Of a DNA stretch of 64,000 bases, positions 1 to 64,000 are shown in pieces. Numbering within the stretch: position 1 is the first letter of the stretch; each line of letters opens with the position of its first letter. Origin of the DNA: Sycon ciliatum (Eukaryota; Porifera; Calcarea; Leucosolenida; Sycettidae); NCBI RefSeq assembly GCF_964019385.1, contig NC_088644.1, forward strand, positions 15,045,332 to 15,109,331. The letters run 5' to 3'. The notes beneath the pieces are model-generated. The model did no database searches. It saw nothing but the letters and a program-made list of their open reading frames with translations, and was not told where the DNA came from. The position numbers were made by a program, and so were the translations under genes.

Positions 1-133
1 TTGTTGAATGCCTCAATATCCTTTTCAGTTTTGTGCCTTGTTGTCGCACTATCTGACTGTAGAATATCTCGTTACATTGGTGAACTGTTAGTCATAACTT
101 GCAACTTATTGGTCCTTTCTCTCTTTACTGAAA
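1..133 (+). repeat. Diverged end of the 591-bp retrozyme-family repeat
   Basis: The segment follows, with many substitutions, the sense 3' part of the unit seen at 5700-6449: the phrases cagttttgtgcctt, gcactatctgactgta and gttacattggtgaact appear in the same order. It continues to the left of the window. It is interrupted at 134 by a MITE. No ribozyme core lies in the visible part. Confidence 0.6.
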
Positions 134-314
134 TACAGTGGAGATTGGATATAACGACACTCCTTCGGGAGAGAACAAAATGTCACTATTCGACCGGTCA
201 CTAAACCCGATCTTCACAAAGGACTTACTAAACGACTAGGGCAACAGAATTGCGTCGCTAAACTCAATCTGTCGTTATAGTTATACAAAGTCGTTATATC
301 CGATCTCCACTGTA
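134..314. mobile_element. Pogo/Tc1-like MITE
   Basis: About 25-bp terminal inverted repeats beginning CAGTGGAGATTGGATATAAC face each other, and each end abuts a TA dinucleotide, the duplicated target of Tc1/mariner/pogo elements. The CAGT start and ATAACGA motif resemble pogo/Tigger termini. It has no coding capacity. It sits inside the diverged retrozyme-family repeat at the window start. Confidence 0.75.
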
Positions 315-428
315 TTGAAAAAGGTAAAATGTTGCAGGTAAGTATGAAACTGCTGTAAATAATTATTATGATTAGAAACAAAGGCCAAACTGGTAGTGGG
401 TTCCAATCAGAGTCCCGAAAGTACGTAC

Positions 429-620
429 GTGTACAGGTTGGTGTGTTCTTGCTCCATCTACCATCTGCCTGGCATACAGCACGGGTACTTCCTGTGAATC
501 CTTTATTGCAAAACCATAAAACAGTGTCACCATATTGGAAAGGTCTCGAGACATATTGCCCTTGCCGTGCTACACGATATTGTCCGGAGTCAGGTTTTCC
601 TGGAGTGGGACATTGTCGGG
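429..620 (-). CDS. CCP/sushi-domain exon (last one visible in the gene)
   Basis: This is one complete complement-control-protein module of 64 codons. It starts after a cttacag acceptor at 621-627 and ends at a gtacgt donor at 428-423. Both borders are phase 1, as usual for CCP exons. The module begins CPTPGKPDSG, has the central WFCNKGF, and ends ADGRWSKNTPTC, giving the four Cys plus Trp pattern of the family. CCP modules are about 60-residue beta folds in secreted or surface proteins that bind other proteins. It is the most downstream exon here; the gene continues beyond base 1. It is clearly diverged from the near-identical 9115 and 19832 exons, so it is not a recent copy of them. Confidence 0.85.
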
Positions 621-1189
621 CTGTAAGCAAAGAACACAGTAGAATACTTCTTCAAATAGCAACATGTTGATATCATTCACCAGTATGCATGTAAAAAATA
701 TTCCTATCATCTCTCTAACCCTATGTCTTTATCACATTCTCCTACTTACGATCACACAAAACGTAGGTCTGCAGCTGCACCACCTTTAATATGTTTTTGA
801 AACTGATCCCTAGATACTCCTCCCTGCTCCAGGCCTCTGTCCTGGAAGCAATGCTTATGAGCTTAACCTCCCTAATATTGGCATGATACATGTGAAGAGT
901 TTAGATGCAAAAGTGACATACAATGGATCCATTTTACCTTTTTTGGAAATGGCCAAACAAGTTTTCCTTTTATGTGCGGTTTGTATCCAAATCCATAGTA
1001 GTTTGGGTATTAAACAGTGAAACCTGTCTAAGGTGACTGCTCAAGGAACCCCCTTAATGTGGTCTTTGTATAGAGGTGGTATCCTTATCCTGGTTCAGTT
1101 GCCTGGAGATAACTTCCATTGGTCCCAGATTCATTGGTCCTCAGGAACAACTGGTCGCCTTGACCAGTTATACTGCATTTGAAGTGGCT
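621..1189. other. Intron, no gene recognised
   Basis: Presumed intron upstream of the 429-620 exon. Both strands were read for CCP-like cysteine spacing and for transposon ends, and nothing convincing was found. Confidence 0.4.
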
Positions 1190-1760
1190 CTAGTGAGATT
1201 TTGGATGCACATTTTGCCTGTGTATGCCCAAGAACTTCCTGGCAGATCTTGTGCGACTGTCGCAGTCCTTGCTCATTTGTTGTTGTAAACCAGGTCTCCT
1301 TTTTGTCATGTTGCGCTCAGTTGTTCAGCAAGTGGCGCTTTGTGGCGGCTTCATTGAAGGTTTGCTAGGGCAGTTACTACAGCCATTTTGTTTCAGTGCT
1401 GGTAGCTTAGAAAAAAGGCAAGTGGCTGCGCTCCGCGTGTGCTTTCCTGCCGCGAGGTTGGATTCCGCGAGAGTATGGCCATTGGAGAGTTCAAAATTTT
1501 AACATTTCCCCAAATGATACGTATGTACACTGTATATCATGTACACATTCACATGTCTGAAGGTTTGTGGTTTTTCAATAAAAAATAAATAAAAAAAGAA
1601 AGATTTTTGGACAGTTTGTTCAAGACTTCTTGTTGGCTGTGTTGTTGCAGACTATGGTGGCAGTTTACCTCAAATATTAGGAGGTAACCTTGCTGCGACT
1701 GGCCATGTAGATGGTCTACGCAATGGCTTTCTTAGGACAATTTTTTAGATGGACTCAGCA
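1190..1760 (+). repeat. Dispersed repeat, copy 1 (copy 2 at 31690-32137)
   Basis: Several stretches are shared in the same order with 31690-32137, for example gtggcggcttcatt, cagtgctggtagc, ctccg and tttgctttcctgcc, and gcagactatggtgg near the end. Neither copy has a sustained open frame in common, so this is an old non-coding dispersed repeat, perhaps part of an unidentified transposon. Its exact ends are not defined. Confidence 0.55.
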
Positions 1761-1827
1761 AGTTGCTGGTCACCAGTTGCATGGCTTACATTACATTACA
1801 TGGTAAAATCGATCGGAGTGCGAACAA

Positions 1828-2147
1828 ACCGTATTTCCCCGTAAGTTAGTACGTACTAACTTTCGAACTTAGCAGCCACATGAGTACTAACTCTCGGGGG
1901 TGGTACTATCTTTCGGGGAGTACTTTTTTATCGGGGGTAAATGACACGCAGTGGGAAGCCTGCGCAACTCTAGTGTCCGTGCATATGATGTATGTACTGT
2001 ACGGTGTCTGTACATGTAGGACGGGTACGAACTTACTATCTTTCGGGGGGAACTGTCTTTCGGGGTGATAACCTCGGCAGTGGAAAGTGTATTTTTTATA
2101 GGGGGTACTAAGTCATAGGGGAGAACTAACTTACGGGGAAATACGGT
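1828..2147. mobile_element. MITE with CCGTATTT termini
   Basis: Terminal inverted repeats of about 23 bp (ACCGTATTTCCCCGTAAGTT and its complement) bound 320 bp. Internal copies of a ctttcgggg motif recur. No transposase is present. The right end abuts TA; the left flank is AA, so the target duplication is imperfect. The termini resemble those of the element at 39857-40170. Confidence 0.65.
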
Positions 2148-2269
2148 AGTTGTTTTGGATACGATGTTTTTGTTGTGAGAAGCCGCGTGATCCCTCATTC
2201 TTGTGCCTAATTTCAAAGCATATTTTAGTCCACTTTTGTACCTTCGCGCGAGCTCCGACATTCGCGCGA

Positions 2270-2652
2270 ATGGATTCGTTCCACAGGACCCAGCTAAGGA
2301 GCATCATCGACATGCGGTACCCTAAACGAATTAGCAATGACACTCTGTATAAGCGCTGCGGAGCTGTCCCCATCAGCGAGATGATCACAAGGCAGCGCTA
2401 CAGTCTCGCTGGCCATATCTTTCATTTGGCCCCAACTGCTCCTCCACAGTTGGCAGTGGATATGTATCTTCGCTTGGCCAATGACGAGGGCACTGAACGC
2501 TTCAGGGGTCGACCTCGGACGACTTTGGTAACGATCTTGCAGACGGAACTGTCATCATGGCATGGACTTACCCTCCACCAGCCGCTAGATGCTGACGCAG
2601 TCCGCACAATGGCAGCGGACAGACAGGCATGGTGTGGAGCCCGCCCCACCTA
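2270..2652 (+). pseudogene. C-terminal fragment of a non-LTR retrotransposon polyprotein
   Basis: The open frame carries the stretch MDSFHRTQLRSIIDMRYP, then ISNDTLYKRCGAVPISEMI, GHIFHLAP and RGRPRTTL, ending with a conserved DRQAWCG. This order (R-x-I-x-x-x-x-YP, R-x-x-x-x-GH, GRPR, DR-x-x-W) is the familiar tail following the reverse transcriptase in RTE-like LINEs. No RT motifs precede it, so it is a 5'-truncated dead copy. The frame opens upstream at 2150, but those residues look unrelated. The 300 or so bases after the stop are probably its 3' UTR. Confidence 0.7.
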
Positions 2653-3893
2653 ACAGGACTGATTCTCGTGATCCACTTGATTCCGCCAGACATGTTGTAT
2701 GCATATTCTATTTTATTTTATACTTTGCATGAAGTTTTCCCTTAGTCCTATTGGTATTGTCGGCTTTTGTTGACATCACTTCTGTCATTTCATTGTATCG
2801 TATTACTCTTCAGACATCAATCCTGAGTGGCATAAGCAAAAGTGGCACCCCGCTACCTACGCGGACATGCTTTTAACAATTTGTACCTTGCCCATCTCCG
2901 GAACCGAGAGGGTGTCTAGACGAAACTGTTGCAGCGGGGCAATGAGGACCACCCAGGGATGAAAGGAGCCAACTTTGAGTTAAAAAAAATGTGCATTGTA
3001 ACAGTGGCCTTACAGTGGACAGCTCCAATATTTGCACTTTTGTGTTTTGGTTTCTTCACATTTGGACAGTTTGGGTAATTCCTTTATGTGTTTGAGGTTA
3101 CAATATTTTCTCTATTTTCCGACCCCTGCTGTACTGCTTCCGCTGGCATTTCCCTTGGCTGACCCAATGTATGCTCATCATTTCACTCACATAGCAACCG
3201 GGTTGTACATGGGGTAGTGGTCTACCAGAATGTACTCACGATGGGGGTAGTGGTCTACCAGAATGTACTCACAGAATGTACTCAGTATACCGTCACACCA
3301 CACTCACAGCCACACGCTAGCCAAAAACTAGGCCAGAAGTAATGAAGAGTAAGGCCGCGGCCGGCAAGAGATACAAGTATGTCAGTGCAAGACACGAGCA
3401 GAGCAATGTCCTGGTGTAGGTGACTGGCCAGTGGGGGAGCGCCTGGAAATCCGACTCCCTAAATTTCCAGCCACGACCACTCAACAGGGCTGGGGGAAAA
3501 ACTCGCCTTGCGGCCAAAAAACCCTTCTACTAATATGGGACCTGCCCCACTGCCAGTCACACCCAAAAGAAAAACCGAAGAGAAACAAGCAGAAAGGAGT
3601 AACCATACAACCAAAAAACACCGAGACCCTCGGGACAGAAACACACAAAACAAAGCATGCCATGGAAAACCAGTAAAACAGCACCCAATGGAAGCCCAAA
3701 AACGTACGGGACCCAAGGGAGGGAGGGTGGGAAAACTCCACGCTCTACGAGGATGACAAGACCACGATGGCAGGTGGGGGAGAGTTGCGCAGTGGAAGAG
3801 CAGCAGAGCACGACAGAAAAATGGTGAGTGAAAAATACGTTTTTTACACTCTTTCGCTACGCTCAGCCGTGAAAAAACAACACATTTATCTTT
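2653..3893. other. No gene recognised; probable LINE 3' UTR and short duplications
   Basis: The first part is probably the LINE 3' UTR. A block of about 29 bases around ggggtagtggtctaccagaatgtactcac occurs twice in tandem at 3205-3270. The overlapping frames on both strands between 3430 and 3960 have no recognisable motifs. Confidence 0.35.
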
Positions 3894-3904
3894 AAACCAA
3901 TACA
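3894..3904. repeat. Left target-site duplication of the retrozyme array
   Basis: The 11-mer AAACCAATACA occurs here and again at 6450-6460, immediately outside the two ends of the 2545-bp array. This marks the array as a single insertion. Confidence 0.8.
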
Positions 3905-4412
3905 TGTAAAAGAGAAAAGGACATATGGATACGAGTTTAGAGTAACTCTCCATCACTGTAACATGATACTATATACAGTCAGAAAGTGCAATAACTAGGC
4001 ACAAAACTGACAGAGTACTGAGACATTCGACGTCCTGACACCTAACTTTAACACATCTCCGTAGCGCTAACCGACAGCCTTCCAACTTGGAAGGTTCAAG
4101 GTTATGGAAAGACCAAAGAGGGGAAGGCAAGCGCAAGGAAAACGAGCAAAAGCTACAGTCCCAACGGAACAAAGAATGTCGATTGTCACTGGACGATGAC
4201 GAGACCAGTACGATATTTGACAAAGCGGTCTAACTACAATTCGAAGCAGCAAAGCAGCACACCACCCAACTTGGGTGGGTCGTAAATATCAAAGATAAGT
4301 AAAGAAAGGGAAGCTTTGCGAAAACGAATTGTACAAGCCGAAAGCCAAACTCCTACAGTACTCCTCATGCATGACATTGTGATGGACTAGTTGACTACAA
4401 AACAAGTTGTTT

Positions 4413-4461
4413 CACACGACGTACGTTTCGCCGTATGGTTCGTGACGGCTCATCAGGTGTG
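4413..4461 (-). ncRNA. Hammerhead ribozyme (type I), copy 1
   Basis: Read on the minus strand, all invariant hammerhead parts occur in order: CACAC (stem I, 5' side), CTGATGA, stem II GCCGT with ACGGC closing a 10-base loop, GAA, a short stem III (ACG, TA loop, CGT), cleavage base C after GT, then GTGTG (stem I, 3' side). Every stem is perfectly complementary. Predicted cleavage is between 4418 and 4417. A short stem III is typical of retroelement hammerheads that act as dimers or with loop contacts. The core agrees at every required position; activity is inferred. Confidence 0.9.
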
Positions 4462-5003
4462 CAATTTGAAACTCGGATGTTGAGCCATAAATAAATGTAA
4501 AAGAGAAAAGGACATATGGATACGAGTTTAGAGTAACTCTCCATCACTGTAACATGATACTATATACAGTCAGAAAGTGCAATAACTAGGCACAAAACTG
4601 ACAGAGTACTGAGACATTCGACGTCCTGACACCTAACTTTAACACATCTCCGTAGCGCTAACCGACAGCCTTTCAACTTGGAAGGTTCAAGGTTATGGAA
4701 AGACCAAAGAGGGGAAGGCAAGCGCAAGGAAAACGAGCAAAAGCTACAGTCCCAACGGAACAAAGAATGTCGATTGTCACTGGACGATGACGAGACCAGT
4801 ACGATATTTGACAAAGCGGTCTAACTACAATTCGAAGCAGCAAAGCAGCACACCACCCAACTTGGGTGGGTCGTAAATATCAAAGATAAGTAAAGAAAGG
4901 GAAGCTTTGCGAAAACGAATTGTACAAGCCGAAAGCCAAACTCCTACAGTACTCCTCATGCATGACATTGTGATGGACTAGTTGACTACAAAACAAGTTG
5001 TTT

Positions 5004-5052
5004 CACACGACGTACGTTTCGCCGTATGGTTCGTGACGGCTCATCAGGTGTG
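5004..5052 (-). ncRNA. Hammerhead ribozyme (type I), copy 2
   Basis: This is identical to the ribozyme at 4413-4461 and exactly 591 bp from it. A minus-strand transcript crossing both would cut at 5009/5008 and 4418/4417 and release a 591-nucleotide monomer with ends suitable for circularisation. Stems I, II and III are intact. Confidence 0.9.
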
Positions 5053-5589
5053 CAATTTGAAACTCGGATGTTGAGCCATAAATAAATGTAAAAGAGAAAA
5101 GGACATATGGATACGAGTTTAGAGTAACTCTCCATCACTGTAACATGATACTATATACAGTCAGAAAGTGCAATAACTAGGCACAAAACTGACAGAGTAC
5201 TGAGACATTCGACGTCCTGACACCTAACTTTAACACATCTCCGTAGCGTTAACCGACAGCCTTCCAACTTGGAAGGTTCAAGGTTATGGAAAGACCTAAG
5301 AGGGGAAGGCAAGCGCAACGAAAACGAGCAAAAGCTACAGTCCCAACGGAACAAAGAATGTCGATTGTCACTGGACGATGACGAGACCAGTATTTGACAA
5401 AGCGGTCTAACTACAATTCGAAGCAGCAAAGCAGCACACCACCCAACTTGGGTGGGTCGTAAATATCAAAGATAAGTAAAGAAAGGGAAGCTTTGCGAAA
5501 ACGAATTGTACAAGCCGAAAGCCAAACTCCTACAGAACTCCTCATGCATGACATTGTGATGGACTAGTTGACTACAAAACAAGTTGTTT

Positions 5590-5609
5590 CACACGACGTA
5601 CGTTTCGCC
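5590..5609 (-). ncRNA. Truncated hammerhead, 3' half only
   Basis: Stem III, the cleavage triplet and the 3' side of stem I are present. The sequence then jumps at about 5608 into a plus-oriented unit, removing the CTGATGA box and most of stem II. It cannot form a ribozyme. It marks the inversion point of the array. Confidence 0.8.
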
Positions 5610-5864
5610 TTCCCCTCTTTGGTCTTTCCATAACCTTGAACCTTCCAAGTTGGAAGGCTGTCGGTTAGCGCTACGGAGATGTGTTAAAGTTAGGTGTCAG
5701 GACGTCGAATGTCTCAGTACTCTGTCAGTTTTGTGCCTAGTTATTGCACTTTCTGACTGTATATAGTATCATGTTACAGTGATGGAGAGTTACTCTAAAC
5801 TCGTATCCATATGTCCTTTTCTCTTTTACATTTATTTATGGCTCAACATCCGAGTTTCAAATTG

Positions 5865-5913
5865 CACACCTGATGAGCCGTCACGAACCATACGGCGAAA
5901 CGTACGTCGTGTG
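5865..5913 (+). ncRNA. Hammerhead ribozyme (type I), copy 3, opposite strand
   Basis: This is the same 49-base ribozyme on the plus strand. Stem I is CACAC 5865-5869 with GTGTG 5909-5913, the CTGATGA box is 5870-5876, stem II is 5877-5881 with 5892-5896, GAA is 5897-5899, stem III is 5900-5907, and the cleavage base is C5908. It lies in the single complete plus-oriented unit of the array. Confidence 0.9.
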
Positions 5914-6449
5914 AAACAACTTGTTTTGTAGTCAACTAGTCCATCACAATGTCATGCATGAGGAGTACTGTAGGAGTTTGGCTTTCGGCTTGTACAATTC
6001 GTTTTCGCAAAGCTTCCCTTTCTTTACTTATCTTTGATATTTACGACCCACCCAAGTTGGGTGGTGTGCTGCTTTGCTGCTTCGAATTGTAGTTAGACCG
6101 CTTTGTCAAATATCGTACTGGTCTCGTCATCGTCCAGTGACAATCGACATTCTTTGTTCCGTTGGGACTGTAGCTTTTGCTCGTTTTCCTTGCGCTTGCC
6201 TTCCCCTCTTTGGTCTTTCCATAACCTTGAACCTTCCAAGTTGGAAGGCTGTCGGTTAGCGCTACGGAGATGTGTTAAAGTTAGGTGTCAGGACGTCGAA
6301 TGTCTCAGTACTCTGTCAGTTTTGTGCCTAGTTATTGCACTTTCTGACTGTATATAGTATCATGTTACAGTGATGGAGAGTTACTCTAAACTCGTATCCA
6401 TATGTCCTTTTCTCTTTTACATTTATTTATGGCTCAACATCCGAGTTTC

Positions 6450-6460
6450 AAACCAATACA
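6450..6460. repeat. Right target-site duplication of the retrozyme array
   Basis: Second copy of AAACCAATACA; see 3894-3904. The following 270 bases to 6733 show nothing recognisable beyond a short CA-rich tract near 6558. Confidence 0.8.
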
Positions 6461-6743
6461 ACTAAGATTTAAATGTGCAGTTATTAATGCTGGCTAGCAG
6501 GTGATATAACAGGTGCTCACACTCATCCCAGACTCTGCATATTACTTCACCGTTCACGCACGCACACATACTAACCTGCACGCGTGCATGCAGACATACA
6601 TCTGCATATGCTCATTCTCATGAGCGCGGCTGCACCCTTTGTTTCAAGTATGTCCTTGATGGGGGGAAGTTTTCCCCGCCATCCCTCACATGTCTTCCGG
6701 GTCCTTCTGTGTGCATTGCATAATATTTATCACTATATCAGTA

Positions 6744-7152
6744 AAGCTGAACTCGGATGGCGAGCCAATATAATTATGATGAAGAAAGGAAAAAGACAAA
6801 ATGTTACGAGTTATGACAAACTGTCCATCAACGTAACCAGATCTTATACCGTCAGCGAGTGCGACAACTTTCGGCATTCTTTGTTGCCGTGGCGCGTAGC
6901 TCATGCTCTTCTTCATTGCGCTTTCCCTCCCCTCTTGGACCATTCCGAACCTGAGCCTTCCAAGTTGGAAGGTTGTTGGCTTGCGCCTTGGAGAAGTGTT
7001 GGAGCTAGGTGTCAGGTCGCCGAATGTCTCAGTACTCCTTGTCAGTTTCGTGCCAGTTTGTCGCACTCGCTGACGGTATAAGATCTGGTTAAGTTGGTGG
7101 ACAGTTTGTCATAACTCGTAACATTTTGTCTTTTTCCTTTCACCATCATAAT
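6744..7152. mobile_element. Diverged palindromic copy of the retrozyme family, without ribozyme
   Basis: The insertion opens with an antisense terminal part (actcggatggcgagcc, aaaaagacaaaatgttacga). It continues with a sense body (ccttccaagttggaagg, gtctcagtactcc) and a sense terminal part (ctcgtaacattttgtc), so its two ends are inverted repeats of roughly 100 bp. The 10-mer TATATCAGTA flanks it at 6734-6743 and 7153-7162. It differs from the 3.9-6.4 kb array at many positions, so it is an older subfamily. No hammerhead core is present. Confidence 0.7.
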
Positions 7153-7365
7153 TATATCAGTAGCACAAAGTTTCCCAGCAGGTCCTGGGACTGCAGTTTT
7201 GCGCTCCCTGGTACACTGAGTCTGAAGTTTAGATCTAGGGGATTCTAGACTTTTACCACAGCATGTGTTTATGTGATACTGTATGATGTCAAACGTACAT
7301 GGACATGATCCATACAGTTCCCCATTTAAGCCCTGCGCTTATATTGGAGCGGCTGCGTTAGTATA

Positions 7366-8313
7366 CGTCAGGCGAAATATCACGTCATAGTACATTTGAG
7401 ACCAGCGGGAAGAAGATGACGACGTCCACTAATTTAGTATCTGTGCACACAAATATGCTGTGTGTGTGACTTTGTGTGTCAGCTATGATGTCAAACTCTG
7501 TGGTTCCATGCCTAGCATGTAGGTCAGAACCATCCTGCAAAGTTTGAATGATGTAGGTCGCGCCGCCAACCATACATTTTGAAATTATCTTCGTAGTATA
7601 CCTTCCACCATAGAAATTTCAAATTTTTTGCTGAGAGGGTAGCAACCTCGATATGGCTTGTTCCAGGCATGCTGTGAAGCGAAACCCTGTTGAAGTAGTG
7701 GCGGGGATCTGCCCTGCAACTGCTACAACAAAAATGATTCGATCTGAGAAAGCGTGAGACCGCGAATCTCGGTTGAATGTTGAGTATTTCAATCCTTTTC
7801 ACGACGAAGATGGAGTTCTCATGATTTGGAGATGGACGTCGAGACAAAGGACATGGTTTCCGACTTCTGGCGTCTGGTGAAGCCAGGGATCATTAATTTT
7901 TGTCCAGTCAGGTCGGCAGCCTAGCCATCGGTAAGCTTGTGTTTGGATCCCGTTCTGCTCGATGTGGTACATCACAAACAATTTGATATCGCACAAAATG
8001 ATCTCTGCATCGTGCCTACGGTATTTTATATTCAGAAAATCACAAGGTGTCTCTGTGTGGCCGTCCTATGCCACGAGAAACCCGAATCAGGCTCCTATGT
8101 CCTCTGCCTTCTTGATTGAATGTCCACTTTTTTGAACAACGAACACAACAATCGATGACGGCTTTGCAGTGAAAAATACAGCTATACTGGAGCTGAAAAA
8201 GGAAGAAAAAACGTGCTCAGAATGAGACTCGAGTACACGCGTACTGTCCCAGCAGGTTCTGTGGTCCTGTGGATGTCGCTCATAGCTATATAGATGCGTA
8301 ATTTCGCGTGACG
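7366..8313. mobile_element. TIR element, copy 1 (copy 2 at 35335-36293)
   Basis: The ends carry CGTCAGGCGAAAT and its near-complement (one mismatch on the right). Most of the 950-bp interior is shared with 35335-36293. Minus-strand frames in both copies share the peptide DIKLFV then YHIEQNGIQTQAYR and LGCRPDW. This conservation suggests a remnant of a protein, but I do not recognise it, and both copies contain stops. No clear target duplication is visible. The superfamily is undecided. Confidence 0.65.
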
Positions 8314-8777
8314 CCTTCGCGGCCCTCTTGGAGTGCGCTAAAATAGAGACTGGGCTTCTACAAGAGACTGAGCTTGTAATAGGGCTTGAAAGTGATGACA
8401 TCAAAAACGGCCAGGGAGTAGTAAGTTGACATTAGATTTCTATTTCGGATCCACTAAGGTGTGACTTTGCTATTGCCTCAGTATGTGGGTGCATATCAAC
8501 CCACTCATGTCGTATGCAGGGGTGACTTTTACTTCGCCACCAGTTGTAACCCCGCCCCCAGTAGCCAAATCAATCAGTTTCACTGGCTACATCACCTTGC
8601 TGTGAGTAAGACGGCTTGAAATGTGCTTGGATCCATACAAAAACTGGATCCAAGTGGATCAAGTTTTTGAATTTTTGAAATTATTGCTATGCTGTGACGT
8701 AGCACTTTCAAGCCCTATAGAGATGATACGGTATGTATGTACAGTGTACAGTGTACAGTGTATGAATGTGTGTATAC
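8314..8777. other. No gene recognised
   Basis: Intronic sequence between two transposons. The only notable local feature is a short repeated tggatccaagt motif near 8628-8660. Confidence 0.35.
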
Positions 8778-9088
8778 CAGGGTTCTAGCCAGGTCAATAT
8801 AGTAGGGGGGGGGGGGCATGGAAAAAAGTTACCCCGTGACCCATTTTTTCCATTGTCCAAAATTGTCTTGCCATGCAAAATGCAACATACAGGGTGAACA
8901 CCGACTTCACCCCTCACAAATGTGCCTTTATGAACCCTCTAGTAGTGACTATCGACTGTATTTTCGTTGAATGGAGTGAAAAAACACAAAGTCGGAAAAT
9001 GAGTAGGGGGGCGGCACTTTTTCACAGGGGGCGCGCAAACGAAGTAGGGGGCGCTGCGCCCCCCTACCCTGCTTTGGCTAAAACCCTG
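8778..9088. mobile_element. hAT-type MITE
   Basis: Termini CAGGGTTCTAGCCA and TGGCTAAAACCCTG are inverted repeats. The 8-bp sequence GTGTATAC flanks both ends (8770-8777 and 9089-9096). An 8-bp duplication with a CAGGG start is the hAT signature. A G-run follows the left terminus and a C-rich inverted motif precedes the right. It has no coding capacity. It lies in the intron just downstream of the CCP exon at 9115-9291. Confidence 0.8.
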
Positions 9089-9114
9089 GTGTATACCATA
9101 CTGATAACACTTAC

Positions 9115-9291
9115 GTTGGCATGTAGGCTTGGCTTGAGACCATTGTCCAGTTCCTATACATGTAACTGTGAGTGTACCTTGTGGCATCTCATAACCTGTT
9201 TTACAAGTGTATCTTACAGTCTTTCCAAACTCAAATCCGTTGTGTGTATATCCACCATTAGTAGGTTGACCAGGATCTTCACAAATTATCC
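9115..9291 (-). CDS. CCP/sushi-domain exon
   Basis: A 59-codon CCP module lies between a gttctaacag acceptor (ending 9292) and a gtaagtg donor (from 9114), phase 1 at both ends. Visible landmarks are ICEDPGQPTNGGY, the central YTCKTGYEMP, and GQWSQAKPTCQ at the end, with four cysteines and the conserved Trp. It is nearly identical to the exon at 19832-20008 and close to 16926-17111, so these three arose by recent exon duplication. The flanking DNA to 9722 is duplicated with it. Confidence 0.88.
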
Positions 9292-9400
9292 CTGTTAGAA
9301 CAACAAAACAATTCCATACTGTTGTTATGAGAAGCTTTATCAGACATGGTCATCAGCGCATGGGTGACACTGACTCACGCTACTGCCTGGAGTTTGTGTT

Positions 9401-9470
9401 CTCTCGCACACCTCACATTGGAAACAGCAACAACCACAGAGCAGGGTCGGCTGCGGACAGCCACATTGCC
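9401..9470 (-). repeat. Split direct repeat B2 of the Ngaro-like element
   Basis: About 70 bp matches 9865-9932: both contain the block ggctgcggacagccacattg preceded by cacacctcacatt and accacag. It also occurs in the duplicated segment near 20140. Confidence 0.65.
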
Positions 9471-9647
9471 TTGTTTCAAGGGAAAAACAGGGTTGCCAGA
9501 ATTAAGGCAAACGATACAACAACTGCAGAATGACCACCCAAATAAAAAAATAAGCAACTTGAACTAATAAAATCAGCAGTGCAGAAAGATACAGCAAAGA
9601 AACCACCACATTCAGAGCAAAATAAATACATAGGGCGGTCGGGTGGG

Positions 9648-9845
9648 CCCTTGACAAGCAAGACAAAAAGAAGGACAATCTTTTTGCGCAAGCGCTGTTC
9701 CATGGCGCTCGCTCAACAATGATTACTTCACTACAGTGACGTCTACCTGCACTGCGTGCAATGACAAAATTAAATTACACATAAAACCAGCATCGCAAGT
9801 ATTCGAAGTTCGGGAGAACAGTGCTTCTCGTTCGAATACTCAGCG
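9648..9845 (-). repeat. Split direct repeat A2 of the Ngaro-like element
   Basis: About 200 bp matches 16244-16460 in the same orientation, including cccttgacaagcaagac, aagcgctgttc, gtgacgtc and gaagttcg. About 15-20 percent of positions differ. Confidence 0.7.
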
Positions 9846-9864
9846 TCTACACAAGCGTAGACTT

Positions 9865-9932
9865 CTCTCTCACACCTCACATTTGCTACAGCAAAACCAC
9901 AGTGCAGGATCGGCTGCGGACAGCCACATTGC
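9865..9932 (-). repeat. Split direct repeat B1 of the Ngaro-like element
   Basis: Matches B2 (9401-9470) with a few substitutions. Its place between the recombinase remnant and A2 is what the split-repeat model requires. Confidence 0.6.
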
Positions 9933-10039
9933 AAGACAACAAAGCATAGCCGAGCATGTATAGGACATTACAAGACGAATCAGCATGGATGCCAGGCAAC
10001 TAGGAAAGATATACATATATACATTATGATCATAATTAT

Positions 10040-10347
10040 GTCCACTGTTCACATGACCACCTGCCCAATGGCACTTGAGACTCTTAGGAGGTTAGGCTTG
10101 GACTCCGAGAAATATGACTTCAAACCGGACTCACTCCTCCATCCTCCGTGGCGATGAATTAGACGGTCTGGGATACCTGCAGCAGCCGCCACGGAGACAC
10201 CCCCGGAACGGAGGCTATGTACACATACTTGTCAGGATCCTCTCCAACTGCCGCCATGGCCGCCAGTACTAAATCCCTTGCTCTGGAGTATGACGTTTGG
10301 GACCGAATAACCTTCCGCCCATGGTGGGTTCGGACTCTGCCAAACAA
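10040..10347 (-). pseudogene. Tyrosine recombinase, C-terminal catalytic part
   Basis: One minus frame reads SYSRARDLVLAAMAAVGEDP. After a shift the adjacent frame reads HSLRSGG, then GIPDRLIHRHGGWRSE and a conserved tail. HSLRSGG holds the His-x-x-Arg catalytic pair of tyrosine recombinases, and RHGGW the second His/Trp position. The nucleophilic Tyr would lie in the SYF that follows. The frameshift near 10190 makes it non-functional. It is the C-terminal continuation of the pieces at 10814-10990 and 12160-12632. Confidence 0.75.
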
Positions 10348-10366
10348 TGTCGAGTTTGGTGAGTGA

Positions 10367-10769
10367 CATACTTGCCAACCCTACCGGAATTTCCGGGAAA
10401 ATCAAGGAAAAATCGCTTCCGTCCCGGTATACCGGAAAAGTTATAACATCAACCGGATTTTCGAAAATGTCCGTCAACACCTTTTTTTGTTGATTTTCAG
10501 TGTTTTGGACGCTCGCTCGCAGTGCTGTACCCAAAACGAAGGTGTAGCGGGCGAGAACGTTTGAGTAAGCGCATGGAAAAGCACTTTTTGTCGTACATGT
10601 TGTACTATTTACGAATGTTTTGTGGTCATGGTGACGCCACAATGATGTCATAAACAATATTTTGCACAATTATGATGTAAAAATTGCAGATCAAGGAAAA
10701 ATGGGCAAAAGCAAGGAAACACGTCATGCTGTGTCAAGGAAACTGTTTTGCCAGGGGTTGGCAAGTATG
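10367..10769. mobile_element. MITE with CATACTTGCC termini, 6-bp target duplication
   Basis: The 403-bp insertion starts CATACTTGCCAACCCT and ends with its complement. GAGTGA flanks it at 10361-10366 and 10770-10775. It interrupts the tyrosine recombinase between its R box and HSLR box. The interior is rich in ccgga/tccgg motifs and has no open frame of note. The superfamily is uncertain, since 6-bp duplications are unusual. Confidence 0.75.
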
Positions 10770-10813
10770 GAGTGATCACCGCTGGCGAGAAACTGTTCAA
10801 CTAGTTGTACTGG

Positions 10814-10990
10814 TTAGAGGTGTTGTTCCCAACGGCTGATGAACACCCAGTTACCTTCCCGGAACTGGTCGTTCTTTCTGCATTCCCGGAAAACTGCCAT
10901 ACAGTCTCGATGAATGGACAGGGCATCTACTCGGACATGAGAAAGATCATCCCCGCGGAGGAACCCAGCAAACCCTAATGTAATGAGTGC
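10814..10990 (-). pseudogene. Tyrosine recombinase, box I region
   Basis: The minus-strand frame reads ITLGFAGFLRGDDLSHVRVD and later KNDQFREGNWVFI. GFLRGDDL contains the first catalytic Arg of the recombinase fold. K-x-DQ-x-R-x-G is a frequent DIRS/Ngaro landmark between the boxes. It is cut off from the N-terminal part by MITEs at 11230-11939 and from the C-terminal part by the MITE at 10367-10769. Confidence 0.7.
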
Positions 10991-11229
10991 AGTGCTGCCA
11001 AAAAATCCGATTTTTCGGAAAGTGTCCAATTTTTGAAGGCTCTTCCGAAAACCGGTCCGAAAAGGATACGTCCGAAAAGCAGCCAAAATTGTCAGGGATC
11101 AGTACTTTCCTCTGCAGAAGTCCTGTATTTTCACTTTCGAGCACAACTAAAGGCACAAATCACAGTACATATGCTTCTAAAAAGGCTAGCGTTGGCCTGG
11201 GGAAGTGCAAAGTAGTAACACTACTAGTA

Positions 11230-11525
11230 CCGTAAAGTACCGCCAGAGTGCCCCGTCTCGCGGTACTTTTGATTTTACAGCCTGAGAAAGGAAAACCGTA
11301 TGGCAGAGTGCAACGAAGTTTGTACGATGTGAGAGTCTTAGTGTACTAAGGTCACGCTTGGCAGGGTTTTGTGTGGAGCTTGTGTCCGCTCGAAGGTACG
11401 GATTGACTACAAAACGTGCAATATGTGTACAAGGTTCATGTCGTATGACCTACAGACAGCAGACCACCTCCACAATACGACCACGAAAGGATGAGATGGT
11501 GGGGCGCTCTGGCGGTACTTTACGG
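11230..11525. mobile_element. MITE with CCGTAAAGTACC termini, TA target
   Basis: Termini CCGTAAAGTACCGCCAGAG and their complement, about 26 bp with one mismatch, are bounded by TA at 11228-11229 and 11526-11527. The 296-bp interior is non-coding. It is one of several insertions that split the recombinase gene. Confidence 0.75.
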
Positions 11526-11550
11526 TACATGCACGAGAATGCTGGCAATA

Positions 11551-11939
11551 GGGAGGTTTAGTCCCACGTATCCGTGGGTACTTTACGTGTGTGTTCCACG
11601 TGACAATCAGTGACCCACGTACAGACGTTTTCTGATTCACGACATACCGTGTATGGAGGCTCACCCACGTTCCGCCAGAACGTGGGTGAAAATCAGAATA
11701 GAGCGCATTGAGCGAGCTGTGAGGGTGCTCAGCTGAAGATGTTTCCGAAGCACGAAATCAAAATATTCGATGAGCTTCTTAGGCCCGGTTAGCTTCCTCT
11801 TTGACCAGGTTTGGGCCTTTCGCTTCATGCTTTTGTTTGTTCCGTGTGACTAACACAACATTGCAACGTAGGTGCCCTTCATCCACTTTACTTGTATCAC
11901 CCACGTACGCGTTTCTGTTACGTGGGAACTAAACCTCCC
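11551..11939. mobile_element. MITE with GGGAGGTTTAGT termini, TA target
   Basis: Inverted termini GGGAGGTTTAGTCCCACGTA, with small mismatches, are bounded by TA at 11549-11550 and 11940-11941. CCCACGT or its complement recurs several times inside, including a hairpin near 11662-11688. Such subterminal repeats are typical transposase-binding sites. It is 389 bp with no coding capacity. Confidence 0.78.
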
Positions 11940-12159
11940 TAGTGAATACAGTACACTCATGTATTACAAAATTCATGACAACGGGGCGCCATATCGGGTA
12001 CCATGGCAACAAAGCGAATTTTCTTCGTATTTTGGGCAATATTTTGAATTTCTGGAAAAATCGCAGAGAAGAATTTGCGCCATGTGGCCAGCCTTCGTGG
12101 TAAAGGGTGTCAGATTTTGGGCGAATATTATTTTTGGCAGGACTGTGAGTGTCAAGGTT

Positions 12160-12632
12160 TTGGAGATCCTGCAATTTTCCAGTAGACAGTGAGACCTTCA
12201 GCTTCTTGAGCAGTTTCGGTGTCAGCGGGGCTGTCCTCCTGCGCTGAGTGGCGAAAAATCTCTTTGCTGCTTGATGTAGCCTTTGCAGAATGGGTACTCG
12301 GCATGGATCAGGATGACTATAGGTGTTATGTTTCCAACTGATTCCATGAACCGCTGCAGAGACTGGCACTGGTGTACTGGAAGTGGCAATCTTCTTGACT
12401 AGGCACAATGCTACATGCAGCGGATCTGCCGGGAGAACTGAATACCTTGACATTTTGCCCACCTCTGCCACTGCGTGAAACTTGTCTTGTACTTCTTGAC
12501 AGTTGACTGGGCTCTGGAGCCTTCTAACACGGTTGGTAGCTGTTGAGTCAACAGCGACATCTCCGATGACAGGTGCATTGGCCACTGGAGGTGTTGACGG
12601 CAATCTGCGGGTGATGTGTCATAGCGAGACAT
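12160..12632 (-). pseudogene. Tyrosine recombinase, N-terminal DNA-binding part
   Basis: One frame carries GSRAQSTVKKYKTSFTQW then WAKCQGI. After a one-base shift near 12415 the next frame carries VALCLVKKIATSSTP, AAVHGISWKH and AAKRFFATQRRR. This is the SAM-like core-binding region seen in DIRS/Ngaro recombinases. Below about 12160 the similarity is lost in A/T-rich DNA, possibly another small insertion. Confidence 0.72.
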
Positions 12633-12639
12633 ACAATTT

Positions 12640-13671
12640 CAGTGCGAGAATCCAAATACAGCCCAATCTTTGAGTAGGAGTACATCGTATCGACATCTCA
12701 CTGCTGCTGTTGTTGCCACTATCATCGTCTTCTCAGAATCATCATCCTCGCCGTCAGGACTACCATCATCAACGTCATCATCATTCCAAGGTACACAGGT
12801 GCTCCATGGCTCAATGAGCTGGCCGCTAGCAGCAGGGACTCCAGAACACCGGGGGTTTTAGGTATCCGGGCCTGTGCACATATACATTAGTGTAAAGGAA
12901 ATGCTTCTCCCCCTGGCCCTCGCCACACAACAACGCAAACTCTTGATTGTATCTTCAATACTCTTATAATTATTATACCAAGAAATGACGAGGGCGCAGG
13001 AGGAGAGAGACAAACTTTAGTAACTAAAGTAACACCAAGTTACTTGGTGAGGACAAAAAGGCTTACGGGAAGACTCCCGGGAAAAGACTCGAAGAATCAA
13101 CAAAGAACAAGCAGTAATAAACCGAGGACAAATCGTGACGACCAATCAGGGACTAATACGTACAGAACACATGACCAAGACCAAGACAACCAGACCACGG
13201 ACGAATCACACACGACTCTCATTCCCAGACCAAACTAGCACTGCGCATGTACAGCATTCACTTGACAGTTGCTCTCACACAGACGGAAGCACATCCCCAG
13301 TCATACTCTGACAACGCGTACTCTTGCATGCACCACATACCATAAACATCACACATCACACCATACTCGCGCGTACACCTAGACAAACACTGGACTCCAC
13401 AAGACCAGAACCAAATACAACGACATGCGTAAATCAATACACGACGAAATCCGTTACATTAGCACCAACACAAAATGAGCATAATGTGGCCTCAGCATTT
13501 GCACTGTGCAACTGTGCACTAACGTATGGCTAGCACTTTACACTTCGGTGTTCCCTTTCCAAACAAAATCCACGGGCATACGCCCTACAGAAATGTATCA
13601 TCTCTTAAAGGGATGTTAACGCATTCTTTGACAAATTAGCACCAAGAAGTGCCCCGGAATAACAATGGCCA
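12640..13671. other. Interior of the Ngaro-like element, no gene recognised
   Basis: About 1 kb between RNase H and recombinase without a recognisable domain on either strand. The forward strand is rich in ACA/CAC runs between 13100 and 13480. Confidence 0.35.
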
Positions 13672-14203
13672 CTATGCAGCAGAAAACCACATTGGTACGA
13701 TCAGAGTGGCATGACTCTCATAGAACTCCACCATTGTGATAACTTTGCCAATCAGGTACAAAAATTGGGTAAGCCAAACATTCTCGCCCTCCCGTGGAAA
13801 CATGAATGCATCTACCGCAACACAGCCTGGGTTCCACCATCGTGAACAATACCGATTAGTTTTCCTTGTGCTCACACTAGCAAAACAGTTTAGGGTGTGT
13901 GGGCCCCACTCTTCATCCAACCACTCAAAAACAACAGGCATGGACAATTTTCGAAAAATAGTCCGCAAGTTTGTTATCTTCATGCCGCACCCATTCTGCC
14001 ACTAGCTGAATACCATACTGCTGGCAAATCCTATAGGTTAACAACACTATTTCCTGCAAACGGGAATTCCTACTTCCATTCATCAGAGTATAAACTGCTG
14101 CTTGGTTATCAGTGCGATGAATGCAAGTACGGTCTTCAACAGCCAGAGCCAGGGACTCGAGGACCAATTCGGCGCCCTTCAGTTCCCGCCATGTGGAGCT
14201 CAT
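13672..14203 (-). pseudogene. RNase H domain of the Ngaro-like element
   Basis: The first frame (14203-13925) reads SSTWRELKGAELVLESL, TDNQAAVYTLMNGS and ADYFSKI. The second (13983-13672) picks up EWLDEEWGPHTLNCFA, then NRYCSRWWNPGC and VDAFMF. S-S-T-W-R-E-L, TDN-x-A, N-x-x-AD and DAF are the RNase H landmarks of DIRS-order elements. The two frames overlap with a shift near 13960, so the domain is broken. Confidence 0.78.
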
Positions 14204-14395
14204 GTTTCATTTGCAAACTTGGGGGGGGGGGAGGCGCAATTCCCTCGAGCAGCTTCAAAACCTTTTGACAGGGTAAAACCGCCCCATCCACTATCACTAG
14301 CGTCGGACTAGGTCGATACTGCTTTTACTGGCTCGGATTTCCATATCGGCTTGCCATGCAGCTTGGCAAATGTGTTTGCCCAAAATCGGATTTCT

Positions 14396-15130
14396 TTAGC
14401 AACATCGCTTGGTAAAAACGTCAATGCATTCCATGTGCTTCTGCTTTCGATAAACCGGTACATTCCTCTTGTGCGGAGCCTGCCTTGGCCCTGGTGCTAC
14501 AGACATAGAGAGCAAAGTCCCAGCCAGGCTCTCTACAGCTCGTGCTGAAACTGGTCTTTCGCGCTGCAATTCTGCTACCCTCTTTTGAAATTGCTGTACC
14601 CACCTGTTTGAAGCTATTATCTCACCGTGCTCAAAATCAAGCTCGAAGCCAAGCACCTCAACTTTACAGGAGGGTATCCAACAGCATTTGGTTGGGTGTG
14701 GAGTGAAACCTGCTTGAACTAAGTCAGCTTTCATTGCGGCTACAACTTTCAATGCACTTGGTGTGACTCATAACCCCAGTGCCATCGTCCATGTACAATT
14801 GACAACGGATACCCTGCCGTCTCCAATACGCAAGCAAGGGCGATTTCAATGTGGTGATAACCACTTTTCAAGTCAAAGGTCACCACATAGTCTCCCTTCC
14901 TGTACACATCAAGCACTCTCCGGATGTCTTCTAGCTTAAACTGAAAAGATGCAAGGTGCTTGTTCTAAGGTCAACAATCAATCTTAGGTTTTCATCCCAT
15001 TGTCCACTACACCAAAAGGGGGCTACATACTACTAGTTCATTTGCTTCCCTTGCACAACCCAGACGAAGCATTTTACCACTTCTGTTTCTACAAATCCTG
15101 CATGTTGGATTGCACTTTCAGGGCTTGCAA
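14396..15130 (-). pseudogene. Reverse transcriptase of the Ngaro-like element
   Basis: The minus strand contains the catalytic block QLYMDDGTG near 14790, preceded by LRLIVDLR and followed by AGFTPHPTKCCWIP and VLGFELDFEHGEI, as in the thumb side of DIRS/Ngaro reverse transcriptases. Stops and shifts occur between about 14840 and 15050. The YMDD aspartates survive, but the frame is not continuous. Confidence 0.75.
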
Positions 15131-15411
15131 AAATCTTGGTGGAGGGACGTGATGAAAATGGAATCACATACCCATTTCTGATAACTGCTAAAACCATTCT
15201 TGATTCACCAATGCATTTCCAAAATGATACGTGTTGTGTTAGACCACCCACTATTACGTCATTCAGCCCGTCCCCTCCCTTATCTTCCTCACACACAAGC
15301 TGGGCAACCATGTACTCTGAACAAATTGTTTCTTCCAAACACCAAACATCATCATCAACATCATCGTCATCATCGTCACCATCATCAACAACATCATCAA
15401 CACAGACAAAC

Positions 15412-16182
15412 TTAGCTTTTGCTGAGCTTCAGGCAGTATGTGTGCCATCTCTCAGCAGTGATGGCACACAGCCGTGGACTGCCGGGTTGTGGGCGTGGAT
15501 GGATTGGCTGGCAATCGTTGTGCTGGGGCAGGCCGGGCTGTTGCGGCACTCCAGCTGCCGGCTGGTGAGGGAGTGCTGGCCCGAAAGGGCTTCTGCTGGG
15601 GCTTCGAGCCATTCTTCCCCTATTTTGTGGCTTCGATTGCCAGGCGGGGAAGTTTGCATTAGTCTGTACTGGCCAAGAGGCCAGCCATGCCCCCCCCCCT
15701 TCTGCGGACGCTGTGGCGGTGTTATGGCCATGGCGGTCCGCCACTGCCAGCCAGTCCAGCTTCTTCTGTAAGACCTCGCTCGCGCCCTTCAGTTCCTTAA
15801 TAGCCTTCTCCTTTTGGGATTTCTTGACTCTTTTTTTAGCTGGTTGGAGGTGGCCAGATGACTGTGTAAGACATTCAAATTGGTGCTGATAACTCAGCCG
15901 CTTCATACCTGGCATCGTGATTGTACTAGGCACTGATTTGCTCCAATTTTTACTCTTCCGCTTCTTGTCACACCTCCTCTCCGGAGATGACTCCGACAAC
16001 TCCGACGAGGACGAGCTGGACGACGACGGCGACGACGAGGAAGAGGAGGCCGACTGGCCCCGTTTCCTCTCCTTCTGCCGAAGGAATCGGCTTTCCAGGA
16101 GACGCATCCTCAACTCTTCCTCGTTTTGCAAGGAGGTTTCAGCTGTCTCCCGCGCAGCTTCAGCACGACGACCTCTCGGCAT
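15412..16182 (-). CDS. Gag-like protein of the Ngaro-like element
   Basis: A 257-codon frame runs from the Met at 16182 (MPRGRRAEAARETAETS). A Met further upstream at 16257 precedes a hydrophobic stretch and is less likely to be the start. An Arg/Glu-rich, probably helical N-terminus is followed by a long Ser run, a basic KKRKSKN segment, a Lys-rich helix near AKKRVKKSQKEK, and a Pro/Gln-rich tail. Position directly upstream of RT and low complexity fit the nucleocapsid-like first ORF of such elements. It is the least damaged frame of the element. I cannot assign a fold. Confidence 0.55.
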   Translation of the reverse strand: MPRGRRAEAARETAETSLQNEEELRMRLLESRFLRQKERKRGQSASSSSSSPSSSSSSSSELSESSPERRCDKKRKSKNWSKSVPSTITMPGMKRLSYQHQFECLTQSSGHLQPAKKRVKKSQKEKAIKELKGASEVLQKKLDWLAVADRHGHNTATASAEGGGAWLASWPVQTNANFPAWQSKPQNRGRMARSPSRSPFGPALPHQPAAGVPQQPGLPQHNDCQPIHPRPQPGSPRLCAITAERWHTYCLKLSKS

Positions 16183-16243
16183 GATGGCAAAAATCGGAAT
16201 AAGTAAAAGGAAAAGTTTGACACGTGCAACAAAACAGACTGCA

Positions 16244-16460
16244 CCCTTGACAAGCAAGACAAAAAGAAGGGTAATCTTCTTGCGTAAGCGCTGTTCTACA
16301 TCGCTCGAGGCTCGCTCACCAATGATTTATTACGTCCATACAGTGACGTCAACCTGGACTACGTGCCACAACAAAATAATAGTACACATAAAAACAAGCA
16401 TTGCCAATTTTCGAAGTTCGAGAGAACATTGCTTCTCGTCTCTTTCGGATACTCAGCTAA
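16244..16460 (-). repeat. Split direct repeat A1 (5' end) of the Ngaro-like element
   Basis: Direct match to A2 at 9648-9845, located immediately upstream of the gag-like start. Confidence 0.7.
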
Positions 16461-16718
16461 CGAGAAGCGAACACAGGTGATTGTCGCGCTGGAAATGAAG
16501 CGTCACTGAAAGTGCGTATTCCTAGTGATTTTTTGGCTCTCAGGCAAAAGTGAAATTTTCTTTATACCTGAGACCTTTGCCGTTGGAAAATCCTACTTTT
16601 CAAAGGTATTAGAAGGCAGGTGTGATGATACTTGTTCTAACACCGTGAACATTCACTCTCGATCCACATTCATTCTCGCTCCATATATACTCGGGCAGAC
16701 ACAGAGACATAGACAGCA

Positions 16719-16874
16719 ATGGCAACAGCACCCAAATTGAAGGGTAGTTGGCCGCAGCCAGATGTGAACATTCACGCTATCACTGCTGAGAATCCTCGAT
16801 GCCTACCCACATTTGATTGGGTTGAAAGGATGCTAGGCCAGGATCATCCACATACCAATGGTACGTGTAAGTAA
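16719..16874 (+). other. Possible short plus-strand exon, 52 codons
   Basis: An ATG-initiated frame (MATAPKLKGSWPQPDVNI) runs to a stop. A GTACGT donor-like site follows AATG at 16857-16866. A TATA-like catatatac at 16680 and CA-rich DNA precede it. It is antisense to the CCP gene and unrecognised. It might be a first exon of a small nested gene or chance. Confidence 0.2.
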
Positions 16875-16925
16875 AATAGCTCTTCCTCACATTTCCCCAA
16901 GAAGAATAAATAGGTTATCACTTAC

Positions 16926-17111
16926 GTTGGCATGTAGGTTTGGCTTGAGACCATTGTCCAGTTCCTATACATGTCACTGTGAGTGTACCACTTGGTATGT
17001 TCTCCATCTTATAACCTGTGTTACAAGTGTATCTTATTGTCTTTCCATACTCAACTCCGTTTCGTACATATTGACCATTAGTAGGTCGACCAGGATCTAC
17101 ACAAAATATAC
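16926..17111 (-). CDS. CCP/sushi-domain exon
   Basis: A 62-codon CCP module, acceptor at 17112-17113, donor gtaagtg from 16925, phase 1-1. Landmarks are VDPGRPTNGQY, YTCNTGYKM, then TCIGTGQWSQAKPTCQ. It shares its second half almost exactly with the 9115 and 19832 exons but has three extra codons before SGTLTVTC. It is a sister duplicate. The next exon of the gene going downstream is 9115-9291, beyond the Ngaro-like element. Confidence 0.88.
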
Positions 17112-17593
17112 CTGTTAGAACAACAACACAGTCCTTTTCAAACTATTATCATTCTTATGTTAACTGTTGTAAACTTACTCTTTGCATGGCTTAGTGACAT
17201 TTTACTATGTAGGATCAAGTGTGTTTCCAGTGATATCATGAAAGCCTATTACCGAGTGTAAATACAGTACTGCTTCATGAAATCCGATCAAGCCAGTCAA
17301 TGCAACGCCGGGCAATGTGCAGCCCTCCACCTGTTAACATTTGGATGTGAATTAGTGCAGGGTGTAAATTGAACTCACGCGTCAGGATTTCATTGAGCAG
17401 ATCTGCACACGAGTGTTATTATGCTAACACATGCAAGCAGCCAGACAGCTTGCAAAACGATTTTTTCACTCGTAACACCCCCCCCCCCTCCCCCTCAGGT
17501 TGCTTTTCCACTCAGAGTCTTCTGGCAGCTCCATGTGGTAGTATTATGAGGTTGACTTTGAGACATCTAGCGGTTCCAAGTGGAGTCACTTAC
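17112..17593. other. Intron with poly-C tract
   Basis: Intron between two CCP exons. A C-rich run lies near 17478-17497. No other feature was seen. Confidence 0.6.
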
Positions 17594-17779
17594 GTTGACA
17601 CTCGGGTTTAGGCTGAGACCATGCCTTGGTTTCCATACACGTTGCTGTCAGAGTACCAGTTGGATGACCCACCATGAAATATCCTGTACTACATTCATAA
17701 GTTACTGTATCCTGGTATCTCACACCTGTACGTCTGGATTTACCATTGGCAAGTGAATCGAGTTGTGGACAGCTAATAC
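17594..17779 (-). CDS. CCP/sushi-domain exon
   Basis: A 62-codon CCP module with acceptor aacag (ending 17780) and donor gtaagtg (from 17593), phase 1 at both borders. It begins ISCPQLDSLANGKS, has YECSTGYFMVGHP in the middle, and ends TKAWSQPKPECQ. The four Cys and Trp are in place. It is related to but clearly distinct from the 16926 exon 480 bp away. These two are the closest pair of exons in the window and give the best local evidence for a real spliced gene. Confidence 0.88.
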
Positions 17780-19403
17780 CTGTTAAACATTCAACACAAT
17801 TTTTAATACACACAAGGTTACCCAGACGAAACCCCAAAGCACTAAAAATTTGCGTGTTCAAGATTTTGAACTCCATATTCTTCAGCAACCACAATCACAA
17901 AAAGAGAGGTTTGAAACATCACTATAATAATGGGAAATCACGAAGTGGAAGCACGAATGACACTGAGTGAGTGTCAAAAACGCTCCCACATGCACACCAG
18001 GGCATGAAATAACAGTCGGACATCGGACATTTTCCCACTGTTTTTGGTCGTTGTCCGGGCGAAATATCCGGTTGACGGACAAAGTGTCCGATCGAACCGA
18101 TACGAAAAAATACTCCATGGGCATTTGTATGCACGCAGGCGCTGTCAATTTTTTGTTACTCCGCCAAATCTTGATCAAATTCAACAATCGATAGATCTAA
18201 GTGGTAGAGAAAGCTCTCCGCTATCGCCTCGAACAGGTCCGAAGTCTCTCTGACGAAGTTTGAGTGAGCGGCGATCGATCAAACACTTTGAATTCTCTAG
18301 GCTGCGTGCTGCGAGTCGAGTCAGCAGATTTTCCTTGTGATTCAGGACAGGCAGCAGTGCTGGCAGGAACGAGAGCAGCACGGTCACGCGTATTCATTGA
18401 AAGGTAAAGGTACCACTCGCAAAAAAATTGAGTAGTTCCGAGCTGAATTCAGTGAAATGCCTGATTGAAGGAGACCAATTTCGTCTCAGATCAGGACCTG
18501 GACTCCCGTTTGGAGCGCGTTGTGGTGGACAATGAGTTGTCCTCTTGGCGAGTTAGGGCTCATTGTACTTCTCTTATCAAGAGCTTTCTAATGAGCCCAA
18601 GATCATCAAAATCGGTCAAGTAGAACCAAAGTAATGTTGGAATTAGAGTGCGCATTTTCAGGCAAGAAGCTCCGTGCTGTGCGAGTGGCCACTTGTGACA
18701 AGTGGACTGCTGAGTGAGACAAGGACCTTTCGACATCCATTTGGTTGGAGTATGAGAGATACAAAGACGATCGCGCCGGGGTGAAGTGCTTAGATGGAAG
18801 CTTTGTGTGCGGTTCGCCGAGAAGATTTGTTGGTCCAAAAACATCTTGGAGTCCTTCCTCGTTGAGGGAGAAAATTGAAAATGTCGGCTTTCAAAGACAA
18901 GTATGGCAAAATGGTATGTCCGGGTATGTCCGACCAATTGAAGTGTCAAGAAATTTTGTCAGAGCAACCCTGATTTCTTATTGCATGGCCTGCACACCAT
19001 AAACGTTTCTTTTCTCCAACACCCAAAACGGTATCTTGGCTACGAATATCTTCACATTTCACCAAATTGTCTCGTCTGGCTCATCATCAGGGTCAAACTT
19101 CTACACTATACGAGATAGAAATCCGTAACGGAATCTGGTGTAGCGAGTCAAAGAAAGGAAGCAAGGTTACAAGCAAATGTACAAAATAAAACAGTGATGG
19201 AGCGCGTTCTTGCACCCACGTTTTTACAGGCCCAGAGTTCAATCGACTCTGCATCACTCGAGCTGCGGTTACTTGAGCTGGCTGCTTGTGTGTCTAGCTG
19301 GTGGCGTAGAGTATCTCTTGCTTTCTCAGCCTGGCGCATGGCAGCGATGGGAAAGGGACAGTTCAATGCTGTCACCTAGGTGCTTGGAAGAACCGTGGGC
19401 AGG
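17780..19403. other. Intron, no gene recognised
   Basis: About 1.6 kb with no coding landmark. A cluster of gtcggacat/tgtccg motifs near 18015-18105 looks like the subterminal part of an unidentified transposon. Confidence 0.35.
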
Positions 19404-19778
19404 GTGGCAAGTGAAATCCGACACTTGGCATAAGGGACTGGACTATGCAGTCTGCAGTCCCTGCAGCCCTGCATACGTAGTACACTGCGTTGCATTTACA
19501 TACAACTTCATCTCTCTGATGACAAAACTTGTACTCATCACAGTCAAGGTTCACAGTCAAGGTTCAAAAGGTGCTGGCAAAATTGAAAAATGAATGAGGA
19601 TTGGACACCAATACTCCTTATGTACCATGTTTGTGACCTGTGTGTATCTACGCTGTGACCTTTCGATCTGTTTGAGATGCATACGGCTCTATTGTACAAC
19701 TTAGGTGCAGTGCATTACATCATTGGTGTCGATTTTCGGCGCGGTCCCCTATGGCAATTGTCGGATTTCACTTGCCAC
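19404..19778. mobile_element. MITE with GTGGCAAGTG termini
   Basis: GTGGCAAGTGAAATCCGACA at the left is matched by its complement at the right end (19759-19778). The 375-bp interior is non-coding. No target duplication is obvious, so the class is open. Confidence 0.65.
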
Positions 19779-19809
19779 AACTGTACATGCACAGTGTATG
19801 TATGTGTGT

Positions 19810-20440
19810 ATACAATACCGATAACACTTACGTAGACATGTAGGCTTGGCTTGAGACCATTGTCCAGTTCCTATACATGTCACTGTGAGTGTACCTTGTG
19901 GCATCTCATAACCTCTGTTACAAGTGTATCTTACAGTCTTTCCAAACTCAAATCCGTTGTGTGTATATCGACCATTAGTAGGTCGACCAGGATCTACACA
20001 AATTATCCCTGTTAGACCAACAACACAATTCCATACAGTTTTTATGAGAAGCTTTATCAGACATGATCATCAGCGCATGGGTGATACTGACTCACGCTAC
20101 TGTCTGGAGTTTGTGTTCTCTCGCACACCTCACATTTGAAACAGCAAAAACCACAGTGCAGGGTCGGCTGCGGACAGCCACATTGCCTTGTTTCAAGGGA
20201 AAAACAGGGTTGCCAGAATGGAGGCAAATGATACAGCAACTGCAGAATAACCACCCAGATAAAAAATAAGCAAATAGAACTTATAAAATCAGCAGTGCAG
20301 AAAAATACAGCAAAGAAACCACCGCATTCAGAACAAAGTAAATACATGGGGCGGGTGGGTGGGCTCTTGACAAGCATGACAAAAAGAAGGACAATCTTCT
20401 TGCGCAAGCACTGTTCCACAGCGCTCGCTCAACAATGATG
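19810..20440 (-). repeat. Segmental duplicate of 9095-9722
   Basis: The CCP exon, its intron borders, and about 430 bp beyond, including the B2 repeat and the start of A2 of the Ngaro-like element, are repeated with a few percent divergence. Similarity stops after caacaatgat. The retroelement end is therefore older than the duplication. Confidence 0.82.
19832..20008 (-). CDS. CCP/sushi-domain exon (duplicate of 9115-9291)
   Basis: A 59-codon CCP module, acceptor aacag ending 20009, donor gtaagtg from 19831, phase 1-1. Landmarks are ICVDPGRPTNGRY, YTCNRGYEMP, then GQWSQAKPTCL. It differs from the 9115 exon at only a few residues and keeps the open frame, so both copies have been under constraint or the duplication is recent. 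The three cysteines and Trp of the second half are unchanged. Confidence 0.88.
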
Positions 20441-20948
20441 TGACGTAAGTTAGTTAACTAGTACCTGAAAGGCCTAGCTAGATTTCGAGTGGATTTCGAA
20501 AGCGACGGGTGGGTGATTCAGATTGATACAGCACCGCATCAAAATAAATTTTCTTGTCACACTGCGCAGGCAAGAGCAGCGCGACGCACAAGAAAATAGT
20601 CGGCTACTCGGAATCAGTTCCATTTTGCAAAACAGCCGAGATCGCTCACCTGCGGGATCGCTCGCAAATCTGAGATCGCAGTTCCCTCACCTCCAGCTCA
20701 ACGCGTATCCAACGTATCGTGGAGATTTGCAAGTACTGTACGCGTCATCGTCGTTCAAAATAAATCTTGCAAAGAGCGGCGACTGATATGAACCACACAG
20801 GCAGTCGTGCTGCCCACGCAAACTTCCTATAGAGAAGGCGACCGTCGCGATCGACTTCCCTTTAGCCCCATCCCTCACACAAACAAGTCAACAAAGAGGC
20901 ATCTTTGGATTGAGGAGTGCTGGTTTCAAAACAACTGGTTTGAAGTTC
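20441..20948. other. No gene recognised
   Basis: Intronic DNA between the duplicated segment and the minisatellite; nothing recognised on either strand. Confidence 0.35.
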
Positions 20949-21270
20949 AAAGTAGAGCTGCTGTTAGCTCAGAGCAGAGCAGGTGTTAGCTCAAAGTAGA
21001 GCTGCGGTTAGCTCAAAGTAGAGCTGCTGTTAGCTCAAAGTAGAGCTGCGGTTAGCTAAAAGTAGAGCTGCTGGTAGCTCAAAGTAGAGCTGCGATTATC
21101 TCAAAGTAGAGCTGCTGTTAGCTCAAAGTAGAGCTGCTGTTAGCTCAAGGTAGAGCTGCTGTTAGCTCAAAGTAGAGCTGCTGTTAGCTCAAAGTAGAGC
21201 TGCGGTTAGCTCAATATAGAGCTGCTGTTAGCTCAAAGTAGAGCTGCTGTTAGCTCAACGTAGAGCTGCA
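20949..21270. repeat. 22-bp minisatellite, about 14.6 copies
   Basis: The unit aaagtagagctgctgttagc plus tc is repeated head to tail with single-base variants (ctgcggt, ctggtag, gattatc). It is non-coding and lies inside a presumed intron. Confidence 0.92.
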
Positions 21271-22479
21271 ATGCTAAATGGATGTAATATCGCGCAAGGA
21301 ATGCTCAGTGTATCATGATTCATGCTTCACTGTATTGTGCCGTGCTCGTAGGTTTCGTGAACTTAAGGTATTAGAAGCTGTTTTCATCCGTAAACACAAT
21401 CCTAATCTATGCATTCAGAAAGAAAATGTCACAAAACTGAGACTCTTCACCTAGCATTCACACACGTATTCATTCGCATACACCTACACCTCACAGTTCC
21501 TCACTCTATCACATTCACCTGCTTTCACGCCTTCATTTCACTCACCTTTTGTAGTAGCTCACACCGTCGGAACACTCTCACATCTTTTCTTTTAATTTCT
21601 CTCATCTTCTCTCCCACTTTAGTTAGTTTTGTTTTTCACACCTCACCTTGTATACTTCCCACTGTCCGATAACCTATAAGTAGTTTGTTTCTCCGTATAG
21701 CCTCTATTGTGAGACGAATTTTTCCCTGATGATAGTCTCAAGAAAATCGATTAGGAACAACCATTTTAGATACATGTATTCTCATTCATCATTTTGTAAT
21801 GTCCGCTTCACTTATACTATTAATCGCAATAATAAAGGTACTGGTTCATTCCATACATGTACATGTACGTCATAATGCATGATTTTTGTTCATTTTTACA
21901 CTCTTCAGAGCGTAAAAACTTGCGTACAAGTATGTTCTACGCATATTATATACACAGCAAGGCATCACTGGTGCCCCCATTGCATTTTGTCATGTCCCAG
22001 CGACTAATCAAGCGAAACTTGCCCTACCTGGATAGTGGCCTCCACATATTCCCTGCTAGAAATCGTTATAAAATGGAAAAATGCCGAGTGGTCAGCCCAT
22101 TTTATACCGTTATAGGGGTAATATCGTTATAGCAATGTTGTTCTAATGCAGTAATGGCAGGGCTGCCACTTGCTTCGATTTTTCGGAAATCGTCCGATTT
22201 TTGATCGCCTGTCCGACAAACCGACCGATTTTGTTCCCAAAGTGGGACAACCGATTGTTTTATTTTGAGCACTTTTTAGTCCAGTTGGCTGGTCATTTGT
22301 ACACGTAGATCTACGTACATGTAGCTGTAAAATGCTCGCGTGCCTGCATGCACTTGGAGTATGTACGGGATGAGCTGTAGCAACGGCGGTTGCTACAGGC
22401 GCCAGGCAGCTTTGCACCTAGTAGACCATTGCCTTACCATTAAATGGTAAGGCATTGACATTGTATACAAAAGTCAATG
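21271..22479. other. No gene recognised
   Basis: A/T-rich DNA with scattered atcgttata motifs from 22054, probably the interior of the pogo-like element whose right end follows. A gtccgattttt-type repeat lies near 22180-22260. Confidence 0.35.
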
Positions 22480-22560
22480 GAGTGATTTGGTTTGACAGAA
22501 AAATATCGTTATAAGGATAATATCGTTATAGAGGTTATCGTTATAAGGGTAGGTCGACTG
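22480..22560. mobile_element. Right end of a pogo/Tigger-like element
   Basis: The segment ends with taagggtaggtcgactg followed by TA, and carries atcgttata motifs, matching the usual pogo-type terminus (CAGTCGACC in complement) with a TA target. A matching left terminus was not found nearby. Confidence 0.5.
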
Positions 22561-22562
22561 TA

Positions 22563-23887
22563 TCTTCAAGTTGACCTTTTGAGTCCGCTGCAGTGGTTTT
22601 ATCGGTAGTGATCCATCCTGCCCTGCTATTCCTGAGACCCAGGTTATTCATAGTTTTGCCGGTTCGCCATTGCAGTTTTTCGGATGCCCCTTCTCGTTTG
22701 TTGAACCTGGGTGTCTGTGTGTATCGTTCCTCACCAGCCTCGTACTTCGGAGACGCTAGTTGCCATACCAACTACGTTCTGCCGGACTGCCTTGGATTGG
22801 CTCACGTGCCGCGCTCTGCACGCAACCTTGCCGTTGCTTCCTGGCCCTGGCGGCCCAGGCGCTCACACCTAGTAGTAGTACCTGGTATCTGTATCTTCGC
22901 CGGTGACGGGCTGTGGGTGGCGTGTGTTCAGTCCTCGAGTACTGTAGCGCGTGTAGGTCATGTGGGCGCATGTTTGTGCCCCTGAGCGCCGCCCGACCGT
23001 CCCTTAGGATGTCAGAGGCCCCAGTACCATGCCAGATGAGGCAGAAGGACCCAGCCGTATATTTGATTTAGCAATTGTAACCCAGGACGGGCTTGTAAAA
23101 ATTGCCAAATCCTGCAGAGTGTATGAAAAGGGACTAGGAAGTGTCGAGCTTGTAGCTGCTCTCCGTAAAGCCGGGTTCGACAGGAACTGTGGTGGAGGAT
23201 CAGTCCCTGTGCAAGCCTGCTCGGAGGCGCAGGCTTCACCAGACGACATCGCAGCTCTCAAGATCGCAGTTGCCGGCCTCCAGAACGCCGTGAGGGACCT
23301 CACAGCAAGTCTCCAGCTGGTAAGACACAATTATGAATCATGTGCCCCACCATTGCCCAGTTCCCACGTGGGTAAGGTACAGGGCTAGCTTGTCGTGAGT
23401 GGTATTCCGATGATGTATTCTCTGTTTTGTCGCGTGGTAGGTTCTTGTTACATCTTGCCGTGTTGGAAGCTTTGTACATACGTAAGTTAGACCCTGAGCT
23501 TTGTGTTCAGAAGGAGAATGTGTTGTCTTTGCAGTTGTTTGGCACTGTTCGTCGTGAAGGTGCGAAATAGATCCCTTGATCTCTTGATATTTCTCTCTTT
23601 TTCTTGTCACTACGTTTTGTCACTTATTGGATTTGCATGCTGTTTTCTTGATTCTTCACATCTATTTTTTCGTGTCACTTCTACACATAATTGGAGTGAT
23701 ATATTTCTGAACTTCTTTTCCTTATAGTTGTAGTCTTTTAGCTTATTTCCATCATTCCCTGTAGTAATTTGACAAGAAGGGAACGAAAACGTTCAATACT
23801 TTGACACATGTCCTAATTGGCTGGTGGTGACTCTTGCGTATGCATGCGTAGATAATACATTTTTTGTATTATTATTATTATATAATA
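22563..23887. other. No firm gene; one unrecognised plus-strand frame
   Basis: A 119-codon frame at 23029-23388 (MPDEAEGPSRIFDLAIVTQD start, helical AALKIAVAGLQNAVRDL later) could be a transposon ORF1 fragment but matches nothing I know. A microsatellite of ATT units lies at 23868-23882. Confidence 0.3.
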
Positions 23888-24434
23888 CTTCCTCCGCGTC
23901 ATCGAAATTGTCGCAGTTTGACTTTTGACATAAAACGGGGTATTTACTCACCAGCTCTCGTACCAGAGGCAAGGAATTGGACATAGGCGATAGTCATCAA
24001 TATAGGGTGACGGCAAAGTTCTATTTTCTGTTATTGGAAGCTGAAATCTTTGAACTAGACGCGATTTCTTCGCTGATGTCGCTGCGATGGTAATTTCGAC
24101 TCGTTGAGATCAGTCAGGCGTTGCAGCCCCCACATTTCTCGTGCTTATGGCCTTTCACTCAAGCCTCATCACTATTTTACCTTAGCTGGGGTGAGACTGA
24201 CTTCGTGGAACAAGTAGCGGCGCTTGGAGAAACATCGAGGGGTCAGCAAACTAAATGCATGCAACAGCGATAAAATGTGTCGCTCTGGCTGAGACACTCA
24301 GTACATGATTGTACGTGTACCTGCAAGAGCCGTGTAGACTCTACACGTAGTGCTAGTGATGCACGCGCAGATGCCGTACCAGTGATGCAGAAAAAGAGGG
24401 CGTGCTGGACGTGACAGTACACTTACCTGCATGA

Positions 24435-26426
24435 GCTGCTATTCTCTCCACCCTTGACCAACATGCACCCATCACTACCCGCCGCCGTGCAGACCGGCGT
24501 CCATGTCCCTGGCTGACTCGCGACCTGGTTGAGTGTGTCCGGAACCGAAACAGACTGCACCGCCGTCTAATGCAAGATAGAGCAAACGAGGCACTCCAGC
24601 AGGAGCACCGAGCTGCACGTGCCAAGGCCAGAAAGCTAGATAGACAGTTGAAGAATGCTTACTTTATGGATCAATGCTATACGTCTGATCAGAGGAAACT
24701 TTGGTCCGTGATGAACACTGTCACCGGACGAAAGAAGACCCACCGAGTACCCCAGGTATCAGCTGACCAGCTGGGCGACTTCTTTGCAGATGTTGTTCAT
24801 GACCCCAGTCGACCTACGCACCTACAGATGCCAGTTGGCCCTACGAAATCTGATGCCCTTACAGCCTTCCAACCTGTGTCGTTGTATGATGTCGCTAAGC
24901 GTTTGCAATGTGTGGATCCACATAAAGCTACAGGAAGTGATGGAATCCCAGGTATTGTGTTGAAACGTTGCTCGGACACCCTCTCCCCATACCTGATGAA
25001 GATCGTCAACTTATCTCTTGCGTCTGGTATAGTGCCATCAACTTTCAAACATTCTCTTATCAGCCCATTGTATAAAAATGGCGACCCACTGTCAGCTCGT
25101 AACTATCGGCCCGTCTCGCTACTGCCTATTGTTTCTCGCATACTGGAACACTTTGTCAAGAAACAGCTGACAACTTTCCTAGATGATCACTCCTTGTTAC
25201 CTTCAAGTCAATTTGCATACCGAAGAAATCACTCAACAGAAGATGCTCTTATCCTTGCCTCCAACCGCTGGAAATTGGCCAAATCGGAACGAAAACACAC
25301 CGGGGTAGTAATGGTAGATCTATCGAAGGCATTTGATAGAGTCCAGCATGCCAGGCTTGTGCAAGTGCTGTTTGACCTTGGCATTTGTGACACACCACTG
25401 GAATGGTTCCTCAGTTATCTCTCGGAGCGGCAGCAGTGTGTACGGGTGGAACACTCAGTTTCGCAATATGTTGGATGCTCCCGAGGAGTGCCTCAAGGCA
25501 GCGTTCTGGGCCCTCTTCTTTTTGTACTGTACACCAGTGATATGTCGTCAGTTCTACCAGGTAGTGTATGCCACCAGGAATTCGCTGATGATGTGGCTCT
25601 GGACTACTCCGACTATCAGCCTGATTTAGTGTGCTCTGTTCTCTCTAACGCTGTAACACGACTCGCTGAGTACTTGGACAACATTGGTCTGCTATTAAAT
25701 GCCAGTAAAACCCAAGTTATGTTTGTGAGACCCCGTGGGTGTCTGGATGGACCATCTGAAGTGAAGTGTGGTACCACAGTGCTTGATGTTACTCCAGTCA
25801 CGAAGTATCTCGGTGTCATGCTTGATGACCAACTGTCCTGGAAGCCCCAAGTGGACTTTATTGCCAGCAAGACTGCTACTACAATCGGGCAGCTCTGGCG
25901 CCATGGACGGTGCCTTTCACTCAATGCCCGCCGGGCCTGGTACATGAGTATGATCCAGTCTGTTCTCTGCTATGCCTCAAACTGTTTCTTTCCTGCTCTA
26001 TCCAAACTGCTGCTACATCGACTGCTACGCATTGCTAAGTCTGGCATACGAGCCATCTTCCAACTCCCCAGAAGGACCCCCACTGCTCCCCTATTTGCCA
26101 GACTATCAATGCCTCAGCTCCACCAGCTGTACGTGCAACGTCTGCTTCTCTTCGTCTTCCGCTGCCTTCATGGCAGAGCCAGCTCACTGTTCCAATCCTA
26201 CTACTCCCTCATTGCCACGGATGTGGACAGAAGTTGTGTCACGCGTGGTCAGGTCAGCCAGCTGCTCAGAGTGCCGTTCCTACCTGGTCCCTCAGGCCGT
26301 AGCTCTATCGCCTTTGTTGGCAGTACCACATGGAACTCTCTCCCTGCTGATATTCGCGCTTGCGACGTACGCCACACGTTTCAAGCATTGCTGTCTGGCT
26401 ATGACCTCATCTCCCTCGTCAACTAG
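24435..26426 (+). CDS. LINE reverse transcriptase, 5'-truncated but open
   Basis: A frame of about 660 codons with no internal stop; the first in-frame Met is at 24570, but similarity to the 32562 LINE begins upstream, near AAILSTLDQHAPITT. RT landmarks in order: ATGSDGIPGIVLK, NYRPVSLLPIVSRILE, QFAYRRNHSTEDAL, motif A MVDLSKAFDRV, GVPQGSVLGPLLF, motif C EFADDVALDY, and KYLGVMLDDQLSW. The FADD aspartates are intact. The C-terminal region with PRRTPTAPLF and TTWNSLPADIR is typical of CR1/L2/Jockey-type LINEs. Without an endonuclease it could not move by itself. Confidence 0.85.
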   Translation, partial: AAILSTLDQHAPITTRRRADRRPCPWLTRDLVECVRNRNRLHRRLMQDRANEALQQEHRAARAKARKLDRQLKNAYFMDQCYTSDQRKLWSVMNTVTGRKKTHRVPQVSADQLGDFFADVVHDPSRPTHLQMPVGPTKSDALTAFQPVSLYDVAKRLQCVDPHKATGSDGIPGIVLKRCSDTLSPYLMKIVNLSLASGIVPSTFKHSLISPLYKNGDPLSARNYRPVSLLPIVSRILEHFVKKQLTTFLDDHSLLPSSQFAYRRNHSTEDALILASNRWKLAKSERKHTGVVMVDLSKAFDRVQHARLVQVLFDLGICDTPLEWFLSYLSERQQCVRVEHSVSQYVGCSRGVPQGSVLGPLLFVLYTSDMSSVLPGSVCHQEFADDVALDYSDYQPDLVCSVLSNAVTRLAEYLDNIGLLLNASKTQVMFVRPRGCLDGPSEVKCGTTVLDVTPVTKYLGVMLDDQLSWKPQVDFIASKTATTIGQLWRHGRCLSLNARRAWYMSMIQSVLCYASNCFFPALSKLLLHRLLRIAKSGIRAIFQLPRRTPTAPLFARLSMPQLHQLYVQRLLLFVFRCLHGRASSLFQSYYSLIATDVDRSCVTRGQVSQLLRVPFLPGPSGRSSIAFVGSTTWNSLPADIRACDVRHTFQALLSGYDLISLVN

Positions 26427-26822
26427 CTCTCCGATGTTGTGCCTACTATGTCTTCTTCACAGATTCTGCCTGAACAGATGCTCATCAATTATGTTCTTGT
26501 CCTCTATCCTAGTCCAAATCTTGCCTTGCCCATGCATGATTCTCATGAAATGCCCGTACTAAATAGTCTATAGAACAAGAATATTGTATATCATACTTCT
26601 CTCATCAACTATGATAATACCCATTTCATACCCCCCCCCTTCATAAAATTAATACCTACTGTTTTCTTTCCTTTCATTTCATCTTCTTTTCCGTTCCTTT
26701 CTTCTTCATACACATTTTAAACATTTTCATCATATTGTGAGAGCCGTGGGCCAACAGCCCCGGTGAGAAGGCAGTCTTGCCTGTTCATATGGTGAAGTAA
26801 AATAAAGAAACAACAACAACAA
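24435..26822 (+). mobile_element. 5'-truncated LINE with (AAC)n tail
   Basis: The RT-encoding body is followed by a 400-bp 3' UTR ending ggtgaagtaaaataaag and a short (AAC)n tail. The same 3' terminus occurs in complement at the end of the LINE at 32138-34860, so they are one family. The endonuclease and 5' UTR are absent. Confidence 0.8.
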
Positions 26823-27519
26823 GCTGTGACCACACAGCTAAAATAAATGAACATGCCACGGCTAAAAAAAGTTCATTTCAAGATCGAGGTGATTCCGCCG
26901 ATGGTAATCAACCGACCTCGCAACGATCGTGTATTCTTACTTCGTTGGTGGTGAAGTAGAAATCATCCAGAGCTAGCAGACGACAAGCATAGCAGGCTTT
27001 GTCCTGTTGAGAAAGTCAAAGCGTTTGTGATGAGGCGCGACCAACTTACAACCTTCCTTGAATTATTTTGGAACGATATTTTTGCGTCCATTGACATCAA
27101 CGAGGACGAGGCCTTCATCTCTGCGTGAAATTTCTCAGTCCAACTGTCCTGGAACGTTACTCTAGCCTTCAGACTATCATACTGTGTAATAAGTTTTGAA
27201 TGGTATAGCTTATGGAGTTGCCAGTAACAAGTGACAAGTCACTAGTCAAACTGCGACAATTTCGATGACGCGGAGGAAGTATATTTGAGGATTTCCCAAA
27301 GACGTAGTCTAAATTGAAGGGAGTTCCATTATAATGGGCGGCTGTAGGGTTGAGATCTTGGTAACATTTACTGTACGCGTCGGTTGCATGTTTTCGAGCT
27401 CTGCGGTTTTTCGCACACTTTGGATCTTTCCGGCCAACCAGTTATCTGTATCTAGCTTCTAAGAACATAGCAATCATTAATTTTGTAGTGTGAGAGTGAA
27501 CGTAGCTGTGAGTAGACCA

Positions 27520-27940
27520 TGGCTACCCAGAGCAGAACACCCAGTACGATTTCTCAACGGATGGCCCCAAAAAAACCCAACGTCACCGTTGGAGGGAGTT
27601 CAGAAGAAGAGAAGCGAGTCTGCTGACTCCTATAACCTTGGTAAGATGAACGACCTGCTTCTGGAAATCCGTAGCGAGTAGACAAACTCCAGGGAGAGCA
27701 TGGAGGCCATCGTCCAGCAAATTGGTTCGAAAATGGAAGGTATCATGGCGGAAAACTTGAAGATGAAAAAGACAATCGACAGCTTGGAGAACCGTCTGTC
27801 CTCGTTTGAAGTACGGTACGGAACTCTGACCCCAGACTCCGTACAGCCCGTACAGTCTACACCAGCCTGGACTGTCATGGAACCGCCCGCAGACAAAGTC
27901 GTTGACTTCGCTGCAGTGGTGCAGGAGGAAGTCGAATTCG
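27520..27940 (+). pseudogene. LINE ORF1-like coiled-coil remnant
   Basis: The start MATQSRTPSTISQRMAPKKP is followed, after a frameshift, by NLGKMNDLLLEIRSE, a stop, then MEAIVQQIGSKMEGIMAENL and KKTIDSLENRLSSFEVR. Heptad-like hydrophobic spacing over about 60 residues indicates a coiled coil, as in ORF1 proteins of LINEs. It ends abruptly at 27940 where the retrozyme-family repeat begins. One shift and one in-frame stop make it dead. Confidence 0.6.
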
Positions 27941-28402
27941 ATTCGAAGCAGCAAAGCAGCACACCACCCAACTTGGGTGGGTCATAAATATCAAAGATAA
28001 AAGAAAGGGAAGCTTTGCGAAAACGAATGCTTCAAATTGTAGTTAGACCGCTTTGTCAAATATCCTACTGGTCTCGTCATAGTCCAGTAAGAATCGACAT
28101 TCTTTTGTTCCGTTGGGACTGTAGCTTGTGCTCATTTTCGTTGCGCTTGCCTTCCCCTCTTTGGTCATTCCATAACCTTGAACCTTCCAAGTTGGAAGGC
28201 TGTCGGTTAGCGCTACGGAGATGTGTTGAAGCTAGGTGTCAGGACGTCAAATGTCTCAGTACTCTGTCAGTTTTGTGCCTAGTTGTTGCACTTTCTGACT
28301 GTATATAGTATCTGGTTACAGTGATGGAGAGTTACTCTCAACTCGTATCTATATTTCCTTCTCCTTTCTACACTTATTATTGGCTCAACATCCGAGTTTC
28401 AG
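27941..28402. repeat. Retrozyme-family copy with an inverted 5' end, ribozyme absent
   Basis: 27941-28027 is an antisense fragment (ttcgaagcagcaaagcagca, cttgggtgggtc). From 28028 the sequence switches to sense and runs to the family terminus ctcaacatccgagtttc. The HHR-bearing segment of the 591-bp unit is missing. It abuts an (AAT)n tract at 28404. Confidence 0.75.
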
Positions 28403-28862
28403 ATAATAATAATAATAATAATAATGAAGTTGGTTGCTCCAACGAGGAGCACACGCTTCTTGCCGAACTTGACACTTGACTGACTCACGACTGCCATCCG
28501 CAGCACACCAGGAGCACGTCGCACCTTCCGCTCGGCAAACCTGAAAGAAAGCACCACTCCCTGCTCAATACACAGTGCCTGGAGAGCAGTATATAAGTGG
28601 TGCTTTTCAGGCACAATCTTCCTCAGCCTACTCAAGCTCAACTGATGAGGGGTCAATTCCCCGAAACACTGTGTATTGAGCAGGGAGTGGTGCTTTCTTT
28701 CAGGTTTGCCGAGCGGAAGGTGCGACGTGCTCCTGGTGGGCTCCGGATGGCAGTCGTGAGTCAGTCAAGTGTCAAGTTCGGCAAGAAGCGTGTGCTCCTC
28801 GTTGGAGCAACCAACTTCATGACTATTACCGCCGAAGTCGCAACTTCTAAGTTAATAATAAT
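28403..28862. mobile_element. Fold-back element bounded by (AAT)n, carrying a hammerhead
   Basis: Two arms of about 158 bp, 28425-28582 and 28668-28826, are near-perfect inverted repeats, with an 85-bp centre that holds the second hammerhead ribozyme. (AAT)n tracts lie at both outer edges. Both arms can be translated to the same peptide (VVLSFRFAERKVRRAPG), but since the arms are mirror copies this is not independent evidence of coding. The left arm is a copy lacking the ribozyme core, so the layout is an inverted 5'-truncated copy joined to a longer copy, as for Penelope-like elements. Confidence 0.7.
28636..28681 (+). ncRNA. Second, unrelated hammerhead ribozyme (type I)
   Basis: GCTCAA (28636-28641) and TTGAGC (28676-28681) form stem I. 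CTGATGA is 28642-28648. Stem II is GGGG 28649-28652 with CCCC 28659-28662 around a TCAATT loop. GAA is 28663-28665. Stem III is ACAC/GTGT (28666-28669, 28671-28674) with a very small loop. The cleavage base is A28675 after GT. All stems pair perfectly. The sequence outside the core shares nothing with the 591-bp unit, so it is an independent ribozyme family. Activity is inferred. Confidence 0.88.
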
Positions 28863-28880
28863 AATAATAATCATCATCTT

Positions 28881-29790
28881 GTGCCTGTCACGGAAAATCT
28901 TGACATGAAGCTCCTGTGGGAGTTCAATATCCCAACGGATACGCAAGTGCGCCACAACCGTCCAGACCTGGTGTTGCGGTCCAGCACACAGGTGCTGCTG
29001 ATGGATGTCAGTGTTCCATTGGACCAGAATGTGCCCACAAAAATCGCCGAAAAAATAACTAAGTACGCTCCCCTTTGCCAAGAGCTGCGGCGCATCTGGC
29101 ATGTGGATGATGTCCGCATTGTGCCCCTGGTTGTTGGGGCGCTTGGTGGATTGACTGGTGTGTCCCTGTCACACTTTGTGTTGGCATTGGCAGGCACTCT
29201 GCGCATTGAAAGGGCTCAGCAATGTGCTATCCTGGGCACGCTGAACATCGTCAAGTCGGTTCTTGGCATTCGGCATTAGGCTCCTCGTGTTACGGGTAGA
29301 GCTAGTCCGTATAAACCTCCAATACTGCATTTGCTTTGACATCCATGAATGTGCAGCATGACGGTCCTCACAACCTGATTTTTCTCTTGCCATTTGAGTA
29401 TGTCCGGCATTCATCACTTCCTCTATTTCTACAGGTCTATTCCTGGTAGTCCATTTTTGTGATTACTCTTTTTGTTGGTAGTCCATTTTTGTGATTACTC
29501 TTTTTGTATTCGAATATGTCCTGTCCTCCTCCATCTTTTTGTATTCGAATATGTCCTGGCCTCCTCCATCGTTCTGCTTATTTCTGTTCGTCTCTCAGTT
29601 TCTGCCTCGGCTTTCAATATTTTTGCTTTGGTTTTTACAATCCTTTTTGCTTCGGTCTTCATTGCGTTGGCCATTTATCTATTTTTTTCTCTCATTACCC
29701 TTGGTCTCTTTTGGCCCGGTGATGGGGTTCTTACCTCATGTCATGACAACGTGAGTGAAATAAAGCCAACTCCATAATAATAAACACAGC
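28881..29790 (+). pseudogene. C-terminal LINE fragment (restriction-like-endonuclease-like) with 3' UTR
   Basis: A 132-codon frame (28881-29279) has RHNRPDLVLRSS, LLMDVSVPLD, then KIAEKITKYAPLCQELRRIW and VVGALGG, ending IVKSVLGIR. The R-PD...D-V-P...K-x-x-KY pattern recalls the PD-(D/E)xK-type C-terminal domain found behind the RT in several LINE groups. Upstream RT is absent. The 3' part contains a duplicated attcgaatatgtcctg block and ends aaataaag with AAT repeats near 29775. Clade assignment is tentative. Confidence 0.6.
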
Positions 29791-29829
29791 TCGCATCTTC
29801 CCTGAACCTGTTAGACAGGAGCAGAGTCT

Positions 29830-30005
29830 ACGCATCTGTCAACAGTGTCAAGCCAAGTTAGTCTATCTCCTGCAGCTTGGAGAGCGCTCTCCACGGAGAG
29901 ATCCGCTGCCTTCAGGTCGATATCTCTCTTCCATAATCTAGTCGTTGCGTTCGTCTTGGTCTCCGTCTTTCCGTTTCTTCTTCTATAATAAATGTCTTCC
30001 CAACT
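29830..30005 (-). pseudogene. Short LINE C-terminal fragment
   Basis: The minus frame contains RLWKRDIDLKAADL, then a helix and AAGDRLTWLDTV. It matches the A-x-DR-x-x-W ending seen in RTE-like LINE proteins such as 2270-2652. It is too short to date or classify and lies only 100 bp from the CCP exon at 30112. Confidence 0.5.
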
Positions 30006-30111
30006 ACTCGTTCCCGTTGTCCGTTGTGTCTTGGGGAGTATGACTTCTCTTTGTACCCAACACAAGGAACATACTATTTTGTGTTCCGACAATGCCAATC
30101 ATGAAGCTTAC

Positions 30112-30285
30112 GTTCGCACCGAGGTACATGGCTGGTCCAGGTACGATCGGCCTGGCAGATAGCAGACAGTGATCCTACAAGGTTGTAACCCTCGTTGCAA
30201 GCCCAGTCAACACGGTTCTGGTAGACCAGTCCCTCCAGCTCACGACTACCGAACATTGGCTTGCCTGGGTCAGCACACGTGATTG
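30112..30285 (-). CDS. CCP/sushi-domain exon
   Basis: A 58-codon CCP module, acceptor aacag ending 30286, donor gtaagc from 30111, phase 1-1. It begins ITCADPGKPMFGSRELE, has WACNEGYNLVGS in the middle, and ends DRTWTSHVPRCE. The four Cys and Trp are in place. It is not closely related to the 9-20 kb exon cluster, so it is a different module of the protein. It lies 426 bp from the next CCP exon, the same order of spacing as the 16926/17594 pair. Confidence 0.88.
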
Positions 30286-30711
30286 CTGTTAAACATGGCC
30301 GACAGAACAAGAACAGAAAAGCATAGAACAGGGTACAGGAGCTGTGTTCAAGCCAATGAGATGAAAGAAAACTAAATTGCATGATGTATGGGATGTACAA
30401 TATTGGTTTTCAAAACACCAATCAATCTAGCAACCTGCACTTCACTCATGTCTGGACGTATGGTTGCAGACTGGCACGGAACTACTCCATTGACCGCTGG
30501 CCAAACTACAATGGGAACGTGCTAAATTGTGTTTGCACAACACAAACAGCTCTATTAAGTTGTGCTCAAGAATACCCGCTATTGATGAAGCGTAGATTGG
30601 AGAAGCAGCAATGCAGCTACTTAGCTTGGTCTCAGTTACGTACAAGCCAACAACTCAGCGGGCATCAAAGCCAATTCTTCCAGCGGCAATACTGTAACAC
30701 AGAATACTTAC

Positions 30712-30885
30712 GGACACACTGTGGTACTGGGCTGCTCCATTGTCCATTCAGCAGACACCTGACACTGGCATTCCCGACCAGTTCATAACCACTGTCACAT
30801 GAGTAGCCAACACGGCTGTCATAAACAGTAGAGGTGAGAGCATGTTGGCCATTGGCAACCTGTTCTGGGTCTCCACAGTCAATCT
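30712..30885 (-). CDS. CCP/sushi-domain exon
   Basis: Found by direct reading. A 58-codon module lies between acceptor agcag (ending 30886) and donor gtaagt (from 30711), phase 1-1. It reads IDCGDPEQVANGQHA, YSCDSGYELVGNA, then NGQWSSPVPQCV, with a full Cys/Trp pattern. It is the module immediately upstream of 30112-30285 and is joined to it in frame if the 426-bp intron is removed. Confidence 0.87.
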
Positions 30886-30938
30886 CTGCTCAGTGGAATA
30901 GCATATAAGGCAATTCGACAGGCAGGAGGAAGCTCAAT

Positions 30939-31439
30939 GAGAGAGCTTGAAAGCTCAGGGCCCTACGCTATGCTTTTTTGCCTAGCTCGTCATGCATGTT
31001 ATTAGAACTGTTGAGTACGAAAACGATGACAACATATTCTCCAGACATTACAATGGAACAGGTTAGGATTTAACAACATTCATTAGGGAGATGGAGAGAC
31101 AGAGGCCAAGATGAACAAAATGACTACATTGTCGAAGAGAGAGACAAGAGCGAGAGATCAAGTGAGAACGGCAAGATAAAGGGCCTGGGCAGCTATGGCA
31201 AATATGGGCGCGCAAGTAGCTACCCAGGCCAACGGAACAAAAGGTGACAAAAGGTGAGTACGACGTAGTATGGGGTGCATGCTGGCCAGCTTGGAAAAGG
31301 TTGTACGGGAGGAGGTACCTAACAGAACTGATCGGCTACATCATTGTATTGCAAAAACATTTTCATCAGTTCGAATAACATGCATGATGAGCTAGGCAAA
31401 AAAAGCATAGCGTAGGGCCCTGAGCTTTCAAGCTCTCTC
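30939..31439. mobile_element. MITE with 60-bp inverted ends
   Basis: About 60 bp at 30939-30998 (GAGAGAGCTTGAAAGCTCAG onward) is repeated in complement at 31374-31439, with few mismatches. It is 501 bp with no coding capacity. No convincing target duplication. Its interior block 31228-31325 recurs inverted at 35037-35157. Confidence 0.72.
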
Positions 31440-31689
31440 GCTTCTTTTTCTCATTTTTCGACCTTTTTTTTAACGATAACGTGGGTTCGAACCTGCACTA
31501 TCGCCCTCCGCTGCATGCATTCCCTCAATACACTTCGCTTACATACATATTCTACCATTTTACAGGAATTAGTCTAAAAGGAGAGTGAAGAACATCCCCA
31601 AAAGCGAGCCTAATTACGCGAGGTTCATGCCCTTACTGTGTATCAAGGATCATAGCAAAAATGATGTGAAACTCGCGTGCACTAGCTGG

Positions 31690-32137
31690 CCAGCACAAGA
31701 GATCGTTCTGGGCTATCTTGCACTACTGTTGCAGTCCTTGCGCCGATTTGTTGTTGTGGGGCAGTTCTTCTTTCTAGTCATGTTGGACGGTTGTTCGGCA
31801 AGTGACGCTTCGTGGCGGCTTCATTCGAGTTTCTGCCAGGGCAGGGATTATTCCCATGATGTCTCAGTGCTGGTAGCGTAGCGAAAAGGCAAATGGAGGC
31901 GCTCCGTGTTTGCTTTCCTGCCACGCAGTTGAATTCGGCTAGTGCATGGCTGTTGGAGAGTTCGAAATTTGAATAATTTCCAGTTGATTTTTAGTGAATA
32001 CCTTTATTCAAGACTATCACTTGTTGGCGCTTAGGGACATATTGTAACAGACTATGGTGGTGGTCTACTCCAAATTTCAGGACGTAACCTCGCTGCTACT
32101 GGCCCCTAAAGATGGTCTTCGTAATGGCGCCATTGGA
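31690..32137 (+). repeat. Dispersed repeat, copy 2 (see 1190-1760)
   Basis: Diverged copy of 1190-1760. It is cut at 32137 by the (TTG)n tail of the LINE, so the LINE inserted into it. Confidence 0.55.
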
Positions 32138-32165
32138 CAGGTTGAATTGATTGTTGTTGTTGTTT

Positions 32166-32206
<41 letters not shown>

Positions 32207-34860
32207 ACTTTATTTTACTTCACCAGAATTACAGGCAGTAGAATGCCTTCTCACTAGACCAGGTCTAGTTCTCACAAATGATGAAGAATGTGAATGAACA
32301 TGCTAAAGCTAATGAAGAACAAGAAATAGAAAAAGAGGAGAAACACTTGTGTTTTATATTTTATGACGGTATTTGTATGTGAGTGACAGTGATTACATGA
32401 CAAGAGAAAGAAAATAAAAAGATAGACAGAAAAGAGTAAGGAAAAAACGAAGCAGATGTATGAAATAGAAATAGAGAAGTTGAGGTATTTGAGGAGAAAA
32501 GTCAGTTTGTCGATTAGAGACCAAACCAAAAAGATCAAAATGTACATGTCTGACGAATGAGTCAAGACAGAGAAAGCGTGTCAAGAACATCTGGGCACAG
32601 CAGGGCTTTGAAACCCAGAATATCTTCATGGCAACGAATATTTGCCGGGAGCCTGTTCCAATACACGCTGCCCACGAATTGCATGGGCGCTCGAGATGCT
32701 GGTCCACGAACAAATGGAATTTGGAGAAGACGTGAGACCTGGCCACGTGTAACACGGCGTGTGCTTTGCTCAAGACCAGGTTCAGCGATCAACAGAAAGA
32801 AAGGCGAAAATAGCATGCTTGCATTGGAGGCAAGACATCTATGGACAAAAACAACAATCTTGAGCTTAAAATGATGGATTAGTGGGGGAATATTTAATCT
32901 AGAAATAAGAGGTGCGGTCGGTGTTTGACGAGGGAGCTGAAACACAGCTCTGACTCCAGCCTTGCTGATCTTCCCCAAACGGTCGAGAAGCTGAGCTGTG
33001 AGGCTTGGGTAGAATGCTGCTGAAGCATAACACAGCTGGCTGTTTACCATACTGGTGTACCACGACCGTCGAGCTCTCAGCGTTAGTGAACGCCCGTGTC
33101 TCCACAATTGCCCTATGGTTTGTGCTGTTCTACGTGACACATAGTCGACATGTGGCCTCCATGACAATTGGTCGTCAACGATCACACCAAGGTACTTTGC
33201 GGTGGCAGTCACCTCCAGTTGCTCGTTGTTGCAGAAAACATCGGGTGTGGCAATGGCTGCGCCACGAGGCTGAACGAACATGACCTGAGTGTTGCTGGCA
33301 TTCATTACGAGGCCGATGTCTTCAAGCCATCGGGAGATATCAGTTACTGCTCTCGTTAGAGTTCTGCCAACAAGATCTAAGTCAGGATGGGAGAAATCAA
33401 GGATTATATCGTCAGCAAATTCTTGGTGATTGACAGTTGCAGGAAGTGCTGTGTGCAGATTACGGGTGTACAACACAAAGAGAATGGGTCCAAGAACGCT
33501 CCCTTGCGGAACACCACGCGTACAGCCAACAGAGCAAGACAAGCTGTCCAGCACCCTCACTCGCTGTGACCTGCCACTGAGGTAGTCACAGAACCAGTGT
33601 AGGGCTGCTCCTCCAATGCCTAGGGTGTACAGTTCATTAACCAGTTTCTCATGTTGTACACGATCAAACGCCTTCGACATATCAATCATGACCAAACCGG
33701 TGTACTTGCGCTTGGATTTCGCTAATAGCCAGCGATTCACTGCTAGTACCAATGCATCTTCTGTTGAATGGCGGGGTCGATATGCAAATTGAGTCATCGG
33801 GTATAAATCATTGCTGTACAGATATTCTGTCAGCTGTCTCTTCACAAACTGCTCTAGGATACGCGAAACGATAGGGAGTAAGGATACAGGTCTGTAGTTG
33901 CGGGCTGATGAGCGGTCTCCGGCTTTATGCAGGGGACTGATGTGGGAGTGCTTGAACGTGGTGGGCACAACACCACTCTGTAGTGAACTATTAATGATAC
34001 AGGAAAGTGGAGGAGCAAGCACATTTACACATTGCCGCAGGACAATTCCAGGTACAGAGTCACTGCCGGCAGCTTTGAATGGATCCACCGCTTTAAGACA
34101 CTTTTCAACATCTGCAACACTTACAGGTTTGAAGACGTGAAGACTGTTGGCTGGCATTGGCCCAAGTGGCGGGTGCAGATTCTGTGGTCTGCTTGGGTCA
34201 TAGACAATTTCACCGAAGACCTGGCCGAGATCCTCAACAGAAACTTGAGGTATTTGACGTTCCTTCCGTCGCCCTGTGACTGCGTTCATTGCTGACCAAA
34301 GTTTCTGCTGATCAGGTGTGTTGCACTGGTTTACGAAGTACAGGTTACGAAGCTTTCGGTCAAGCTTCCTGGCAAAAGCTCTGGCGAGCCGATGTTGCTC
34401 ACGAAGCAACTCATTGGCTTGATCCTTCATGAGTCGATGGTGTAGCCTGTTGCGGTGCCGTACTGCAGATACCAACTCCTCAGTTAACCAAGGACAGATA
34501 CGGCGACCACGCCTGCGCCTCGCCACCGAGGGGGCGTGCTCATCTAGTGTTTCCATAATAGCAGAGGTGAATGCACCCGTCATATCATTTATCGTGCCGT
34601 TCCGAGGGAACTGATGAAAGTGGACACACAGATCAGTCTGAAACTTCTCCCAGTCGATGATGTGGATACGGCGACTCTGTCCGGGTCGTGATGTCCGGTT
34701 TACCCCTGTCTGGTTTACAGGCAAGTGTGCAAGGATGGCGAAATGGTCGCTAATATCTCCGAATTTCGTTTCACAGGCACCAGAAATGGGTGTATTTGAT
34801 AGAAACAGATCTATGGTTGAAGCCGTGTGGCTCGTGACACGAGTTGGTGAGGTGACATAA
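32138..34860 (-). mobile_element. 5'-truncated LINE with (AAC)n tail
   Basis: On the minus strand the element begins in the endonuclease and ends in a 3' UTR terminating with the same gaagtaaaataaag and (AAC)n tail (read as TTG runs at 32151-32205) as the 24435 copy. The tail is about 55 bp, much longer than in that copy, suggesting a younger insertion. Confidence 0.85.
32562..34860 (-). CDS. LINE endonuclease end plus intact reverse transcriptase
   Basis: One frame of about 765 codons runs uninterrupted from the 5' truncation to the stop. The first in-frame Met is at 34724, but similarity extends upstream through STIDLFLSNTP and FGDISDHFAILAH, the SDH end of an apurinic-like endonuclease. 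RT landmarks: AAGSDSVPGIVLR, NYRPVSLLPIVSRILE, QFAYRPRHSTEDAL, motif A MIDMSKAFDRV, GVPQGSVLGPILF, motif C EFADDIILDF, and KYLGVIVDDQLSW. The family is the same as 24435-26426. All catalytic aspartates are present. The truncated endonuclease makes it non-autonomous. Confidence 0.88.
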
Positions 34861-35334
34861 TTCCGATTGGTTCGTTCGACTCAGTAATTTTCCAGTCAAA
34901 AGATGGATGGCTACACATGACTAGGTAACTTGGATCGGTGTGCGAAGATAGTTGGCTTGGCTGCGCTGTGTTCTTGTGAGCAGCATTAACCTTGTTTCAG
35001 TGTGTATTTTAGTCAATTTTGCCCACTATCCAAGTGTTAGGTACCTCCTACCGTACGTTCTACAACCTTTTCCAAGCTGGCCTGCATGCACCCTCATGCT
35101 CACCTTTTGTCTCCTTTTGTCACCTTTTGTTCCGTTGACCTGGGTAGCTATTCATTCAAACTACAATGGGAACGTGCTAAATTGTGTTTGCACACAACTC
35201 ACAATTAGAATATCAAACCCTCTGGAAGTCATTTGCATTGGGCAAATGACAACGATAGAGATGAAGGATTACAATACTGCCCCGGTGTGAGGGGAGGGAG
35301 TAATTGCAGTGCATTTCATAAAACCGTCAGGCGA
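34861..35334. repeat. Inverted copy of part of the 30.9-31.4 kb element
   Basis: 35037-35157 (ttaggtacctcctaccgta, tcaccttttgttccgttg) is the complement of 31228-31325. The adjacent ctacaatgggaacgtgctaa block also occurs at 30504-30540. This region is a patchwork of transposon pieces without a gene. Confidence 0.55.
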
Positions 35335-36293
35335 AATAGCACGTCATAGTACATTTGAGATCAGCGGGAAGAAGATGACGACGTCCACTAATTTAGTATC
35401 TGTGCACACGAATCTGCTGTGTGTGTGACTCTGTATGTCAGCTATGATATCATCTTCTGTGGTTCCATGCCTAGCATGTACGTCTGAACCATCCTGCAAA
35501 GTTTGAATGACGTAGGTTGAGCGATCGCTCCGCGAAACATACTTTTTGAAATTCTCTTCATAGTATATCTTCCACTATTGAAATTTCGAATTTCTTCAAA
35601 AAAAGTGCTGAGAGGGGTGGCTTGCAACCTCGATACGGCTTGTTCCAGGCATACTTTGGAGCCATCTTCTGTTGAAGTAGTGGCGGGGATCTGCCCTGCA
35701 ACTGCTACAACAAAAAAATTATGCGATCTGAGAAAGGGTGAGACCGCGAATCTCGTTTGAATATTGAGTATTTCAAGCCTTTTCACAACGAAGATGGAGT
35801 TCTTTTTGGAGATGGACGTCGCAGCAAAGGACATGGTGTCCGACTTCTGGCGTCTGCTGAAGCCAGGGATCATTTGTCCAGTCAGGTCGGCAGCCTAACC
35901 GTCGGTAAGCTTGTGTTTGGATCCCGTTCTGCTCGATGTGGTAGATCACAAACAATTTGATATCGCACAAATTGATCTCAGCATCGTGCGTACGGTATTT
36001 TATATTCAGAAAATCCCAAAGTGTCTCTGTGTGGCCGTCCTATGCCACGAGAAACTCCAATCAGGCTCCTATGTCCTCTGCCTTCATGATTGAATGTCCA
36101 CTTCGTTTGAACAACGAACACAACAATCGAGGACGGCTTTGCAATGAAAAATACAGCTATACTGGAGCTGAAAAAAAGAAGAAAAAAACGTGCTCAGGAT
36201 GAGACTCGAGTACACGCATACTCTCCCAGCAGGTGAAACGCATTTTTTTGTGAAAAATGCGTGTCGCCGACTGACCAGTAATTTCGCCTGACG
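35335..36293. mobile_element. TIR element, copy 2 (see 7366-8313)
   Basis: Both ends carry CGTCAGGCGAAAT or its exact complement. The interior matches 7366-8313 over most of its length, with small indels. The right 80 bp differ, containing a local hairpin (gcatttttttgtgaaaaatgc). Minus-strand peptides YHIEQNGIQTQAYR and LGCRPDWT are retained. Confidence 0.7.
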
Positions 36294-36700
36294 GCGGCAC
36301 GATGACTGCAGCAAATTCCAACCGCTCTACCCTCTCCATCAGGGGCTGGATGACCTGGCCGACGGCCTGAGAAACGGCCTGAGAAACAGCCGAAGCAAGT
36401 GCATCGAGGGCTACACACAAGGCGGTGGCAGAATCAACTGACGGCGCAACGTCGGAGACAACAGAGGCCGAGGGAGATAATGGAGCTCTGGTTGGTTGAC
36501 GATGAACAACATTTTTCCTCACACGCACATTACTTCCTGCATCCAAAGTTTGAGCTGCCGCCCCGGCATCAGGGGCCACATTCAAGGCGGCGGCAGAATT
36601 AACTAACGGTGCACCGTCGGAGACAACAGAATCCGAGTGGGAAGATTATGGAGTCCTAGGCGGTTGATGACGAACAGGATTTCGCCTCACACGTACATGA
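36294..36700 (-). pseudogene. Unrecognised ORF1-like remnant with a 170-bp tandem duplication
   Basis: On the minus strand, Ala/Ser/Val-rich peptide with AVSQAVSQAVGQVIQPLMER (helical) follows a segment that occurs twice in tandem (around 36400-36525 and 36570-36700), each with VRVR and HRQP or RHQP motifs. Composition resembles the disordered-then-coiled N-terminal ORFs of LINEs. The frame runs past the TIR element border at 36293, so the distal part is spurious. Confidence 0.35.
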
Positions 36701-36702
36701 AG

Positions 36703-36800
36703 TAGGGCTGAAACAAATATTTGAACTATTCGAATATTCGATCGGAGCACGCCTTGCAACGAATATTCTTCGTTTCGCTTGTATTCGAATATTCGAGGAG
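36703..36800. mobile_element. hAT terminus
   Basis: TAGGGCTGAAACAAATATTT followed by several ttcgaatattcg palindromes closely resembles the left end of the hAT element at 51400. The other end is not identified. Confidence 0.5.
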
Positions 36801-36954
36801 TACAGTTCCAGCCTGATCTGAACCTGCTGCAACCGGATCCTCCGCTGTATTTAAAAATGCAATATTGAAAAATAGGGCAGCAAAGATATTGATGTTCTCC
36901 AGTCATAAACCATATTAATTTTATAACTCTGCCCTATGTCAAGACCCATGATAT

Positions 36955-37030
36955 TGCGCCCTCTTCCCTCCTCCTCCTCCTCCTCCTCATTCCTCACCTC
37001 CCCCACCCCCCCCCCCTCGAGTCCCTCCTT
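36955..37030. repeat. Pyrimidine-rich low-complexity tract
   Basis: (CTC)n followed by a run of C. The stretch up to 37480 contains no recognised gene. Confidence 0.8.
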
Positions 37031-37483
37031 CTTAGCTCCCTTTCCTTCCCCCTAGTGGTCTACCAGAGCAATCACACTCACCACCGTAGTGATTTTTCAG
37101 AAACGAGTAGAAGAAGTGCACCCACACAGTCAGATAACACTCAACATGGAAATCAATGAAATGACCACCAGCATCGGGAGAAAGACCCTCAAAAAGCAAA
37201 GAAGCAGCATGGTCAGTGGTGAACATGGGTTACTTTGCAAGGGAGTGCCTGAAACCAATGACGGCCTACAATCCTTGCCACTACTGCTCGACCAGGCTAC
37301 AGGAAGAAAACGCTTCTTGACCGAAAAACTAAATTGTTTCATTTTGCCCTCCCCCACCGCTAGTAGGATCCAAGAACAGAGAATTTAAGAAACTGCGTGT
37401 AATAAAATGCAAAGCCATGCGTACTGTTGACATAGAATAGAACAGAAGACATACATCTAACCTGGGTGGGTGGGCAACTTCAA

Positions 37484-37585
37484 CAACCACGAGTAGAAAC
37501 AACAACCACGAGTAGAAACAACAACCACGAGTAGAAACAACGACCATGAGGAGAAACAACGACCATGAGGAGAAACAACGACCAT
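37484..37585. repeat. 18-19-bp minisatellite, about 5.5 copies
   Basis: Units of the type accacgagtagaaacaac (three copies) pass into gaccatgaggagaaacaac (three copies). Confidence 0.85.
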
Positions 37586-38762
37586 GATGGCAGATTCTAT
37601 GGAGTGATCCACGTTTCTTTGATGACGTTTTACCTGCCTGCGCGCTCGCACCCGCGAAATCAAAAAAAATCATTCTTCTGGCCTGCTCAACGGATAAATA
37701 ATTGAATTTTAAAATTCTCGCATACAAAACAATGCAAAGTACGGGAAACAGATCGAGTCGCGACCGCGGCTCGCAGTTCTTGATCAAAAATAGCAGCGAA
37801 AGCTCATGGTGAGCCGCGGCCTTGATGCGCCAGCTCGAGCCGCGGTCACTACGGTAATGAGGACATTTCAAGCCGCAGATGATGTGCAACGGAGTAGCGG
37901 AGCCGCAGTGGAACCCGGCCCTCATAGCCCAAACAAGGCGTTCCCTAAGAAAGAGACAGGTTTGCATTGAAGACGATAAAGTGCTTCCAGTCTTCATCTG
38001 TTGCTTCTTGCAATCATGTCAGAAATTCTCATTGTATCAGAACATGTCACGGTAGATTTATCAGCAAAAGAACACAGGCTAAAGGTACAGGTTTCTGTAA
38101 AAGGAGACGAAACTGGTATATGTAATCCAAGCTCCGACTCAATGTGGTACCAAAATCCTATGAAATTTAAGGTTTGCACAATTGGCCCGAAAATGATTGG
38201 GGTTTTCTTGCTATTTGCATCGCACTACGTCAGTATCATAAAGTTATGTCAAAATGATGTAAGGTCTTTGGACTCGTTTACCCACTGTTTCCAGAAATAT
38301 GCGAAGAAATGATCTTCTCTCGTAATTGTTTCCAGTGTATTTGCCACAACACTGTGTGATTATAATGGTCCTAAATCCAGAAAAAGAATTGAAATGCACA
38401 TATATCATAGTTTTGTACAAGCCTGCTACATAGAAACAAATGAAAAGCGAACTCCTGTTTGTAAAAGTAGGTTTTTTGCGATATAAATGTGAGCGACTGG
38501 TTGTGTCTTTCACAGGCCCCAAATGTAGGGAAGGATTCATTACACACTAGCAACATTTTGGGATTAACAGCTTGCCCTTACGATACTTCGACCCTGACAA
38601 TATGAACAAAATCGTACAGAAAGTGGTTTTTGACCTCTGATATTTTTCGCGATATAGGCCCGAGTTACCATAAAGTTGAGTGTAAGACCGTGGAAATGGT
38701 AGTGATATTGAGAAGATGACTGGAAACAAAAAAGTTAGAACCATTTGTAACAATTTATTCAC
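37586..38762. other. Intron, no gene recognised
   Basis: No coding landmark on either strand. Contains several gagccgcgg-type motifs near 37760-37900. Confidence 0.4.
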
Positions 38763-38966
38763 CTTCACACACAGGAAGCTGTGTCCAGAGCCCTGTTCTG
38801 GACTTATTTTTAGTACATGTGATGACAGGATCACTCCCAGCTTTCAGGTTGTATCCATCCTTACACCGGAACGTACGTGTTGAACCGAGTGCACGGCCAT
38901 TGTTGTCACTGCCAGCTTGTATTCCATTCAGCACACTACCAGGCTCTGAGCAATATGTAGTGATCT
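38763..38966 (-). CDS. CCP/sushi-domain exon
   Basis: A 68-codon module with acceptor tctatag (ending 38967) and donor gtgaat (from 38762), phase 1-1. It begins ITTYCSEPGSVLNG, has TFRCKDGYNLKAG, then VITCTKNKSRTGLW and QLPVCE. Cys and Trp positions match CCP, with a longer loop before the Trp. Reading through the donor gives a stop after two codons, so splicing is expected. It is upstream of 30712 in the proposed gene, separated by nearly 8 kb of transposons. Confidence 0.82.
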
Positions 38967-39856
38967 CTATAGAAACAAAAGGAAATAGGCGCTCTAAGCA
39001 AGTTTTACAATTCAAAAATGTGCCGCTTGCTCAAGAACACCTGGCTGGTCAAAAAATAGAATTCCACAGGCTGTCCCCTTCCATCAAAAAGGGAAGTTTC
39101 TGGAGATATTTTTAAAGTCGTCAGTGATGAGAGAAGGGAGAGAGAGAAAGGTAGTGGCAAAAATGTGAGGGAAAGGGCAAAGCTGATGAGGCGGTTGGTA
39201 CCGAGGCCGAGCTGTGGACTGGGACCGGAGACCATGAGATGATGTTTGAGCGAAACCTGGTTCACTAGGTGAGAGGAGAGATATGGCAGCTATCACTGAA
39301 TGATTTGTCTTCTTTGTCTTTCAAGCTCTTTCTGTTTTGTCTGCTGTATCTGGCCCGTAGCAGCCCCATTTTGGTTGGTCCGGCAAGATCCGACTTCGAT
39401 ACCCCCCCCCCCCCCCCCCTGAGCACATACTCATACATATGCCGGTACATGTACAAAATGTACATGATTGTATGTGTATGTACATGGACATATGTGTGAT
39501 CGTGACCATGCAGAGTGAAATAGGGCGAGAAAAGGAAGGACGTTCTGCGTGAGTCAGGAAAAAGGGCATCAGCATGTTGTGTGCGTCCAAGCAGAACTTG
39601 TTGAAGCATAGCAACAGTATCTAAGTGCATGTGATAAAAGAAACAAAATGTGCCTTTGGAGGAGGAGAAAGGATATTGCAATGGAATATCTTTGGTACAA
39701 CCCTATCTAGAAAGAATTGGAGGAAGAAAAGAATCAATACATTTCAGGAAGCACAGTGTAGAAACATTCACGGGCATGACTGTCCACATGACCTTCAGCA
39801 GGGACATACTCCTGATGACATGTAGGTCTACTACCGGCGCTACTATGTGCTACCTA
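38967..39856. other. Intron with poly-C tract
   Basis: A run of about 17 C at 39402-39419, followed by a palindromic tgtacatgtacaaaatgtac tract. No gene seen. Confidence 0.5.
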
Positions 39857-40170
39857 CCGTATTATCTCTAATATAAGCACAGTCTCCAATAATAGCACGT
39901 CTCCAATAATAGAACACCTTGGAGCGGCATTCAAAAAATAAAGTGCTCAGTCTCCATTATAAGCACACTGTGTAAATTCATTATCTGTACCGGCGAAAAA
40001 AAACCCTGAAATGTGTGCGTCATACATGAATTTGGCATGGCAACATGCCTCTGAAATGAGGTTGAAATAATAATGGAACAGTCTCCAATAAATGAACGTC
40101 TCCATTAATAGCACGGGGCGGAGGTACATTGAAAAAATAAAGGACTGTGCTTATATTAGAGATAATACGG
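39857..40170. mobile_element. MITE with CCGTATTATCTC termini, TA target
   Basis: Inverted ends of about 30 bp (CCGTATTATCTCTAATATAA onward) with TA at 39855-39856 and 40171-40172. Internal gtctccaataatag repeats follow each end. 314 bp, non-coding. Terminal bases resemble the element at 1828-2147. Confidence 0.82.
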
Positions 40171-41085
40171 TATACTACTTATTGCACACATCATCATCAT
40201 GGGTGGACATCCCGAGCTGCTCACATGTGTGAGCTCCCACCTTTTTTTTTTTTTGGCCGAATATTTGTCCGGCAGCTGCCGGACCTACAGGACCGCCTGC
40301 TACGGCCCTGTGGATTCTCCTACTTGTTTCTCTTTTCTTTATGCTGGTGTAGTTTCGTTCGAGTCTAAAATATTATTATTGTGATGTGATGTTGAACTTG
40401 CACTGTAGCCTTGATGTTCTATTGATTATGGTGCCGCTATGGTTGTTTAGTTTGGAGCACTGGCTCTGTTTTGTTTTATTTTTCTTGTTTGCCTGATTTA
40501 CAATGCTACCTTTTGGCTTGTTGGTGGTCCCCGTGTGCATGTTTGTTTCAGTTGGACAGTTTTGTTTTGCCTGTCATGCAATACTGTTAAATGTTTCTGC
40601 TGACTTGATTCCTTCTTGCCCGATATAGTTATTTTTCTTTCGCTTTTGTTGTGCATGTGGAATGCGGTGTGTGTGTGGGGGGGGGGGGAGTGTAGGTGGA
40701 GAGGGGAAGTGCATGACTACATAGCGTTGTTCACTATGATGACATTGCCTAATTTGTCTCCAGCTAGTCAGTGCATGTGGATACTAGCATGTGTAAGATT
40801 GTAGGAAAATGTTCGCTCGTTCGTCCTTTTTCGTGTAGTTTTAAACTTAGTTATTTCCATGTGTAAGTTTGTTGCCCAACTTGTTGATGATAAGACGAAA
40901 AGACAATAGAAAAGTATTCTCTGTGTTCCTGCATCCTTAGGCTTTTTTTTTAGATGAAAACACGCAAAGAAAGGAGATACTGAAATGAGCCATACTCTGC
41001 CAACCTCTTAGTATATTCAATTGTTGCAAGGAATCTATTTCAAGTAGTTTTTTAGTGAAGGATAATTAAAGCTGAGTATACCTAC
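40171..41085. other. No gene recognised
   Basis: T-rich sequence with a poly-T run at 40240 and a G-run at 40678. It may be the 3' UTR of an unidentified retroelement. Confidence 0.35.
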
Positions 41086-41367
41086 TTATACAATCGTTCT
41101 GGACAATCCAGTCACTGCCGTCTGATTCAAATTTGATTCTCTGAGCCCAGGTCGTTCCATTATCTGTTGTAAAACCATAGCCAGAATTGCATTTGAATCT
41201 GGAAGTAGCAACACACTTTTGCTTGGCATTGTTGAAATAGAATCTGTTTTCCCTGTTTGACAGCACGGATGTGTTACTGGGAACAGTGTTTATGAGCGGA
41301 AAGGCCCCAGTTTCACATTGCTCCTGGAAGGTCATCTTTGTATTGCCACTGCAGTACTGATGATCTG
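41086..41367 (-). CDS. Divergent Cys-rich exon, possibly CCP-like
   Basis: Open minus-strand frame from an accag/cagcag acceptor (41364-41369, two possible AGs) to a gtaggt donor at 41085, ending phase 1 as the CCP exons do. It begins near HQYCSGNTKMTFQEQC, has FKCNSGYGFTT, and ends GSDWIVQNDCI. Five cysteines and a C-x-x-GY motif followed by W...C recall a CCP module with a long first half, but the spacing is atypical. It could be the N-terminal part of the same extracellular protein. Confidence 0.5.
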
Positions 41368-41529
41368 CTGGTAATCGATCAGAAAACAGCGAAGAAGAAC
41401 ACAAAACAGGGATCAAGTTCACACTGCTTAGCATAACCTGGGTTGAGAAAATGATTTTAATCAGTGAACAACATCCGGATCCGTACAAGGCTTCTACTAT
41501 TATTCTATCTTATCCATGACACAGTCAAG

Positions 41530-41890
41530 CTATATCCACCTTGGTATCTGTGGACATTTTGTCCATTCACCCACTGATATTTGAAAACCAATTTGTGTCG
41601 AGATGAATTGCTCAACAGCAGCTGTAGGAGAAAGAACGACAAAACTAGCTACAAAACCAGGATTCCCCTCATTTACAACAATCTGAATAGTATTATTGCC
41701 ATTGTCAGTTGGTACTAAGTTTGAACACAGGCATTCTGGTGGCGGCATGTGACGTCCAACTTAATGAATGGAGCAGAGCCACGTTCTCTGCGCAGTGCAG
41801 TGTTCTATAGAGGCAGGGTCTGTTACATAAACAAGGGCAGATTGTTTCATTAGCCACAACTGTGGATCCAGAACACTGCCTCTTCATGGC
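41530..41890 (-). CDS. Candidate Cys-rich upstream exon(s), uncertain
   Basis: After a ctgtag acceptor near 41890, a frame reads MKRQCSGSTVVANETICPCL then CNRPCLYRTLHCAEN. A second frame from about 41748 reads PPECLCSNLVPTDNGNN, later FISTQIGFQISVGEW and CPQI. Either two exons or one frame broken by an indel near 41760. Part of it resembles minus-strand sequence near 42040, so a local duplication is involved. Not recognised. Confidence 0.3.
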
Positions 41891-42386
41891 CTACAGCACA
41901 ACAATCAGGCAAAATATCACTTCTCCCAGTAACTGACCCACAAGCTACTAGTAGTTGAGATGACCTATTTCTGGCTACTCCATGGCATTACATAGTCATT
42001 GAAATATGCGGGCACAAAGCAATTTTTGTACAGCCCTGGGCAGAGAAATCCAACATAATGAATATAGAAGTGCTGAGGGGGATGTGGCGATGACATGATT
42101 GACATCACAATCACCACTCCGCTCGCTTGAGCGTGGCACCATGTTATTCATGAGGTCAGATTTCGCTGGCCAGAATTGTAACCTTTCTAGTTCAGGATAC
42201 ATCGCTACAATAGAAAGGGACGAGATGTTGAATGATGATAACGGTCTACCAATGGACCGTATGCGTGTTAAAACAAAATGGCGTCACGATTTATTGAAAG
42301 TGGTATAGTTGGTGGAACGAGTGTTCAAACCCATTTGAACTTCATACTGTTCGTCTTCTTTTTGACATGCTCTCTTTCCATCGTCC

Positions 42387-42719
42387 TTAGCTTTTGTTTG
42401 TTGAGAGCTGTTTTGGCTTTCTCCTAAACCTCTGGGGGATGCCAAGTGATGGTTTTGAGAGGCTGGTGATGGCTGTGAGCGAGAGTTTGCCGATCGGCGT
42501 CGTCCTCGCTATAGCGATGAAAATACTAGTTACTGCGCACCTGGCACATATCACAACACGTCGGAGCGTCCAGGAGCAAAGGAATCTTGGGTTTTCACTG
42601 GAATCTAGTTCCTCCAGCATCGTGTAGCCCACCGTCGGTGAATGGCGGTCCAGAAAGGTCGAACCTGGTCTTCTGCAGCATCTCGCAGTCCTGCGAGGCA
42701 CACTGAATACGCCTGTCAT
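42387..42719 (-). other. 110-codon ORF inside the left inverted arm
   Basis: MTGVFSVPRRTARCCRRPGS start, then LRRVVICARC and TAITSLSKPSLG. The mirror copy at 45336-45668 on the plus strand encodes nearly the same product (one visible Phe/Tyr difference). Conservation is explained by arm identity, so coding is not shown. No domain recognised. Confidence 0.3.
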
Positions 42720-44449
42720 GTATTCTACAAATAAAAATCACGAAGTTGTGGACTTTACAGTGATGAGTCTATCCTGTATGCTGCAAAAGACGCAGGAAAT
42801 GTGACTGGTGTCCGTACACTGGACGCCAATATCATCCCAGTCTTCTCCTGCAGGATCTGTTTGACATTGACATACCGGTATGCAGTGGGTCGACATTGGC
42901 CTGGTTTGGCAGCTATCTGCCTGGGTGGATGTAGCAGGTTTGCATTGGCGCGTCGTCCAGTCCGACATATTCTTGTAACTGTGGAGTACCGGCAGGGTCT
43001 GAGAGGTTGCTCGTGCTGTGAACACATCTCTACTGCCTGTCTCGTCCTGGAAGTGCCGTCTCGCCGCTTCCTTGCTCTACAGTCACGCCGTTATTTCGCT
43101 TTGTTTCGTGGTGCAGCTCAAAACCTGCCCAAACAACTGTGAGCTCGCAACATGGTATGGACAAATTGCACCACTCATGCTGGTTAACTAAAACCGGGAT
43201 AGTCGAGTAAGCGAGTTCACTCCCTGGGCCATGGCAAGATCTGTTCAGCGCGGGCTATTCCAACCTCCAAGTGCATAGTCACCGATCGATCCATGCGATG
43301 GTGGTTGACCTACAAAGAGCCAAGGTCTACGAGTACTACTATTGGATGCTGTCTACATGCAGTCAACAAAATCAAAGTACCTCAGTATGCCCCAGAACAG
43401 GGCATGTGCATCTATAGCATGACACAACAGGGGTTCTGGCGGCACCTGTCAAACAAGCAGTAGCGACTAGTGCCAGCTACCTATTGGAGGCTAGCCGCTA
43501 CAGTCTGTCACTGGAGATAATTATTATGTTCACTGTTTAGACTGAGCACAATCAATGATGCCCAATCAATCTGCCCAATGTGTGTTCTGTTCCACCTAAT
43601 TATAACGTCCCATCGCATCAACCCTACTACACGAACATGTCGTCACTCTAGCACGACTTGTGTTATTATTGTTTATTTTGATTCGCACGATAAATAGAGC
43701 ACAATAAACGTTAACTTGACCGAAGGTTAAAGGCGACTGCAGATAGAGGAACACATCGAGGTACAGGTGCCGGCATCAATACAGTATCAGAGAGGTACGC
43801 AGAAAAAACTCTCGTAAGCCCAAGGGGAAGTGGTTGATGAGGGATGAATGCACTCTCCACGCTCGTCTACACTGTTCGTGGAAATGCACACATACATACA
43901 ATAATATACAACATAGCAATAGCATGCACAGAACCGAACAATTTCATGTTCACACATGCAAGCACAGACCTGAACATTAGTACCAAAAGCCGATACAGAC
44001 AATATCCCCATACACACAGACGCACACACACACAATGTCCCATGTATGCGCCCGTGGCGAGAAAAGCACGCAGATCTAAAAATGCACTGGATGTGAACCC
44101 ACAGATTTTCTCTAATAGCAATGATAGCGAATCTGATTCTGAATGAAACACACACACAATACAATTATTGAATGCCCATCCGCAGATGATGGCAGGTCCT
44201 GAAAGAACAGGCAGTGTTCCAGTGATGGGGAACAGAACTTCGAGTGGCGAGTGAGGTATACACACACACGTGCGTGCGCGGGCACACACCAAAGTATGAA
44301 GAAATAGAATCGACATCGTAGTATTCATTGGTTGGGGAATGGAAAGGAAAATAAAACATTGCTGTAGGTTATTGTTGTAAGGACACTGGGAGCACAACAG
44401 AAAGGTAAGCAACTTGCTTTGAAGCAAAGAAAGTTATTATTCCACGGAT

Positions 44450-44985
44450 CTCAGAAGGAAGGAACGTTCCAGAATGCTGCACTGGCAACAGGCGGCCTGC
44501 ATGTGCGCGGCCCCTGCAGTCGGTCCAGCTGCCGGCCTTGCAGTGCTGAAAAGAATGTGCAGTACAGCATGTCACATAGTATCGCAGCCTGGACAAATAG
44601 ACGCTGGGAAGTCCTAGTTATGTGCTCACCTACACCACGATGCACCAATCTTCTGAGCTACTTTGGCAACAATTTTGTCCACTTGAGACTCCCATGGGCT
44701 GAGCCAGTTGTTGAGGGCTGCATCAAGGTGGACGGCAATGACCGCTGATGGCAAGGCAATCCATGACACACAGTCACTAGGGCATCGTCAACATGGCGCT
44801 GAGGCTGGATGAATAAAATCAACCTTTAGGCTGCCGCGGGATTGACAACGAGGCCGCTGTCTCGAAGCTAGTCAGTCAGCCTGGTCACCGCCATTGACGA
44901 ACCAGTCGCCACCGCCAGCAGTGGCGGTAGGTTGTGACAAGTATGGTGCAATATTGTCAGCAAATTCAGTACTCAGGATAAGATG
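44450..44985 (-). pseudogene. Dead LINE reverse-transcriptase fragment
   Basis: Minus-strand frames contain EFADNIAPYLSQP where active relatives have EFADDI, then LRDSGLVVNPAAA and FIQPQR. These align to motif C and the segment after it in the 32562 LINE (EFADDII, LEDIGLVMNAS, FVQPRG). Stops and shifts are frequent and the second catalytic Asp is replaced by Asn. Confidence 0.6.
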
Positions 44986-45335
44986 AGTGACAAAGGGAAC
45001 GTTGTGTTTGATAATATTGAAGTGAACAGGGATGATCACAAACCCTGCGCGTACTCCACCGTGAGTTACAAGAAAATTCCGGACTGGACGACGAGCAAAC
45101 ACCAACCTGCTACATCCAAACAGGCAGATACTATAACGATAGCTGCCAAACCAGGTCAATGCCGACCTACTGCATAATGTCAATGTCAAACAGATCCTGC
45201 AGGAGAAGACTGGGGTGTTGGCGTCCAGTCACTGAGTGTACAGACACCAGTCACATTTCCTGCGTCTTTTGCAGCATACAGGATAGACTCATCACTGTAA
45301 AGTCCACAACTTCGTGATTTTTATTTGTAGAATAC

Positions 45336-45668
45336 ATGACAGGCGTATTCAGTGTGCCTCGCAGGACTGCGAGATGCTGCAGAAGACCAGGTTCGACCTT
45401 TCTGGACCGCCATTCACCGACGGTGGGCTACACGATGCTGGAGGAACTAGATTCCAGTGAAAACCCAAGATTCCTTTGCTCCTGGACGCTCCGACGTGTT
45501 GTGATATGTGCCAGGTGCGCAGTAACTAGTATTTTCATCGCTATAGCGAGGACGACGCCGATCGGCAAACTCTCGCTCACAGCCATCACCAGCCTCTCAA
45601 AGCCATCACTTGGCATCCCCCAGAGGTATAGGAGAAAGCCAAAACAGCTCTCAACAAATAAAAGCTAA
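45336..45668 (+). other. 110-codon ORF inside the right inverted arm
   Basis: Mirror image of 42387-42719; see there. Confidence 0.3.
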
Positions 45669-45915
45669 GGACGATGGAAAGGGAGCATGTCAAAAAGAAG
45701 ACGAACAGTATGAAGTTCAAATGGGTTTGAACACTCGTTCCACCAACTATACCACTTTCAATAAATCGTGACGCCATTTTGTTTTAACATGAATATCGCG
45801 GATTAGCTGTGCTGTTGCAGTAGATAGTCCTGGCTATAAAACTATCTCGACTTCCCACTGCAACAACACAACCACTATTAGACGTCTGAGCAAGGCTGCA
45901 GTTGTACTCCTTCCC

Positions 45916-45937
45916 CTCCCCCCCCCCCCCCCCCCGG
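45916..45937. repeat. Poly-C tract
   Basis: Run of about 20 C in otherwise featureless DNA (45784-46225). Confidence 0.85.
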
Positions 45938-46225
45938 AAAAACATATGGAGGTACGCGACATGTATTTCTATCAATCCCGAGGTATTTTCGTCAGAGTGC
46001 ACTGGTGTTTACTACTTTGCCCTAAGCTAACCCTCTGTTTCGTGGTTATGCTGTATCCGTCTCTTTTATACATGCTACCTTCTTCCTAACTTTCTGTACG
46101 GCGCCACTGCTTGGCATTCCCTGCTTAGTAAATCTGCTGTACAGCCACTAGAAATACATAATAAACGTGTGTTGAAAATTGTTTTTCGTAAACCCTCTCT
46201 ATTCCTCTCTACTGATCTATATGTA

Positions 46226-48073
46226 GGACTCAGTATAGAGTCCATGCACTATATGATGTCCAGCACCCTATATAGTCCATTGGTCCAAAATCCACTATAC
46301 AGAGTCCAGGAGTCCACTCAGTTTTGATCAGCTTCATCCTGCCGCGCAATCCCCTATAAGGAGTACACTTTTTCTACAAGTCCCCTATTCACGGTCCAGG
46401 AGTCCAGTTTATCCAGTCACGCCGTCCTGTGTGTTGTGCCCGAAAGAGAACACATTTTCAGTTTTACTTGCCTCGTGGCAGCATTCCTTTCTTCACTTCA
46501 GCCATGGCTGCCAATTCTGCTGTGCAGTTGCTGACAGTAATCTGTCTCGAGCTAACCAAGGAGGGTAAGGAGACGTTCAAAATCAAATCTGGAAAGCGTC
46601 TTGTGGTTCTCTGAAGACGTTTCATTAGTACGCGGGATGAAAGCAGAAATTGCAGAACGAGAAAAGTTCAGCACAGTTCAAATCTGACGAGTCAGGTACA
46701 CTGACGCTCTCTTTCGTTCGACGCCACAAGGATCCCCTGTTTGGCTGGCCATTGCTGCCAGTAAGACGTTTGAACGGTTTCATCAGAGCGAGGGATGAAA
46801 GCAGAAAGCGGAGAAAGAGAAAAGTTCAGCACAGTTGCAATCTGACGAGTCAGATACACTGACACTCTCTTTCGTTCGACGCCACAAGGATACCCCTGTT
46901 TGACTGGACAAGAGCTGCCTGTACCACCGTGTCAAAAGGCTGTCCAACTACATGGCAGGACGATGACTGAGGTAAGGAAGCTTTTACTCGTTTCGATTGG
47001 TCTGCTGTTCTGTCGTTATGCTTGAATTTTTTTCCATTTTCAAGGAGCGTATCGCGTTTGTTTGATGTTGCTTGAATGAATGCCCTAAAAGTAATCAACC
47101 ACTTCGTAATAGTCCTCAAGGACTGCAAGGACTTTGCATCAATCGTATATGATCGTCTAGCTATCATCAATTATTATTTTATTTCATGAGAAATGTATTT
47201 TTATCCCTGTGATAATTATGTGAACTCCACGACACTCTTCCTGTAGTATGATGACAAATACAATGGGATCCACAAACGCAGTGCCAGTGTACTAGTAGTA
47301 GTAGGACTAGGAGGATTGCTTGTGTGCCAATGACAAGAAAAAGCTTCTCAAGCTAATACTCGTATTCCCTGAAGTAACCGTTTTGATGTCACGAAAATGA
47401 CATTGTGTCAGTGAAACTGCCTCGTGACAACAAATCATTGCATTTCCATCTTGGGGAAGACTGACTGACAGCAACGCTGTACAGATTGTTCAAATTATCT
47501 CATTTCAATTTAGTTGCAGTGAAGTGAAACACTGTGTACACTACATGTATGTTGGTGTGTCTGTGTGTCTTGAGTGTGCACAAACGATCTTATTCCTCGT
47601 ATTACTAATAGATTGTTGTCCCCACCATCACCTGTTCACAGGTCTTTGAGTGGATTGATTTTCATTGAGCATCACATTCGTTGAGAACTTGGTAGTTGTG
47701 TGCTCCCATGCATCATTACGGTAATAAGCGTATCCTTGTGCTATCTATTTGTTGCAGGTGTGCTGATCTTCAGAAGCTTGCGGAACTGAGTGCTGCTGAA
47801 CATTTGCATGGCCATGAGCGATGGTGAAGCTTGCTATTGCACTCTCAGCATGTGCTAGTATTATGCTGACCACTGCACTATGTTACTCTCTTACACTACT
47901 ACGTGTATGTAAACGTGCGTGTACCCGTCCCCGTACGCATTCGTTTCGTATAATTATTTGTTATCCCTCTTGACTTTACATGTAAATGGGTGGACGTTTG
48001 CATGGCTGTTGGAGTTGCGTGTGTATTGTGTCTCTACTCTTTTCTTGGTGTTTTCTTGGCGTTGTATAAGTTT

Positions 48074-48104
<31 letters not shown>

Positions 48105-48747
48105 CGCACAATAATTTGAAAACAAATAATTAATCCTGGGCTCTCCATTATTCTCTTTCGATTCTTGGTTTTTTTTCTAGGTATTTTCTTGGCGTTGTGT
48201 GGGTGTGTGCATGTGTGTGTGCGTGCACAATAATTTGGCAACACTACATGATTGAGATATTGTAATTTGCAGCGTCTGCGAAGAGACCACTTGATTTGAG
48301 GATGGTGTTTGTAGGGTTTTTCATGTAATGAAGTGGCTGCAGTGGCGCCTCAATACATATTTTTTTATCTTGAGAAGTGAATGATGTGAAGGATTAAAGG
48401 GAGAGGCCGTTTTCTGGTTAATATTCACTGCTTACAGCAGATCCTATGTCTATTTTCGAACTCGATAGGGGATGCCTAATTGGCTGGACTTTATACAGGG
48501 GGTGTTGTCCACATAAAGACTCTTTATAGTTGATTTCAAAGTTTGGACTCTGTACAGTTGATTTTGGACCAATGGACTCTATATAGGGGTGAAGCCAATT
48601 GGCTGGACTCTATACAGGGAGTGATGTCCATCGAAACTTTGAGCTCACAGTTGATTCCAAGTTTGGACTCTGTACAGTGGATTTTGGACCAATGGACTCT
48701 ATATAGGGCTTGGACATCATATAGGGGCTGGACGCTCTACTGAGTCC
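46226..48747. mobile_element. 2.5-kb TIR element with GGACTCAGTATAG termini
   Basis: About 80 bp at 46226-46305 (GGACTCAGTATAGAGTCCAT onward, with ccattggtccaaaatccac) is repeated in complement at 48665-48747. The motif tggactctatataggg or relatives recurs five or more times in the right 300 bp. Inside lie a tandem duplication of about 165 bp (46614-46910), a 61-codon frame at 46429-46614, and GT repeats. No transposase is recognised and no target duplication is clear. Confidence 0.65.
48066..48112. repeat. (GT)n / (GC)n microsatellite
   Basis: Alternating tgtgtg followed by cgcgcg. A tttcttggcgttgt block precedes it and recurs at 48183 before a second GT tract. Confidence 0.9.
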
Positions 48748-48827
48748 AACATATATAGTTTGGCCTCCACCAGCCCCATCTCTATCCTGTCGCAGAGGCA
48801 GTCATGCGTTCTGGTCCATCGTATTAA

Positions 48828-49677
48828 AGGGGAAGTTAAGGCAAAAATTAAAATTTCACCAGTTGTAGTCTTCGGGGTGCTGAGTCGAATGGTCTTGGTC
48901 CGAGGAAGCTGAGACACTCCCTTCCTACTTGAATCCCAATCGAACTCACGCACTTCCACCGAAACTGGGTGACTGCGCCCTACTAGATGGGGATTTGTAT
49001 GCAAAATGTCACTAAAAGCGCCATTTCGTTCTTATAAAAGCATGGATGACCGCGATTGGCCCATATGTTGTAGTCTTTTGGACGCTGAGTCGACTGGTTT
49101 TGGTCCGAAAAGGCTGCGATGCAGCGTTCCTCCTTTATTCCCAATCGAACATGGTTGAACAAGCGGTCACGTGCTCCTGCGTACGCCAGTCACCTGGTCA
49201 CCGTGCCTGCAGGGTACAACTTACTAGCCTGTTTGACCTTTTTTGGGTGCAGTCCTGTCACTCGAGTTGAACCTTGGTGTGAAAGTTGGCGCCTGCTGGC
49301 GTGGTGACCAGGTGATTTGGGCAACTAGGAGCACGTGACCGCTTCTTCAACCATGTTCGATTGGGAATAAAGGAGGAACGCTGCATCGCAGCCTTTTCGG
49401 ACCAAAACCAGTCGACTCAGCGTCCAAAAGACTACAACATATGGGCCAATCGCGGTCATCCGTGCTTTTATAAGAACGAAATGGCGCTTTTAGTGACATT
49501 TTGCATACAAATCCCCATCTAGTAGGGCGCAGTCACCCAGTTTCGGTGGAAGTGCGCGAGTTCGATTGGGATTCAAGTAGGAAGGGAGCGTCTCAGCTTT
49601 CTCGGACCAAGACCATTCGACTCAGCACCCCGAAGACTACAACTGGTGAAATTTTAATTTTTGCCTTAACTTCCCCT
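48828..49677. mobile_element. 850-bp fold-back element with TTAA target
   Basis: Starts AGGGGAAGTTAAGGCAAAAA next to TTAA (48824-48827) and ends with the complement next to TTAA (49678-49681). The inverted arms run almost the whole length, about 48828-49220 and 49300-49677, leaving a loop of about 80 bp. AGGGG plus TTAA is shared with the Kolobok-like element at 52458 and the terminus at 61012. It is non-coding. Confidence 0.85.
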
Positions 49678-49882
49678 TTAAACTGAACATTGTCCCTGAA
49701 CATCACAGCAAATATAATTGGTTTACTTTCGCACGGGACACTCGCAATGGCATAGTACTTCCCAGAGCTTTGTCAACTATGTTTACCAAATCTCCTATCT
49801 TTTCTGCATATTCGTATTGGCTCAAGCTGCCCATCGAAATGAAGATAATATCCAATATTGGACAGTTCATAGACCATGTTAA

Positions 49883-50869
49883 CCCTTTACCGTTTTAGGT
49901 ATTTGTACAGCATAAACTGACCGTCATTGTTCATGCCGTAACTTTTTTATTTTTCACTTTTATGATGTACAAAATGGGGTGATTCTGAAAGTAAAAACCC
50001 TCAGGAATGCGATGCAACAACTTTCAAGTCCAGAAAACGAACACAGATTTCACTATTTAGCACTAATAATTATTTGGATTTATTCCCGATCGGGCAAACT
50101 GTTGCAATATGCAATAAATCAGATCCTTGCACTGGAGTGGCTCCCTCAGGTAAGTGGATACCAGGTTCGTTCTCTGGGTGGAATGCGGGAGTGTTACCAG
50201 TCACAGCGGTGTCAGCATTGTCCCAAGTATTGCAAATATCGACTAGTGCAGGTTGCACCGCTGGCTGTACATAGTACCTGTGCACCACGACCTCTACCGT
50301 GACGACGGCCTATTCCACGGCCGAATCCTCTCTCTCTGCCACGTCCCCTTCCACCATTAGTGGCACTCATCTCAGCGACACTGTCGTCGTCTGTGACATC
50401 CATGTCACTCTCACTGGCGCTGCTTCACTCGCCATGTCATCGTCGCGGTCGTCGTCAGAATAAATATTTTCAACAGGATTGTCTGGCTCCACAAACTCAT
50501 CTTCGCTGGATGAGGCAGCGACAGAGTCGTCAGGAAGGGTCTCCAGAAGCGAAAGAGCTTGCTCCGCGTCCATGGCTTGCACAGCAGGGCAGACAGTCGT
50601 GAGGCCAGCTCAAGCAAAAGTCGAAATAATCTGCAGGCAATACCAAAAGTCGCAGGGTACGCACTTTTCCCAAAGCGCATTTTTCAAGTCGCGATTTTCG
50701 CGATTTTTTATATTGCATCACACAAAAAAATTGTCGGCATCCTCTGCGCGTACATCTTGGCTACCAGTAGGGAAAATCCCAGCTCTCTGCGGTCAACCAG
50801 TCCAGCGCTGTGCGCATAGAAGTCATCGACCGCGAGCGGTCGAAATTTGTACGTACAAACGGTAAAGGG
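49883..50869 (-). mobile_element. Internally deleted piggyBac element
   Basis: Termini CCCTTTACCGTTT and AAACGGTAAAGGG are bounded by TTAA (49879-49882, 50870-50873). CCC-starting ends and TTAA are the piggyBac signature. At 987 bp it is too short for a full transposase; only an N-terminal remnant is seen on the minus strand. Confidence 0.82.
50212..50582 (-). pseudogene. piggyBac transposase N-terminal remnant
   Basis: MDAEQALSLLETLPDDSVAA is followed by an acidic stretch (SSSEDEFVEPDNPVEN, YSDDDRDDD). After a frame change comes VAEMSATNGGRGRGRERGFG. An acidic, low-complexity N-terminus beginning with a leucine-rich helix is usual for piggyBac transposases. The DDD catalytic region is absent. 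Confidence 0.6.
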
Positions 50870-50999
50870 TTAAATGTCATGCCACGTTGTAGGCTCGCTC
50901 GCCTCTTTTGCTAACTTTTTTATTTTATTTAAATGTATCACATTGCACATACCCACAGAAGAAGGGGAGACAAAACAAAGACGAAACAAAAGAAACAAC

Positions 51000-51199
51000 N
51001 NNNNNNNNNNNNNNNNNNNNNNNNNNNNNNNNNNNNNNNNNNNNNNNNNNNNNNNNNNNNNNNNNNNNNNNNNNNNNNNNNNNNNNNNNNNNNNNNNNNN
51101 NNNNNNNNNNNNNNNNNNNNNNNNNNNNNNNNNNNNNNNNNNNNNNNNNNNNNNNNNNNNNNNNNNNNNNNNNNNNNNNNNNNNNNNNNNNNNNNNNNN
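51000..51199. other. Assembly gap (200 N)
   Basis: Run of N. The gap lies at a retrozyme-family copy, so the assembler probably failed on this repeat. Translations across it are meaningless. Confidence 0.99.
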
Positions 51200-51399
51200 A
51201 CTGTAGCTTTTGCTCGTTTTCGTTGCGCTTGCCTTCCCCTCTTTGGTCTTTCCATAACCTTGAACCTTCCAAGTTGGAAGGCTGTCGGTTAGCGGTACGG
51301 AGATGTGTTGAAGCTAGGTGTCAGGACGTCGTATGTTTCAGTACTCTGTCAGTTTTGTGCCTAGTTATTGCACTTTCTGACTGTATATAGTATCATGTT
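51200..51399 (+). repeat. Retrozyme-family copy, part 1 (continues at 57589)
   Basis: Sense family sequence from actgtagcttttgctcg to tatagtatcatgtt. It is broken by the hAT insertion and resumes at 57589. Its start is in the gap. Confidence 0.85.
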
Positions 51400-51812
51400 T
51401 AGGGGTGAAACGAATATACCGAACATTCGAATATTCGTTCGTTAGGCCACAGCAAACGAACATTCGTAGTTCTCACGAACATTCGAACTTTGAGAATGTG
51501 CGTACGATACGATAAACCCGTAAAAACATCGCGATCAGTCACGATCGTTTCACACACCGCCTGTAGAATATGTGTAGCTGCGTGCTTGTGACCAGCGCTG
51601 CGCCAGGTGGTACACGACCCGCGCGCGCGCGCGCGGTTCACGATCTAAACCGGCACTTGGCTGGAGTCGAGGCGACGACATGTAGACGAACATCGGAGCA
51701 AAGCATGAGTACTCGTACATGTACTTACATATTTTGGCTGCTCACTCTTCCTTGGACCACTTCGTAATTTTCTTTTGTTTCGAGTTCGCACTGTTCCCAT
51801 GTCAGAAACTGT

Positions 51813-51906
51813 TTTCAGTCGTGCTCCCCGTTCTGTTGTTTGGGATCATTTTACCAAATCCGAGGATGAGAAGTCAGCTACCTGCAGGATTTCCCGCAGC
51901 GCAAAA
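51813..51906 (+). pseudogene. BED-type zinc-finger remnant of a hAT transposase
   Basis: Frame reading RSVVWDHFTKSEDEKSATC, then RISRSAKRRATSMRS and a stop. S-x-VW-x-HF, then acidic residues and A-x-C, is the start of a BED finger, the DNA-binding domain at the N-terminus of hAT transposases. The second Cys position is Ser and the His pair is lost. Confidence 0.6.
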
Positions 51907-52712
51907 CGGCGAGCAACCTCTATGCGCAGCTGAAAACACAACTACGGTAACTTTCAGCATTCTTCTGTCGTCTCTGGGAGTGCAGTTATTTCTACGGCAT
52001 CAACACTGAACAGGAAGCAAGTTGATGACAAACGTTGCTGTGACGCAACGTTCTGGTCCGCAGCAGTAGCAGTATGGGGTTGCTCAGTTGGAGGCCATTG
52101 TGCCTCAACTTTTGAAAGCATCATAAAAGACGTACTGTAAAGTTAGAAACTTTCGCAAGTGATTAAATTTCGCTACTTTCGCGGCCATTGCGCATTCTGG
52201 AGAAGAAAAATCGCCACAAACTGCTCAGTACGTGCATTGCAGACAGCACAACTACAAGATTGAAAAGAGGTAAAAATCGGAAAAAAATTCTCATCACAAA
52301 CCAGCCGCATTCATGAAAATGCAAAATTTGTGCGCCAAAAAGGTTTATTGCAATACTGTATTCAAAAATTCCACTATTTTCTTGCCTATGCCGGTTCGTG
52401 CGTGAGCACGCGCGTGCGACGAGAATGTTAGAGAATGTTCGTTCGTTCGTTCGTTAAAGGGGAACTACACCCAAAAATCAAAACTTCATGGTCCGTAGAG
52501 TTTTGGACGCTGATCGAATGGTGAAGGTCCCACTTCGATCCGACCAAGCGTTCTTGAGATATATCAGTTTGCAATTGTCCTTTTCGGGTCCGTGCCGTGA
52601 CGTCACAAACCCGTGACGTCATTGAGACTTGGTGATCCTTTGGTCAGATCCAGAAACACTGGGATTTCGCATCTTCTTTCTGTTTGTCCATGGAAGAAGA
52701 GGGTATTTGTGT

Positions 52713-53037
52713 CATCATGGCTTCTGGCTGTGTTGTTGGCTACTATAATCTTACTGGTAACCCCCCTGGGATGAACCTGCACCAATTTCCGAAGGATTGT
52801 GCTTGGCACAGGCCGAGCAGTGCACCATAGCAGCTATCAAGCGACATAATTATTTGCTTGACAATTTCGGTTTCGGACAATCATGGCTTCTGGCTGTGTT
52901 GTTGGCTACTATAATCTTACTGGTAACCCCCCTGGGATGAACCTGCACCAATTTCCGAAGGATTGTGCTTGGCACAGGCCGAGCAGTGCACCATAGCAGC
53001 TATCAAGCGACATAATTATTTGCTTGACTATTTCGGG
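52713..53037 (+). pseudogene. Tandemly duplicated THAP zinc-finger segment
   Basis: Two copies, 168 bp apart (52713-52870 and 52881-53037), encode MASGCVVGYYNLTG and GMNLHQFPKDCAWH. After a shift each encodes IAAIKRHNYL. C-x-V-x-G-x-x-N, HQFPKD and the W/AAIKR helix are THAP landmarks. The second zinc Cys is Tyr in both copies and both have the same frameshift and stop, so the duplication happened after inactivation. Confidence 0.65.
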
Positions 53038-53061
53038 ACTACAATGTAAATCCTTCGCGTG

Positions 53062-53130
53062 TGTTCCAGCCATTTGGCAGAGGAGGAATATTATGCACTC
53101 ATCCGATGCGGACGCTGGTGGGTGAAACTG
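53062..53130 (+). pseudogene. THAP continuation (C-x-x-H half)
   Basis: The frame CSSHLAEEEYYALIRCG supplies the third and fourth zinc ligands (C-S-S-H) of a THAP finger, just downstream of the duplicated N-terminal half. Confidence 0.55.
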
Positions 53131-53697
53131 TGGTGTGTCCTTTTTTCGCACGCCACACTGTGAAGCGTCAGTCGAAAAGCGGAGGTGAGTGCAATATTTC
53201 AAAAACACTAGCTACTGTATGTAGTTCTTTCTTTTCCAAAGCATTTGTAGAATTTTTTTGGACTACATCACTACGAAATGTGAAGCTTTCCGAAACCGGC
53301 CTGATGAGGTGGACGGCAGTAGATCTCCTGTTTCCCTAGGCTATACTGCGTGCGATCGATGAACCTGTCTGCGATTGCTGTTCTTGATTTTACAGGAAGA
53401 AGATCAAGTGCAGCTGTACCATCGGTCGCAGTGACTCACTGTTGAGCTACGACCACTGCCACCGCCGAAAGGTTATAGGAAGGACTGTTTGCAGCGCCAG
53501 CGCCTGTAGCTGGCATGTTTTTTTCCTGTATGAACACACAGTATGTACTGCTGATAAGCTACATTACGCAATGACCCGCAGTTCAAGGAGAGAAGATAGT
53601 CAACATACCGGCAACAGTGTACAAGTGCACCTATTCAGGAACTCGTTGCGTTTTCTCAGTGTGGATGCAGATGAGAGCCAGACATTAATATTATTAT

Positions 53698-54290
53698 TGT
53701 GTGTATGCGTGCATGCGCGTGTGTGTGTGCGCGCGCACGCGCGTGAGTGTGTGCGCGCGCGCGCCCGTGCATGAGTGTGCGTGCACGTGAGTGTGTTTGC
53801 ACACGCGTGAAAGACAGACATTATTATTATTGTGTGTGTGCGTGCACGCTCGTGAGTGTGTGTGTGTGCGCGCGCACGCTCGTGACACTGAGTGTGTGTG
53901 CGCGCACGCGTGTGAGTGTGTGTGTGTGCGCGCAGGCGCACACATGCGTGTGCTTTTGTGTAATGTGATATAACATTCCAACGATAATAACGTCATCTAT
54001 TCTGTGTTCTCCTTTATGTCATTCTCTCCCCCTTGCGAGAGGGACATGGAATGACAAGTAGTAGATGCATTGCCGTGAGTGATCCTGAGGGATGTGTGGG
54101 TATGCAACCAAGTGCATGAGTGCGCGCATGTGTGCGAGCATGTGCACAGGCACTTGTATGCTTATGCACTCGTGTGCGCACGCGCTTGTGAAATTGCGTG
54201 TCTGCGTGCGTGAGCATGTGTGACTACTATACTATGTGCCCACCAAGGTGAGCACATGTGCGTGCGTGTGTGTGGGGCGCAGGCGGATAT
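53698..54290. repeat. GT/GC microsatellite region
   Basis: Long interrupted tgtg/cgcg tracts at 53698-53960 and 54110-54290, interrupted by attattatt and a non-repeat stretch at 53965-54100. Both-strand frames here (repeated His-Thr or Cys-Val) are artefacts. Confidence 0.9.
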
Positions 54291-54580
54291 GTGCACACAT
54301 TTTAGAATGATCATCAAGAAGGACAGAGCTGTTCCGGTAATGCAGTCATGATACACCACAGTAGGGCAAAACGCACTCAATATGCTACTGTGCTGCTGCT
54401 GCTAGAGTGCACAGCGCAATAGATGACTTGCACAAAGATTGTCTGGGTTCGAGACGGGGCAAGTGGACCTTCTGACTCTGACTTCCCCACCTTTTGAAGT
54501 TTCGCTTTTTGCCTGGCGAACACTGAGCTAGTTTTTTTGGCTAGAGAGTAGAGTTGTTTTGATTCGGCTTGAATCGTCAT

Positions 54581-54830
54581 GCCGAAGCGCTGGTACGCTC
54601 CTGAATGCACTAGCAGACGAGAGATGGAACTGAGGCTCCCATTCCATACGTTCCTTTTCGAGCCGGCCGGGCGGGAGGCAGAAAAAATGAGGGAATATTA
54701 TTTTTAGTATCATTGGTGTAGGCTGCAACAAGCACGTCGTGGTCCTGAAGTGTGACTACTTTCCCGCAGTGGAAGTGAAGTCAAGCACAACGAAAGTTTG
54801 TGGACGTCTGAGAAAGAACTCGATTCCCTT
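54581..54830 (+). pseudogene. Second THAP-like domain
   Basis: MPKRWYAPECTSRREMELRL then PFHTFLFEPAGREAEKM. After a break, LKCDYFPAVEVKSSTTKVCG and RLRKNSIPFD follow. C-x-x-x-C spacing is partly lost (first Cys read as Trp-Tyr), but P-FH-x-F and the L-R-x-x-SIP ending are THAP-like. A degraded downstream frame continues to about 55300 without recognisable catalytic motifs. Confidence 0.5.
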
Positions 54831-57588
54831 CGATTCAGCTGCACTAGCTCCAGAGCGACCCCAGTCTCCTGAGGACAGACTGCGGAGAGGCCAGGAACCT
54901 GCCGAGTCAAGAGTGGAAGCCCAAACCACTAAAATGAGGGGTGGAAGGACTGAGTGTGAGAGCCAGATGGCCTTTAGTAGTACTTCAAGTAGTATCTTGA
55001 GTTGAAGGAGAGAACAAGTGTGCTGGAGAAACGCTGCGAAGTCCTCAGGCCTGATGTGTACTAGCTACTGTTGAAGTCTCACTTGTTCCGATATGAACAC
55101 TTCATCAGCCCTGACTCTGAGCAGCTGTATCTAGACTTGGACTTAAGCCAGAGACATAGCATTGTAAACCTTACTGAAGCCATTATGTATCCAATGCGTG
55201 ACTCTAGTGAGAAAGCAGTTTGGCGCAGGCTCGCAAACTATGATAGAATCAGGGAGTGTTGGAAAGTCACATTATACCTCCCCATGATTAGCTGGTAATC
55301 ACGACGATGCGGCTCCGGCTGGGTCTCAGTCTTAGAAAGGATTTGTTGAAGCATCATCAAACAGTGCATTCGCCTTCATCATACACTGGCTCTGTTGCCT
55401 ACAGTAATTCACATTTTGACGGGGCGCGCTGGGAGGATACGGAAGGAGCGGCGGGAACCATTGGAGTGCTCATGATGCTGGTTAGCGGAGACCGATGTGT
55501 CAGGAACGGGAACGCAACCGCACTACTGTACAGATCAGGAAGCGATGGAAGAGTTGAATCTGCTCAGCCTTCCATGCCGTGTACAGGGACACAAGCGTAA
55601 AAATGGCTACATTTCAAATGTGAACTGGCGATGGTATTGTGTGGCGACGAACACAACTGCAACTGTTCAAATTTCAGCATTTCGAACATTATGCTTCCCA
55701 TGATAACTCACCGAATGGCTCACATGACGGAGTTGGACATTACCAGGCTAGGATATCATTTGCTGTATTTATGGATAGTCCTTGAGTTTTCAGATGAAGT
55801 GCTTTATCTTTTACCTGTCGTTCCTTTAGTATGGCACAATGTCCATGGCTGTTTCCTTGTCTTCATAACAGACTGGTATAATCAGCATGATTCTGCTTTT
55901 TTTGAGAAGAAATAAAACTTTCCTTTCGGAAAGGAAGCCCAGAAACGTCAACCCCCATGGACTGTGCTTTATGACTCTCGTCCATCGACGTCAACCGTCG
56001 CAATCAAAATAATAGGAGATCCTCCAGATAGGCGTTAGCCTTTGGGTAATCCTGAAATAAAGATTATTATTATTAATAACTGCTGCATGTATGTTGTGCT
56101 GTGCGAACTGTACAAGATTTTACAGCTCACCCACGCTATATCCCGTACCGTTAGCGTTACATTGAATATGAACTAGGCTAGCACAGTTATCCTTCGTTCT
56201 TTTGATGGCGGCGGGTAGCATGGAACTTGACGTGTTCTTGGGATCCTCGTGCAACACTTGCTGTTCCCGGATGCCATATTATTGGGTGCATCGAGGTTGC
56301 TTCTATGCTCACTGTTGTTTTGTAAGACAATTTTTTATAACTATTTCACCGAAGAATAAGACAAGAGTATTTTGGGTTGGTTTGGACGCCTGGCTTCTCT
56401 TCACATAATAATACAGTCATGTACTTCCACTCAGGGAGTAGTACAATACCTGCTTCCACTAACCCTACAAGTGCACATGCATGACTCATGAGCTGCTGAA
56501 GACAGTGACGGTACTGATCATGTACATGTACATGCCGTGCACCGTTCATTCATGCTGACAAAAAAAGTACACTACACTAGTCTACAGACTGTGTAGGGTG
56601 CCCGCAGTGTAGCCTGGGTGCACAGGGTGCACTTGCCCCGTCTCACTCGCGGCTCGGATCTTTGTGCAAGTCATCTATTGTTGGTACACAGCGACGTGAA
56701 ATACAAGAGAACGTCTCAGCATTCTGTAAAGACTAAGTGATAATGCAAAAGGTGAGAATGTATTTCGCCACAATACGAATTGAGGTGCAGTCCACTTATG
56801 TGAGATAAAGCACAAGTGAACCGATACACATTGCACGACCTGCACGGAGATAATGGTAGCCATGTTATGCAGCAAACTCCATGTACAGGAGTACGAGTGA
56901 GGAGACTATTGATCTGAGTACTGTGCGAATACAAAATTTCACACAATTTACGATATTAAGAGAACGATTCGATTTGTGAGCATTACGTAGGACTATACTG
57001 TGAAAACACTTACGGGTTGTCAGGCTTGCCTGAGCTGCTTTGGCTGCCGCTGCCGCTATTTCGAAATAGCCCAGCCAACCGGTTGCCAGATGTTGCTGAT
57101 GGAGAGCGACTTCTCCAATTGCAGTCATTTCTGCTTCATCCACATTTACAGCCCGAATGGAAGCCACCGCTTGCGCTGCCATATCCTTTCCTGAAAATTT
57201 CGGCTCATGCCCGAAGCCAAACATTTTCAGCTCAGGCTCTGAGCTTTCAAGCTCGTCTGATATGTCGGAATCGCTCATGGTGAGGACGTCTTTGTTAGAA
57301 CTATTCCTTTCACATACCAAAATACCTGTACATACTTCTGAGCTTGGCCCAAGCAAGCGAGTCTCAATGACGTAGAAGGGCGTGTTGGGGATGTGTCGCG
57401 GCCGCATGACGTCATGGCGCGTCCCCCGAAAGTACAATTTAAACCGAAGATATCTCAGGAACGCTTGGTCGGATTGAAGTGCAGTGGGACCTTCACCATT
57501 CGATTCAGCGTCCAAAACTCTACGGACCGTAAAGTTTTGATTTTTGGGTGTAGTTCCCCTCTCAAATGTTGTGTTCGTTTCAGCCCTA

Positions 57589-57684
57589 ATCATGTTACAG
57601 TGATGGAGAGTTACTCTTAACTCGTATCCATATGTCCTTTTCCTTTCTACATTTATTTATGGCTCAACATCCGAGTTTCAAATA
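57589..57684 (+). repeat. Retrozyme-family copy, part 2
   Basis: Resumes after the hAT with atcatgttacagtgatgg and runs to the family terminus ctcaacatccgagtttcaaa, followed by AAT repeats where the next LINE begins. Confidence 0.88.
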
Positions 57685-57689
57685 ATAAT

Positions 57690-60600
57690 AATGAATAGTA
57701 ATAATAACACAGATACGCGTACAACATGCACAGCCGTGCTATACATGCTTCCGCTGCTGTTCTCTAGCTCTGTCCAATATATGTACGTCAATGATTATTT
57801 CATAGTAAAGAAAAAGGACCAAGGAACTACAAGTTACGCTATAATGTCCACTGCCAGCACCATTTACTTGACAATCAGCCGCTGAGTCATGAAACAATCG
57901 CCGTGTGAAACTGCTGTTTGTTACTGCTGCCTATTGTCCATCTAAATCATATAACGGAAACGTGGCTAAATTCGTGCATCCCAGACGAGATCATTAAGAT
58001 ACCAGGTTACGACCTGTTCCGTCGTGACCGGTCCCAGTGCAGCACTACATGGAGCGACTTGGGTGGTGGTGGGGTAGCAGTTTTCTCTTCGTCCGCCCTT
58101 TGTGCTATGCGCCGCCGGGATCTAGAGTGCAACAATTCAGAGATGATAACTGTCGAAACAGGAGCTACAATCATTTCCTGTATGTACCGTCCTCCAAGAC
58201 ACGATAGTCTTGCATTCTGCAACTCATTCAGTCCTCTTCACCCCCTCGTTGACAACCGTCCAGTAATTGTCGTGGGAGACTTTAACTCCAAGAACAATGA
58301 GTGGAACAACGCAGACCCTACGAACACTGCAGGTAGACACATGCAGTCCGCCTTTGACGACTATGGCTTCACTATGGTCTCCAAGAACCATGGAACGAGG
58401 CCAACCAAAGATTCTAATCCGTCCCTAGACCTGATTTTAACTAATATGCCCCATCTTGTCACTTCATGTTACACATCCATGCCCATTGCAGACCACTGTC
58501 CTCTATTTTGCGCATATTCTCCACCAGAGAAACGCCACTCTAGAAGTACTGTCAACGCAGCCGCAGTCTCCAGAAAGGTTGACATGCACCTCCTCAGGCA
58601 GAAACTGAGCACACTACCATTGACCGAATGCATGCAGGGCACCAACGTGCACATCAGTTTCAGATGCATGGCCTACTCTGCACTGCTGGACCAGGCAATT
58701 CAGGCAGCAACGACCATCACACGCCGGAAAAACACCCAGTCGAACCAACCATGGTTCACAAAAAAACTTAAGACGCAACGTCAGCGAACTAACCGCCTCT
58801 ATGTGCTCCACCGAAAGGAGCCACTCAACGATTCCTTACGAGCTGCATACAAACTCTCGCGCAACCTGTACCACCGGTCATTAAGAGCCGCCAAGGACAC
58901 ATACTTGTCAACGCTCGGATACACAATGCTTGGCAAGGAAAGAAAGGGTGGCTATGCGTGGTGGAAACGTGCCAAAGCAATATGCAATATTGACCAAACA
59001 AATAAAAAGGCAATTCCAGACCTGCAGAACGGCAATGAAATTCACAAAACAGATCAAGCGAAGGCCGAAACGCTGTGTACCTTCTTTGCCCGCCAATGCA
59101 CCACTCAGTCAACGCCGCCGAATACTGTAGCAACTAGTATAACAATCAATGAAGCCGACGTCGATGGAAACAAATTTGGATTCGGAAACATACGCCCTGT
59201 TGAAGTCTTCGATGCAGCAAAGAGGCTGCAACAACATAAATCATCATCAGACATCAACCTGACAAACCGTATACTAAAGCAATTCGCAGATATCCTTTCC
59301 CAATCACTATCAGTATTGTTCAACTACAGCCTTGATGATGGTGTGTTCCGTCCTCCTGGAAATCATCCACTGTAATACCGGTGTACAAGAATAGAGGTTG
59401 CGCCAAAGAGCCTACCAATTACAGACCTATATCCCTTCTCCCATGCATAGCGAAACTAATGGAAAAGATTCTCTCGGAACGTCTACTTCGATACTTGATG
59501 ACCCAGGGTGTAATTTGTAAAGGTCAATTCGCATATGTACGCAACAAGTCTGTAACGGACCAACTTATCTTGCTAACCCAATCAATGGCTGTAAATATTG
59601 ATGATGGCACTAATTTTGACCTGATATCTCTAGATTTCAGGAAAGCTTTCGACCGGGTCGACCACTCTATACTCCTAAAGAAATTCGGTAAGATTGCTAC
59701 AGCTTCGTCAGTAAAATGGCTGAAGAGCTTCTTAGGGGATCGACAAATTGAAGTGAAGGTACATAGCACTAAATCGAAGAAGCGGAGCATCAACTGCGGA
59801 GTGCCCCAAGGTTCCCACCTTTCACCACTCCTATTCCTACTCTATATAAATGACCTGCCCAACGCTATGCAACATTGCACGCAATATCTATTTGCAGATG
59901 ATGTCACCCTTCTACTGGCTTACAAACCTGAAGACACCCTCGCCAGTAGAGCGAACATGCAGTCTGATCTCGATGCATGTCAAACATGGGGCAGGAACAA
60001 ATTAAATTAAATTCTCAGCAAGCAAGACATCCGTGCTGTGCCATAGAGCTATCAATGATACACCTACTGCAGGAATCCAATACCAAATGTACAATGAGCC
60101 ATTAACGGTGGTTTCCGAACTGCAACATCTTGGTATCACCTTGACCGACAACCTGGATTTCCGCAAACATGTCGCCTCAATAACTTCGAAGTTCAGATAT
60201 CGAGTGCACCTACTGTCAATTATGTCCCAGCAACTTACGCCTTCGGCAATGATCATACTGTACAAAGGGTTCGTAAGACCTGTGATCGAATATAGCTGTA
60301 CGGTGTGGTCGTTTGGATCTAATAAGAAACCCATGACCACTCTTGATCAATTACAGGCAAGGTTTGCTAGAGCTCTACTGAAAAAGAAAAAAATTGCATT
60401 TGATTACACTTCTTCCAAATCTGTCTTAAATTCTAAATGCTCCCTAGAGTCACTAGCCTATTGTCGTCAAATCATCAGTCTCACTACTTTTCACAGATAT
60501 GTTTTCCATCATCGTGATTACCTTGCTGATTTCCATTTCAAGATTACGAATAGTGAGCGACGACCAAATAAAATCATTCTTCCCAAATTTAAATCATTGT

Positions 60601-60900
60601 CTAAGTCTCTCTTCATGTTCCGAACTGCTATTTTATGGAACTGTTTACCCCCAGTCTAACATCGGAAGCCTCGCTCTATAAGTTCAAAGCTGCCCTCAGG
60701 AAATTTACAGCTGACTATGCTTATGCAATCAACGGAATTCCGCCACCTTGCAGTTGATTTTCCCCATTTCTCTCCTCATCAATCCCTACTTGTCTTTGTA
60801 CATACATCTACATCTACTGTTCTTTCAATCAAATAAACCCCTCGATAGGCACATTGCCTTTGGGTCATTTCATAATAATAAAAATAAAAATAATAATAAA
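57690..60900 (+). mobile_element. LINE with AAT-rich ends
   Basis: Coding part 57918-60659, then a 240-bp 3' UTR containing aataaa and ending in an AAT/AAAT tract at 60870-60900. AAT repeats also sit at its 5' side. It lies between a sense (57589-57684) and an antisense (60905-61007) fragment of the retrozyme family. Confidence 0.78.
57918..60659 (+). pseudogene. LINE endonuclease and reverse transcriptase with frameshifts
   Basis: First frame (to 59375): endonuclease landmarks ITETWLNSCIPDEI, GGGVAVFSSSAL, VGDFNSKNNEWN and IADHCPLF, then linker. A shift near 59360 leads to the RT frame (to 60010): NYRPISLLPCIAKLMEKIL, QFAYVRNKSVTDQL, motif A SLDFRKAFDRVDH, GVPQGSHLSPLLF and motif C LFADDVTLL. 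A second shift near 60005 leads to HLGITLTDNLDF, RPVIEYSCTVW and the C-terminal ILWNCLPP. Catalytic residues are intact; only the two shifts and the missing endonuclease start break it. It is a different family from the 24.4 and 32.6 kb LINEs. Confidence 0.85.
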
Positions 60901-60904
60901 TTGT

Positions 60905-61007
60905 CGTATTTGAACTCGTATTCTGAGCCAGTAATAAATGTAAAAAAGAGAAGAAACACATGAGAACGAGTTATGAAGCAACTATCTACAACTGTAACAC
61001 TATGATA
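60905..61007 (-). repeat. Diverged antisense end of the retrozyme family
   Basis: gtaataaatgtaaaaaagag, cgagttatgaagcaa and actgtaacactatgat follow the antisense family terminus with many changes. It is cut at TTAA (61008-61011) by the next element. Confidence 0.6.
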
Positions 61008-61011
61008 TTAA

Positions 61012-62042
61012 AGGGGCACTCCGGCTTCATTTTCTACGCCGAGTTTTCGATGCCAAGACGAAGGTTGGTGAAAGAGAAGACCCCTCGAACAAGAACGAGT
61101 CTCCAGAAGCGATCGAGTCGAGCAGGAAGACGACTTTTGAATTTCGGCCGAGCGAGCGCTGATGACGTAATGAGGGATTAGCTTGCCAGTGGAAATGCAT
61201 CTGCGCACATACATTTCACATACTTTTTGGCCAATTTTCAATCGAAGAGGAGGTTGTTTTCTATGTTCTCTCAACGTCGTGAGCGATCCCGTCTTCTATA
61301 CCCTTCCAGGTACCCTGAAGGTCCTCCAGAGGAGAATTTATCTCCAGCAAAGCGTTGTTGATCCGCTAAATTCGTCTCGAGACATATTCACCCAGTGCAG
61401 TGCTGACAAATGTAGAATGTTGAATCTGTGATAATTGTCGACGATGGACAGAAAGGTTGATAGCCGCTGTCGCAGGGAAAGTGAAGCTGCTGGAAGTAAC
61501 AACGGGGAGCTTGTTAGCATCACTTGATCAAAGCAGCTAGACGGAATCGGGGAGTACTGACTATTTGTCTCGCCCTCAGTTTAGTGAATTTTATGATCAG
61601 AAATTTTTTCGATCAGGATCCCTTCTACAAGATGTGTAGTACAGGTGATTTCTGAACTTGACGATACGGAGACCGACCAGTAGACCTACCAACAACGTGT
61701 ACCTGCAGGAAATTCACCCAAGGCTATTGCTAATGCTATCCTCTTCAGTGGCTGTTGTTTTTTTAGTAAGAATATGTTCACTTCTCTTAACATATTCCTG
61801 CATGGCAGCAAGAAGGTGCGCTATGGAATTCAACGCCACAATGTTCGCCCAGCTGTGGATGAAGCATGGTCAAGTCATGGCAGTACATATACTTGAACCA
61901 GATGAGAAATTGAAGTTCATTTGTGATGTGAAGTTTGACAGCCCCAGTGACCGAGTCAAGCGTTGTCTTTTGCCGTGGCACAAATTGTTGAAGAATCCGA
62001 GATGTTCTTGGAATAATGCACATGGATACTACCAGAAATAAT
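61012..62042 (+). mobile_element. Kolobok-like left terminus and unrecognised ORF
   Basis: Begins AGGGGCACTCCGGCTTCATT directly after TTAA. A matching right end is not found before 64000. A 127-codon frame at 61658-62041 ends LLPWHKLLKNPRCSWNNAHG and contains a hydrophobic segment; it resembles nothing I know. Calling the whole stretch one element is inference. Confidence 0.35.
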
Positions 62043-62621
62043 GGTGGCATGAACCATTGTGGAATGGGACAGCTCACGGAGAATACTGGAAAAGCTCAAG
62101 TATCTCTAGGCGATTGTAAATCCTGTTCTGGCTGATAGCTTCGGCCTGCTGCGCCCGTCCACGTACAATGATGGGAACATGCATTTCTGTTTTCTACATA
62201 TTTGCTATCTACTGTACTGTGGTATTACAGTTGCAGGTCCCTTATATAGAAATATGTTCACCCCCCCCCCCCCCCCACATACCCACATAAATATGAACTA
62301 ACAATTTCACTGTTGGACTCGCCGGTGGCTAGAGAGCAAAGGATTAATTTATAGCAAAGAAAAGGACCAGGGAACTACAAGTTACGCTATAATGTCCACG
62401 AACTATTTCACTGTATTTGAAATAATTTTGTTTGAAACCCTGAGAACTCTGAAACTTTGCAGCACTGTGGATTATATGTGGATACAACATTTATGGAAGG
62501 AACACATAGTTCAAATAATTATAGCACTGGATTGTTGAGATTGTGAGCACATTCCAATCAGTACTCTACATATTTATAAGCGGTGGCAATCGTTAGGAAT
62601 AGGTCGTGAGTTGTCAGAGTG
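62043..62621. other. No gene; poly-C and a short repeat
   Basis: Poly-C at 62261-62277. About 55 bp at 62350-62405 (aaaggaccagggaactacaa onward) repeats 57802-57852, upstream of the LINE. Confidence 0.45.
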
Positions 62622-62945
62622 TAAAAGAGAAAAGGACATATGGATACGAGTTAAGAGTAACTCTCCATCACTGTAACATGATACTATATACAGTCAGAAA
62701 GTGCAATAACTAGGCACAAAACTGACAGAGTACTGAGACATTCTACGTCCTGACACCTAACTTCAACACATCTCCGTAGCGCTAACCGACAGCCTTCCAA
62801 CTTGGAAGGTTCAAGGTTATGGAAAGACCAAAGAGTTTCTGACTGTATATAGTATCATGTTACAGTGATGGAGAGTTAATCTTAACTCGTATCCATATGT
62901 CCTTTTCTCTTTTACATTTATTTATGGCTCAACATCCGAGTTTCA
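62622..62945. mobile_element. Palindromic retrozyme-family insertion with 13-bp target duplication
   Basis: An antisense segment (taaaagagaaaaggacatat to gaaagaccaaagag, about 215 bp) joins at 62836 to a sense segment running to the family terminus. The two ends are inverted repeats of about 70-90 bp. AGTTGTCAGAGTG flanks it at 62609-62621 and 62946-62958. No hammerhead. It is close in sequence to the 3.9-6.4 kb array, so it is recent. Confidence 0.85.
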
Positions 62946-62958
62946 AGTTGTCAGAGTG

Positions 62959-63266
62959 CTCTAGTATATGAGAGAATGTTTTGTTTGTCTAATCGACGGC
63001 TCGTTTGAAGCCAGAGTTGTTTGAACTTGCTTCAGTCGACTTGATTCTAGACAGTAGTCGAAGGAGTACTATGAAGTATACACCAGGCGTAGTCTGTAAG
63101 GTATCTCGTGAGAATTCTGTCGGTACACATCAGGTATCAGCTTGCAAAGATGGCTCCTCTCTGTTTCTTGAAAGCCTGTATAGTTGGACTGTGGCTCCAG
63201 CGATTCCCTTCTCAGAGCAGGTACCATACCCAATACGGTCAATGCATATTGGACAAACCTGTGTGC
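62959..63266 (+). other. Unresolved upstream part of the third LINE
   Basis: A 95-codon frame at 63005-63292 is not recognisable as endonuclease; probably the frameshifted start of the LINE that follows. Confidence 0.3.
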
Positions 63267-64000
63267 ACAACAGAAATAGTGGAGAGAAATGACTCCTTTG
63301 AAGCCCTGCTGAGTAAAGCCTGCAGCCCAACGACGCAGACAATACTTTGTGGAGACTTTAATGTTGACACCAGTCGCAATTGCAGTAATCATATGCGGCT
63401 GGCTGATATTGCTACAAGTTATGGACTGCAGCAGCATGTACGCAGCCCCACTCGTATTGGACTAAGAGGACCACCAACTACAATTGACTTAGTATATAGC
63501 ACAATGGGATGTGCTTCTCCTGCTACGACTCATGCTATCTCCTTCAGCGACCACCATGCTGTGACAACCCCTTTCAACATGGTTCCAATTCGAATTCCTC
63601 CTGCAGCTCCTGCACAGACACGGAACATCAGACGTATCAATATGGACCTGTTTCGGCAAGATATCCAGTGTGCTAACCTGTGCTCCATGAAGGGAACCTG
63701 TACCGAAATGTGGACCCAGTGGCACGAGTGTCTCATGTCACTCGTAGATCAACATGCACCACTCCGGCCTCGGAAGCACCGTGCCCACAATGTCGCACCA
63801 TGGTATACCCCGGAGCTCGCAGCGCTTGTACGCAGGCGCAACAAACTGCATCGTAAGTGGCTGAGAACCAGACTTGATGTGGACTACCGCAGCTTCCAGC
63901 AGAGCAGACGGGAGGTTACCCGCACTAGCCGAGCACTGAAGGAACAGCATTACAATGAAGCATTTGTGAACGCTACAGGGAACCCAAGGCAGACTTGGCG
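63267..64000 (+). CDS. LINE endonuclease domain (runs off the window)
   Basis: Continuous frame of at least 244 codons without a stop to the window edge. Landmarks: ILCGDFNVDTSR (the GDFN catalytic motif of apurinic-like endonucleases), TTIDLVYSTMG, FSDHHAV (the SDH motif), then the linker DQHAPLRP, PWYTPELAALVRRRNKLHR and NPRQTWR leading towards RT. The linker resembles that of the 24435 and 32562 LINEs (DQHAP, RNRLH), so it is a relative. The part before GDFN is incomplete or frameshifted. Confidence 0.82.

What the first reader, a model, noticed from the sequence alone, without database searches (positions are those of the whole stretch)
3905..6449. Retrozyme-like array with intact hammerhead ribozymes
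Seen: units of exactly 591 bp, two complete identical minus-strand hammerheads one period apart (4413-4461, 5004-5052) and one on the plus strand (5865-5913), every stem perfectly paired, 11-bp target duplication outside. Known: hammerhead-bearing, non-coding tandem units define retrozymes, and Penelope-like elements carry type I hammerheads with a short stem III. Inferred: a minus-strand transcript would self-cleave to 591-nt monomers that could circularise and be mobilised in trans. Near-identity of units suggests recent activity.
Basis: partly seen in the sequence, partly recalled or inferred. Interest (0 to 1): 0.92.

Follow-up and report, generated by a model that had tools for sequence, protein, structure and literature searches.

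The report
Hammerhead circle-RNA retroelement with Penelope-style insertion
This is a non-coding mobile element of an animal genome whose RNA is predicted to cut itself into small circles, and the way its copies are inserted points to Penelope-type enzymes as the machinery that copies it back into DNA.

Summary
Window 3905-6449 is one insertion flanked by an 11-bp target duplication: 591-bp non-coding units with three intact type I hammerheads, two minus and one plus. The genome (538 Mb, animal) holds 1,313 such hammerheads; the reversed control finds 0. The retrozyme reading holds.

Of 32 non-duplicate two-armed insertions read, both ends are classifiable in 30, and all 30 have one A and one B; a second sample gave 5 of 10 readable, all agreeing. 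A second family in the window (475-bp units) fits in 26 of 28 two-armed clusters. Co-resident Penelope-like elements (PLEs) with a GIY-YIG/RT ORF fit in 14 of 16 loci, the other two being unreadable. Both arms usually carry the same private variants.

Best explanation: a retrozyme circRNA reverse-transcribed by a PLE-type enzyme on both target strands, from two start sites on one RNA. Self-cleavage, circles and trans-mobilisation are inferred, not shown.

The parts
3894..3904 (.). left target-site duplication AAACCAATACA
3905..5609 (-). minus-strand arm, about 2.9 units; its 3' end is site A (left end, ...CTTTTACA on the minus strand)
4413..4461 (-). type I hammerhead, intact
   Evidence: RF00163, 26.8 bits
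5004..5052 (-). type I hammerhead, intact, 591 bp from the first
5009..5594 (-). unit nearest the junction, 586 nt, with changes not shared by the other units (probably another template)
5607..5609 (.). 5'-5' junction of the two arms, 3-nt overlap
5607..6449 (+). plus-strand arm, about 1.4 units; its 3' end is site B (...GAGTTTC)
5865..5913 (+). type I hammerhead, intact; predicted cut after 5908
6422..6449 (+). 28-nt tail between sites A and B, present at this end only
6450..6460 (.). right target-site duplication AAACCAATACA
6744..7152 (.). old head-to-head copy of the family (73-76% identity), 10-bp duplication TATATCAGTA, tail on the left arm
27941..28404 (.). 591-family copy (93%), plus arm ends at B before (AAT)n; left part inverted, end not at A or B
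28424..28853 (.). head-to-head copy of a second family with 475-bp units, between (AAT)n tracts
28636..28681 (+). hammerhead-like motif of the 475 family (read by eye; not found by Rfam)
51200..51399 (+). 591-family fragment (97%) next to an N gap
57589..57683 (+). 591-family fragment ending at B before (AAT)n
60908..60999 (-). diverged 591-family fragment (76%)
62622..62945 (.). short head-to-head copy, A on the left and B on the right, 13-bp duplication
3..126 (+). diverged 591-family fragment (74%)

Best explanation
The array is one insertion of a non-autonomous, non-coding metazoan-type retrozyme. Its transcript is cut by type I hammerheads into 591-nt monomers that are closed to circles (inferred from homology). 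A Penelope-type GIY-YIG endonuclease/reverse transcriptase cuts both strands of an AT-rich target with a stagger of about 11 nt, uses the two target ends as primers, and starts one cDNA at site A and the other at site B, about 30 nt apart, usually on the same RNA (inferred from the end rule and the shared variants). Each cDNA runs up to several times round the circle, which gives tandem units. The two cDNAs meet 5'-5', often with a short overlap, and repair yields a head-to-head array with a tail at one end only. Shown: anatomy, end rule, shared variants, target bias. Inferred: cleavage, circles, the enzyme and the order of steps.
For: Three intact type I hammerheads, 1,313 in the genome with 0 in the reversed control. 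One A and one B end in 30 of 30 non-duplicate two-armed insertions with both ends classifiable, out of 32, and in 5 of 5 readable loci out of 10 in a second sample. Second family: 26 of 28 two-armed clusters. PLEs of the same genome: 14 of 16 loci readable, all one A and one B, with 9-13-nt duplications outside (ATT)n, and a GIY-YIG/YIDD ORF of 807 aa. Opposite arms identical in 22 of 29 insertions against 80 of 841 between insertions, 0 of 5,000 re-pairings as low. Unit pairs within a locus identical in 72 of 101. A lizard PLE protein cuts and extends both strands and starts at two adjacent internal sites whose interval is the tail (PMC11167929 main text); PLE copies are head-to-head with the tail on one repeat (PMC3846280 passages).
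Against: No RNA or biochemical evidence. No convincing sequence shared by the 591 unit and the PLE 3' region; the 475 unit only weakly (2 of 1,000 shuffles in an end-anchored global alignment, nothing in local alignment). (AAT)n targets flank 22 of 30 591 insertions but were seen at 2 of 16 PLE loci, so the partner may be another PLE family. Some ends are neither A nor B: L029 twice, L061, L064, L065, two 475 clusters. 7 of 29 insertions have arms that differ, up to 9 of 410 sites in L023, and one unit of the window array comes from another template. In vitro PLE insertion did not need hammerhead cleavage.
Confidence: 0.68

Rival explanations
1. The PLE-type machinery copies a linear, uncut multimeric transcript of an existing array; hammerhead and circle play no part in transposition.
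For: In vitro, hammerhead mutants of a PLE insert as well as wild type (PMC11167929). The window unit next to the junction differs from the rest, as a mixed multimer could give.
Against: Units of one insertion are mostly identical and carry insertion-specific length variants (590, 591 or 592 nt) through both arms, up to eight full 590-nt units in L042. This needs a source array that was already homogeneous each time.
Confidence: 0.2
2. The element is the pLTR part of an autonomous PLE (a deletion derivative), not a retrozyme family of its own.
For: Same insertion anatomy as resident PLEs. An ATG lies inside CTGATGA, as in a PLE whose ORF starts there, though here the frame stops after 13 codons (read).
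Against: Five PLE loci compared with both monomers (L045, L052-L055) show no real similarity apart from a retrozyme copy inserted into L052. The hammerheads number 1,313 and 4,765 against 248 for this PLE family, with differing mismatch limits. No ORF.
Confidence: 0.08
3. LINE machinery, with twin priming giving the inversion.
For: LINE RT ORFs lie in the window, and one LINE region ends in an (AAT)-rich tract, like the flanks of many copies.
Against: Both outer ends are fixed 3' sites about 30 nt apart; twin priming (recalled) leaves a variable inner end. (AAT)n lies on both sides in 22 of 30 insertions, as a target and not as a tail.
Confidence: 0.03
4. Satellite expansion by recombination, or an assembly artefact.
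For: The window array has a 100%-identical twin 92 kb away, and tandem units are hard to assemble.
Against: Insertions at many places with target duplications, fixed ends and different unit numbers.
Confidence: 0.01

Closest known systems
Metazoan non-LTR retrozymes (Cervera and de la Pena 2020, PMC7229834; text parts 1-4 of 6 read)
   Same: type I hammerhead with short stem III, tandem non-coding units, low GC, target duplications larger than 4 bp, structured RNA, co-existence with PLEs
   Different: units of 591 and 475 bp against about 170-400 nt; head-to-head arrays with one A and one B end, which I did not see described in the parts read
Penelope-like elements (PMC11167929 main text; PMC3846280 passages; L052-L055 and L066-L077 here)
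   Same: head-to-head repeats, tail on one side, duplications of about 8-13 nt, AT-rich targets, hammerhead
   Different: no ORF in the element; several units per arm; main targets (AAT)n
Plant LTR retrozymes (PMC7761336 passages; PMC4918200 seen in search listings only)
   Same: hammerhead-bearing non-coding units, similar unit length
   Different: plant ones have type III hammerheads, LTRs, PBS/PPT and 4-bp duplications
Schistosome W-elements with hammerheads (PMC8490949 passages)
   Same: hammerhead-bearing satellite-like repeats thought to be mobile
   Different: no end rule in the passages seen

Membership tests
metazoan non-LTR retrozyme | type I hammerhead in each unit | tested here: met
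   RF00163 end to end, 26.8 bits, but below the gathering score of 34
metazoan non-LTR retrozyme | tandem, non-coding units | tested here: met
   591-bp units; longest open stretch 86 codons in a concatemer
metazoan non-LTR retrozyme | GC below 50% and duplications longer than 4 bp | tested here: met
   GC 43.5%; 11 bp
metazoan non-LTR retrozyme | typical monomer of about 170-400 nt (descriptive, not defining) | tested here: not met
   591 and 475 nt
metazoan non-LTR retrozyme | highly self-paired RNA | tested here: met
   circular MFE z -4.8 against 60 shuffles, 60% of bases paired
metazoan non-LTR retrozyme | self-cleavage and circular RNA in tissue | not testable with these tools
   no RNA data
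metazoan non-LTR retrozyme | no LTR, PBS or PPT | not tested
   no dedicated search was made
Penelope-like element | ORF with RT and GIY-YIG | tested here: not met
   the array has no long ORF
Penelope-like element | head-to-head repeats with a one-sided tail and short duplications | tested here: met
plant LTR retrozyme | type III hammerhead and 4-bp duplication | tested here: not met
   type I model matches; 11-bp duplication

The most novel reading that the evidence does not exclude
One circular retrozyme RNA serves as template for two Penelope-type reverse transcriptases at once: each takes one of two start sites and one of two target strands. This coupling is why each readable insertion has one A end and one B end, and rolling round the circle makes the tandem array.
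Probability: 0.45. Interest if true: 0.82.

Novelty: new variant of a known kind. Interest (0 to 1): 0.66.

Why it matters
Which enzyme moves animal retrozymes is an open question. [quoted passage not shown] The insertion anatomy here supplies such evidence, in two unrelated families that share a genome with PLEs of the same anatomy. The A-plus-B rule also constrains the little-known PLE mechanism: it suggests two coupled starts on one RNA rather than two independent ones. In the open-access library, seven searches listed no paper that, by title or abstract start, reports this rule for retrozymes; I did not read all the papers listed, and most subscription papers are not held.

Tried and rejected
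Rejected: chance motif (genome controls of 0). LINE mobilisation. A PLE pLTR remnant, which I first assumed for 28424-28853 until one search showed tandem 475-bp units. A cleaved linear monomer as the usual template: 43 of 60 arms are longer than one unit (17 of 30 A arms, 26 of 30 B arms). Of the 60 arm 5' ends, two (L011, L018) and perhaps a third (L019, by eye) lie within about 5 nt of the predicted cut, against about 0.9 expected; for three the chance is 0.065, so this is at most a hint. The 60 5' ends depart weakly from uniform (KS p 0.02), unexplained.

Led nowhere: viral contigs pattern scan (0 matches); a 121-base genome query (nothing returned, although the stretch is present in the genome, so that search is uninformative); PDB search with the PLE ORF (0 at E up to 1); Rfam on the 475 hammerhead (none); shared sequence at the 3' ends of PLE and retrozymes (591 negative, 475 weak). 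Pfam RVT_1 does not hit the PLE ORF even at E up to 10; its RT assignment rests on YIDD, a weak RT-family hit (E 0.077) and context.

Mended: my first 475-family tally (25 of 25, which prints 24 because two neighbours were merged) was picked by hand and counted one end at 372 as A'. The recount is 26 of 28. In the paste for I left out middle rows of two long arrays, so its printout splits them; joined, they give 28 two-armed clusters, and 12 with one strand listed. The listing is itself capped.

Full report
What is there. Window 3905-6449 is bounded by an 11-bp direct repeat (3894-3904 and 6450-6460). Inside lie 591-bp units: a minus-strand arm of about 2.9 units and a plus-strand arm of about 1.4 units, joined 5' to 5' at 5607-5609. 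Three identical hammerheads lie at 4413-4461 (-), 5004-5052 (-) and 5865-5913 (+). Rfam's type I model matches each end to end with 26.8 bits, below its gathering score of 34. The unit is non-coding: the longest open stretch in a concatemer is 86 codons, and GC is 43.5%. As a circle it folds better than 60 shuffles on the sense strand (z -4.8) and somewhat less so on the antisense strand (z -3.8).

Host and copy number. The window lies in a genome of 538 Mb. A Wnt-domain search gives 55 matches there and rings in 0 of 14 control genomes; that Wnt is restricted to animals is recalled. The hammerhead core (39 nt, up to 2 mismatches) occurs 1,313 times, its reversed control 0 times. Head-to-head copies in the window at 6744-7152 (73-76% identity) and 62622-62945 (97-99%), both with target repeats, show that the layout is both old and repeated.

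The end rule. I read 35 loci of the 591 family, from a search that scored 35 of 1,210 candidates, so they favour well-preserved copies. They give 37 rows: 34 two-armed and 3 one-armed (L016, L041, and a second insertion in L040 cut by the end of the fetch). Without two twins (L009 of the window, L024 of L023) 32 two-armed rows remain. In 30 both ends can be classified, and in all 30 one arm ends at A (monomer positions 513-522) and the other at B (544-546), 15 in each order; the two rows of L029 have an end elsewhere. If each arm chose A or B independently and equally, 30 of 30 would have a probability of about 1e-9. A second sample of 10 single-hammerhead loci from the head of the pattern list had 5 cases with both ends readable (L056, L057, L058, L059, L063; classified by eye, A 508-515, B 539-546), all one A and one B. 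The other five were an N gap (L060), a one-armed copy (L062) and three with an end that is neither (L061, L064, L065).

Targets. 22 of 30 insertions have at least 12 nt of (AAT)n-phase repeat on both flanks, whereas AAT/ATT tracts of at least four units make up 0.14% of the window. The rest sit in AT-rich sites, most with duplications of about 11-13 nt, like the window's own.

One template for both arms. Opposite arms of one insertion are identical over their shared positions in 22 of 29 insertions with at least 80 shared positions and differ at 0.15% of sites; arms of different insertions differ at 0.57% and are identical in 80 of 841 pairs. None of 5,000 re-pairings was as low. The largest departure is L023, with 9 of 410. 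Full units within a locus are identical in 72 of 101 pairs, with median difference 0 against 4 between insertions; the 101 include the window's twin and the two insertions of L040. This fits repeated passage round one circle but does not exclude a linear multimer from an array that was already homogeneous. The window's own array is partly an exception: the unit next to the junction has four changes found in no other fetched locus except the twin, and lacks a G that the other units of this insertion share, so it was probably copied from another RNA.

A second family. The inverted element at 28424-28853 is a copy of a distinct family with 475-bp tandem units (L043: 11 plus-strand and 2 minus-strand hammerhead-like motifs, spacing 475). 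Its motif has a 3-bp stem III, read by eye, and Rfam does not see it. The 34-nt core occurs 4,765 times with up to 2 mismatches, reversed control 0. From the capped listing, 28 clusters show both arms. In 26 one outer end is A' (400-413) and the other B'-compatible (437-447), none is A'/A' or B'/B', and two have one end elsewhere (372 on C1:4301266, 360 on C8:16833434). B' is unambiguous (443-447) in 14 of the 26; position 438 is also where similarity to the query stops. In L043 both ends were read directly.

The resident Penelope-like elements. A GIY-YIG search listed 13 places, one of them UvrC-like on a small contig; among the others are open frames of 807 aa (L054) and 749 aa (L055). The L054 frame passes the Pfam cut-off for GIY-YIG and has YIDD, but no Pfam RT hit. 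The repeats that flank these frames are inverted and carry a PLE-like hammerhead found 248 times with up to 1 mismatch, reversed control 0. I read 16 PLE loci: L052-L055, and L066-L077 chosen because two hammerheads lie close together. In 14 both ends can be read, by eye, and all have one A and one B end, with direct repeats of 9-13 nt outside (ATT)n. The anatomy is the same in kind as that of the retrozymes. One 591-family copy sits inside a PLE repeat (L052).

Mechanism. Shown: anatomy, end rule, shared variants, target bias. From the literature: a lizard PLE protein cuts and extends both target strands and starts at two adjacent internal sites whose interval is the tail (PMC11167929 main text); PLE copies have head-to-head repeats with an optional tail on one of them (PMC3846280 passages); animal retrozymes make circular RNA, most likely closed by a tRNA ligase (PMC7229834 text parts 1-4 of 6). 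Inferred: the retrozyme circle is copied by a PLE-type enzyme that starts at A for one target strand and at B for the other; the circle allows more than one turn; the cDNAs are joined 5'-5'. In the script's list 13 of 30 junctions overlap by 1-12 nt, 3 are flush and 14 carry extra or unaligned bases; short aligned pieces were dropped there, so the overlap count is a lower bound (the window itself is listed as +12 but overlaps by 3). A short hairpin is predicted ahead of B in each of the three elements; it was not tested by covariation.

What speaks against it. There is no RNA evidence. The 591 family shares no detectable sequence with the PLE 3' region, the 475 family only weakly. (AAT)n targets dominate in the 591 family but were seen at 2 of 16 PLE loci, so the partner may be another PLE family; L045, L046, L048 and L049 carry a related but different hammerhead. 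In vitro, PLE insertion did not need hammerhead cleavage, so the role of the circle is the least secure step.

Comparison and verdict. The element meets the features of metazoan non-LTR retrozymes that I could test, except the typical size; PBS/PPT were not searched. It is not a PLE, but it is inserted as PLEs are. The new part is that the integration pattern points to PLE-type machinery, which the 2020 papers propose only as a candidate.

Noticed in passing
window 2898-7498 and L009 (C2:14955900-14960500): The array and its flanks are 100% identical over 4,601 bp to a stretch 92 kb upstream, and the 475-family copy has a twin at the same offset: false duplication in the assembly or a recent segmental duplication.
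   Followed up: partly
window 28424-28853: Copy of a second, sequence-unrelated retrozyme-like family (475-bp units; 4,765 hammerhead-like cores in the genome), not listed in the finding.
   Followed up: yes
window 24435-26426 (+), 32562-34880 (-), 57909-60659 (+): LINE-like ORFs: Pfam RVT_1 in all three, endonuclease domain in the third.
   Followed up: no
window 51000-51199: A 200-N assembly gap cuts a 591-family copy.
   Followed up: no
window 20947-21269: 22-bp minisatellite, about 15 copies.
   Followed up: no
L044 (C291): A 640-aa open frame with GIY-YIG that reads like bacterial UvrC, on a small contig: contaminant or symbiont (the name is recalled, not searched).
   Followed up: no
L052 678-968: A head-to-head 591-family copy inserted in a PLE repeat.
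   Followed up: partly
C1:48866699-48870574: A 475-family array and a 591-family insertion (L038) lie side by side, about 45 bp apart.
   Followed up: no
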